This document shows positions 1 to 64,000 of a stretch of 64,000 nt of DNA, piece by piece. The notes under the pieces are model-generated. The model saw only the letters and a program-made list of their open reading frames with translations. It did no database searches and was not told the DNA's origin. A program made the position numbers and the translations under genes. The stretch's first letter is position 1. Each line of letters begins with the position of its first letter. This DNA is from Neospora caninum Liverpool (Eukaryota; Apicomplexa; Conoidasida; Eucoccidiorida; Sarcocystidae), in assembly GCF_000208865.1 (NCBI RefSeq), contig NC_018395.1, positions 5,132,839 to 5,196,838 on the forward strand. Reading direction: 5' to 3'.

Positions 1-27
1 CCACGGCTCCTTGATCATGCACCGCGC

Positions 28-490
28 CTACGAGAGATTCGTTAGATTTCGAAGAAACTTGTCTCTCTCCAAGTCGGTGCGAAGTTGGCGCCACTGCAGA
101 CAGCGAAAGACACATGCCCGATGGAGGCCTCAAAGCAGAAAGGCTTCATAGCGCTCGCCGTTGCTTTAAAGCCTTGCCCCCCCCCCCCCCCCCCCGTGAG
201 GGGACAGCGGCGTTCTCAGCCTCCCGAAGACGGTCCCGCCAGCCGCCGTGCCCAGGTCCAGGCCCTCGACGAAAGCGGCAGGTCGACGCGCCTCTCTCAG
301 CGAATGCGCACGCGCCGCTCCAAGTGGCTGCGCATCTCCTCGGGGCCTTTCGGTGCTCTCTCTCGACCTCTCCTCTTATACACGAGACCCGTCCTTACAC
401 ACAGCGGAAGGCACACCTGCTTGTCCAGGGAACTCTGCAAATACCTACAGATACGTATCCATATATAGCGAGAGAAATACATAGATCTAC

Positions 491-531
<41 letters not shown>

Positions 532-3500
532 ATGTGCAAAGGGAGGCCTTTGCATGCGGTGCGTGGGTCCAGAGGTTGCTGGCGTTTGTTTGTTCACTTG
601 TGATTTGCGTCTCACCTGCGTGATGAAGAGAGGAAGGACCACCCAACCCGCTTTTTTCAGATGCGCGATGCGTCTTCGACTTTCTCCAAAGGCGACCAGG
701 GGCCTGGCGTTCGAGGACGCGCTGCCGTGGACCCAACGCTCGCCGTTTTCTTCCTCGCCACGCCAGCCTTCGTTTGCCACGAGGCCTTCTTCCCCTCGCG
801 TGATCAGTCGCCCGCCGTCGCCTCTGTCCAGCAGCGTCTCGTCGGCCGCGCCTTCCTCGACAGTCCAGGAGGCGAGTGTCTCTTCCTCAGGCACACACAC
901 GAGGGCGACGCCCGTGGGGCCCCGCGAAGCCGCGTCTGAGGAGAACATGCATGCAACCCCTGGAGAGTCACGACGCAGAAAAGCGAAGAAGAGGCCGGGG
1001 AGGCGCCTACGGGGTACGGTGCATTTCGCGTGGTGTGGGAGACGCGAAGAAACAAACCGCGAGAACACTGCAAGCGACCGGAGCAGGGGAACGACGAATT
1101 TGCTGGCTACAGACAGTGAACGTTTGGGGCTAGAGACCAAGCGCGAGAAGGCGGCCTTTTTATAGGCGCGCACTGGAGAGACATACACACACACACTCGA
1201 CCGTGTTGTCCCTTCCTCGGTCGCGGGTAAAGGCTGCGGCGGTGCGATTTACCACGAGAGGCCGAAACGGAGGCAAAGTGACAGAAACAAATTCCCGTAA
1301 TCACGGGCTTCATCGCGTCCAGTCCCCGTCGTCGCAAGGCCGCGCTCAGCTGTCGACTCTCCTCAGTCAGGCGAAAACTCGCAGATCGAGATCGTTCACG
1401 CTCCAACCTGAAAAAAACAGACATGCCAAAACGACGGTGGCGTATCCATCGCCATCTAGACAGTGGGCCGGGCAAACATAAATCATTTATAAAGACAGCG
1501 AGGTAAATAGATATATACATATATATGTATATAGGTACATACGTTTCCGTCTCTCTATCTCGCTGTCACTGTTCTATCCCTCTTTTACTCTCCTTATCTC
1601 TGTCTACCCCGTTCTCTCTATTGCTTTCCCTGAGCCTTTCGGTCTCGCTCCCTCTCTCTTTCTCTCCGAGCGTGAAGCGCAGGATTCGCTTAGAAGACAC
1701 TCCTGGCCGTTTCGCAGCCACTGCGACGTTTTCGTCTTTGCAGCGTTCTGTGGGCTGTTGCGGTGTACCACTTGAGTCTTGGGAGATCTTTGAGGAGAAA
1801 GTTGATCAGTTTGCTGTCGTGAGCATCTGTCTCTTGCAGGTGTAAGTGCGACGGGGCCCGAAGAAGGAGACAGAGGTAGATTTCGTATAAACTGATCAGT
1901 TCCTCGTCCCGGACTGGGATTTCTTCCTTCCCTTGTCTCGCTGTTTCGACACCTGAAGCACAGACAAAACGCGCGACGTGAAAATCGGAAAAAACATCGG
2001 CCGCCTCGCACGAAACAGAAAAGAGCCAGGACAGAGGCGAAAGAGTCAGGTTGTCCCTCTGCTCTGGAGAGAGGGGCCTGAACCGCCTTTCCACCTTCGT
2101 CTTTGTGCCACATTTCAAAATCGCCTCTTGCTGGCACCGCCGCCGATCAATCACCAAGGAAAGCGCTGCGTGAAGTACGTTCTCAGACCTCTCTCACCAC
2201 ATCTGGCAACCATAGAGACACCTGGACATCCCACTCCTCACATACAGATATATACATATATCTATATATACATATATATACATATATATACTCAGGTAGA
2301 TTGATATAAATGTGTGCATGAATACACTTTGATGATTGATATGAAGGATTCGGTGTGTTGCCTGAAAGCCTGATACTTTTGATCAACACATTCAGATCTG
2401 TGGAATCTTCTGCATGCATATGCGGTTCACTCTTAGGGCCACCCAAAGCCCTCGAATAAAGCGCCTTAAGTGCGTTTTCGAGGCGACCGTTTGAGCATGA
2501 ATACGTTGGAGACAGACACGCGTGGCCCAGCTCGGGGTAGCGTTGTTTTTTATTGGAGGCTTCAGAATGGCTGTTTGCGTATCTCACAACTAAAACCAGA
2601 TTCTGTATTCTAGGTACTAAACTGTCTCTGCTTTCTCGAACGCCCAACACAAGACGCGCCCAGGTGGACTTACGGTTTGCCACGAGGTCCACGCAGAATC
2701 GAAAATGGTCCACGAGGCTGCCGAAAACAGAAAGAGAAAAAGACGGACAGACGAAAATTCAGATCCCAAAGAGATCATCGTGGAGATATGGAACGACAAC
2801 CAAGAATGCAATACGGATGCTGTAACAAATCCTCGAAAAGCCGTACGAAATATACGCAAATAAATATGCATATATATTTGGATAGAAGAAGTACGAATCA
2901 AGTGGTACCCGTTTGTGTGAGCAAGGGACGTGGAAGACTCCCTGACTCGTGCTGCGGCAAAGGGGAGTTCTACACATAACACTCTAGCGCCTAAAGAATA
3001 TTTTCTGAAAGAGTGCGGCGCCTGTATCTCAGGGGCCAACCTAAGCGCTTTCAACGAGCACGCGTTTTGTCTCGGACCTCCTCGGCGGCGCGTCGCCTAC
3101 CGTTTTGTCAGCGGCGTCGTGGGGGCGAGGCCGAGAAGAATTCGAATTTGCACGCGAAGTGCCTCGGAGGGAATGATTTCGTGATGCACGTGGCATTCTG
3201 CAGGCTCGGCTGCCTCGCCGTGAGGCCAAGACGAGTCGTCACGCCCAAACAATCGGCTGTATCCGGCGATTTCGGTTTGCGCGGATGCCGGCGCCGGAGA
3301 CAGCGACGCCTGGAGAGCGCCCTGGAGCACCCCGAGCCGCGCCAATGCTGCGCTTTGAAATGCGGAGTGCGGGAAATCCAGCGCGGCGGCACAGAGTGCA
3401 ATCTCGGCGAGGAGACAGTCCATCAGACACGGAGCGGGAGAAGAGACTCGGAGCAGCCGGTCTGAGAACCTGAACGGCGCGGGACGGCAGAGCAAACACC

Positions 3501-6500
3501 AGGGAGGTTGAGAGGCTCTCAGAGAACGCAAACCGTCTTGGGCTTGACGGAGCTCGGAACACCGCAACGCACGAGACACTGTGGGGAAGACGAACAAGAC
3601 GCAGAGAGACATGCGAACCTTCGACGTCCTCGGAGGAAAGACACAACCGTGTGGAGACGCGATACAACATGTATGAAATACATGCACGGATATGTACACG
3701 GAGCTGAGCAAATACACACAACCGTACTCACGCACAAAGACTTCACGCACACTATACAAATCACACTGCACAAAGCGAGATGCGCTAAGCTTCCCATCTG
3801 AGCCTACAGCTATGTTTATATAGATACATCAATACATATATATATATATATATATATGTATATAGAGAGTTATGTACAGGGAGAGAGATGAACAGAGAGG
3901 TGGAAGCGTGGTCGTTTGTCGACAGCCTTTTCACTCCGATTTCCTTTTTCTTTCCGTCAGACGCTGAGGCCAGAACTGACCAGGAGAGAAGGCGCTGGAG
4001 GACGGGTCCGAGTCGCGTCCTCGCTGCGACGAAAGCCTCCATCAAGTCGAGCAGGCGCTGCGCAAAAAAAAAAACGCATACAGAGACGAGAAAAAGCACA
4101 GCGAACATGAATAAGAGATGCGTTCCCGAGCACATCCACCTCGGCTACGAAAGTGACCGGAAACAGACACGCACCCCACGTAAATAAATAAATATATATA
4201 CATATATATATATATATATGCGCATAGAAAAACGTATATAAACAAGAGCGGCTATATTCAAGTCCTGGAGATGCACCATAAAAGTAAACCCATATATTAT
4301 ATATATATATATATATGTTGAGTATTTATATCTCCATCGTGGAGCGTACATGCTGGGTGAGAAGGGAGAGGTCAGCAACGAGGAGGACGTTCAGAAGGCG
4401 CTGAAGATGTCGTGGATCTGCATCCATTTCGAGGAGTCTCAGCATGCGCAGGAGCGTGGGGATGTGCCTGCATGCACGAGGAATACATGGACAGAAGCGG
4501 TAGTGAGAACGCCCCTCAGATTCCACGACAGAGTCCTGTGATTCAGGCGCGCGCTCGGACGGCACAGGTACTGGAGCCTCCTGCGGCATCCGCCGCATTT
4601 TAGTTTGGAACATGTAAAAGCGAACGCCGAGATTCCCTTTCCTAAGACAGCGAGGCGGAAACGGACAAAACGTGAATTCGGATCCTCAGGTAAACAAGAG
4701 TTAGGTTCACCCTGAGAAGCAAAAAGCTATTTAAAGCAACTAAAAAGAAGAGAAGTGCCACAAGGAAACGTTTTACAGATATGCGTTTGTGCGAAAAGCA
4801 CGGTGAAAACATTTGGCAAAAACCAGGAGAACCAGGCTGGCCCGCAACACGCAAACGCCTGGCAAACAAGGGTCGCGTCGTTCTCCTCGCCGCCTCCTCC
4901 CTCGTGCGCGGGGCGTCCTGTCGACGCCTCCATTCTCCGCTTCTCGCGTCTGTTGATGTGTTCAATTGCTCCACCTTTCTCCCCGTTCCAAAGTCGGATT
5001 TCTCTTTCCTCCGTGTGCATCGCACGCACGCCTCTGAAGGATCTCTCTCTCTTTGCATCCTCTCTCTCCCTTTTTTTCGCTCTCTCCTTTTCTCCCCGCT
5101 TTCCGTTCGCCTCTGCGCACTCCTCGTCTCCCGTTTCTCTTTCTTTTCTTTTCCGCTCTTACCCCAGAGCGAGATCGACGGCAATGCCTTCGAGAGCCGC
5201 TGAGTCTCCGGAGCGGACTCGGTGCCCCGCGCCAGTGCCGCCTCTGGGGCCGTCGCCGCCCGTCCGCGCCGCCTCGCCTTCTCTTGCGGCCGTCGGTGAG
5301 TTGGAGCGGGCGAGGAAAACCATCTGATTTGCATGCGCATGCAGAATGGCGTGACCAGTCGCCACCCTGAGGAGCGCGAGAGGCGTGTACGGGACCGCCT
5401 GGCGAGCCGCGCGGCAGAGTCGGCGCACGAGCGCCACGTTCCCGGAGAAACGCTGACTTGCAGCCTCCGCGACGGAGAGAGAGGCGAGAGCGGGAGACGC
5501 GGTTTGTTGTCGGTCTCGGCGGTGCTGCTCGCCCCTCAGCTGTTCGTCGTGGGAGCGGAGTGAGGCGCCGAGATTCGTCGCGGAAGAAGGCGCGGGTGTC
5601 GTGCCGGCAGAGGCGGGGAGCGCAGGCGAGAGAGGCGACGCAGGTGTCTCGAGGAAGCGAACAAAGGAAGGAAGAGAAGAGAGGGTCGGAAAGTGGGAAG
5701 CGTAGCAGGAGATGGGCGCCTCCGTGGTGCACAAGGGGGCGAGGAGCATGGCGAGGTCCATGGCAGAGAGGAACGGAGAGAGGAGCTCGGGAATCAAGGT
5801 CCGGAGAAAGGACGAAAGAGGCGAGAGAAACGTGATGTTGCTCGGGGACGAGGCAGTCGCCTGGGGCGCGGACGCCGAGAAGGCTCTCGGCAGCAGCGAG
5901 GAAGAGGCCGTGAGGGAACTTGGACGCGAAAAAAGATACACGAAAAGGAGAGGCAGAAGAGAGAGGGGAAGTTTCGGAGACGTCGCAGGCGCGGCCGTCA
6001 TCGGAGACTCCGCCTCAACAGAGTACGCGACGTCCGACTCCCCCACGGCTGCCGTCAGACCCGCGACGCGATTGTCGATGTGCTGCGCACAAGAAACTAA
6101 AAAGAAGTAAAAAGACGTAAACAAGGAGCGAGAAAGAAGGAAACAGAGGAAGAAGGAGTAGAGAAGGAAGACAGAGAAGGAAGCAGAGAACGGAGAGAAC
6201 GCTGCGGAAAAAGGAGAAAAAGAAAGGAAACCCAAAGAGAAGAAGGACGGGAAGGAACGCGAGGCGAACGAAGAAGAAGACAGAAAGGAAGAAACAGAGG
6301 ATATACGGAAGGGATATTCGGAAAGCAGAAAAGAGGGAAAGGTGGAGATATCTGGCTACCGTCCTTGTGGCCACATTCCCAGGAACAGAAGACTACGCGA
6401 CAGGAGCGTGTGGAGCTTCCCAGCAAAAAAAAGGTTGTTCACCTTTCTCAGATCGAAGAGCGCTGCGACTCCAAGGGTCGGCTGCCGCTCCAGGGCGATC

Positions 6501-7712
6501 ACCAGAGCCATCAGAGCAGCCAAGTCTGCGAAAAAAACGAATCACCCGACAAAGGCACGCCAAAGCACGTCCCGTCTTGCGCCCAAGACCTCAACGTCAA
6601 GACGAATGGGCGCGATGTATAGAGGACAACAAAGCTTCGACAGTCGATACAGAGGCATGCGCAGAGAGAGGCGCGCCTCGCCGGTTACGTGCTGTGCATG
6701 CACATGAATCGAAACCGACGCAACAGCGGACCTAAATACTTCCATTAACGTAAGACTGCAGACACAAGCAGCGCAAGCACATATGCACACACTATGCATA
6801 TGCACATGCATATTTTGCTTACATGCGGTTCTACACACCCGTATCCGTCTACCTATCTTGATATCTTTATATATATCTTTATATATATATATATATCTTT
6901 ATATCTTTATATCTTTATATGTGTATAAAAACTGAATGAGCGAGTGTTGGCACGTGGAAGGTGGAACGTCAGCGCGTAGACAGGCCGCCTTCGGTTGCGT
7001 GGGATTGCATGCACGTGGCTGCGAGGCCCGTGCGGCTGACCTTCCGTTTCCACGTGCAGCCGCCGGAGCTGGCGTTCGAGGATGCGCCGCATGGGATTCC
7101 CGAGGACGAAGTCCTGAACACCGAGAGAGGCGCGCAGGCGTCGCATGCACGTGGAAGAGACCGAGACAGAGCCGCGGCGAAAAAACCGGGTGATCTGAGA
7201 GGAAGAGCGACTTCCCTTCTCCACACCGGGGAGGGTGACACACCGGAAGACGAGGACGAGAAAAGAGACCAGAACCGGAAGCAACCCACCCGTCGGCAAG
7301 GACGAGGAGAGCAAACGTTGCATGCATGCAGGGAGGTAGAACAAGACAGAGAGAAGGCCCGAAAGAAAGGTCGCGTGCCGGAGACAAACGGGTTTCTAGG
7401 CGAGACAAGAGAGGGTCGGACAGGCAGACGTACTTCAGAGGCAACGAGAAGCCTGCAGATATCTTCCGGGCGAAGAGTCCAATTCTCGTCTTCTATTCGA
7501 CGAACCGCTTCGGTCAGCGCCAAGCGCTGGAGCGGCCGGTGCACGTAGCCATCTGACCAAACACACACAAACCAAACATTTCCGCCACAAAACCATACAA
7601 ACATATATATATATATATACATGTATGCATTTGAACGCATGAGTATTTGGATGTTTGAACACGGAGCAACGTATGTCTCTCCCCGTACACATTATATTCA
7701 TATCCAATATAA

Positions 7713-7743
<31 letters not shown>

Positions 7744-8387
7744 TGCATGGCTCTGCTTGTGCCATCCTGTCTAGATACAACTGGATACACTTCCAGCTCT
7801 CTAATTTCTCATGGCATATCTAGACATATATATATATATGTACATAGTTGAGTAGGTATTCTTGCCGGGATGGGTGACTGGTAGACAACTCGCGAGGCGC
7901 GCGTGGCAGGTTGCAGGTGAAAACGCAGAGGGGGTTTTTTGGCGCCGAGGAGTGCATGCAGAGAGCGGCTTACAAGTTCTCATCCCCACGAGGAAGTCGA
8001 TCAATTCGTGGAGGGAAAGGGTGGCAAGGTGGCGTCGAAAGATGGCCAAGTTTTCTCGGACTCCAGCGGGCAGCGAAGCGCCGTTGGCATCTACATGCAC
8101 GCCTGGACTTTCCAGAGAGCCGAGCAATTTATCTTCAAAGTCTGGTGGCCCAAAAGAGAGACACAAGAGACGGTGCACGCGTCCGACGAGGGGAGACGGC
8201 GGTGCAAGCGTCCGAGAAAACGGCGCGCAAAGCGCCTCGTTCCGCAGCTGGTGTAGAGACACCAGAGGCTCCAGCTGAAGACATGCGCACATGCATGCAA
8301 AACAGATGAGGCCACGGGGAAAACTCACCTGGCCCCTCCTCCCACCTGGAAATCTCAACTTCATAAACATACAAGTATCCAGGTTGC

Positions 8388-8419
<32 letters not shown>

Positions 8420-8551
8420 GGAGATTGTGATCGAAATCGACAAACCTGCACGCGCACACAACCGTAGAAAAGACATAAAGTCGCTGTGCTACAGAGTACC
8501 GCAGCGTAGCCCGTCGGGTTGGGATGTATGGTGCCCTAGACCCACAAGCAG

Positions 8552-8584
<33 letters not shown>

Positions 8585-10417
8585 TGCGGAGAGAAGGACT
8601 GCAATGATGTTCTTATCCGCATACGCATGCGAGCGCATGCATATATATATATATATATATATATACATACATTGATACGGAATTGGAGAGTTGAGAGTGC
8701 TTACCATCTTGAGAAATCGCACCCAGGTTTGCAGCGGCCAGGCCGCGCGGCGGGCGACGAAGGCGTCCAAGAGCTGCTGCCACGCGTCGCCGTTCTGATC
8801 AAAAAAAGCGGAGCCTGAGGGAGTGGGAGCGGAAGAAAACGCCAGAGACGCAAAGACAGGAGGAATCATACAGGAGACCACATTTTTCGCTTGTATGCTG
8901 TCTCGTTTAGATATCTCAAGAAACCTGGATGTGCGCTGTCTCATGCCACCCTCGTCTGCTTGCCTGCGATCCCGCACGTTCGTGCTTCGCCTGTGGCTAC
9001 AGCGGCACGCATGCATGGCGCTCATATCTTCGTCTTAGCCGTTTCTTCTCCCGAGTCTCTCGCTGCTGCTTCCTTCCCATCTTTCTCTATTTCTGCTCCT
9101 CTTTTCTCTTTTTTGTTCTCGGAGCCTACAGGCCTCTTGGCGCCGACACTCGACGGCGAGGCGGCGATAGCTCAGCGTCTTGAGACGATGCGCGCCGCTG
9201 GCAGATAGCGCAGCGACGAACACCTCGTGGGCGAAAACTTCACAAGCCTGAAAGCACGGAAGAGAGAAACCATGCGGCAATCAAGCAGCAGCCAGGGACG
9301 CACAGAGCCACAAAGGTCGAAAGAGGCATGAGAATGACTGAACCGCAAACCTTAAATATCGACATATTTAGGGAGTAGGGCATACACACCGCCGCTTGGA
9401 TCACATCAAATCGTACACACATATGAATGCGCCGATGTACATAGACATATACAGACACATACACAGACACATGTCGACAGAGAGGCACACGGACAGATAT
9501 ATAGACAGATATAGATGTCTCGACACCTGAAAACTCGAGACATGCGAGGCTTGTGGCCATATGCTTCAAGACGAACGTGTGAGGTCGACGTCGAAGAGGA
9601 CCTCAGGAGACTCTTTACCCTAGGACCGCATTGTCTATATGCGTGCATGCATGCAAACATGGACAGGCACATCCATGTTTCTCTACCGATTTCGACATAG
9701 AGCAGGAGCAGAGACAGTCGCAGGCTCATGGCCCTTGTGATATAACCCAGAGAGACAAAGCGACATGCATCTGAACGTATGAACAAGCCTGCGTTGAAAT
9801 ATATCTTTATCTCTGTTTTTTCATGGATGCAGACACCTCTGCATGTATAGTCCGCGAGGAAGCGTTCGGGGCCAACTGTTCTGGTTTTGCTTACAAAGGC
9901 GAGTTCCTCGACGGAGAAGAGAGGAAGAAAACGACGTGCATGCGGCCACATCAGCGCCAGGCAGGCGGCACTGCTACAGACAATCTCGCGTTGCTCCTGG
10001 GGGGCCACGTGCTGCAGCAGAGCCCAGAAAAGCCAAACGCAGCACTCCGCATTTGACACTCCAGTCTGGTTCACGTCACCCAGCAATTGGCAATCCTACA
10101 GACCACGCCTCCTCGTACCCATGCATGTGCATATCCATGTGCATACATATGCATGTAGACATACTATAGGTAAACACATATGTCTAGATAGCTTCCTACC
10201 ACCGTTTGCGTATGCATACATATGGAAAAACGGATATCGATATTCATATCGAGGTCCGGAAAGGCAGATGTGAGAGCAAGAGCTTGAGGCGCGATGGCCT
10301 TCGCACGCATTTGGTTTTCTTTTGTCCACACCTTTTCGATGCTTTAAACAATTACAGCGTTCAGGCACTGTGCCAGTCGGCACAGATTCAAAACAACGCT
10401 ATAGAGCACACATGCAG

Positions 10418-10449
<32 letters not shown>

Positions 10450-13400
10450 GCCTTTGTATTTATATGTATGCGTATATATATATATATATATATATATAGT
10501 TTTATCTTCACTTTTGTGTATGTGAATGTGAAAGACGGGATGGCGACCAAATCGTAGAGTCGATCGCTCTGCGCAGAGCGTAGGCGTCGGCGAGAAGACG
10601 TCTGCGTCTTTTGAAAAGAACGCTCGGGAGCACGGGGTAGATGTGGCCGATCCAGTTTTGTCTCACCTGGAGATGTTGGATGCCAGTGAGTAAATTGAAA
10701 ACGTCTGACGTTTGGAGCAAGCCGAGCCGGGAGGAGATCGCGGCGAAGGCTTTCTGCATGGCGAGACCACTGAGGCCCTGGAGCAGGAGAAATGCAAACC
10801 ACGAGACAAAAACTGCAGAGGCAGAGCGGACGAAGGCCGAGCGTAAGCAAACACCGTTCTGAGAGATGATGGACCGCCCGGCTCCGGCGCTCGTCTCTTC
10901 CCTCGACGTCAGCGACACTGCATCGGGGGAAAATGGGAACGACGAGAAAGATGAAAGAAGCCGCATTTCCTCCTCTCCGTCTGCCTTTCAGTGACTCTCT
11001 CCACTGCGTCTCTGTCTCTATCCGCATGACCCTATCATCTATCAATCTACCAATTTCATCTCCGTACCCTTCGCTCTCGAGGCGTCCTCTGCCTTTTTTT
11101 CTCGCCTTCGAACTCCCTTTCTTCGTGCTCTCTTGGATCGTCTTCTCCCTCATCTACGTGTCTTCCTGCCTCCCTCTGTCTCTTTCCTCCTATCTCCCTC
11201 TCTGTCTCTTCTTCCTATCTCACTCTTTCCTCGCTCCCTCTCTTTCTGGTTGTCGAGGATTGTTCCCTTTGTCTCCTCTCGAGACGCTTCCGCTGCTTCC
11301 AAGAACGGGCTCTTCGCCCTGTCCACCGTTGGCTGCCGGTGTCTCCTTTCGTTATCTTTCCACTGCTCCATACCACCGTCCCGCTCTTCTTCCACCCTCT
11401 CCACCTGGTTGTTTTTGCTGTCCTTTCCCCTCCCGCGTTTCTCTCCTTTTTCGACTCCTGCCCCTTCGTTTAGTGCCATTCCCCCTTGTTTTTCGACGCT
11501 TTTTCCTTGCCTTTCGAACTGCTTTTCGCTCTCTTACCAGATGCCGGGAATCGAACGCCTCCCGGAAGAAGCGGCAAGCTGCGCTCACAGATAACCTCGA
11601 CCAGTTAACTTTCCTGCGAAGAAAAAAAACGCGGAAACGAATCTCAAGCATGACAAACGCTCTCGCCACCAGTGTGTGTCGCCTTTCTTCAGCCCAGCTG
11701 TCGATCCGCGTTCCTCCGTTCCCTGCCTCTCGTCCTCTTTTGCCCGTTTTTCTCCCTTCTCCTTCTCTTTCTTCCGCTTTTCTTCTGGCGCCTACCAGAG
11801 GAGCTCCTCGATCACATCCAGTTGGTTCAGCAACACGACGGCTCCAACTTGATCAACAACTTCCCACTGCGCGACGCCTGCTGCCGAGGAAATTTCTTCT
11901 TCTCGCGGCCTGCCAAACTCCCACCCGCGGTGCGTCTGCGGTCCTTGCCTCGCAGTCGGCGGAGAGGCAGTTGCAAGAGAAGACGCGCCTTGCAGAGAAG
12001 AAGGGGGAGGAGAAGGGAGAAGGGGGAGGCGGACGTGAGCCGCATGCAAGGCTGCTGCGAGGCGAATGGGAAGTTGAGGGAAAAAACGGAGGGTTTGGGG
12101 AGTGAGAGAGAGGACAGTGTGTTGCAGCCAAAGAGCAATTTCCGTTCGTATCGCAGGAGAAGCTGCCGGGGCGGAAGGCGACCGAGGCGGAGCCTGAGGC
12201 AGGTGCCGTAGCGCGCGAGGTCCGAGAGGAAGAGAAGGAAGAGAGGAAAGAGGAGACGCCGGAGGCAGAAGAAGAAGAGACGCTTGCGTGAAATGGAGGA
12301 CGAGACGAGAAATCAAGTCGCGATCAACGCCAGGCCGCTGCGGGTGATACGCAGCAAGGAGCAGTGGCAAGGCCTCTCGGAGGTCGAGTTTCAGAAGACC
12401 GCCTTCGTTAGGTATTTGAGTATTTTCGCCGATTTCGTCAGCTTCCGAGCTTTCGGTTCCTGGTCGGGGTGCGTCCCGGCTGGCCTCAACGTGACGGGCG
12501 AACGGCTTATAGTCGGAGACGGGCGGTTGCGCCAAGCTCACGTGGGGCAGCAGCGCAAGCAGCAAGAGGAGGTCGAGAGAGGCGGGCGCCGACGCCCGCA
12601 GGAGGCCTTCGACGTGCGCCTCCTTTATGCCAAACTGCGCAAGGTAACGGGCATACAGAGAGGCAGAAGGGGAGTGAGAAACCGGCCGGGAACTGTGAGG
12701 AGAGACGGCGGAGGAGAAAGGGAAGGAAGGGACGGGGAAGACAAGGCGGCACGAACGGATAGCGGGAGAAGCGAGGACATGACGCCATATGTCAGGAAGC
12801 GCATGCAGAGAAAGCAGCAGGTTCGTTAAGAATCTCGGATCAGTCGAGTTCTCAAGGAGAGGAAGCACCGCACGCAGCTGCTTGTCCTGCGACGCCCCGT
12901 AAGCAAAAAACGTTGGCGTCTCCTCGCAGGGAGACACGAGAGACACCGAAGCACAGACCGTCTGCGAAGCAGCGGCAGAAGACGACCGAGAGGAGGAAGC
13001 AGCTGAAGATGAAGAGTGAGAGGAAGAAGAGAGAGAAGAGGAAGAAGATGGAGAGGCAGATGGAGAAGTCGAGGAGGCAGATGGAGAAGAGGAGGGAGGG
13101 AAGGACGGCGAAGAGGAAGGTGCGGGCGAGCGAGATGCATGTAGCGTTTGCGTCGAGAGCGGAGCACACGAAGAGGCCTGGACACTCTCACTCAAGAATT
13201 TTTCTAGAAAAAGAGGAGACGGGGATGCATGCGGTGCCGAGGAGAAGGAACGCGAAAGAGCCAGCGCCGAAGCAACCCCGGAAGGAAAGGATCTTCCGGC
13301 ATCGCGTCGGGAATCGTTTTGCCCGACAGCGAAGAACGCGTCCGAGAGCCTGTGGGGAGGCAGCCAGGATTGAGGAGACACACGAGCCTCTCCGCGCTTC

Positions 13401-13837
13401 CTGGAAGGGACACCCTGCCGGAGTAGCCGCCGTCGGCCTTTCGGAGACGCCATGCGCGGGGCTGACGTGTCTCCTTCCAGCCACCGAGACAGCACCCATT
13501 TCGCGCGGGGTGCGGAGCCACCAGAGCGCCGCCTGGAGGCGTGCAGGCGTGTCTCCTGTGGGGGCGTAACGCCTGCAGCGTCAGGTGGGAGAGGAAAGGC
13601 AAGAGAGAAAGGAGACAGCGAGGACAAAGTGGAGAATAAAGCAGCGGCAGGCAGGAAAGAAGAGAAAGAGGCGGAAGACGAATTAGGGAACTTCGGTGCA
13701 GAAGGTGAGAAAGCAAGAGCAGACGGAGAAGACAAAGAAGTGGAGGATAGAGAAACCGAGAAGGAAGACTGTCGCGCGGCGACGGAGACTCGCGGGCCGC
13801 GCATCCCCTGACGGCGCCAGAGGGGCGAGAAGGCCAT
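28..13837 (-). CDS. Large RAP-domain protein with helical repeats, probable mitochondrial RNA-binding factor
   Basis: Nineteen exons join in phase: 13837-11796, 11613-11538, 10777-10667, 10011-9895, 9247-9130, 8814-8705, 8274-7974, 7552-7434, 7113-7041, 6525-6443, 6082-5163, 4467-4350, 4057-3963, 3469-3101, 2717-2674, 1952-1772, 1407-1253, 959-616 and 93-28, giving 1,813 residues. The start MAFSPLWRRQGMRGPRVSV is Arg-rich without acids, like a mitochondrial presequence. The ATG context ACAAGATGG is strong. Residues about 240-288 are a Ser/Pro tract. The middle is a chain of short Leu/Ala-rich helical repeats (for example DLAALMALVIALERQP), as in FASTK/HPR/RAP proteins. The last two exons form a RAP-like C-terminus: R..HLKKAGWVVLPLF followed by W..L...L.R..FLRNL. 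RAP proteins of apicomplexans are known or suspected organellar RNA-binding proteins. Family and structure are solid; target RNA and location are inference. The first half of the RAP domain is weakly conserved. Confidence 0.88.
494..531. repeat. (TATC)n tetranucleotide microsatellite
   Basis: About nine TATC units lie in the last intron of the RAP gene, near a 19-base C run at 177-195. Both are likely length-polymorphic. Confidence 0.93.
8394..8667. repeat. Cluster of three (TA)n tracts in a RAP-gene intron
   Basis: TA runs at 8394-8420, 8551-8579 and 8639-8667 all fall in one intron (8275-8704). Similar runs occur in other introns of this gene at 3836-3857, 4192-4219, 4292-4317, 6868-6895, 7718-7742, 10420-10450 and 10473-10498. 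Confidence 0.9.
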
Positions 13838-16800
13838 CTTGTCTTCCCCTGGAAAACTGCATGCACTTAATAATCGTCCTCCGCTCGACCGCCGAAAAAG
13901 GATCTACGCTTGAAAAGGGAAGAAGGCAGGAAAAGAAGGCATGTTCAGAGACAGGCAGAAGCCTCGCCCTGTCGAGACGGGAAAGGAAGCCGAATGCCTC
14001 ACCTTACCACCGCGTTTTAAGGATACATACTCATTTATACATATTTATATACACAGAAGTATGTCGATCTAGAGAGAGGTTTATATATCTATGTATAATT
14101 ATCGTTTTGTCCATTCATGGGTGCACGGAGACATTGATACGCGCATATGTCGCCAGGTAAAGGTGTCTCTGTGTGTCTGGGCTGGAGATCGTTCACTGTC
14201 GGCGGCTCTGCGTAGGTAGGGAAGGAAGAGAGTGGCGGCTTGAGCTGGAGAGTTTGTCTCTCAAGTTTACACGCTGGCTAGACAAGAATTTGCCTCTCCG
14301 ATGCGGAATGTGTACCACCCCCGAAGACCCGAGAGAGAAGCGTAGTCTCAGAAGAAGTTGCAGAAGGCTGTGAATGAGACGGAGAGGAAGAACGAGGGAC
14401 AGAATGTGAAAAACTCCCACAAGCACTGAGTTTGAAGCCGTCGGAGACACTGGCGCTCCACAGCCGCAGACAGAACAGAGGCCGAGTCGACGAGCGCGAC
14501 CAAGACACACCGGAGGCACACGAGATGAAAAAGAGAGGAGCAAAACAGAAAGAGGAAAAGCAGGAATTGCGAAGGAAGCAACAGCTCTGGACGAAGACGG
14601 TGAAACGCGTACATGAGGGACATCTTGTCCTTTTTAGGAAGAAGCCTGGGCGGCGGTGCATGCGCGTTTCTGCGCGAGAGAAAAGCCGGTTTGCTCATTG
14701 GAGCCGCATGCAGAGACGGTTTGTGTGCAGGAAAGAGAGGTTTTCACCGCTCTCCGCTCCGATCCTTCTCTCTTCGCTGCAGTTCCGTTCTTTTCCCGAG
14801 ATCTTTTAGACGGAAATCCTGTCGCCTTCGGCGTGAAAGTGGCGACGTCCGGTGTACATACACCCGACACACTGCGTCGCCAAAGCGTCGGCTTTCTTCC
14901 TGCGCGTGAGAAATCTTCGAAAACGGAAACTCAGCCACTTCTATCGGCCACAAAAGGCGAGGACCCCTTCTTTGTAAGCAGCAGAGGACAACGCACGGGC
15001 ATGGCCTCACTGCCTTCTTCCCAAGTCGTGCCTCGTCGCATAGTTTCTACTCTTCTTGTCCGGTCGGAGGGCTGTATACTGGCCATGCCTACGAAGCTCA
15101 GGTTAAACCCGCAACTCACGGGAAGAACATCTCCACTCTCTCTTTGATTCTGGCGCTTGCTTTCTCACCCTCTTTGCTCTCTCTCACGGAAAAAAAGGAA
15201 TGTAAAAAACAGCCTCGACGGGCGCCTGTGAAACACGTGCCTCCAAAGCGTGGCTCTTCTTCGGCTGTCTCGCTGGTTCAGTATCGAACCCTTTCGAAGG
15301 CGCTTTTAAAGCGGCAGAAGAAGCGGCTCTGCTGAAGAAGCTTTGCCACCGACTGCTTTCAGGGATACGCCTCTGGCGAGGTCTCTCTCGGCTGCTTCCT
15401 TCCTGCCGTTCCGTGAAAATGCAAACGGTAGAAGCACGTGCTGGACGCCGAGGCGGCAGCTTCTTTTTTCTTTGTGCAAAGCAATCGAGGGAGAAGCTTT
15501 TTTTCCGTGGCAACGAACAGCCCCCACTCGCTTCCTGAGTTGAACACCGCGTTGAAAAGCAAACTGAAGGCGAACCGCCAAGCTGTCGCACTTTCTTCGG
15601 TGGTTCTCTCTAACTCGAGAGAAACTGGAAAGACAAGAGAGGCGAGAGGCCAGTGGACGGTTTACCCTTCAGGAAGCGGTATTAGAATTCCCCTAGTGTC
15701 CGACGCGTTTAGAGGAACGAAGCAGCCACAAAGGGTTCTTCTAGTATCGGTAAACGGTGTGCGACACACATCTTCGAAGCCTCGCGAGGGACGAGGCCTG
15801 CGTCCAGGAGACCCATGCGATTGTGCTGGCGATGCCCCGTCCCATCCCTCTTCGTTCCTAGAAAGTACACCACAAAAACACTATCGCACGTCGAGGAGAG
15901 AGCGTCGCTTCCCACACGAAAAACGGTTTCCCGCTTGTGTCGAGAGCGAAGGATTCCAGGTTTGAACTTGTTCTCTCCCTTTCAGTTCTGTCTTCTGTCG
16001 CTCCTGTTTGGATCCTCTCTCAACCTCTATAGGCGAAGCACGTCTGGGTTCTCGCTCGTCGGCTGCGGCCATGCGTCTATCTCTCCGTTGTCTTCTCATA
16101 TCTCTGTTCCAGATCTTCGCTCACGTGACTTCTCTTTTCGTTCTCTATTGCACGCGGGTGTCGCGGCCATTTGCGCTCTCGATGCTTTTTCACGTCGGCT
16201 GCTCTCGCGTCTGCGTTTTTTTATGTGTTCTTCTCTCTCACTTTTCCAAGCCTCGGTGGTCCTTCTGCGTAAGGCTATCCCTCAACGCCTTGTCTCTCCC
16301 ATCTCACTTGACTCGCCTCACGCCGCCCGCTCCCTCTCTGTCTTTGGACGCTACTCGCCCTCGCGACGTGTCCCACTGCGTTCGTCGCTTCGTCGCCTTT
16401 TCCTGCGGCGAGCGGCTCCTTTCCCTCTCCAGCAGAAACCGCGCCGAAGGCGCAAACGGGTTCTGAACGTCTCCCTCACCTCCATTCATCTTTCTGGGCG
16501 GACTCTGAGCGTCACCGCTCTCGGCGGTTTCTCTCATCCGAAAAAAGCAGAAGAAAGAGAGCGACAGCGAGAGGCGGCGAAGCGGAGAGGAAGAGAAGAG
16601 AGCGAACCAACAAGGAAAAGAAGTTAATGAAAAAGTCCAGATAAAAAGAATGCTTGTCAAATTTTTAGCACGGCTTTTTCACGAGCAAGACGTGCACGGA
16701 CCGAAAAAACTGTGCAAAAGCACAAGATCGAGACACCCTCTCGACACAGGGTGCATCGCCACACATAACGCAAAAAGAATCACCAGAAAAACAGGGTCTC

Positions 16801-17036
16801 TGCGTCATTCCCGAAAGAGGGACACTGAGAAAAGGGCGGACGCAGCGAGACTATGTCGCACAATCCGAGAACAAACCTGATTGAAGAAACACAAGCTTCC
16901 TCCTGATTCCCTCCTTCCGACTCCATCGAAGCCAAGTGGTCGGCGCCGAGTGTCTCCGCTCCCCGTGGACTCGAGCTGTCTTCGTCGCAGTGCGTGGGCG
17001 AGAAGCAAACGAAAAACGTCGACAAAGAAGACTTCT
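13838..17036. other. Intergenic: RAP-gene 5' region and Dim1 3' region
   Basis: The two flanking genes run in tandem on the minus strand, so this 3.2 kb should hold the Dim1 3' UTR and the RAP-gene promoter and 5' UTR. A plus-strand reading frame at 15815-16627 (270 codons, ATG start) is rich in Ser, Leu and Arg and has no recognisable domain or splice support. I do not call it a gene. An AT-rich stretch lies at 14030-14110. Confidence 0.5.
13858..13864. promoter_or_regulatory. TGCATGC word just upstream of the RAP gene start codon
   Basis: The palindromic word TGCATGC lies about 21 bases 5' of the ATG at 13837 (minus). This word is a reported cis-element in Toxoplasma promoters and an ApiAP2-type site in Plasmodium. 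Here it may lie in the 5' UTR, and the word is frequent across the window, so function is only a possibility. Confidence 0.25.
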
Positions 17037-20000
17037 CTAATAGCGATACTTTGTCGAGTAATCCTTCGGTGATATCACCAAACCTCTGCCTGCGGCCACA
17101 CGTGCACGCAAGACAAACACCAGACTCTGGAGAGACAGTAGAACCAGGCGCATCCTCCAGTGATATCTCTGGTGAACAAGGCAATATATACATCTTGAGG
17201 TATACATAGTGCGTGATACAAAAAGCGAAATAGACACGTACAGGTACATATATATATGTGCAGCGATACAGATCAGTCGTAAAGTATGTGAACACACAAA
17301 CACGGACATACAGTAAATACATCCTACATATAGTCGCGTGTACAGATAATGTTATACACAAACAGAGCGGTAAACATAAACATATATAAATATATATACG
17401 TATATTGGAAGTATAGAGGTTTGAGTGCGCAGGGACGCCGTCTCCCATGCAGTTGCATCTTTTGATTTGTGTTCGGTTTTCACTCTGTTTTCTCCAGCTT
17501 ATTCGGAAAATAGGTTTTAGCTCCCTCACCCGATAAAATTACCATTTCTCCTCCATTGAATCTACATAGTGTCTGCGACTTTCGTCTCCCCTCTTCTTCG
17601 TCCCTTTCCCCTTTTCGAGTTTCCGCCCATTTCCGGGAATCTCCGAGTGTCTTCCCCTTTCCTCTACCCTCCCTGCGCCACCCCAGGCCTCGCGGTTCGC
17701 GCTCTCGCCATTCCGCGACAGCGGCTCCGCGTCGGCTCTTTTCGTCCTTCCGATTTTGGCTACACATGGACTGTTCTGTTCCACCGTCAGTAGATAGTGC
17801 CTCTGTACCAGTGATCCGCGATGTAGAACTGTACGGCTCACGTCGAATAAAAACAGAGACGTTTACGCCTGTCCTTGCGATTGAGTGCCTGAATTCCCCC
17901 TTCCCTCTCGCGTCGCGCGAGTGCTTTTGAGCCTGCGCGGTTTCACGTCGTTCTGCAGACCCACCTTTGCGGGCTCCTCTGTAGATACACTCGATGATGT
18001 CGATTAGCTCCTGTTTGTTGTTCAACGCCCAGTTGATTTTGTTGTTGTTTCCGGTCCCCAAGTCAATCATCATGTGCTTGTTTCTGATCACAGCAGAGAA
18101 AAGGGAGAAACAGCGGCGCATAGCAGAAAAGAGGAACACGGACCGAACGCCGTGCGCTGCGTGCGGGGGCGAAGATGTGGGGAGCGAACTGCAGCCTCAG
18201 CTTCGCGTCAGCCGCCCGTCGGCTTCTCGCTCTCGGACTCACCTGTAGAAGAACATTACCGTGACCGGATCGTACAACTCGTACATAGTCGTGAAGTCAG
18301 GCACTTCTGTGGTGTCTACCTGGCCGCAATTCACGAAACACCCAGACAGTCACGCGTGCTGGGGTGAAGTGTATCGAGAGCCCGGAGAGAATGAGGTGCA
18401 CAACGCGCGAAGCACGAGGACAGACGAGGGGGGAAAGAGCAGAACGGCGGAAACAAGTGAAACAGTAGAAAAAGCGAGGAAAAAAGAGGCAAAGTGCGGA
18501 GACGAGAGGGAAGTGCAGAACAGATAGACTGGACGGCGAAGAAGAATGCGGAACAAACGATCGTACACGCGGCCTGGGGGCCGCTAGGGTTCCAGTCGCG
18601 CTGGGCTGTATGAGGAAAGGTTTGTTGGCGCGGCGGCGACGAAAACGTGTTGAGAGCTCTCCAGCGTTGACGACGAGCAAGAAGCGAGCGGGACGGATTC
18701 AAAGACGAGAACGAAAGGCTTACCAGATAAATCACACAAAAGTTCTTCACATCTTCGGCAACTTTGAAGAGCTGTTCGTCCATCTTCATACACTCGGGGT
18801 CGTAGTCGTGCCCGAAGCGAATGCACTGGGCAAACAGGCCGCGACAAAGAAACCAGAGACATACCAAGCGGAGACCGTTTCGTCGGACGCGAGAGGCAGC
18901 GCAAACCGGAGAGACACGAGGGCCAACAGAGCACGCGGGGACGGGAAAGTCACCAGAGAGACATGAACAGAGAAAGAAACAGAGAGCTAACATTGAGACA
19001 CATCTAGACGTGAGATGCATATGCAATTCTACGTATATATATATATATATATATATATATGTTAATATGTATATGTGTGACTCCAAGTATCTATATGCCT
19101 ATGCATGTTTAGAGATTAAGTGAGACGGATACATATTGCTGGATGTGTGGAGGAGACTGCGGTTAGAGCGAGAGCGAGTGTTACAGCTGCGCAGAGAATC
19201 GCTTTGTGCAGGGGCACGGGATGACTGGAAGAACCATTCAGTCTCTCCGTCGATCCTAGACAAACCTCAGAAAAAACAGATCAAAGCTCTACTCACGTCC
19301 TCCTCAAAACAGATACAAATTGGCCTATAAGAAAGCGTAGATCTAGGAACGGGAAACACGAACGATGTGAAGGAAACGCTTGGGTCGATCAGCTGCAAAT
19401 GCGCTCGAATCTTAAGCAAGACGATGGCGAGACACAACTACAGCGCGACACACAGGCAGAAGGAATTGTTTGTTGCTGGCAGGCAGATCGACTGCGGGGA
19501 CGGAGACGCATTAGCAGAAACCAACCGCAAAGAAAAACGTTCAACCCTTACCACCAAGCGCTCTTCCTCGGTTAGGATGGCCTGGTCCTGGGAGCAATTC
19601 ACACGAACGTGCATGCACACAAGGTCGAGCGGAAAAGTAATGAAAAAGAAGCAAAAAGGAAAGCCGTGCCTACAGTTGGCTTCCCCAAAATGGTGCTTGC
19701 AGTGCCTACCCATATATGCACAAAGATAGAGAAACAAATATGTTGGTGTATGCTCAAATACATTTAGTACGCCATAACATCTATGTAGAAATAGGAATGT
19801 CTTTGCAGGGATTCCTTGTTTCCAGCCTTCGTGCACTTGTTGCGATGTTAGAACACAATTCCTGTTCTGTCGTCTGTACTTTTGTGTTTGCCAAGCAGCT
19901 GCCTCGGTCACTTTCACACTCCCGTGCGGAGACAGAGTTGCAGAGAGAAAGAGTGAACAGTCGCCCGCCAGCAGAGACAGAAAAGTGAGGAAGCATGCAC

Positions 20001-20171
20001 GGAGTTCCCCTTCACGGGGAACGGTGAAAACAAAAATGTCTGCCGTCTGATTTGCTCATTAGATGAATGTCAGGAGGCCCGAAATCCCCCAGCTTTTTTT
20101 TGGAGGCGCGTTTGGGCGGAGAGCCTCACCACCTGCCATCCGGAGTGAAGATGCTGCAGCATGTACGACAT
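17037..20171 (-). CDS. DIM1: Dim1 / U5 snRNP 15 kDa protein (thioredoxin-like protein 4A)
   Basis: Six exons, 20171-20130, 19587-19552, 18825-18724, 18319-18243, 18083-17965 and 17089-17037, join in phase to a 142-residue protein, the same length as human TXNL4A. Nearly every block matches the family: MSYMLQHLHSGWQV, FGHDYDPECMKMDEQ, VKNFCVIYLVDTTEVPDF, MIDLGTGNNNKINWA, and the invariant end SPKDYSTKYRY. Dim1/Dib1 is a thioredoxin-fold component of the U5 and U4/U6.U5 spliceosomal particles and is needed for pre-mRNA splicing in the nucleus. It lacks a CxxC redox motif, as expected. The start is the ATG in context ACAAGATGTCG. All introns are GT-AG; the second holds no recognisable gene and the fourth is only about 160 bases. 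The gene is divergent from the thioredoxin gene about 1.6 kb away. Identification is essentially certain. Confidence 0.97.
19033..19060. repeat. (TA)n microsatellite in a Dim1 intron
   Basis: About 14 TA units lie inside the intron between the second and third Dim1 exons. Confidence 0.9.
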
Positions 20172-21742
20172 CTTGTCTGTGGATGCTTTTCTCCTTTTTT
20201 TCCAGACCAGAAAGTCTCCCAGTAAAATTGTCCTAGCCGAAAGAAAGAGGCGTCCCGTCGTGCCTGTAAAACGCGTATAAGTGTGCGTCGAGGAAAGAGG
20301 ATCAGGTAAAGGATTCTACTATGAAGCTGTGCTTCCAGCAAACCGGCGAAAATCCAAAGGGACGGAGAGAGTGAAGGGGGCGAGGGACGACGCGGACCAA
20401 GACAGAGGAGAAAAGAGAGCGAAGAAGAGAAACGGGATGAAGACAGCGAAGAAAAGATGACGGTGTGCAGAGGTTGCGCCTCTCAGCTGTCGTTGACCCC
20501 TTCTTCGCGAGGAAGAACGCGCGGATGAGGACACGGTGAGAACGGCACAGAACAGGAGAGCTGTGAGACGCGGGGACGAAGACAGGATAAACTGAGGAAG
20601 GATACGGTCGTGGAAATCAGACAAGTTGAATCGAGGAGCGATTTTAAGCTTTTTCCAAAACCAACACGGAACGCTTCTCTACGCTGCTGTCTCTGCCTCG
20701 GGGATCGCGGAGAAAGGTCTGCTGCCTCAAAAGCAAGGAAAGCCAACGTCTTTCAGATTCGTCACGTGTCTTCTCTTCCGAGGAAATACATCGCGTCGCT
20801 GCCAGGGGACTTTCCAGAGGAAGATGCTCATGAAAGGGAAGATGAAATCGCGCCGTTGGTCTTCTGCATGCATTTATGAGCGGCCGTTTTGCTGCATGCC
20901 GCTGGCACGGTCACGCTTTTCGTTCGCGAGCGTGTGTCGTCGACGCCGAACGGCAGTTTTGGTCGCATTTTCTGTTCCCCGGGAAAGGAATCCAGATGTC
21001 GGGCCTTATGCAGGCTACTCCACATAAAAGCAGAAAGAGTCCTGCAAGGGGAGGGTTCTGTTTCAGAGGGGAAAAGCACCTGGGAAAGCAGGGGGTCTAA
21101 GACAGCTGTCCACGACAGGCAGGCCTCCCGATTGAGTCTGCTCTGGGCGCACTTCGCGTGTGCGTGTTTCGGGCGCAGCGAGGCGCTCAGGCGTCTCATG
21201 AAGAACCCTGAGTTGACGAGAAAAATCCAGGCCTGAGGGGATTCCCTGGTTAATTTTCGTGGCGTTCAACCTGTTTCACGCTTTCCTCGAGCTCCGAGTC
21301 TCTTAGGTGTAGGTACACCTCAACCACAGCGGCGAGTGTGACGTGCGACGGGTTTTCGTGGAGAGCGATTCGTCCCTTTTCGTTACCGACCTCCAGGAAA
21401 CCATCTGTAAGACGAAGTTGGCGCGCTCTCTGTTCCAATTCGTGGAGAAATTGCTCGGAATCCTCCACAACTTTGCTGCCTTTCGCTGCTCTCTCGTGAG
21501 TCTCGCGGGTCGTGCCGTGCCGCCTTTCTCATTCCCGGTAAAGCGGCGAATCTAGCTTTTCGCCGCGAATGAAACACATACTCATCCAGAGAGCAAGGCT
21601 TTGGAGTTACTCACGTTTGCCTCACCTCTTTCAGTTTCCCCTCGCTTTCTTCTTTTGTTTTTCCACACCGGTGGTGTCCGATGTATCGTGTGCTTCTGTC
21701 GCGCTTCTTTGGAATTCCCTTATAGGGCACCAGCACGAAACC
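20172..21742. promoter_or_regulatory. Divergent intergenic region between Dim1 and thioredoxin
   Basis: About 1.57 kb separates two start codons that point away from each other, so both 5' UTRs and both promoters must lie here. TGCATGC words occur near 20866 and 20893. No TATA-like element is evident, as is usual in coccidia. A protein-like minus-strand frame at 21250-21530 is described separately. Confidence 0.6.
21250..21530 (-). other. Candidate terminal exon, unidentified acidic helical peptide
   Basis: On the minus strand a frame open from about 21530 to a TAA at 21250 reads like real protein: a charged helical stretch EDSEQFLHELEQRARQLRL, then GFLEVGNEKGRIALHENPSH and VVEVYLHLRDSELEESVKQ. 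It has no ATG of its own, so it would have to be a last exon whose upstream exons run towards or under thioredoxin exon 1. I found no partner exon. The antisense frame also looks fairly protein-like, so this may be chance. No family is recognised. Confidence 0.25.
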
Positions 21743-24456
21743 ATGGCGACGCTCCGGCGCAGCGTGACCTCTCTGTTGGCGACTCGTTCGCCTGTTTTCC
21801 CCTCTTCCGCGGTTTCTTTCTCTTCTTGCTCTTCCACTTCTCCGTCGTTCATCGCGTTGAGGCCACGATTCTCTCCAGGGGCAACTGGCGCACTGCACCC
21901 TCAGGCCGCGTCCGCAGAAACCGGGAACCGCTTATGCGGAGGCTTTCTGCAAGTTCGCACGGTCGTCAATGTACGTTTAATGGATTTGTTCGTCTAAGCT
22001 TACGCACACATGAAGGCGAGACGCTTCTACCCAGAAATTCGAAGAGAAACAACCTCGCGCTTCTTCTCTGCCTTCGTCGATCTAGCTTTACAAGCAGTCA
22101 CATGCCACGGAGCATCACGGTCCGAGATGCATTGGCACGCAAGGGCAATCGTACGTATATATACATGTCCACATGTATAAAGATAAAGATTTATAGTCCG
22201 GTGACATCGATATATCCTTTTTTACCAAAGGAGAGTTGGGGATGGGGAACATGCTGACGCGGTGTCTTTGGGACTGTTTTCAGCGAGTGAAGAAGGTGGA
22301 GGATTTCCAGAAAGTGACAGATTCTCACGAAGACACTGCGGTGAAGGTCGTACAGTTCTCCGCGTCCTGGTGCGGGCCTTGCCGCCAGGTGACTCCAACT
22401 GTAAGGCTTTTACGTCGTCATGCATGCGCAAATCAATTCGCAGAAAGTTTCAAGTGCCTGAATTACCTCGCTTCCCATCTTTGCTCTGCCTATGGGCGTG
22501 TGCGCTTGCGGGATCGCCTGCACATCGAGCGAAAACGCTTGTAGCGCCTCCCTAGGTGTCTACGCCGCTGCGATAGCTTGTCTGTGGACTGTGCACCGTC
22601 GCAGGAAAACCAAATCCGTACGTCGGAACTCGCGCATCCTAGATGCATGCGCCCCCACACACAGCGAGACGCACGAGCGTTCAGACACTTAAATATACAC
22701 CGACGTAGTCTTTTGGTATGATCGTTACTTGCAAAAACTGATGTCTGGCATCGCCGGGACGGTTGCTGGCCGTTTGCGAGTCGTCGCTCTGTGTACCACT
22801 TCAAGGCGCTTGAGAAGACCCGCGACAGCGGCATCGGTAAATGTCTCTACTTGTACACACCTTTGTATATACTTGGGAAGCGGTTCTGGTGGCAGTCTGT
22901 CACGAGATCGGTCATGTAACAGAAGCGTGTGATTATGCATCCATTCGGAAACCAGTATCAGTACACATACCTATATATATATATATGTAGATGGGGGTAT
23001 TTGTGTGTTGAAGGATGTGTTTGCTGCTTTTGGCCTTTGCAGATTGAGGGATGGAGCGAGAAAATGCCGTCAAACGAGGTTCAGTTCTTTCACGTGGATA
23101 TCGACGAGTGTCCAGGTGCGAAGGCGAGTTGAGGAAGAAGGGAGAAAACTTGCAGATTTGACAGAAAACGGGAGGCGATCAGGAGGCGAGAGAAACGTCA
23201 CAGACTCCGGGCGAAGGGAGGGAACCCCGAGAAGGTGGCGGTTGCAGAGAAAGAAAAACGTCGAGGATAAAGCGGAAGAGGGGGTGATGAACAAGGATAG
23301 CCGCAGTCACTCACAGTGGAGAACAAGAGGATGGGCCGAGACTGAAGAAGGAAGTCAGAGGTGGACCACACAGGTATCAGATGCGAGATTCAGGAACTCG
23401 ACGGGAGAGAAAGGGAAACCGGGGAAATCGAGAGAGGCACTTCGGGTGAAGCGCCTCCCCGCCATATGCAGCTTTGAAAGATCAGGGAGAAACGCGAGAC
23501 GGCGAAACCCCAGATGAAAAAGAAAGAATGCAAAATGATGAGAGGAAAAGGTACCGAGACCTCAGCGCAAACATGTACCTTTTCGTTCTGTCCCAGCCCC
23601 GTTGCCACGCCTCAGTCTGTGGTGTGGTTTTGGGCGCGTCGTCCTCATTTTTGACTCTTTCTGTCTTTGTTCTCTCTCTTTTCTGTTATTGTTACCGTGG
23701 CCACGCTCTACTCCGCTGTCCTTTCTCGCTTATGTTTCGCCTCCCGTCGTCGCCTCCTCCCTCCTCCTGTTCGTCGATTTCTGTATTTGAACGCGCTGCC
23801 CCGTTTCGTCGCCTCCCTGGCCTTCGATCGCTTTTTACCCACCGGCCTCCGCGCCTGTTCGCGCAGAACTCGCCGAGGAATACGATATCTCCAGCGTGCC
23901 CACGTTTCTCTTCTTCAAAAACGGGAAGAAAGTCAGCACAGTCCTGGGTAAGATCTCCTGGCATGTCCACAAACGAGTGCGACTTGCGATCGAAACAGAG
24001 CTAAAGGCTGTGTGCTCTTGTGTGCGGTGAAATCCGTTGTCTGAAAACTGGTGCATCTGGAACGATTTAACTTAATGGGCGTTCCACACACAACTCACCG
24101 GACCCAGGGTTTTCCTCGTTCTCGGTGTGCTCGAAACCGTGGCGAGAGCTCTAAATCCGCGTACGGGCTGCACTGTCGCGAGTGTCATCGCGTACACGAG
24201 GGAGTTTCTGTTAGGGAAACAAGAAATAACCGAGAGACCCAGACGGGACTGTTTCTCGGCCTTGCTTTTTTTCGTTTGACACACTTCTTTCTCGTTGAGG
24301 ATCCACGGATCCTCGTGTTTTTCCGAGGCGGCTCGGGCGTTGCTTCGCCCTTCGCACTCTCCCTCTTTCCCCGATCTAGCGTGGTCTTTTCGTTCGTTGC
24401 CTGCAGGCGGGAACACGGCGAAACTCGAGGAAGCAATCAAGGCATCTACGAACTGA
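21743..24456 (+). CDS. Thioredoxin with N-terminal organellar presequence
   Basis: Five exons, 21743-21970, 22284-22400, 23043-23115, 23867-23947 and 24407-24456, join in phase to 182 residues. The first exon encodes a 76-residue extension beginning MATLRRSVTSLLATRS, rich in Ser and Arg with almost no acids, which suggests import into the mitochondrion. The rest is a complete thioredoxin domain: VVQFSASWCGPCRQVTP with active-site cysteines 106 and 109, the strand FFHVDIDEC, the cis-proline in SSVPTF (Pro151), and FFKNGKKVSTVLGGN. Thioredoxins reduce disulfides in client proteins using electrons from thioredoxin reductase. The ATG at 21743 has A at -3. A plastid destination cannot be excluded, but there is no obvious signal peptide. 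The domain is certain; the compartment is inference. Confidence 0.93.
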
Positions 24457-25904
24457 AGAGTTCAACGTTCTCGAACTGAGAGCCTTCGGCTATAGGATGG
24501 CAGTTCACACACAGAACGGACACACTCCCGCCGAGTGCAAGTGCATCCCTTTAGGAATAAAACCATTGGAAGCGGTGTGCGTGGCAAGTCCGGGGTGCCT
24601 TGTTCGCAACTTCAAAGCAGAGACGCGAGCGGGGAGAGCGGAAATCGGTTTCTCCCGTGTAAAACAGAAACCGGTGTGGGGTTCATGGACACAAAAGGCG
24701 TGGTCGTGGAGTTGTGTGTGGCAACGCGAACTCGAAAGAAACGCGGGAAGGGTTGCCCAGCGGCCGAGGCGCGGCGAGGCTGGTGTTGAATGTTGAACTC
24801 CGTGGCAGGTGTTTTTCTCGGACGATTCTGGTTTCCGCAAATCCCGGCGAAACGCGGGACACGGCGGCACAGTTCGTGCTGGTTCGTGTCTGGGACCGCT
24901 CACCTTAATTTTGTCGATCCCTTGTTTCCTTTCGGAACAGAAAAGCGCGAAGTTAATAATCTCGGAGGTGCGCTGGGCAGACCCCAGGACGGCGCTAGCG
25001 TCCGACGAGAAACAGGCACTGGACGGATTTTCTCAGACGAGTAGAGTCACTGTGATAGAGAAAATCGAACCGCCCTTCCGGTGCGCGTCGCTTCGTCGAG
25101 CGTTGGGGCAAGTTTTCCTCTCAAGCCAGTTTGACAAACCTCAGAACACCACGGTCGAGAGCTTGGTCACACGAAGAGCCGAACGATGTTGTGTCTTTGA
25201 CGATTCGGATATACGGCCAGCGCCTTTCCCAGTTCTCTTGAACACGCCGCCGCAAGACAGACCACATAATCCCGGGGTAGTACTGGCCGTCTTTCCGTCG
25301 CGGGTCTGAAAGTGTGTGCTGCCGGACTCCCTGTTGAAGACGTATTTCAACCTAGACAAGGGGCCGAGTTTCTGTGTAGAGTCGCATTTCGGGGAGGCAC
25401 TGCGTGAAGACCCAAAAGCGACGAATCGACCTGGTTCAGGCCTGGGTCCGCCTGTTACGTTTCCTCAAGAAAAAGCTGTCAACGAAGCACTCTCGAGCAA
25501 CATTGGCGACTAGCCCAGGTTGATTCAAACGCTCAGTCCTCAGTTCGCGACGCTCATCCCACCTTTCTGGCTGTCTGTATACATGCGTACATCCCTCTCG
25601 GCGTGTCCACATGCCTGCAATTCTGAAGCAACGGCGATTTTCCGTGTGTAAGAGAAGTGGTTTTCATTCCGCGGAAGCACAAGGCCAGTGAGTCATTTTG
25701 CGTGCGAAATCTGGCCTGCGCAGCGCCCGCTTCCCGACTCGATACGTTAACGAGTGGAAAAAGCGATGAGCTTTCGCTCCCAAATGTCGTCAAACGGCGT
25801 CTTTGCCGAGAAGAGATTGCTTCTCAGAAGCAAACAGCCTCTCCTTGCACGGGAAAAGCGGCTGCTTCCTTAAAAGAAAGAGGGATTCGCGCAGATATAC
25901 GCAT
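24457..25904. other. Intergenic: thioredoxin 3' region
   Basis: This stretch contains the thioredoxin 3' UTR. Several open frames of 60-170 codons occur on both strands, but none has recognisable domains or supporting splice signals. Nothing further is called. Confidence 0.5.
25872..25875 (-). terminator. T-run downstream of tRNA-Leu, likely RNA polymerase III terminator
   Basis: Reading the minus strand, a TTTT run follows about 30 bases after the 3' end of the tRNA. Runs of four or more T end polymerase III transcripts. It is the first such run downstream. Confidence 0.5.
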
Positions 25905-25988
25905 TGCACGAAGTGGGATTTGAACCCACGCGGACTACTGTCCACCAGAACTTGAGTCTGGCGCCTTAGACCACTCGGCCATCCGTGC
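25905..25988 (-). tRNA. tRNA-Leu (anticodon CAA)
   Basis: The 84-base sequence folds as a type II cloverleaf. The acceptor GCACGGA pairs with TTCGTGC (one G-U) followed by discriminator A. The anticodon stem CCAGA/TCTGG encloses the loop CTCAAGT with anticodon CAA. There is a long variable arm (TGGAC with GTCC) and a T arm GTGGG-TTCAAAT-CCCAC. The internal promoters are intact: A box TGGCCGAGTGG and B box GGTTCAAATCC. No intron interrupts the anticodon loop, unlike tRNA-Leu(CAA) in many other eukaryotes. CCA is not encoded. It stands alone between two protein genes. Confidence 0.97.
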
Positions 25989-27122
25989 GTCCTTCCGGTT
26001 GTTTTCCCGCGCCGCGACTGGGTCGGGTTTTCGTCCATCGAGCTCCTACTTTCCTCGGGCCGTTTCTTCGCACGCCACACCGAAAATATTTGCTTTCTTT
26101 TAGGCGAAGAAGGCGAAGCGACTGACGCCAGGAAAAAAGCCACTCTGGCGCATGTTCTGTAGTTCCCCGCCGACAACGAAGCTGCCTGTCGATTCTGTCA
26201 GCACACACAGGATAGCGCATGCAGGACACATGCGGCACAATCGCCTCGCTTCTTGGGGAACTTCCCAAAGAGAAATTGTTCGTCTTTCTTCCTCGTCTAT
26301 CGAGAACCTTCCTGCGACTGCCGAGGCCAACCTTGCGCTTGGGGAGTGCGCCTTTCGCCTGTCGCCTCCGGAGAAAGCTTCCTCGTTTCTCTCCGGGCAC
26401 ACCTGTGACCTTGGCAGGACAGGCGCGAAAAGTTGGAAGCGTCTAGGGAGAGAGCCGGCCGAGGAGAAATGCTTTTAGGCCGTTCCGTCGCTTGCTGTCA
26501 CCGGCGTTTAGCTGTCTCGAAGCTCTCCATTTCCCTTTGGACCCGAAAGGCGCCAACAGTGACAGTCGCCAAGAAAAGTACACACTGCCTGCTCACGCCG
26601 AGGTCACGCTTCGGGTGTAGAGACACCCCAGGAAGAAAAGGAGGACGGGTGAGCTCCCTTTCTTCGGTTCTTCTTGTTTCGATCGTTGGTTTCACACTCA
26701 TGGAACAAACAGGACGAGAGAGAGGTTCTTCCTGCCGCCGTGAGCTCTGCATGGCGATGGTTCAGCACACCGCACAGGGGCCCAAAACGACAGAGAGACA
26801 ATAAGAGCACAGTGGAGAGACAGAGACGAGACCGAGACGTCTTGCGCGAGGGCAAGGGAAGAAGAAGAGCCCCAGGGCTCTCTTCTTCTCTTTTTTCCCC
26901 TGAGATCGCCCTGATTCTCTCTGCCCAAGAGAAGCGACGACTCCACCACCTCGCACTGTCTTTCTCCTCGATGTCCAGATTTTTCCTGTCCTTTCTTCAC
27001 TCCTTTTTCTTCCTTGCATCTCCCCCTTTTTCTCGTGTCTCGGTCTTTGGTGCCCGCTGTCGCTGCGCCTGTTTGTCTGTTTTCTCGTCTCCGTCTCCAT
27101 CTTTTCTCTGTTTTTCTGCGCA
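25989..27122. other. Intergenic upstream of the aldo/keto reductase-fold gene
   Basis: This 1.1 kb should hold the promoter and 5' UTR of the reductase-fold gene. Bases 26880-27120 are pyrimidine-rich, typical of coccidian 5' leaders. No coding feature is supported. Confidence 0.5.
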
Positions 27123-30100
27123 ATGAATGGCGACTCAGAAGCCTCCTGGCGGACTGGCTGTTTCGGAAGTGGAGCCGTTGCTGCTCTCTCGAGCGCGCCA
27201 GAAGGAGAGAAAATTGTAAAGGAGGAAACTGCGTTCCTCCGCCTTGACAGGACACCCGAAACAGGCCTACAGCTCCGCACGCATCTGCAGGCGGCATGCG
27301 TGCCTCGCCTTGGCGCTGTAGACAGACGCAGAAGCAAAACCGTTTCTCGCTGCTCCTTCCTCTTCTTCCTCTTCATCGCTTGTCTCTCTCTCTTCGCACC
27401 GCGCAGTGCCATGCGGCCCCGGGGACCCAGGGCACGCATGCAGCTTCCGAGTTCCGCACCTCCCTCCAGTTCCCTCTCGTGCTCTCGTACAGCTGCCTTC
27501 CCAGCTAGACTCTCGGGGCTCTCGCTCCATTCAGATTTCAATGTCGCGGACTCCTTCTCTTCGCCTCTCCCGTCTTCTTCCTTTCCGGCTCCTGTCCGCT
27601 CTTCTCCCTGCTTAGCCGTCCTACACAACCTGATCGTCACACGGCCTTCGGAGGAGGCACTAGAGGGCGAGGAAGAGGAGGAAGGATGCCGAGCAAGGGC
27701 GTCTGGGGCGAAGAAACTCGAAGGTCAGCCGGAAGCCGAAGACCAAAATCTCTCTTTCGTGTCTTTCTGGCTTCGACGCCTGTCTCGGATCCTTCGCCCA
27801 TTTGCCTTCTCGCTGGGGGCTTCTCTTCTCTCTCGCCTCGCTAATCTCCCTTTCGACTTTAGCCGCTTTTCTCTCTCCGCATTGTCGCGAGAGCGCAAGC
27901 CATGCACTCGACCAGGAGACGAACCTCTGGCGGGCGACAGAAGCGTCCTCGACCGTCTCGCTTTCCCCACCTTTCTCCTGCGCGTTTCCGCGCTCGCCGT
28001 CCCCGCCGCGGTCTCCCAATCCCCCTCCGCTGTGACCCCGCTGTCGCCGGTCGGTCCAGTGGGGAAGGGTTCTGCGATCTCTGCGAAGCCGCATGTGTTC
28101 AGGACACAACCGTCTGCCTCGAGGCCGTCTCGAGCAGCGCTCTCTCAGCCTCTTCCTGCTTGCCGAGCGTCGTCTTGCTCCACGTTTTTGCGCTCTTCTT
28201 CCCGCTGTCCACCGCCTTCTGCGTCGTCGTTTCCGTCGTCTTCGCCGCCGCCTTCCCCGTTTGCTTCGGGATTACCTGCATCTTTGCCTTTCTCGCTCGC
28301 CCGTCTTTCTTCTCTCTCTTCGTCGCGGGCTGCCGCCGTTTCCCGAGGGGCGCGAAGCGACGGCCGTCGAGCATGCGGTCGCGTGGCCGGTTTGCTGTTT
28401 CCCGGTCGCATTCGCCGACGTGTCAACGGCGAAGCCTGGAAACAAAGCCTACATTCTCGGATCTTTCGTTCGGAGTTCCAGGGCGCGAGACGCCTTCCAC
28501 TCTGTCTCCTCGCAAGAGCGCGACCGACCCAAAATCGCCCGTGGCTTCGCGGTCGGACGAAGCAACTCGGCGCCGACACAAAACCGCGCGATCGGTCGTC
28601 TATGTTTCTGCGGTGCTCGGCGCGCCCTTTTTTCGTTTTTTCCGCGCCTGCCGTGTCGCGGTCGTCTTTTCGACTCTGTCGATACACCTCAGCGTCCTCG
28701 GCGCGGCCGCAGCTGCCGTCTCGCCTCGCTCCGAGTTCCTGTGCATTTCCCTCTTTCTCGTCGGCGTCCGGGAAGCTGCGGGATGGCCCGAGTGGCTCGG
28801 CGGAATCCTTCCAGCGAACCGAGGGAAGCATCGAAGCACACCCGCAGAGCGGCGGAAACTCGACCTCAAACGGGGGCAGTGAAAAACCAGCAACTCCGCG
28901 AGCACGCGCAGGAGCGCAAAACGCGAAACACGGTGAGGAACGCCCAGAGAGAGCAAGGAGAGGAGGAGGAGAAGAGCCAGAAGGAGTGAACGCGAGTGAC
29001 GGATCTTCGTCAGTGTCTGTGGGGTCGAGACGTCCTCCCGAGTGTGCAGAGAAGAGAGGAGAGGACGCGAGCATAGCAGATAGCAAGGAAGGCGCATCTG
29101 TCTCTGCGGTGTCTCCGGGGCCTTTGCGGCGTCAAACGCCATCGCCGGAGGAGCGACAGGAGACAGGGAAGGACGACAAAGAGACGAAGCGACAGCCGCT
29201 GCCGCCGTCACTTCGCATGTCAGCCAGAGAAATTGGAAGACGCTTTCGAAGAGCTGCGCTCCAGGAACAACACCGGGCGCATATCGCGAAAGCCTGCTTC
29301 CCAGTCGAAGCCGTTTTCCAACATCCCGACTTGCTGAACGGTCAGCGAAAGTTCCAGAATCCACAAACACGCAGGCACCGCACTTCCCCGACAAACTCCT
29401 CATATACATCTTTTCATCATCCTTTCACCTCACTGGTGTTATATATATATATGTATGTATATATATATATATATATATATATGTTTATGCAGGTATGTAT
29501 TTGTATATGTAGAGACAGAGAGGTATAGGGAATGGCGTGTTCAATACATCGAGGTCTCAGAGTGTGCCTCTGTTCCTGCGCACATTTATGTATATGCAAG
29601 GGATTTAAATCCGTTGTGTATTCGCGGGCCTCGAACTAGGTTTGCGTGGACTGATATGGTCCTCCGCTTTTGCACAACCCTGACAGTTCATTTATATCTT
29701 TTACGTGGTTCACCCTGTGCAGTTTTTAGATGCCGTTTGAGGTTCGGCATGTGTCGCGTGGGCGGCAGCGACAGCTGCGTCCTTTCGATCCCAGGCGGAG
29801 GACGTTCGATCTCCTCCCCCCAGAGTCCGTCAGACGCGTCACAACTCTCTTGCGCGCGTGCGAGGACGCATGCAAGGTCCGTTTCTCGTTTTTTGTCTGT
29901 CCCGGAGCAGGCCTTCCGTTCCGGCGTCTCGGTGGCCCGCCGCCGCCTCGGCCGGTTGGCGCCTCCGCGCCTGCCGCGCGTGGATGCGCTCGGCAGTTTG
30001 GGAAAGATTCGCAAAGCGCCGAAAGCGGGAAAGGCTCTGCCGATGCTGGAGTGAAGTCGGCAGAGCGGATACTAGGAGGCGAGGCCTGTCAGGGCGCGAA

Positions 30101-30574
30101 AGGCCTGCTTGTCAGCGGGTTGTGTTTGGGGACCAGCATGATGGGATCCCCGGCGATGATCGACGACGCCGACGCCATAGAACTGCTTCATTGTGCGTAC
30201 GGCGAGTACGGCATCAATTTCTTTGTGAGTATTTGTCAACGCGTCAAACCGCCTGTGACGCGTGTCGCAGTGTGAAGCTCTCAAAAAACTCGAGAGACTG
30301 GTCGTCTAGCCTGCTCGGTCGTTCTTTCAATGTATATGCAGGTGCACGTCACTGCAGCCGGCGGGTTTGGGGAAGATCTCTGCCTGTCCGTGTCTCTCGA
30401 GCTCGCTCTGTGTCTCCCTTCCTGCGTGCGTCCTTCGATTCGCGGCGATCCCTGGCGATTCCCCTAGACGTATTAAAGCCATGCATCTGTGCACATGTAT
30501 GCTGGTATGAATAAATGTGTGACTCGACACGTCTGCACAGGTATCCATGCATGAGTAAGGATATATCCATCAAT

Positions 30575-30610
<36 letters not shown>

Positions 30611-33600
30611 GTAGGAGCGCATAGCTGCACAACATATAAGTTGACAAATGTACCTGCACACATATGCTTCTTATGGGCACACGTAGAGGTATATTCAGAG
30701 GCGGCGAAGTAGGAACCTGTCGATAGTCACTTTGCCTATACTCGCTTTCATCGCAACCATGGCTTTCCCTTTCAGGATGTCGGCGAACTCGATCCGATTC
30801 CTTTCTCCCCGGCGACGCACGGCCGAGGCCACGTCGAAGTTCTTCGGCCCTTTCTGCGTGAGCACCAGGCGCGGGCTGCTAGCCAAACTGCGTGCGCCAC
30901 GGGGGCGTCTTCGGTCGAGTCGGAGATGCGTCAGATCCGGATTTCCGCGAGGATTCTAAGCGGCAGTTTATCCGGTTTCCGTGAGGAACGGGGCGCGCTG
31001 AAACGCGCGATGCGCGAGGCCGAAGAGCGCAGAGAGACCACAGGCGTCAGATGGGCTTGGGGCGAGCACGACCCTGACGAGATCGGCGGCGCGGGCGAAA
31101 GGCGCTCGCAAGAGGCGGACGAAATCTGGGGCAGAGAACGCGGCTGGTGGACCCGCAAAGATCGCCAGGAGCGACGCATGCAGAGGTACAACTCAGGCGA
31201 ACACTTCAAAGTGTGTCGGCAGTTCTCCACCACGTTTGGTCAGCCACACGGGTTCACCATCAACTGCTTGTTTCGACTGTGTATTGACTGTGTTATTGTA
31301 GCACCCAAGTGGTTGGCTCCATATCGGGGCGAGACAGATGGGGAGCACAGCACGGCGATATGCAGCCAGCGGTTCGGACTCGCGCGACACGCGCTGCGGA
31401 GTTCTTTTCTTCGATTCAGAGAAGGCCTGTCGGTCAACCCTCCACACATCGCGCCCGCCTCCGCTCACCTGGCGATTGTGTCTCGTGCTGCAACAACACT
31501 CAGACGTATCGATGCCTATATGACCAGAGGCGCCGTCAGATTTCCGCCACGGGCGTCTCTCGCGCTGTCGCTCGTTGTGTACCGCTTTCTCGTGTTGCTT
31601 CCTGCTTTCTTCACCTCCCGTTCTCTTTCCTGCTGTTTTCTCACCCCCCCCCCCGTCGGTTCTTCCCTCTCGCTTCAGAGACCACGTGGAAGAGGCAGTC
31701 GACAACTTGCTTCTGCGTCTGGGCGTGGACGCGATTGACCTTCTCCAGTTCGACGCCCCGCACCGATACGTGCCGCGCCACGAGTTGGGCGAGGACACCT
31801 ACTGCTGGGGGGTAAGCCAGCCGCGCGAAACGACAGAGGCAAAGAAACCGGGGGGCCGACGCACGTGCTTCGCGCAGGGAGAACGGCGACAAGGAAGCAG
31901 CAAAAGGAAAGAGGCACGCCGCGTCCGAGCCGTGGGGGCGGGGACCGTGACTGGTCTGGGCCCTCCTTCTTGCACGGCCCTGAACGGTTTCTTCGTTCTC
32001 CTTCGCGTTTTCGCTCTTGCCTATCACTGCAGTTGGAGCGCGAGGATGATGTGGCCATCGAGGAGCAACTCACCATCTTGCAGCATCTCGTCGACAAAGG
32101 GAAAGTAGGGAACCTGATGAGGCGTAGACTGTTTCGCGGCCTCGCTCTCTCTTCCGGAACGACCACAGCAGCGGGTGTGAAAAAGGACTCGAGGAAACCG
32201 GACGGACCTGCGCGTTTTTCTTGCCAGCCCACCTTTGAACCTTTGAGCAAACACAAAGGGGTGATGGGGCTCGTAAGACGCACGAGGCAAGTGCGAAGTC
32301 TCCGCCCCGTGAACGCGGCCTCGGAGATGAGGTTTGCCAGTCTCCGTCCATGTCGGGCATCGCGTGCACACTTGCCTTCACGCTCTTTTCGCTCTTCCCT
32401 CTCGGTTCGTGCATTTTGGCTGTCTTCTGCAGGTTCGCTATCTTGGCTTAAGTAACGAGACGCCGTGGGGCGTCTTCAAATGGTGTTCCGCAGCAGACCA
32501 AGTAAGCCGAGAACCGCTCTCCGTCTCTCCCATGCCCTCTCTCCCCTTTGCGTCGAAAACCCGGAAAACCAATTCACGCGTTGCCTCCCGCCTTCGCGCC
32601 TCGCTTTCCACTCCTCTCTCTCTCGGAGAACTGGGGGTCGGCGGGAACTCTCTGTCCGTCACAAAATGCAAGACGCGAGCCAACCGCCGGCGGTCACGTT
32701 TCGCCGGCGTCAGCCACGGTTTCAGTGTGCATCGCCGGCGCCTCGCTCTTGGCACGGGGCGCGTCCGTCTCACTCCTCGTCCTTTTGGCTGCGGCAGGAT
32801 TAAACCGCGACACAGGCCTCCGTTATCTCCTTCCGCGTCTCCAAAGCACACGCTGCCTTCGCTCCGTTCTGTCTGCGCGCTGCGCGATGTAGCCGGTTTT
32901 GCCGCGCGCACGCGCGCGCTCTGGGGGACTTGCGGATCCGCAGAAAGCTTCTCTGATTCTCATCGCTTACTTCCGGCCTCCCACGGCGCCGCAGGACCGC
33001 TAGAGGATCCAGTCCTCTCACGCGACTGACGCAAACTGTCTCGTGCGTTGCCGCAGATGGGGCTCTCGCGCGTTGCCAGTGTGCAGACACTCTACAACAT
33101 CATGCACCGCAACGAATTCGAATCTTCCGGTGAGCCCAACCGCCTCGCCGGTAGTACTATCAAGCCTCTTCTTTCAAATAGATTTCATGGAAAACCACCG
33201 ATGTGGAATAACCTTAATGTAGTAGGATATTGAAATCCAACACTTTTAGCTTTGCTCCGCGCTTCAGGTGCCGGGTTGCTCTACACCACCGTGCCGCGGA
33301 GTGCGGGGCGGAAGCGTCGCTTCGCTTTTTCCGAGAGTCGAGAGAGCTCCAGGGGCTGCCTGACGACGGCCACGCACCTGCGCGTGCGTCGAGTGCGGTT
33401 CCGTTTTTATGTCGGTTCTTCGCTGCATGCGCAGGCTTCCCGGAGATGCTGTGGAACATGAACGTTCCGCTCCTGGCGTACGGCGTTCTCGCTGGAGGCA
33501 TCTTGACGAGCAAATACCTCGACCCCGAACGGTAAGCAGTCTTGCCTCTCTTGTCGTTTCCGATTGCGCGCTGGTGAACGTTCCCTGTTTCTCCTTCTGC

Positions 33601-36258
33601 CTTTCCTGGTTTCTAGCTTCTACCTCTCCTACGTGCCCTAACGCCGCTGCCTTCGCTCGTCCTGTTCGTCTATTTTCGACTTCGCGTGCAGCCCTCTTTC
33701 CCGTCTGCTATCGTTTCTCCCTCTTGATCTCACTGGACACATCCACGCTTCTTCGGCTACCTGTGCGCTCTCACGCTCCAGGTGATCCTCGGTTTCTTCA
33801 AAACTCGTGTTCTCTCCCCTTCTCTGTTTTTTTAACTGCGTTCTCTCTCTCGCTCCTCTCCGCTTCTCTGTTTTTTTTCAGTTGCGTGCTCTCTCTCTCC
33901 TCTCCCCCTCTCTGGTTTTTTCTCTCTCTCTTTCTGGCCCTCTTTCTCTGTCGCTTTGTCTTCTCGTTCTTTGTGGAGTTGCCGACCCAAAAAGTGCGAG
34001 GAGAGTGGCTCAAGTTGTCCGCTCTCTCTCTGTCCGCGCCCCAGGTTCAATCCGCGGGGGCCTGACGAGCGTCTCGGGCAAGACGAATGGGACAACGCAG
34101 TTGCGACCTACCGAACGCAGTTGCCTGAAGACTCGGGCTACCTGTCGTACGGGCCTGCAAACGGACGCTGCAACAAGTGGAAAGAAACCTATTTGACGCA
34201 CCGATCTGTCTGGGGCCAGTGGCTGACCGGCGAACTCGTCAAGGCGGCTCGACAGTTCGGCCTCACGGCCACGCAACTCGCGCTCAGCTGGGTGTACACC
34301 CGGCCTTTCGTAAGCACGGCATGTGGTCACGACTTCCGGGGGAAAGAAAAGGAAGAATTGGACGAGACGGAAGAAGAAAACGCAGAAGAAACCGATACGG
34401 TGTTTGGCTGCTGGCTGTCTTTTTTGAGGCACAGAGACTCCGTGCGGGGGGGGAGATGTACACCGCGGGGGCGAGCAATCGGGGGAGGGAACGGAAGAGA
34501 GACAGGTGGAGACACAGTGGGCGAGATGGTTGAGGCGAGTGGAAAAGGAGGAAGGAAAAAGCGGAAACCAGAGGGAAGGAGGGAAGGAAGGGAAAACCCG
34601 GGAACGAGTGAGCAGGCAGGAGGACGGTGACGACAACAGAAAGCTGAAAAGGGAAGAATGACTCGACAGCGGAGACGCCAGGACAGATTGACGAATGAAA
34701 AGCCCCGTACCTCTGCGCAAAACTCGTTCGTGCTCGCTTCGTCTTTTCAGCTCGGAAGTGCGATCATTGGACCTCGAACGATCGGCCAACTCCGGTACGA
34801 GAAATGGGAACACTGGTCGGCTCTCCTTTGGCCCTTTCTTTGTGTTCGGTCTGGGTTTCGCTCTTCCTCGTCGGATTCCTCCTGGCGAGCTCGCGCTCCG
34901 TTTATTCTCTTCCGTTTCCGTCGTTGTGCACGGCCTCTCTGTCGAGGTCGAGCAGCAGAGCCCACTGAAACTGAAAGAGCAGTCAGGAGACGAACACGAA
35001 ACGCGCGCGCGTCGTGGCAACTGAATTCCCGCAAATAAACAGACGACGCAGGAAACGGGATAGTCCTTTTCAACCAAAACGCAAATGGAGATGCGCACTG
35101 GACCCCCACGGAACGACTGAGCGTCAGACTCTTCGGTCTTTTCTAACTCGGAACAAAATCGACGGCCGGCTCTCTCGCCCCGCATATCCTGTGTGTATGG
35201 GAACGGTGTGCCTTTCCTTCGACACCACACGCGTTCGGGTAACCACATGTGGGCATGACCAGCCGATTCTGCGTTCTGTCCACGGGACTGCAGTTTCCGT
35301 CTTTGTCGTCTTCTGCTGCCTGCTCCTCAGAGACGCCGTTCGCGCCTTGAACTATCCCCTGCCACCGGCGCTGGAGAACGATCTCCACGAGCTCTTCCTC
35401 AGGTTTCGCGCGCCGACGATGGGCGGCCCGCAAGTGGGGACGGTCTTGGAAGATCTCGACCACGGCCAGCTCATCTCGCAGTCCGAATTCATGAAATGGG
35501 GGCGGCAGCCCATCTGGAGCGGGGGCAGATACTGGCCGAATTGGGTGAGGACTGGGACGCATGCAGAGGTAGAGTCCAGGCGAGGGTTTTCCTCCGAGAG
35601 GAAAGCGTTTCGCCAGCCAAGTCGGCCCGAGGCCGCTTTTTCGAAGCTACGCGCAGGGAAACGGGGGAGGGTGCTCGAGAAGCGGCCGGCGATTTAGAGC
35701 CGTCGTCGTCTCTCACGAGAGGTAGACAGCAGCTTCTCGCCTTTCTCCTTCCAAGACGGTTCTCTGTTGTCGTGGTCGATGTGTGCATGCAGTGGCGGGT
35801 TTATTGGGACCGTATATCTGGGCACATTCGGAACGTTTTTTTGTTTTGTCTTGCCGCGTGCCTTTGTCGCCGCAGCCGCAGCCTCTCGTGGCCGAGAAGG
35901 TAGACTATCTGCGCAAACGCGAAGAGCTGGTAAGACTTCACTTTCTGTCTCCGCTGGATTTTTTCCAGCTGGGGAGATTGGGGGTGCGCTGTCTAGACAC
36001 TGCGTCGTGGCGGCCGCTTCCCGTCCCACGTTTCCTGCTCCGCCGGCTCTGAAGTCTCACGGACTCGCCATTCCAGAGAGCTTTCGGCACACGCTTCCCC
36101 GCGGCAGTTGGAATTCATTTCGCAATCTCACTTTTTTTTTCTGGCTCTGTCGTTTGGTCCTGTTCTGTAACCCCAATACACTACCAGAAGTACATCTCCA
36201 AATGCGTATGGATCCATGTATATTATTCATATATATTTATATAGTGACACACGTACTC

Positions 36259-36298
<40 letters not shown>

Positions 36299-39200
36299 GA
36301 ACCTAGACTTGTGTGCATATCTCTATCATTATTGGGGTGTCTGCTGTTTGCGATATCCGTCTCGTCTGGCTTTTTACGCCTGCCTTGTCCTGAACTGAGT
36401 CTCGGTTCGCGCCGCCGGTCTGATGCCGCCTGGAAGCGTCCGGAGTTTCTTGAAACTCTCTGTTTCCGCAGATCGAAGTTCGCGCTGCGGCGGCCGACAC
36501 GGATGACCCTTCCGATGATGGCGCCTTCAACGTGCGAATGTGGAAAGAAATGCTGGAAGATCGGAGGCCAGGTAAAAGACAAAAGTCAAAGAAAGTTGTC
36601 TCCGCAGTTCTACCTGAAAGGCAATCCCTGCGGAGCTTGTGTCTAGATGTTCTCGAGAAATTCGCGGACACCGTGTAGAGGACTGTGTGTTGCAGACGCT
36701 TCGGATCGTCTCGCGTGGGGCGATGCGGAGTGGCAACTTGGCGCGTCTGCCGCATCGGCCGCACCTTTTACTATCCACGAGAGTCGAGTGGAAGTTGATC
36801 GGCAACCGCTTTTGTTCCCCTTTGAGCGCGGGCTGATGCATGCGAGCCGTGCGGAGTCCACATTGTACATACACCCCTATCCGCATCGCATGTCGCAGCC
36901 GCCTCTGCGTGCCCGTGTCTCACGTTCGCTGTCTAGAAAAAGAGAAAGAAGAGCCCGCATGTGATCGCATGTTGAAGGCCTTGCCGCATCGATGAAATGT
37001 CCTTTATTCCTTGACACACTTGCTGACATCCAGACCTAGGAGCCCCCATGTAAAGTCGGGGCCCTCGTTCTGCCTCCCCTCTCTCTCCTTGCTGTGCGTT
37101 TCACAAGTCTCGCTCATGGCAGGAACCAGACGCTCATTTCAAGATATGTGTGCGCATTCTAACTGCAGCCGCATATGCATCGAAATCAATATGCACATAT
37201 ACATCGATACGACGCTGCACATGCATGCACACGCGTATATATATACGCCTGTGTAGCTATGAGCCTGGTCATCTCTCTACATATATATATATATACAGAG
37301 AGGCATAACGAGAAAGGAAAGCGTACGGGGGGAGGCATGGGTAAAGCGTGAATGTGGATATGTTCACCTTGCGATATGCGGCGTTCTGTGCGTTGTGTGT
37401 GGTTTTAGGGGAGTATTTTGCGGTGAAGGAGCAGAAGTTGTTTGGCTGGGACGAGAAGAAGTTCGCTGACATGGACTGGAAAAACTTGACGAGGCATGAG
37501 CGAGAGAGCCAAGACCACTCCGACTTCCATTTTGTGTGGCGAGGCGACAAGGTGCGGGCCGCATGCATGCCAATGAAATTACAGAATCCGAAGGCGGAAA
37601 GGAGACACAGACGGCACGTTCCATGAATATGTGTGTAGATCATGTACTCTCACCAGGCCCCGCCGCTTGCATGTATATAGTTATGTATATAGAGCCACAG
37701 CACGAGTCAGGGATGCGGAGAGGTACATACATGGGATAGAACATCCGGTGCATATATAGAGTTACACTTGTATACATACAGAGATTATAGATGGAGAGAG
37801 TGATAGGGATGAGATCGAGAGACCGGTAGATAGATTAACATTCCCTCTTGCGTTTCACATTTCCATCTTCGTATATGTATATATCTGTGGATATGTTTTG
37901 GGTTTACTGCAGGTCAATGCCGTTATCTATTTGATCACGTTTCGTGTTTGCGACGCTCATATCGTCTCCGCCTTTTGCCTCTCCCTTATTGTCGAGAGGT
38001 TTCTTCTGGCTTTTCTGTCACCTCGTCCTGTCGCAGTTCCGTGTTTTTGTGTCCTCGCTCCTGAAACCCGGCCACATGAACATCGCGTTACCGCTTCGCT
38101 TCCGTGTCTCCTTGCCTCTCTTTCCCTCGCTTTTTCCGCAAAGGCATCTTACCGTTATTTTCGTCCTGCCGTCCTTGCCGCCTCTAATCACTCACCGTTG
38201 TCGGCGTTTCTCTGTCCCTCTTCTTGTCTGATAAATAGATTTACCGCGAGAACACGACGGAGGCGATGCGCAACTTCTACCGGAACAAAAAGGCGATTTG
38301 CGACGTTATGCACAGGTCCGACGCCTCTCTTTTCTGCCTTCCACTCTGTGCTCCGTTGTCTCTCCCCGTATTCGCACTTCTACATTTTTTTGGCATTCGA
38401 GAGCCTCATGCATTCACGGTGTCTTTTCTTTCGAGATCTCGGCGTTATTCTTGGTGCCTAAGAGACAGATTGCATGCGCTGCCTTCCCCGCCCACCTCGA
38501 GTTGTGTCATCGTCTGCCACAGCACATATGCAGTTATTAGTGTGTTTTCTGTGCGTATACCCACACAAAAATATTTGCGTATTCATGCATATATATATAT
38601 GTAGATATATCGAAGCATGCATTGAAATGATTGGACAAGGGTGTACCAGAGATGGGGTCTCAGAATCTGTGCGTTGTGCTCTTGTGTCTGTTGTTTGCAG
38701 AAACATCATGCAGTTTCAAGATATATACAGTAACATGGAACGAGTTAGTCCAATGCCTTACCTCGTTCGTGTCCTGTTCATCTGGAGACAGTCGAAAAGA
38801 GCGTTTCGCTCTGTTTTCGCCTCGTCTCCCCAAACCAAAGCTCAGATCCCTTCCCCCCCTTCCCCTTGGCCATTTCCCGAAGGCGTCACTTACATCGCAT
38901 TCACACGCTTTTCCATAATCATGTTCATACAGATATATAAGCTTTTTTATGTTGATAGAAACATAGATAGGTAGATCGACGCGCATAGTTATTTATATTA
39001 ATACATATATATATATATATATATACATGTATCAAGATATAGCGGTGCCCGTAGTTTGATGGATAACGCGATCGTACAGCCATACCTTTCCTCGTTTGCG
39101 CAGAGGTGATTCTTTTGAGTCAGTTGCATGATTAACGCACCAGTCACACATCGATCCATCGCGGCAGGGAAGCGTACCCCGTCAAGCGGAAGGCCGTAAA

Positions 39201-39468
39201 GTGTTTTCTCTTACTTCCTGAACGTTTTTTCTCTGACAGCCTGGGCGAAGCAATGGATTCATACAATTAACGGTCACAGACGCTTTGCTTCCGTCATTAA
39301 CATATGAGAATGATTTTAATGCAAGACATCTCAGGCAAAAGAACTTAATCTAGAGGAGGACCGAAGGCGAATTTCCTGATGGTGAAGCTCGTTATATACC
39401 AATGCATATAACTATCGATCTACGAAGATGTCCATCAGTCCCTGCATGCATTCGTTTGTGCGGTCGCA

Positions 39469-39510
<42 letters not shown>

Positions 39511-39903
39511 CTGTCAGTGCCTGTGTCGATATTTCGTTAGGCACAAAATGCGCAGGAGAAAACTGTTAACGGAGTGTTTGTGCTCTTTCTTTTTCAGACT
39601 CCGGGATTGTGGTGCAGCATGTGGAATGAGTGGGACTACGATCTGATCGACAAGCGGCTGAGAGAGCGACACGGCATCGACATCCTCGATAAAAAGGTGT
39701 GAAGGCAAAGATACCGAAACGGCGCAATCGTGCGAAACACACCGAAATCCACCAGAGCACGCGAAATGCCACAGCAGTGGCAAATGCACACATACACATC
39801 TTACAGGGCTATACACTATATATATGTATGTATGCATGTATGTATGTATTTACGTATGTATGTATATGACCCCCTTCGTCCATGAATCTCCAGCCTTACA
39901 CAA

Positions 39904-39943
<40 letters not shown>

Positions 39944-40182
39944 ATAGATAGAAACCTTGATCCGGAACTGGGTGTACGCAGGGGAGATGGAAATGTTTGA
40001 ACGTGTTTTCTGTATGCTTTTCTCAGGTTTGGAAGCTCGTGGGGGATATTCCAGATAAGGAGCGGAGAAGACGGCTCGAATTCACAGAGCCGTTTTGGTA
40101 CTGGGAAGACGGCGGGCAGCCCGACATGCCGTGGGAACATGCGACAGGCGAAGATGTGACGGATGGAGGGACACAGCCGTAG
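27123..40182 (+). CDS. Tas-like aldo/keto reductase-fold protein, catalytic residues apparently lost, Trp-rich tail
   Basis: After a long N-terminal frame (27123 to about 29340; first junction unresolved) and 29730-30224, exons join in phase: 30776-31185, 31679-31811, 32033-32104, 32433-32501, 33057-33129, 33435-33531, 34045-34309, 34751-34794, 35331-35544, 35876-35929, 36472-36571, 37409-37551, 38239-38315, 38701-38743, 39598-39696, 40027-40182. The core follows E. coli Tas closely: [67 protein letters not shown]. The fold is therefore an NADPH-type TIM barrel. Of the catalytic Asp-Tyr-Lys-His set only Asp remains; Tyr, Lys and His positions read Asp, Arg and Asp. An in-frame ATG at 28602 starts a mitochondrial-like presequence ([20 protein letters not shown]). 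The ATG at 27123 has the better context. The last five exons could be a separate gene. Fold is sure; role unknown. Confidence 0.75.
37360..40182 (+). other. Alternative model: tail exons as a separate small membrane protein gene
   Basis: If translation starts at the ATG at 37360, the five last exons alone encode 188 residues. They begin with a hydrophobic helix ([17 protein letters not shown]), then a charged, Trp-rich soluble part ([48 protein letters not shown]). In that case the reductase-fold gene would run past its donor at 36571 and stop at 36678. Against this, the bases encoding the helix are a T/G-rich tract ending in TTTTAG, much like the tract before the 38701 exon, and the 36571-37409 junction keeps phase. 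I slightly favour one fused gene. No family is recognised. Confidence 0.4.
39472..39507. repeat. (TA)n microsatellite in the reductase-fold tail region
   Basis: About 17 TA units lie in an intron. Others in the same gene lie at 29440-29482, 30577-30607, 36261-36294, 39003-39025 and 39906-39941. None falls inside an exon of the model. Confidence 0.9.
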
Positions 40183-42561
40183 CGTCGCTCTTCACTTTTC
40201 TTTGCACGATGTGGTTTTGCCTACGTTGGAACGCCACCATATATATATATATATATATGTAACACTGGCAGCTGTCGGAGCGAGAGAACGAGACGCGTTT
40301 TGGTTTTTGATGTGTAGCGATTGCGGATGTCAGGGGTGGGGACGCGCCGCGTCAATGGAAGGTGCGCTTTTCGGAGAATTGAGGATCCGTCCGGGGTTCA
40401 ATGTTCGCTGTTTCTCTATCGGCCAGTTTGCTTATCGAGCCGACGGCCGTTTCGCGTTAGACAGTTGAGCAAGGACAGCCTCTCGCTTGAGCACCAAACG
40501 CACAGCTACGCCCGCTGGCCCCGCATATATGCGGGTACCTAGGTATGCAGTTCGTCTGCTTGCTGCCCGAGGCTAGCGCCTCTCCACATGTGTTTTTCGC
40601 CTCGGCTGGAGTTCCTGTGCGCGTTATAATATTTGCGACTGGCTAGGCCTCCACGAAAAAACTAAACGGGGCGGGCACGAAGCAGTAGCATAGCCGCCGA
40701 CTGTTTATCCAGTGCAAGGGAAAGAAAGCGAAGCGTCTGTCAGGCGAGCTTCCCGTCGAGCGGGAAACGTTCCCTTCTCCGTAGGGAGGCGTCCAGCGTA
40801 TTTTTGGTAAACAGAGACATGTCCTGTGTCAGCTATTATACCGCATGCACGGGCCATGTGTCGAACACACAGCGCGCAGTCCAGTTTCTCGTCGCTGCGG
40901 GGCTCTCGGGCAATGCCACGAAGCGTGCAGAGGCGTCACATGCAGCCGCGTCTCGCGCTGGCGACCCGAAAGTGAAAAAAACGCTCTGTGTGTGCCTGAG
41001 ACTTTCGTGTTCGGCCTGATAAGCGGCTCGTGGTCCTTTCTCGAGGACAACGTAAATGTATCCGACCACAGGTCGTCTGTATATGTAGAGCTAGTCAACC
41101 ATATACGATGTAAGTCGCTGGTTGAGTGGCTGCATACACCCCGTCTTCGTGCTGCAGGAACCGAAGCAAATGTGTGTTCTCACTGTCCGAGACTGATGGA
41201 AATCAGAAACGCTGGCCGTGGGGCGCGTAGATCTAGCCGTGAAAAGGTCGAGTTCGAGACCGACAGCCATCCTGTGGTGTTCTTACACTAGGGAACCTCC
41301 CCTTGCTGGAATCATAGATTGGCCATCGACGACCGCTTTTTGCATGAATACATAGAGTTTGGCAGACTACACCGAAACCAGCAAACACTGTAGATTCTGC
41401 GAGGCTGCGAAGACGCGCGTTGGAGGAGTCAGAAGAAACGACAGGAAGGCGCAGCCTCTGTGCCAAAGTACCGCGCCTCGCCGTCCCTTTTTACCCACAC
41501 GGACGAGGCCAGAAACACGGACGACCAAAGCGCTATTTCACCTGCTTTCACACCCGCACAAATGCTTCACAAGAAATGTGAGTCGTCGTGTGCATCCAAG
41601 AGACACAAAGACGCAATCCCACCCACGTACGGCGCACACAAGGTGTTCCTCCGCTTCTGCTGGAAGGCTACGGAGAAACGCCCATTTCGGCTGTTCAGGG
41701 GGTAAAGGCGCCGAACGCTACAGGTACGTGGTGAAGTTTCCCTGCAGACGGCGATTGCCAGAGTCTCAAGGCGGCTGAATTCCTGCAAGGTTTGGGATCC
41801 TGGAGCGATGCTAAACAGTCGCGTTTGGGGTAGACGAAAAACGCCTTTGGCTCTGTGGTTCCCTCAAACACGCAGTTCTGATCGCAACAGAAAATGTGTT
41901 TCTTCCAAGTGCGAGGAGCGCTACAGCCAGGCATCCCTGCGTGCCCACCTTTACGGGTTACCCGCCTCGGGGTCTCCCTCTTGTGTCCTGACCTTTCACT
42001 CAAACGAAAGCCCGAACGAGGCTGGCTGCACCAGCTAGGCGACTGCTGAGGCGCAACGCAAGCTCCCCCCCCCCCCCCCCCCCCCCCCGGAGACCTGTCC
42101 TTCGAAGAGTGCTGCCTTCCCCACGAGACTCTCTGTATACGCCCAGGCGTGAGAGCGGTGTCCTGCGTCGATTCGCCGTTTTCCGAAAAACGGGACAAAA
42201 GGCCTCGCATCTACGCCGAAACATCGCTTCCTGCTCGCTCCTGCGGAAACGGTCGCCCCCCTCCCCGCTCACGACTTCCACATGATGCGAAGGGTGCCGA
42301 CATAGGCTCGGTTCGATGCTTCGCCCAAGGCGTCGGGTGAGTCGACTCCACGGGGCAACGGGTCGGCTGCCTTAGACGTATACCTTTGCAGGCGTTGGTG
42401 TAAACGGACGCCGGTTACACTCGAGCAATCACTGCCTTTGCCCCAGCGACCGCCACGGATGATATTCTCGTCTGGTAGAGAACCGTGCTGGACTGTTTCT
42501 GCAAGCGCCACGGGAAGAGCCCGCGATCAGAATGCCCAGGATCCCTTCCTCGACTGCGCGC
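40183..42561. other. Convergent intergenic region (3' UTRs)
   Basis: The reductase-fold gene (plus) and the helicase (minus) end facing each other, so this 2.4 kb should hold two 3' UTRs. It contains a (TA)n tract at 40239-40258 and a run of 24 C at 42065-42088. No coding frame is convincing. Confidence 0.5.
42065..42088. repeat. Poly-C tract (24 C)
   Basis: An uninterrupted run of C lies in the convergent 3' region. Shorter runs lie at 177-195 (19 C, RAP-gene intron) and 31644-31654 (11 C, reductase-fold intron). Confidence 0.95.
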
Positions 42562-43085
42562 TCACAAACATCCACTCTTTCGCAAACGCACCCACAAAGC
42601 TCTGCTCCGGTGGCGAATCTGCTTTCTCTCAAACGCAAGAAGGTGGCGGCCAGATGCCTTCTGTGATGGCTCTGAGGGTCGGGTGATCGACGGGGACCAC
42701 AGCCTGCAGTTTCCGGGCGAACTGAAACAGTGCCTGCAAGACAGAGCGCAACCGTCCCTTATCGCCGCATCATATCGTCTTCCTCTCTCCAGCGACAAGC
42801 CTACACTTCTCCCGGCCTTTTTCTGTCTTTCTTCGGATCCTTGGACCTCTCTTCAGTGCTCGACAACTCACCAGGCTGCGGCGGTGTGCCCGTCCACCCC
42901 GAAGTGCATGCACGCCCCTCCAAAGCGTCTCCCAGCCGGCATGCAACAAATCCACATGGCTCCATCCGACCCGTTCCTCTGCTCAGAGCAATATATGTCA
43001 GCCTCTCCCCAAGACGTGTACAAGCATTACATATATATATATATATATAAATATATAAATATATATATATATATATAAATATATA

Positions 43086-43125
<40 letters not shown>

Positions 43126-43126
43126 A

Positions 43127-43159
<33 letters not shown>

Positions 43160-46100
43160 AATTTATATTGATGTATATTTATACAGACATGGATACGGGT
43201 GCGTTCGCGACTGCATGCACATATGTCCATGCATCTGCGGGGGTAGGCGGAGGCCCGCAGATCGGTTCTCTTACGTCGAACGTGGGTTCCTGTCGAAGTG
43301 TGATGGAGTGGCCGATCACAATGAGGCCCTTTCGAGCGCGAGAGAAGGCGACGTTCAACCGCCGCCAATCAGCCAAGAAACCCACTGCGCCCTGAAGAAA
43401 AAAAAGCAGGGAAATCCTCCGAAGTGAAACGCGAGCTGTGCACACCGCGTTCCTCACACTGGAAACACAGTCCGACGTTCGCACAGGAGCCGACAGGACA
43501 CCCTGAAAGCGCATCTCTCGGCATACAGGGCGCGCGCACGCGCAGCAGTTGTCTCCGGCCTGGCGTCGCTCTCGCATGCGGCCCAGTTTTCTCCACGTGA
43601 TTCAAAGAGTCGCACGGGTCTTCCACGGAGACTGGAGACACAGATTCCCCAAACTACAGGCAGACTGAGCATGCATGCACGCAACGCACGCAACGTTTTG
43701 CCGAGACACATGCATACGCGGCCACTACAGTGGGTTGAATTCTTGAGCTTCCTTCTGGAATGCATGCGCGCGCGCATCTGCGCGTGCGGCGCTTCGTTTT
43801 GGAAAGAAACTTCAAACGAGACATTTGTTTGAATCAAGTGTGACTCTTGACTTACAGTAGGGTGATATCGAGAGGTCGGCATCTCACCAAGCCAATATTT
43901 GGACGGGAACGCTATATCTCAATACATATAGACAGCAATACATATTGATACATGTGTGTAGAGGTAGATACGTGGGTGAATGCATATACACAACACTGCA
44001 ATTACACGCGAAGGGGGGGTGTACACGCTGCGCCCCGCCTCAACCGATTTCGGGTTGTTTCTTGGAAACGGCGTTCAGCCGCACGTGCGACTGGACGGCG
44101 ACACACTTACCGCAGGATTGCACCTGACGCAAGTGAAGATGATGTAGTCCTTCTCGCCGCCCTGGAAGGAGTCGACTGTGGAGAGAAGAATTTTGTTGTT
44201 CGGCAGCGGTCGGTGAGAAAGCCGTCCATCGAATGCTTTCTGAGGTCATGCACCGGGCGGAGATCAATCAGAAGCCGCGCCAGAGGAGCAGAGAGACAAG
44301 ACGCAAACGCGAGTTCTGGAGAAAACTTCCACCGGCCGGAATGAGCGTTTCTCCCCGTTCTCGACTGCAGCACGCCTCGCTCCTATCTTGCTCTTGTGAG
44401 TCTCTTCGCCTTTCGTTTTCCTTCTCTGTTTTCGTTGCTGCATTCGCTTCTGGGATGCTCGTCGCCAGTCGCCAGGCACGCGTCAGAATAGCGACGAGGC
44501 AGAGGCACGGCAGATAAATGTCTATAACTCCAGCACGTCTTCAGCCTCTCCCTAGCCCCGCATTTCTGTGGGGGCTCTTCTCTTTCCGGTGCGCTCTGGT
44601 CAACTCTTTCTCGCTGCCTCCCTCTTCCACGCACGGCTGCCGACATGCAAGGCGCACGACCCTTCCTCTCGAAAAGAAACCGCCAGTTGGCCTGCCCTGC
44701 TCCGATTCGACGATTGCTAAAGCCTGAACGCTTCATCGCGTGGTCACCCCCCCTCCCCCCCCCGTGTCTCACAGAGTCGCCCTCAACTCTTCGACAGCAG
44801 CAAGTTCATCCCTCTTGCTCCTCTTTTTCCTCTCCTCGTCTTCCTCTCCGCTTCGTTCTCCCCTTTCCTCGCCTTCTTACCTCGTGGCGACTCACACGCC
44901 TGTACGCCTGTGTACAGGTGCACATCCACAGTGGCACGGAAAACTGCATGCAGCGGCGCTCCTTCTTCCACAGCGGCCTCGACTACCAAGCAAGCCGTGC
45001 GTCGCAAAGCGTCCGTTTCAATTTTTCCATTTTTTGTCTGTCTTCCGGAGCGCTTGCCTTGGCGCCAACTCGCGCTTGCAGGCGCCCCCGGCGGAACACG
45101 AAGACGCGAGAGCGAGGTCGACGCCCCCAGCCGCCAGTCAGCCGGTCCGTATTACACGGGAAGGCGGGCACCGCAGCGGCAACCGACGCAAGAGAACGAA
45201 ACAGAGATTCGCGTGTGAGGAGGATTCTGCAAGACTGCGTTGCGAGTGGACAAGTCTTGCAACCACCCCGACGAGAAACGGCTTCCGAGGAAAAATCGCA
45301 AGACGCACGCGGGGCAAAAAACCTGAGAAGGCACCTGCCGAGACGGCCGCTACCCTCGTTTGAGCTACCAGAAAATAACGAGCTCGCGTTTCCAGGAGTT
45401 TCCCTTCAAGCCGCGACGGGAACGCGCAGTTGGGATTCATCTCCTCTTCCAGATGTGGACCGCCGACGCCTCCACCCTCACCTTCCGTCCCAAGATGCGT
45501 TCGAGGAGAGCCAGCTGCCCTACGTAGGGGCTGATCACGCCGATCGCCTCTGGAGCCACGCCGTCGCGCAGAAGAAGTGAGGCGCAGCGGACAGTCAGGA
45601 GAGCCTCCCTGCACGAGCGAAGTCGAGAAAGGCAAGCGAAAAGGACGAGAAAGTGGAAGTGAACAGGGGGGAAAGGGGGGAGAGGTGGACCCGGCGACCA
45701 CGCAGCACGCGGCTGGACGGCATACACTTGCGCTCGGTACACCGCGTTTTTGAAGGGAAGAAAAAAGGCGAGACAGAGGGACACGAATCTCCCTATGAGA
45801 GTGGACAGAGACAAGGGAAGACGTCTGGGCGGAGCGACAACGGAAAGGGAGAGACAAAGGCAGAGAGGCACATTCAGAAAGCACTCCGAGCCGCTCCCTC
45901 GAGTGGTTGCGACGCGTGCTGTATCGGGGTACGAGCGACGCAAAGAAAACGACGCGGCGAACAGACGTGCTTCGCGAGAGCCCTCTACAGGCCTTCAAAA
46001 AAAGGATCCGGGAGGTTCAAACTGAATGAGACGTGCGACATACGCAGCGTTGTAGTAGGACAGCCGCACACTGCCTTCGTTTCGCAGGGAGGCTGCGTTG

Positions 46101-48162
46101 CGATCGGTCCCATCCACGTCTCCAAGAAGCCCCTGTCGCTTTTTCAGGTGCGCATGCCCCGCCTGGTCCTCGCGCAACAGGTCAAAAATCTCGCCGTCGT
46201 CTCTCTCGATGATGTCTCGCAGATCCCACTGCGTCTCCGACCAACTCAAGGCGCCAGCAGCACCTGCGGCGCTCCTGTCTCTGCCGTCCCCACACGCAGA
46301 AGGCGCGAGGCGCGAGGGACCAGTATCAATCACTAGGAGAGGCGCCGTGTCGAGGGCTGCGTGAACGGTCCGCGGAGACGACCCGCATGCAGACGAAGCA
46401 GAAGGAGAGGCGGAAGGAGAGGGAGAGGCGGAAGGAGAGGGAGAGGCGGAAGGAGAGGGAGAGGCGGAAGGAGAGGGAGAGGCGGAAGGAGAGGGAGAGG
46501 AAGGCGGACCAACGGAGGCAGGTAGACGAGGTGTAGCGCCTGTTCGATGCGTTCTTTTCGGCCACGGGATCGACGGGGAGAGGTCAGCCGGACGCGCGAA
46601 GACGGACTGGTGGCTCTTCAACAGTCCTTGGTAAAAGAGGGACGAGATCAACTCGCACATGCTCCCAGGCATGCGGAACTGCGTATCCAGGAGGAAGTAG
46701 TGAGGCACTGCGCCTGCAGAGGAAACCAGGCGGCGTCAGAATCGAGCAGAGGATGACCATTACCCTCCAACCAGGAGACGGACCAGCAAGCTAGAGCGGA
46801 CGACACCTCATGTGCTCTTGAGAAAAGGGCCTTCTGCCAGCAGAGACAAATCTCGATGGATGGGTCCAGCACATCGACGCCGAGGTGGAAAGAGAAATTT
46901 GCAGTCACAAATGCAGATGTCGAAACACACAAATCGAGAAACAGACAAGAGACCGGCATGCAGGTGCTCGTGGCCCTAGGGCCGCTTGTTTCTGGCTTTG
47001 AAGGAGACCACCAACATAGACCAGTGGCGAGAGCCGGGGTCGCGGAGCCAAAGAGACGACTGCCTATACCGCCTGTCTGAACCCGACATGATGCGAAGGA
47101 CAAAAAATACACACTGAGAGATTCGCAGATCGCCAAAACCCCCGGGGAAATAGCAGTGTCTCAAAAGGAAGACAGCAGAGCCGCGAATGGGGACGACAGA
47201 AAAACCCTCCCGGTCGAAACACGGACTCTGAGTGAGGAAGCTGTCGAAGGCGGATCGAACCATGACGGGACAGGCTTGAACACTTTGGCCGGAAATCTGC
47301 GCCGGATCTCCAACGAGGACGAGTTTCGTGCACTTTGTCTGCGCGAGGACGATCAAACTCCGAAATTCTGAAAACACAAAAAACAGTTAGACCTTCTGAC
47401 CGCTTCATTCCCGTCTTTCGACGTAAACGTCCTTCCCCCACACACAAGCTTACCTATGTATGTATATATATTTATATGTATATACATATATGCACTTGAG
47501 TATGTGCATACATGCCCGCAGCTATCTAGGTGTATAAGTATACATATGTCCACATCGACGTAGTTATATAGATGGAAAAAGGAAATGCTCACAAATTCAC
47601 GCAGAGTATGCGTATCATTGCATACGTGTATTTGCGTGACTATTTACGAAAATATATTCGTGTGCATGTGTGCACACGCATTCGCGAATATGTATTTCAG
47701 AAATCAACACGCAAACCCAGGAGCACGGGCGTGTGCAGGGAGGTGCGAGGTGTGCATTTTCGTGGAGAGAGAGACGCGTGCATGCACAGATGGGGTGAGC
47801 CGAGGACGGCAGCGACGAGGACAGGCGACAGGGCGGCTGTACCGGTGATCTGAGAGGCCTCGTCGATCAGGATGCGGCGCGGCGCAATTCTGCGAAGGTT
47901 CTGGCCCTGCATGCACGCGGGGGTCGAGCGGAACACGACAGCGCATTGATGTCCCAAATCGCCGAATGCGACTGACAGGCGAAACGGCCTCTCATGCTGC
48001 TCCTGGCTCTCTGTGCACGACGACGCAGACTTTCGCTTTCTTAGATATCGCCATATGCTTATAACTCCCTCTACACATGTCTCCTTGTCTCTCCAAACAC
48101 ATACCCACTTTTCTACTTACACACGTATATACACATATCCATATATCCATATATGCATATAC

Positions 48163-48223
<61 letters not shown>

Positions 48224-51200
48224 CGCATGTCTATTTGTATGGCAGAAGGGTATTTGCATGTCCTTCAGCGAGGATCCGAGTTTGGTTGGGTCCTGCCAGC
48301 GACGCCTCGTCTGCGCGTTTTTTTTAATGTCAACGCCTAGGCGTCAGTCGACGCCGTCGAGAGTGCGAGCCTTCGTGTCTCTCTCTCCGTCCGCATTCCG
48401 TTTCTTGGCCCCGCGTTTCTGCTCTTTTGTGCGTGTTAAGTATCCAGCATTTGCTGTTTAAACCCTAAAGACAAAAGATCATCGAATATAACGGTATGCT
48501 CCTCGCTTTACACCCTAGAGGGAAACGGGTAACCCTCTTCGAAATACCTGGTAGACGGTATCGACGAAGACGGGGACGCGCTGGCGGTAGGCGAGAGTCT
48601 GGCCCTGGCGAGGCATACAACGAAAAGAGCTATGAGGCGCATGCACTTTCCGGAAAATGAGGTGAAGAGAGCGAAAGGCGATCCCGTTCGTCATCACCGA
48701 TCAAGGCAAACCGGTGGGCACACATACGCCTACGCCCGTGCATGCAGCCGGCAGCTGTCCTGGAGCAGAGAGTGCATGCGAAAAGTGCAGGCCGATGCTA
48801 TCGCGCAAGTGCGAGATCATGCAACGGGTGACTGCGTGCAGACACAGAGAAGCTGTACAGCTCTACCTCACGCGCATGCAGATGCCGGTGCCGCGCAAAC
48901 CTACCTGCGTTCCGCTCGCCGTTGAACTGCGGCGCGGCGAGTAACCGCCGACAGCTGGCGAGTAGTCGCCCCGCCTCTCCAGCATGCCGACGGTGTGCGA
49001 TCGTACTCCTGGTCAGAAAAGAAAAACAATTCTCTTTTCACGTCTCTTTCAGAGAAAACATACGACAACGAACTGCCCCGTAAACCCACAGGTCTAAATA
49101 TTCATCAATATGTAGGAATGTGCATACACACGGCAACAAGCATATCTCTATCTATCTATCTACCTACCTACCTATCTATATACGAATATGTGTTCTTCCA
49201 CGGTTCACGAGTTAGACCCGTCCTATGTATATGGATACGTTTGTGTTTTTACGTTCCATATATAAATAAGCATGCCGATGGAGCTGTTTTCCTTGAGGCT
49301 CCTGACCTAGGTTGCCCAATTTGGACCGAAGAGCATCGACTGCCGCATGCGTTCCTGCACCAGCGAAAATGGGCGAGGCTGTCTCGCCGTCGAGACCAGC
49401 CGCCCAGAGACTCAAAATGCAGGCCGCGACGAGCGTTTTCCCCGTACCAGGTGGCCCTGCGCATAACGCCAATGTCGACACGCAGGGAGGACACACCGAC
49501 TGAAGTTGCGGAGTCGACATTCAAAGAGGGAAAAAAGGAGACATAGAGGTGGAGACAGGTAGCTAGCAATAGACAGACGCAAATGGGTTTATACACAGAG
49601 ACGTAGCGCGATAACGAGGGCACGAGAGGGACACGTGCGCAAGAAAGAAGAGCGAGAGACGCACAGGCAGGTAGGTTTGCTTCTAGCGACAGAGAGGGAG
49701 GTCGGTAGATCGAGGGAGTTTTCTAAAGCGAGAAAACGAATTTGGTGAACCAGAAAAGGAAACGGCAAGCGCATGCAGAGTCCTGGCGTGCCGGAAGGCG
49801 ACAAATGACAGCGACGAAAGCAAAACGTGTGGGAGAGTAATGAAACGGCGACGCCAAGCGCCGAGGACTGCAAAGCTAACAGACACCACAAAGGAAGTGA
49901 CCAAACGTTAGGCTCCGTTTCCTGTCCCCTGAGTGCATTTTCTCCCCCTGAATCCTTTCCGGTTATACTGCATGCAGTGGGGGTGGCTGCGTCGCTCTCG
50001 CAGTTCCCAACACATGCACAGTTCACTAGCAGGTCGTTCTTTGCTTTCTTGTTCTTTGCCTACCCTGGACAAGGACTATAGGAGCTGGCGACCGCAACAC
50101 ACAGCATACGACGTTCCTCTGGCTCGACGTGAGAAAGGGAAAGAGAGAAGACAGAACCTCCTCCAGGGGAACAGATGCGGGCGTCGTTTCTGACGAACGA
50201 GACGAGCTCGCGTTCGCCCTATACTCGGATGCAAACACTCCTTCCTCGACGCCAGAGGAGCCCGCCTTGGAGCTCGCTGGAAATCCCCCTTCCCTGTCTT
50301 CACCCAGGAGAAAAGAGGGGCGAAGAGAAGAAGGCTCAAGCGCAGAGGGGTGAAGAGAAGGCTGAAGCTCAGAAGGCAGACGAGAAGCCTGAAGCGCAGA
50401 AGGCAGACGAGGAGACGCGCCCGAGAGACAAGCGGAGGGTTCGGCTGAATCCTTTCGGAGTGTTTCTGCGGTCGCAGATGGAGACTGCATTTTCTGCCGC
50501 AAGGTTGGCAGGTCGGAGGCCAGCGCAGGGGGGTACGCGGAAGCACACGGAAAAAGCGGCGGCGTGCATGCAAGAAATAAGGCATGATTGATTCCCCGTC
50601 CTGGAGTCGCCTTTCCCGCGAGCTGTGTCGACGTCCCCTGTCGCGTTTTGTCTGTCGCCGTGCCATTCTTCCCTGCGCTGTCGCGTAGCCTTTGCCGCTG
50701 CGAGTCGCCTTCTTGCGCCCGTCCAGAAGACAAAGCATACGCCTCCTCGTCGCTGTCTTCCCGTATCTGCCGCCTTCGTGTGTCCTTCTTTTCTGTCGGT
50801 TCCCCGCCCGTCTCCGTCGCGTTCGCTCGGCTAGAACGCCTCGAGGCCTCCTCGCGCCTCTCTGCTGCGAGGTCGCCCGCCCCGGTGTCTCCTCGCCGTT
50901 CCGCGCCTCGCTCGCCCTGAGCCGCTGCCTCGGTTGGCGTACTTCGCATGCAGCCTACGCCCGTTCCCTCGGCCTCTCGCGACCGCGAGGCCTCGCGTTC
51001 GGCCTCCAGCATTTCTGGCAATCGCAGGAGGACGCGCATCGTTTGTTCTGTCAAAGACGGGATGATGGCCGAGAGCGGAACTACCCAGCAGCGGACACGC
51101 GAGCTGAGAGAGAGAGGACAAACGTCTTGCCTCTCCGCCGCGCCGTCTTCCCCAGTCCCCGCTGCTGTATCCGCCCCCAACAACCTGGGGCTTGCGAGGG

Positions 51201-54200
51201 AGGCAGGAGCGGGTGACGATGACGAGGCGTGCGCGTCGGGCACGAGCCCCGCATCCGCGCAGGACGGCGCCGCTGCCTCGCGGGCGCAGTCTCCGTTTCT
51301 CCTTTTTGCGTCAACTCCTTCCCCGTCTCGTCTCTCTCCGGGGGTGTCTTCACCACAGAGCCGAAGCTGCGGCGGCTGGGTCGTGTCTGTTTTTTGCGCC
51401 TGCCTCGACGCGGTCACTCGCGTGAAAGGATGCTTCTTGAACAGGCCTACTTTCCCGTGCCCCGCCCCGGGGTCTAAGAGCGCAATCGAGAGCTCAGGCG
51501 AAGGCAGCAACGGCGTGACGCACACGCACGAAGACTCTGAAAAGGCCACCGCTTTCACGCGCCGCCCGAGAAAGACCCACTTCTGCAAAGGCGGCAACTC
51601 CCTTGCCGGTCGGCCGCCGTCTTCCCGATGGCGTAGCTTGCTCACATCCTGAAAGCGCCGAGCCAGGCGACGCACACAAAGAAAGAAAAGAATTCAGAAA
51701 TCAAGACTGTCCCCGCACGACACCTGGTGCCGAATCGCCTCGGCTCGGGGGTGTCCGTTGTGTTTCCGCGCGGGGGGTTCACACAAAACAGAGAGAGCAA
51801 GGAAAGCGCCGGCTCAGGACGACGAACGCATCTGCTTTCTGGAGCGAGAAGGACAGAAACAATCAGGAGAGCGAGACAGGAGAGAGAGGCCAGAGAGAAG
51901 GCGAGTCGCCGGAGAGTGACTAAAGAGAGACACGGGACAGAGAGAGGCGACAACGGAGAGGAGAGGCGAGAGAGAGAGAAGCGGCAACGGAGGAGAGAGA
52001 GAACGCAGGCACACGCGGGGCGCGACAGGCTGCCTCATGGGGCCTGCACGCGCGTTGTGGCTGCTCTTTGCATCTTTGCCAACTTTTCGCCTGTCCACTT
52101 GTTTTCTTCTCCCTCTCTTCGCACCTTTCGCCAGTGGACAAACCGTTGCCAGAGCTGCTCGCCGTCCGTGTTCGTCGAGCCTCTTCCCTCGCGGTCTCCA
52201 TCTGTTTCGCACGCGTCGCCGCGTCTCCGATTTTCAGGGTTGTCCGCCCCCAACCGCCCCGGAGCTGTCTCCGCAGCCTTCCTGAGGCAGTCTGGAGCCT
52301 GTTGCCTCTGACGTCTCTCCTCATTGTCCCTGAAAACCCCCCCGTGTCTCTCGCGCCAACCTGAAAAAGCCGAGACAGACAAGAGGACGCATCAACCGAA
52401 CCACACCAAGCGAATCAGGGCGGAAAGGCAATAGCAGTGACGCCGCGCCGTTCGCAACTGAAACCTCGCTCGACACAGACCGTCGCAGAAAGGGGTGACG
52501 CACCTCCGCACTCGCGTGTCTCTGCCGTGGCAGATTCGTGGTTTCTTCCTTTCCGCCCGTCCAACCAAAAGCGCAGCTGCTCGTCGTCGCTGAGACTCCG
52601 GTCGCCTTTTGGCAGCGTCTCTGCGGTTGGCGAGGAGCCTGGAGTTTGAAGCGAAAACGTCGAGTGAGCGGGGGACACGCAGTCGCGACGCGCGTCTGCA
52701 AGCCGCTGCTCGAGAGCTGCTGCCGCCTGAAGAAAGCGAAAAAGAGCACGGGAAGATGCGCACGACAGACACGCCTCAAAAGGACGAAAGGCGATTCAGA
52801 GGACGACAAAGCAGGAGAGTGAAGACGGAAAAAAAGGTTAGGAGAGAACATGGCGCGTCGAATTGAGAGCGTCGCCGCAAGTACGCATCAGCCATCGCAA
52901 CTCCCTGGACAAGAACCTCCAATTGGGAACGGGGTGCAAAACGCCCTGCGCAGACTTCCTAGGCAGCTGTGCATCTGTGCAGCCACGCGACGGACAGGCT
53001 AAGGCCTCACGCGAGCTCGCGTGACTCTGTCAGCGACAGGCAGTGCGCAATCGGAAAAGACAAACGGTTATTCTAGCTATGGATGTGCGCGCACACCTAA
53101 ACATTCATCCACATATATGTACATATATACATATATATATATATAGGCATACATCTAAATGCATTTATACACATGTACGTATATCTATGTACGTGCAGGC
53201 AAACGTATCTACGTATTGATGCATGCCCACGAATATGTATATATTTACATATGTTGTATGCGCACGATTTCAAAGCAGAGTTGATCGTCCGGCTCTGTGT
53301 GAAACATGTTTGCAGCATCGTATCGAGGGGGGCGGTTCACGTTGGGCATACCTCGTCGACGAGGAAAAGAAGGAAGTACGACTCGCGACGACTTGACCAA
53401 GGCCCAGGCTCCTCGTGGTGGAGTGTCCCCACCCGCTGCTCCGAGTTGAAGTCGGTGAGGACGGCGTCTGCCCCGTCGATCCAGCGCGCATGCAGAAGAC
53501 TCTGCAGACGGCGAGAGAGAACGAGAAGAAAAGTGTCTTTCACAGAAACATGTGCTTTGCCGAACCCGCACAGGTTGAGGAGTCGGGGGTGGTTTGGGCT
53601 GCGACATTTCCTGCAAAGCAAAGGCCGCTTGTAGGATGAAGCCAACCAGAATGTTAGACAGGCGGACGTGTACGGAAACTACAGGTACTTCTCAGAGTAA
53701 TTTACGGACAGAAAGAAGAGACAAGGCCCCAGGAGGAAATGCTGCAAGACACACGGGTAAGGGGGAAGCGCAGAGACACAACCCCGAGGAGAGGTCGTCG
53801 CCACAGACCCGCGAAGCAAAAGACGGGAAATGAAAAAGCCTGAAACGTAACGGAAACGGAGGCAGACACGGCCGAGCACGTCACGGACGCTTTCGCGCGC
53901 AAGTGTCTAGGCAGAGCGGGTGACAAAGAGCGCATTCTCGCCAGGCCAGAAGAGAGCGCCAACCCCGCTCTCGTGAAATACTACGCCGGGGCGTTCAATA
54001 TGTTGACCCGGGGATCGGGAAGCGTCAGTTAGAGGGAGACGCAAAGAGAACAGCGTAGCGGAGGCAAGCAAGCAGCAGCGCAGAGAGGCATATTGAGAGA
54101 GGTGAAACGGGAGAAAGAGAGGTCGCAAGCGAAAAAGAGATGGGGCGGTAGACATGCGTACGGGGAACTCGATACACAATCGCGTTGCGACAGACTCTCA

Positions 54201-56920
54201 CGCGCTTTCGTCGTGCAACTTCTTGCCACCAGTGCCTCTCGGCTCGGAAACTCTTCGTTCGAGTTCTCTTTCTTTCTCGCGTTCGTCGTGATCCTGTCCT
54301 CTGTCTTCTTCTTTACCTTGTGAGTACAGTGCTCTTTCTTTGGCTTCTTTCTCTTTTTACCCGGCCTTCTTTCTCGTTTGTTTTTCTCCCCTTATCTCTT
54401 GTTTGTTCCTTATTTCTGCTTCGTGTCTCCTCGTTGCATCTCTCTTCTCATCTTTCCGAATCTCTTCTGGTCTTTCTGCCTCGCCTCGTTTCCCTCTTCC
54501 TTCTCCATCTCTTGCTTCCTTCTGTCGTTTTCTTCTGCTGTTTTCTGCTCTTGTCTCCGTTCCTTCTCTTCCTTCTCTTACGGTGCCGAGCCGAACACTC
54601 AAATCGTGCGCCTCGGCGAGAAGTCCGCGTTTGACAAATGCAAAGAGGAGGCCTTCCTGCGTCTCAGCCGCGCCTTCTCGGCCTGCAGTCTCTGCGCTTC
54701 GAGAGTCTCCTCGATTCCCAGACTCTTCACCTGCGAACGGCACCAGAGGAGAAACAGGCAAACACACACACGAGAGACAGGTGCACACAAACAAGACGTT
54801 TCTTCGGTCTCTTCTTCTCTCACGCGCTAAACGTTCGCCTTCCTCTGCGCATCTGGGTCGGCTTGGAGCTGACTCCGGTCCCCCTAAAGAACGCGTTGGA
54901 AACCGACCGGACGTCTGGCCAGAGACACCCAGGGAACGAGCGCGAAAAGCTGCGGAGGCCTGTCGAAGCCTTTACCTCGTCTCAGGCTCTGAGGAGCAAC
55001 AATTGCAAACTTGGAAGCAAGATGCGTCAACGCCTCATTCGATGCATGCAAATGCTCGCTAGCTGCAATCGCCAAATTGCGGAATGTCGTCGCGGGAACC
55101 CGATACATCTGAGGACGATCGGCTGAAGACGTCGACGAGGACGGAGATGCCTCCCTGAGGAGTTTGTCGCGTTTTTGTCTGCTTGGCGTTAGGACTGTCA
55201 AGGGAGGAAAAGCTCGAATCGCTTCGCTGCGTCGAGCGGCGTCGGGGATGGCGAGAATCTCTCGCCACACAGCTTCGGCCTTTTTCTGCCGGACCTCTGA
55301 GACGTCTTTCGCCTTCCTCGTGTTCGAATTCCCATCCTCCGCGCGTCCCGCACAAGCAACTTTGCCTGCGGACCGCGCAGCCCCGCTGCTGCGAGTCCTC
55401 GTTTTTGTACGAGACACGAGGCGTTCTTCTTCCGGTTCTTCCCTGTCTTCCTCTTCGTGTTCGGCCTTGTCTTCGTTCTCTCCCCCCGCGACGCATTCAC
55501 CCTCTGTCCCCTCTGCTCTCTCTCCTTCTCGCACGCCCGCAACCAATCCCGGTCGTAGGTCGGTTTCCTTCTTCGGCTTCCGTTTGCCTTTTCGCTGGCA
55601 AGTGCGCAACGCCAAGCCTCTCTCCTCTCCCACCCGTGAACCTGCCCCGGTCTCTCTCTCTGTCTCTCTCTCTGTTTCTCTCTCTGTCTCTCTCTCTGTC
55701 TCTCTCTCTGTCTCTCTGCCCCACACGCCTCTCTCCTTCGCGCCCCATGTCCGCCCCTCCGTCGCGGCGCCTTCCTGGGGACTTGCGCCGGCTTCTCTTC
55801 TGCCATCGCCGAATGCCTCAGACCTCCTGGCTGACAGCAAAGAGGGCCGATGCCAGGTTCCACTCTCAGGTGTCTCCGTCGCCCTGTCTTCCTCAGGTAC
55901 CCCGCGCGAGTTACGGCAGGAAGCCTTCTTCGTCTCTCGCGTCTCCCCGGTCACCTCGCGAGACGCATCGGGCTCGGAGGTTGGCCGGAGAGCATCCGCG
56001 AACGCAGGCGCGTCCTGCAAAAACGACAGAGACGCTTGCGGCGCGAGAAAAAAAGAAGACGCGAACGGCGAGGCAGAAGAGGAAGCGGACGCAAGAGAGG
56101 AAACAGAAGGAGAAGAAACAGAAGGAGAGGAAGGCGGAGAGGAGGAAGGCGCGGACTTGGAAAGGTGGAGATCCGAATCAGCGGTGGAGCTACTGAACCG
56201 ACGAGGCGCTTGAGGAGAAACGAGCGAAAGCGAGAGTGCGGAACGTGGCGCGTGACGGACAGGAGCAAACGGAGGGAAAACGGGGAAGGGTGACGGGGAA
56301 AAAAAACTTGAACGGGGTATGGTTCGGAGCCCGCGAGAGCGCACAAGTCGAGCAGAGGCAGTGACAGGCGCACCCTCCGCAGGGAGACCGCGCGGGTTCT
56401 TGGCCGGGGAGTGAAGACGACTGTGGGGAGGCAAACCTGAGAAACCGCCAACAGAAATCGTCACTCGGCGGCGGAGCAGCCATGGATGGCTTCTCTTGCT
56501 TTCGACCGAAAGGCGCGTCCTTGGAGAACACGAAAATGACAGAGAAAGAGAGGAGGCAGACCCAAAAGGTGACGCAAGTCGTACAGGAGAACGGGACAGA
56601 GAAGACGAAGATGCAGCAGGCGTAGAAGAAGGGCGAGAAGGAAGACGAGAAAACGTACAAGACGCGGCGGAGCGAGGACGACAGCCCGGAGCAGCGGAGG
56701 GCGAGGCAGCGTTTCGAGCGAGTCTGGGAGATTGCACATCGCACGAGCGCGGTGGCACAGCGGAGACAGCCGTCAACGGTCTCCTTTGAGAGGAGATCTG
56801 GGAAACAAGGCACTGTGGCGCGGAGGCCGTGGACCATGGCCGATACCGCGAGAAAAGAAAAAAAAGTTTGCGTTGCGCGCGAGCGAACGCAGACAGGGGA
56901 ATGTTTCCCTCGGGCGTCAT
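42562..56920 (-). CDS. Giant UPF1/SMUBP2-like superfamily 1 RNA/DNA helicase
   Basis: Phase-consistent exons: 56920-54976, 54730-54582, 53501-53433, 52726-52504, 52360-52125, 51648-50064, 49456-49307, 49008-48905, 48604-48548, 47996-47843, 47367-47206, 46713-46044, 45608-45482, 44175-44111 and 43391-43275. A short connector between 45482 and 44175 and the last exons (possibly about 42980-42860 and 42725-42562) are unresolved. All SF1B motifs are present in order: [45 protein letters not shown], then [34 protein letters not shown]. Such enzymes unwind RNA or DNA 5' to 3' using ATP. At nearly 2,000 or more residues it is about twice the size of UPF1 or SMUBP2, through a 900-plus-residue Ser/Arg/Glu-rich N-terminal part and insertions. 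The N-terminus ([20 protein letters not shown]) could be an organellar presequence. Start: ATG at 56920, AAG before it. The exact family member is undecided. Confidence 0.87.
43029..43163. repeat. Long (TA)n/(TAAATA) microsatellite in a helicase intron
   Basis: About 135 bases of almost pure A/T made of TA runs broken at intervals by AAATATA. It lies just downstream of the motif VI exon, inside an intron, and is the longest AT tract in the window. Confidence 0.92.
46391..46502 (-). repeat. In-frame 18-bp minisatellite encoding (SPSPSA)n in the helicase
   Basis: Five tandem copies of an 18-base unit (plus strand GGAGAGGCGGAAGGAGAG) lie in the exon at 46713-46044. On the coding strand they give Ser-Pro-Ser-Pro-Ser-Ala repeated. 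They sit between motif IV and the next helicase strand, within an insertion of roughly 100 residues. Copies look identical or nearly so, which points to recent expansion or homogenisation. Confidence 0.93.
48160..48223. repeat. (TA)n microsatellite in a helicase intron
   Basis: Three runs of TA separated by single C bases lie in the intron between the exons at 48604-48548 and 47996-47843. Confidence 0.9.
50330..50425 (-). repeat. Degenerate tandem repeat encoding LPSAL/LPSEL-type units in the helicase
   Basis: Imperfect repeats of about 24-30 bases (GCTCAGAAGGCAGACGAG-like) are translated on the minus strand as a run of Leu-Pro-Ser-Ala/Glu-Leu-Gln units. They lie in the long exon just before the Walker A motif. 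Confidence 0.7.
55650..55716 (-). repeat. In-frame 12-bp repeat encoding (RETE)n in the helicase N-terminal region
   Basis: A GTCTCTCTCTCT-like unit is repeated about six times on the plus strand. On the minus strand it encodes Arg-Glu-Thr-Glu repeated in the first helicase exon, an alternating-charge segment with no known fold. Confidence 0.9.
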
Positions 56921-59900
56921 CTTGGAAAGCAGAGAGACGGGCGGAAGTGGTCCGAGCAATGTGTCCAAAGCCGAGAACCCAGCCAAGAGGCGACAGGCAC
57001 CGAAAACGAAGAAGGCCGAATCGACGCACGACCGCACAAGAGAAGGCGACGAAGGAGAGAGCCAGACGTCGAAGGGTGACGGGAGACGGGAGCGAAGGCC
57101 GCTGACACTGATCGTTAGAAAAGCCAACACAGACGCGCACGGCTACTGTCAGTTTTCCCCGTTTCTCTAGCGGCGAACGCAGACCCGTAGGCTCTGTCGC
57201 TTCTGAGTTGCCCTCTTCCGCAGCTTCCAGGCGACTCTTTCCCCGCCATCGTCCCCTCTTTTCCTTTTTGCGAAGAATGCGAGTGGCAAACGACGGAAAA
57301 AAGGCAGGCTTTGAGTGTATCCTACATCGCCGCCCAGTTGCATCTGCAGCCAAGCAAAAACAGGAGACACCTGGAGATCCTCATGCTGTGTCTCGCCCTC
57401 TCTGCTGTTTGTCGCCCCCGTCTCGCCACGTCCTTCTCCGAAACGTCGAGGCTCTTCTCGCCTCTCTACCTCTCACCGAGCTTCGCTTGCGAGAGGAGAA
57501 GGCGAGCCTCAGAGAGAGGACAAAAGAGGGCCGCAAAATGCACGAAATATCGTTTGAGGAAAGATGCCGCTCCAGTGAATGTGTCCAAAAGAAAGGGCCT
57601 TCCTCTCCCTCGTCGTTCTTCCCTCCACCTGAAGAGTAGGGCTCTCTAAACATCCATCTTTCTTCTCTCTGTGTTGTCTTTGGGAGTGTGAAGAGCTGAG
57701 AGAAAGCAAGAAGACAGCCTCCCGGAGCTGTCTCTTTCATCCCAAGAGAAAAATCAAATGTGTATCTTCCTTTCACCTCCCTCGCCCCGCGGTTTCCCTG
57801 TCTCTCTTTCCTGCCGGCTCTACTCAGCCTCTCCCTGTCGAGTGTGCCTCCGAACTGTCGTCGCTCTGCAGCCTCTCCGGGACTCGGGGGCCGCCCTCGA
57901 CACACGCGGGCGGGTTTTCGCCGAGAGGACTAGCGGAAAGAAATGAAGCTGGCGAGAAGAGAAGGCGAAACGTCCAGAGAGGGGTGAGCGAAGAAAGAGA
58001 AGAAAAGGGAGAAAAGGAAAGGCGCTCCAGAAGAACGCAAGAGGCAGTTCTTTTGATTGGAAGCCAAAGAGACCGCCGGAAACGGTCCTTCTCCGCGGAG
58101 GGCTGCGGCGGTCGAGTGTGCGGCATGCAATTGCCGAGGTTCGAGAGACGCACACCTATAGGAGGGTAGAAGAAAGCGAAGAAAGGGAAGAAAAGGGAGA
58201 AAAGAAGAGAAAGGGACTGAAGGAAAAACAGGGCTTGGAGAGGGAAAATGAGAAAAAAGCGAACGGAAGAGACGAAGACACCAAAGAGGCGACCGCGCAT
58301 GCGGTGCCGCGCCTCGCTCTGGACCGCAAGGTCTTCTACCCGCGTTTTTCTGTCTTTGCATCTCTTTTTCTCTAAAGTTTCCGCTGCGGAAAAAGCAAAG
58401 AAGAAGAAAAGAGGAAAAGAAGGAAAGAAGAGAAGAAATCCCCTCGCTTGCTGCACGCGTAACCACGAACGAGTCGCGGGTAAGGAACAGCCAGAGCCGA
58501 GACGAAAGCAAACAAGACAGCAAAGGAGAAAGCAAGACGGAAAGTAACGCTATCCATTTGTTATAAGGGTCTATCACAGGCGACGCAGGAACGAACTCCT
58601 GGAGATTCGAGCGTTCCTTAAGTTTCCTTGAGTTCTTTTTATCGCGATCGCTGACTCGCCGACGAGACTGAAGAGCTATCTCACGGTTTGTTGGACGGGG
58701 CATTTGAACGAGAGAATGAAGTGACGCTCGCCATCCTTCTTCGCCTTCCAGCCAGCGCCTTGCACAGGTTTCGGGAACCGCTTGAGAGAAAAAGAGAAAG
58801 ACCGAGGAATGTGAAACATGATCAAGAAACTACATGCTCAGTACGCCGATAAAACCCGTGCGCGTGAACACGAAACTCACGGGAGGTGTTAAGCGAGTGA
58901 AGCGATGCGGGTATGTGCATGTGTGCATATGATTGAGTGTGCTCTCTCTCTATATATATGTGTATATATATGCATATATATACATATATGTAGATGTCTG
59001 TCTTGCTCAGGTCTCTGCCTGTCTCTCGCACAGTGTCGTCATTGCTCGCCGTTCTCTCCTGGGTGGTTTCGTGTCTCCTTTCGTCCCTGTGTGAGGGCGA
59101 AACGCTCTCCTCTCGGTGTTGACCCTCTATCCATTCATCTGTGTATAAACCTAACAGCTCTTTCTCTTTTCGTTTTGTGCTCTTTCTTAAACCCACAAGT
59201 CATCTTCTTCGTTCTTCCTCCTGCACTCTCCACATTCTGCATCAGCATCGCTTTCTGCATCGGTCCGTTTTTCGAGCAGGTGGATTGATGCGGCCCGCGA
59301 TTCTTCGTCTCTCTCACCTCTACCCTTGCCTTGTGCATATTCGATAGGTTTTCCCTCGACGCTTCTGGAGCAGGCTTCTCTCCTGAAATCGTGGACCCGT
59401 GACTTCTGTCTCTCGCTTCCAACGTATCTCCACTGCAGCACTTGTCTCCGGAGACATCTGAGTCTCAGCGATACGTCAATCTCTGTCTCCACCGAATTCG
59501 CCCACATGTGACCAGTTCTTCAATGCCCATATCTCCCAGTCTCAATTTATAATGTACACACGTATGGCTCTGCATCAGCCCTAGATTTTTTCTGTCCCGG
59601 CTTACCCCCTCCACGCAAATTCTGGAGAGATATACACATACACATAAATATATATATGAATATATGTCTTTCAGTGACGCGCCTTCCTCGCTTCTTGGTA
59701 GCCTGCCTCGTGGCCCATATACTGGTCCGCTGTCGCTCTCTGTCCCCCTTTGGCTCTCGAATCTCAGTCTCGCTCTCTTGGCCAACGACACGCCCGAGAT
59801 CTGTCGCTAGCAGGCGAATAAGACTTTCTCGGGGATCGAAAACTGTAAATATTGTGTTACGGGTTTATCGAAAACTTTGATATTTCAAAGGTATGGTTTT

Positions 59901-60281
59901 GAGCTTTCCTCGAAACCTTGAAAGGCACAACAGAACTGGGAGCCGGCAAGCAAACGGATTGAGGGTCTGAACCAGGCGTGAGTTCTTGGGAAAACGCCTT
60001 GAAGAGGAACAGATCTCAGACTGTGCGTTGATTACAGAGGGTAGACGCAAAAAGGGACAAAGCGAGGGAGCACGAGGGCGAACGAGAGAAAAAAAAGAGA
60101 AGGTGAGAAATGGCGAGAGCGAGAGGCGGATAGAGGCAGAGAGCCTCGGAAGAGGAGCCAGGCCGAGGCGCTGCAAGAAGGCCTTGTTAAAAGGGTGAAG
60201 AGATCCCGGACCGACGAGACGCATCCGCGATGGTCTTCTTCTTTAAGAACGTGTGGAAACGCATGAAGCGAGAGACGGAAT
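56921..60281. other. Intergenic: helicase 5' region and Sec22 3' region
   Basis: This 3.4 kb lies between two tandem minus-strand genes. Bases 57960-58270 and 58380-58540 are strongly purine-rich on the plus strand, so pyrimidine-rich in the sense of the helicase transcript; this is usual for coccidian 5' leaders. Short (TA)n runs lie at 58951-58990. Large frames here are low-complexity Ser/Arg/Phe products of that skew and are not called. Confidence 0.5.
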
Positions 60282-62665
60282 TCACAGAAAGAATCTCCAG
60301 AAAATCAGAATCAGGAAGAAGAGACACATGACCAGGAGAGGGGCATATTGCTGCAGGAGTGCGCGGAAACTCAGCGCCTTGGCCAGGCCCTTAAACTGAA
60401 AAAGAAAGCGCAGAGACACCGCAAAAGAAAGAGTACGCATGCAGAAAGCAATGGCGAAAAACACGAACAGGTTGTTCATGGCGAAAACAAAAAGCATGGA
60501 TCCGAGAGACGCGCATGGCAGCCACGAAGGCAGCATCTCCTCAACAAAAAACTCCCGCGCCTAGCGGCACCAAGAAAGGACAAACACAAGTAACCACGAG
60601 GACGTTTTGAGACCCCACGCAGACTGAAGTGGACTGGCGCCTACAGACAGGCGCATGCGAGAAAAAAAGGCGCTCGCAGTCCGTGTAGTGAAGGCGGTAA
60701 CCTCAGCTGTGAACGCAGCCTCTCTGTACACACATGCCTCTGTCGTATCGAAAAGTGAAGAGAGAGAAGGACACGATTGGGTTGGAAGCAGCGAGTTGGA
60801 CAACGTCGCAGGCCGCAACCCTGCGCAGGTGCCCACCTAAACACCTCTGCGTGGTGCGTGTTTTCGATCCGAACCCGCGAGGGGGGCGACACAGAGACAG
60901 CAGCTAAAACGTCGAGGCGAGCAAAGCGCAGGGAAACGCATCACCGGAAAGGAATCTGCCAGGCGGGTTTTCTCAGCACCCTTTTTCCACGCACGGGTAA
61001 CGTGTCTCACCTTGGCCGACGCGTCCTTTAGGTCTCCTGCCTTCCTCCCGACGTCTGAGAAAAACGGAAGGACAGAGCACAAGAACAGGGCGCTGTGGCG
61101 AGAAGAAGGGAGGGCGAAGCAGAGGACAGCACGGACACCGAAGTCGAGAAAAGGAAAGACGGACACAAGAGGGACAGAAGAGATCGGAGAGTGCGAAAGG
61201 GCGAGGCAACAAAAGCCGTACCTTCGAGATTTTCGCCGCGCTGCAGAATGTCTTCGATATTTCTTCTCATGATTCCCGTCACTTCTGTGAGAGACTGATT
61301 CAGTTTGTTCAACGCTCGACTCGAGTCAGGGTCGCGATAGTCCTGTTTCTTTCTCTGTATGACACGGTCTGGAAAGGACGCAAAAGGAGAGAGAGAGACG
61401 AAGGACCACCGTAGCCAGGCGCAACGGCAAACATGGCGAGAGAGGAGGAAAGAGAAACAGAGAGACGAACGCCGAACGGCGGAGGCCAGCACAGCCGAGA
61501 ACGAGGCACGCGTACGAAAGGAACGGAAGGGACGATTCCAGAAATGAACGGCGACTGGGGAGACGACAAGACGAAAGGGCGAACGAGAGGTGAAGGAGAG
61601 CGAGAAAGTGAAAGAGAGCAGCGGGGAGAGAAAGACAAATGGTCGATGAAGCCACCGGCTGTATGCACATGCAAGCATCCGTTACTGCAAAACCGAAGCC
61701 GTTCCGGTGTCTCGTCACTTTTTTTAACAGCCGAAAACGTGGCACTGAAGAAAGACGTTTCCCTCTACCCCAGCCGGGAACACCCGGAGCCTCGAGGCAA
61801 GCGGGGCGAGAACGGGAGAAGAAGGCGTCGAACACTCTTTGGGAAGAAGAGATCACCGAAAGCGGAGACACATCTCGTCCCTCCGCGATCTTCCAGTCTT
61901 TTTGCTTGCTTGGAGGCTGCAGGGAGAAGGAGACAGGTACGTCTACATCTCCCGTCAGTGCCACACTGTGCACAGTTTGCCTGTTTTTCTCACCGAACTT
62001 GACAAAGTAATATGGTTTTTCGATTGTCTCGATAATCGATCGATAGTCCACTGCATGCGTCCCAAACGACGTCTGCAGCTCTTCTTGAAACGCTCGCTGA
62101 ATGTCGTCCAAAAAGGAGAAAGCAAGTTTCTTCGGATAGGACGCGCCACACACCGTCATGAACGCGACTCCGTCCTCAACCAGGTAGCTGAAAAACAGCA
62201 GAGCATGGCGAAACCCCGCTTGCATCTGCAAGTCTCCGAGCAGACTACGCACTCACACGTGAAGGTAGCCGCCAGGCGGCTTTTTGCACGTCGCACTGGT
62301 GCATCTCCGTCTGGAAACCCACTGCGGTCGACCCATCAACTAAAAGATATAGACAGATATGCATAGGTACAGGGAGGTGGCGATATACACATAGAAAGAG
62401 ATAGACATGTAGAGAGGTAGATACAGATTTGTCGATGGGCAGCGTGGCTGCTCTGGAGAGATGAGTCTTTCGGTTGCTTTGCGTACTGGTACTTGTACGC
62501 GCCAGCGTCGACTGAGCATCGATTGGGGCCGTGCGCGATGCGTTTCAGAACTTGCTTGGCCTGTTGCTTCAGCGCATGCAGTTGGGGATTCGCCGTGGCG
62601 TCGTCCCAAGTCTCCGCGAGGAGCAGGCCATCGGACGCCCGGCTCACAAAGGTTATGTCGCACAT
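60282..62665 (-). CDS. SEC22: Vesicle-trafficking R-SNARE Sec22
   Basis: Five exons, 62665-62487, 62187-61994, 61368-61222, 61054-61011 and 60395-60282, join in phase to 225 residues (human SEC22B has 215). Residues 1 to about 124 form a longin domain: FVSRASDGLLLAE, LKQQAKQVLKRI, CSVDAGAYKYHYLVEDGVAF, SYPKKLAFSFLDDI. Residues about 140-190 form the SNARE helix, with the zero-layer arginine in NIEDILQRGENL (Arg168). The tail anchor ends the chain: YAPLLVMCLFFLILIFWRFFL. Sec22 sits on ER-derived vesicles and pairs with Q-SNAREs in traffic between ER and Golgi. The start ATG at 62665 has a poor context (C at -3) but its position fits the family. The next gene on the strand, the helicase, is 3.4 kb downstream. 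Identification is very secure. Confidence 0.96.
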
Positions 62666-64000
62666 GAGGAGAGAACACGAGAGAGAGGGAGACGGCGAGA
62701 CTTTGTTTCTTTCCAGGAAAGAACGCGCGTCCAGCGCCAGGATCTTTCTGACGGGGCGGAAAAGGGAGAGGCGACGCAGACGACACAGACGGAAACGTTC
62801 TTCACGTTACCCCCGCTCGAATCTGAGTAGCTGAGAAACGCCCGAGCCAGCGAGGCATCTGCTTCATGCAACCCTGCGGGAACAGAGCCGCGAGTCGTCA
62901 CGGAATCGGCGAACCGCGCCACGCCAGTCGGTCACGCGGAGGCCTGTGAGACAAACGCGTTCGCATCGGCTTTGTCTAATCAGGGGGTGGTACATCGGAG
63001 CAAGTGGTCCTGATAAAAAACCAGCGTGATCGTCCACGAGTCGGTCCACGAGTCTAGGCACCAGGAAGAAAAACGGAGGCGGGGCTGGCCTAGAAAACGA
63101 GGCACACACAAGGGCATAGTACTTGAGCTGCCGCCGTCCCCGACCCGACGCTGAGACGTGTGCCGCACACGGAGACGTGAAGGGAAAAGCCTGCAGAAAA
63201 CGCAGTCCTCCGTGGCTGCAGAGAAAAAGTCGTTTTTCCTGAGACAGGAAAAAACGTTTGAAGGAAAAGCAAACCGAGCAAGACACAGACGGCGCTCTGG
63301 CTGAAAAACGGCGCTGACGAGGGAAACGGCTGACAGCCGCACGCGCTGCGCTCGGTTTTCGCGAAGCGTCGCTCCCAGCACCGCGAAAGACGGAAACGAC
63401 AAGGCAATCAGTCGTCAGGAAAGGGAGTCTTCTCTTAGAATTCGAGTTGTGAGCACATATTTTCTCTCGAAAAGGTGTAGTGCGGCAGAACCGGAAGCGA
63501 CCGTGTCGACATCGGAATCGACGCATGCAAGCGTTAAAAAAGCGATCGTGAGAACGGTCCCCCTAGGGAAAAAAAACGTCTTTGGGCTTTTCCGCGAACG
63601 GGAACACTCCTTGCTCTTCACGTCCGGGGTATGTGTGTTTCGGGCCTCTGGACTCAAAAGGCGAACCTAGCAGCCACCGTGTGTCTATCCGTCTCGGCGT
63701 GTGGTCACCTGAAGCCAGTTGCACTTTGCCTACGCGCGTCTGTCGCGGAGAGCTCTCTTTCCGTGTTCCGGATGACCGGTCTGTGCCTTCCACTTCCGAC
63801 TTTTTCAAGCCTCACCAGTTGAGACAGGACAAGGCAGAAGGCATAGGCGACGTGGTCCCCTCTTAAGAGTCCACAGGCAGGTAACTCATGTCGCTGGGAG
63901 CTAGAGAGAGGGGAAAAAGGGTTCCAATACGTGGGCACGCACGCAAACGCATTTCTTTCGAGGGCAGGAAGGTTTGATCGCGCCTCGAGTTTGCACGTGC
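62666..64000. other. Sec22 upstream region
   Basis: This 1.3 kb to the window edge should hold the Sec22 5' UTR and promoter. Short frames on both strands lack recognisable motifs. No gene is called. Confidence 0.5.

What the first reader, a model, noticed from the sequence alone, without database searches (positions are those of the whole stretch)
30776..31760. Aldo/keto reductase that seems to be a pseudoenzyme
The core follows E. coli Tas closely, so the catalytic positions can be read off. Asp is kept in INFFD. The catalytic Tyr (AEMYP in Tas) reads Asp in DVGELDP, codon 30791-30793. The Lys (ASKV) reads Arg in SARIL, codon 30950-30952. The His (QVHWP) reads Asp in QFDAP, codon 31752-31754. 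Loss of Tyr, Lys and His together should abolish hydride-transfer catalysis, while the barrel and much of the cofactor side look intact. A conserved dead reductase suggests a structural or regulatory role, for example as a subunit of an organellar complex.
Basis: partly seen in the sequence, partly recalled or inferred. Interest (0 to 1): 0.85.

Follow-up and report, generated by a model that had tools for sequence, protein, structure and literature searches.

The report
Conserved dead aldo-keto reductase of apicomplexans
A parasite gene built like a carbonyl-reducing enzyme has had its catalytic centre replaced in the same way in all the close relatives examined, and seems to have been kept for another job, perhaps in the parasite's relict plastid.

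The parts
27123..29340 (+). First exon (5' part inferred): long N-terminal extension; public model P0001 starts only at 29217
   Evidence: Open in frame to 29340, first ATG 27123. Toxoplasma, Hammondia and Besnoitia orthologs have a long extension; tblastn-aligned part starts at 29148 (Toxoplasma, Hammondia) or 28599 (Besnoitia). Start is inferred.
27351..27395 (+). Hydrophobic stretch from residue 77, possible recessed signal peptide
   Evidence: T. gondii P0051 and Hammondia P0050 have one from residue 77 too, Besnoitia from residue 10
29911..30224 (+). Barrel exon with the LGTS motif and INFF
30776..31185 (+). Exon with the catalytic Asp (30776), Asp in place of Tyr (30791-30793) and Arg in place of Lys (30950-30952); holds a stretch absent from the haemosporidian and piroplasm rows
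31679..31811 (+). Exon with Asp in place of His (31752-31754)
32033..32104 (+). Barrel exon
32433..32501 (+). Barrel exon, GLSNE motif (Ser-Asn kept)
33057..33129 (+). Barrel exon, conserved Gln
33435..33531 (+). Barrel exon, LAYG..GG.LT.KY motif
34045..34309 (+). Barrel exon with a loop conserved in the dead clade
34751..34794 (+). Barrel exon, IGPRTIGQL (adenosine side)
35331..35544 (+). End of barrel and start of the C-terminal tail
35876..35929 (+). C-terminal tail exon
36472..36571 (+). C-terminal tail exon
37409..37551 (+). C-terminal tail exon with the GEYFAVKE motif
38239..38315 (+). C-terminal tail exon missing from public model P0001
38701..38743 (+). C-terminal tail exon missing from public model P0001
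39598..39696 (+). C-terminal tail exon
40027..40182 (+). Last exon and stop codon

Best explanation
It is an ancient, conserved pseudoenzyme. In an ancestor of the sampled apicomplexans a Tas-type aldo-keto reductase came to exist in two copies. One kept its active site in most lineages. The other exchanged Tyr for Asp and Lys for Arg, lost His, carries a C-terminal tail, and was then held about as tightly as its sister. Most likely it no longer transfers hydride, still binds NADP(H) in the barrel, and uses barrel and tail as a scaffold or cofactor-state sensor, probably in the apicoplast. Shown by computation: the residues, their conservation, the predicted fold, the two clades, the tail. Inferred: order of events, loss of activity, cofactor binding, location, role.
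Against: No assay, imaging or RNA data were seen. Fixed Asp and Arg could mean new chemistry rather than none. The adenosine-side Asn is Ser, Thr, Ala or Cys in 35 of 36 (one gap), so NADP(H) affinity may differ. Distances are larger in the dead clade in 4 of 7 pairs. In T. gondii, Hammondia and this gene the hydrophobic stretch lies 76 residues in, unlike a textbook signal peptide, and 8 of 36 rows lack it near the start. In the piroplasm rows the stretch after it is often not acid-poor (P0028: 8 basic, 12 acidic). The live B. microti paralog was seen in the cytoplasm (PMC5641555). The dead-plus-live pairing is weakly supported (92/64).
Confidence: 0.58

Rival explanations
1. Prozyme-like partner: the dead protein forms a mixed complex with the live Tas-like paralog and controls it.
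For: Both forms were recovered in Plasmodium, Babesia, Theileria, Eimeria and Cardiosporidium and in N. caninum, whose live copy lies on contig C2:508768-516702, minus strand, with Asp, Tyr, Lys and His in place. P0028 and P0039 are on contigs of the same length, 3133627, probably one contig. Both clades often have leaders.
Against: In T. annulata, T. parva and T. orientalis the second copy has lost Lys and His, so no active partner there. For Toxoplasma, Hammondia, Besnoitia, Cyclospora and Hepatocystis only the dead form, and for B. microti and Chromera only the live form, was recovered; the searches were limited by length and shared words. Co-occurrence is no contact.
Confidence: 0.2
2. A new active site: the fixed Asp and Arg, with the kept Asp, carry out another reaction.
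For: Asp152 and Arg205 are in 36 of 36, as strict as the residues they replaced, while the His position varies.
Against: Nothing in the calls shows activity, and I recall no aldo-keto reductase with this set. A pair that only stabilises the barrel would be as invariant.
Confidence: 0.12
3. Structural subunit of a mitochondrial or other large complex.
For: The Toxoplasma mitoribosome does contain repurposed proteins (PMC11652630, passages). The tail could be a docking part.
Against: The mitoribosome and complexome papers do not mention an aldo-keto reductase in the main text (supplements not readable). No near-identical PDB chain. Leaders look secretory.
Confidence: 0.15
4. Artefact of exon choice: other exon borders would restore the tetrad.
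For: The kept Asp opens an exon (30776), close to the replaced Tyr.
Against: Joined exons equal the public protein; the other 35 group rows give Asp and Arg at the same places; the flanks align to Tas around the Tyr and His positions.
Confidence: 0.02

Closest known systems
E. coli Tas (NADP(H)-dependent aldo-keto reductase, PDB 1lqa; NCBIfam PRK10625)
   Same: Whole barrel; best hit by sequence and by fold; catalytic Asp and most cofactor-side residues looked at
   Different: Tyr, Lys and His replaced; 119.5 bits against a cut-off of 415; long leader and C-terminal tail added
Apicomplexan live Tas-like paralog, including Babesia microti BmAKR (714 aa; PMC5641555, abstract and Results read)
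   Same: Probable sister clade (92/64), leader, related barrel; P0079 is a 714-aa B. microti protein, taken to be BmAKR
   Different: Active site complete in 29 of 34; tail motif in 0 of 34
Kv beta (AKR6) potassium channel subunits
   Different: The two rows here keep Asp, Tyr and Lys and have Asn for His
Plant-type Tas-like proteins
   Same: Land-plant rows (Catharanthus, Juglans, Wolffia) and unnamed rows group with the two apicomplexan clades at 94/91
   Different: Active site complete in the 12 rows used, 5 of them named; the green algae Bryopsis and Pedinophyceae fall outside that group
Pseudoenzymes with live sisters, such as trypanosomatid prozymes (seen in a listing and in passages)
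   Same: Conserved dead paralog beside an active one
   Different: Unrelated enzymes; control of a partner is not shown here

Membership tests
Aldo/keto reductase fold family (PF00248) | Profile match above curated cut-off | tested here: met
   146.2 bits against 24; 18 of 18 members of A4 match at E up to 0.1
Aldo/keto reductase fold family (PF00248) | Complete barrel | tested here: met
Active aldo-keto reductases | Catalytic Asp-Tyr-Lys-His | tested here: not met
   only Asp kept
Active aldo-keto reductases | NADPH-dependent carbonyl reduction | not testable with these tools
   needs protein
Active aldo-keto reductases | NADP(H) pocket residues | tested here: inconclusive
   most kept, adenosine-side Asn changed; binding not measured
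NCBIfam PRK10625 (Tas equivalog) | Score above curated cut-off | tested here: not met
   119.5 against 415
Conserved pseudoenzyme | Catalytic residues lost in orthologs while the protein stays under constraint | tested here: met
   36 of 36; distances like those of the live clade in 7 pairs
Apicoplast protein | Signal peptide plus basic transit peptide | tested here: inconclusive
   28 of 36 by a crude hydrophobicity cut; basic over acidic after it in named Plasmodium rows with a signal, unclear in piroplasms; no trained predictor, no imaging
Mitochondrial complex subunit | Present in a purified complex | tested here: inconclusive
   not mentioned in three main texts, no PDB chain

The most novel reading that the evidence does not exclude
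The apicoplast keeps a dedicated NADP(H) sensor made from a dead Tas reductase: the fixed Asp-Arg pair locks the pocket in place of catalysis, and the orphan C-terminal tail passes the cofactor state to a partner, in many species perhaps the live Tas-like sister.
Probability: 0.22. Interest if true: 0.8.

Novelty: new variant of a known kind. Interest (0 to 1): 0.55.

Why it matters
I know of few described pseudoenzymes in the aldo-keto reductase family (recalled), and this one is kept in coccidia, malaria parasites and piroplasms. Several public records of Plasmodium and piroplasm orthologs are named 'aldo-keto reductase, putative', which is probably misleading for metabolic models and enzyme assays. 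If it is an apicoplast NADP(H)-binding regulator, it gives a handle on how the relict plastid senses redox state, testable with ordinary tagging and depletion.

Tried and rejected
Rejected: splice artefact; simple decay (fixed replacements, constraint like the sister clade). Not favoured: mitoribosome or respiratory-chain subunit (supplements could not be read).

C-terminal tail: no Pfam family at E up to 5 and a single PDB sequence hit at 0.24, taken as chance, with the Cardiosporidium piece. In the B. bovis model blocks 661-810 have pLDDT 83-93; in the N. caninum model, which lacks two exons, the tail is mostly poor. The fold searches were filled by the barrel, so the tail's fold is untested, not shown to be new.

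Literature: ten counted searches; no paper on this protein found. PF3D7_1409100, called aldo-keto reductase, is named in one paper (PMC8782505, one passage); that it is the dead ortholog is a guess. The apicoplast proteome paper PMC6155542, the screen PMC3228799 and the hyperLOPIT atlas PMC7670262 do not mention an aldo-keto reductase in the main text (word finds only).

Not found among hits: a Cryptosporidium, gregarine or Vitrella member.

Full report
What is there. The finding lies in a large, intron-rich gene on the + strand. A public Neospora caninum protein (P0001, 788 aa) is identical to the product of the exons joined from 29217 to 40182, so the window is N. caninum; the held assembly has 57.5 Mb in 14 contigs and the window lies on contig C10. 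With the N-terminal extension shown by the Toxoplasma, Hammondia and Besnoitia orthologs (1453-1535 aa) and two exons that the public model skips, the frame is open over 18 exons, 27123-40182, 1526 aa. The start is inferred. In the held assembly P0001 matches its own exons (14 places) and, weakly, the paralog on contig C2 (2.9e-7), nothing else at 1e-5 among the candidates scored.

Is it conserved? I placed 37 proteins in the ortholog group (P0001-P0033, P0049-P0052); 36 cover the active site, P0033 being a C-terminal part. All 36, P0001 included, have Asp for Tyr and Arg for Lys; the His position holds D 18, V 12, T 4, A 1, S 1. Three rows (P0008, P0014, P0016) are unnamed, Plasmodium-like by sequence. 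Of 24 chosen plant-type and bacterial-type rows all keep Tyr, Lys and His. Of all 38 rows outside the two apicomplexan groups, 34 keep the three, two have gaps there (P0103, P0105) and two Kv beta rows have Asn for His. So loss of His alone would not prove inactivity; Tyr and Lys together matter (family knowledge, recalled).

A confined change. Scanning 322 barrel columns, the only ones fixed in the 36 dead rows with another residue in at least 90% of 51 intact rows are Y152D, W172F and K205R. Of 44 columns conserved in at least 95% of the intact rows, 28 are kept in the dead clade (90% or more) and five are lost (under 10%): Met117, Tyr152, Lys205, His308, Trp309. The intact set left out live rows P0035, P0037, P0073, P0077, P0078 and P0082, some of them degenerate, and row P0046. 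Cofactor-side positions are mostly kept, but the adenosine-side Asn is not, and Arg stands in 33 of 36 where the others have Ser, Thr or Asn.

Relatives. A search with a Cardiosporidium protein found a second apicomplexan Tas-like group. With rows it has 34 members: Tyr in 34, Lys in 29, His in 30; 29 have the full set. Three Theileria rows have Arg and Ser for Lys and His; P0077 has a gap; the Chromera row has Gly and Gln, perhaps a model error. N. caninum has this paralog with the set complete. In a tree of 62 of the 109 proteins the 16 dead rows form one clade at 100/100 with a long stem (0.77), the 17 live rows one at 100/99, the two together at 92/64; two unnamed rows join at 95/96, then land plants and further unnamed rows at 94/91; four more plant-type rows, among them the green algae Bryopsis and Pedinophyceae, fall outside. 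Matched distances dead/live: 1.49/1.31, 1.59/1.46, 1.5/1.1, 0.99/0.99, 0.15/0.11, 0.44/0.54, 0.49/0.70, the last with a degenerate live row. Constraint is thus of like size, weaker in 4 of 7 pairs. That is not what a decaying gene looks like.

Extra parts. All 18 rows of alignment A4 continue well past the barrel with many invariant positions; a tail motif is present in 35 of 37 group members (not P0027, P0032) and in 0 of 34 live rows. In the B. bovis model the tail is well predicted (blocks 661-810 at 83-93), in the N. caninum model poorly. It has no Pfam match and no useful PDB sequence match; its fold was not searched on its own. At the N-terminus, 28 of 36 dead and 27 of 34 live rows have an 11-residue stretch of mean hydropathy 1.9 or more beginning in the first 30 residues, against 0 of 8 bacterial-type rows; the cut was set after seeing the values. 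In the named Plasmodium rows that have it, the next 60 residues hold 13-19 basic and 1-5 acidic residues; in piroplasms the balance is less clear. That is like an apicoplast leader (recalled), but the test is crude, and in T. gondii, Hammondia and this gene the stretch begins at residue 77.

How it may work. The best reading is a barrel that no longer does hydride transfer but still holds NADP(H), with a conserved tail as docking part: a scaffold or redox-state sensor, probably in the apicoplast. A prozyme-like pairing with the live paralog is attractive because both forms were recovered in six genera (Neospora, Eimeria, Plasmodium, Babesia, Theileria, Cardiosporidium); but only the dead form was recovered for Toxoplasma, Hammondia, Besnoitia, Cyclospora and Hepatocystis, only the live one for Chromera and B. 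microti, and three Theileria species have lost Lys and His in the second copy as well. New chemistry by the fixed Asp and Arg cannot be excluded. A mitochondrial complex is less likely on present evidence.

Known or not. The live B. microti paralog was probably the one cloned as BmAKR (714 aa, predicted signal peptide, seen in the cytoplasm; PMC5641555, abstract and Results). That cytoplasmic picture is a caution for the apicoplast idea. No paper on the dead protein turned up in ten searches. I rate it a new variant of a known kind.

Noticed in passing
window 38239-38315 and 38701-38743: Two exons of the C-terminal tail that public N. caninum model P0001 leaves out; T. gondii, Hammondia and Besnoitia models have them.
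   Followed up: yes
window 23896-23916 and around: A thioredoxin-like stretch on the + strand (VPTFLFFKNGK, recognised from memory), upstream of this gene.
   Followed up: no
proteins P0035, P0037, P0078 (Theileria annulata, T. parva, T. orientalis): The second Tas-like paralog has lost Lys and His but kept Tyr in these Theileria, apparently a separate degeneration; the T. equi row P0074 keeps the full set.
   Followed up: partly
N. caninum contig C2:508768-516702, minus strand (L001-L008): Live Tas-like paralog of the same genome, with its own N-terminal extension shared with Cardiosporidium and Eimeria rows.
   Followed up: partly
window 34013-35326, minus strand: A 438-codon open frame antisense to barrel exons; no evidence that it is a gene.
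   Followed up: no
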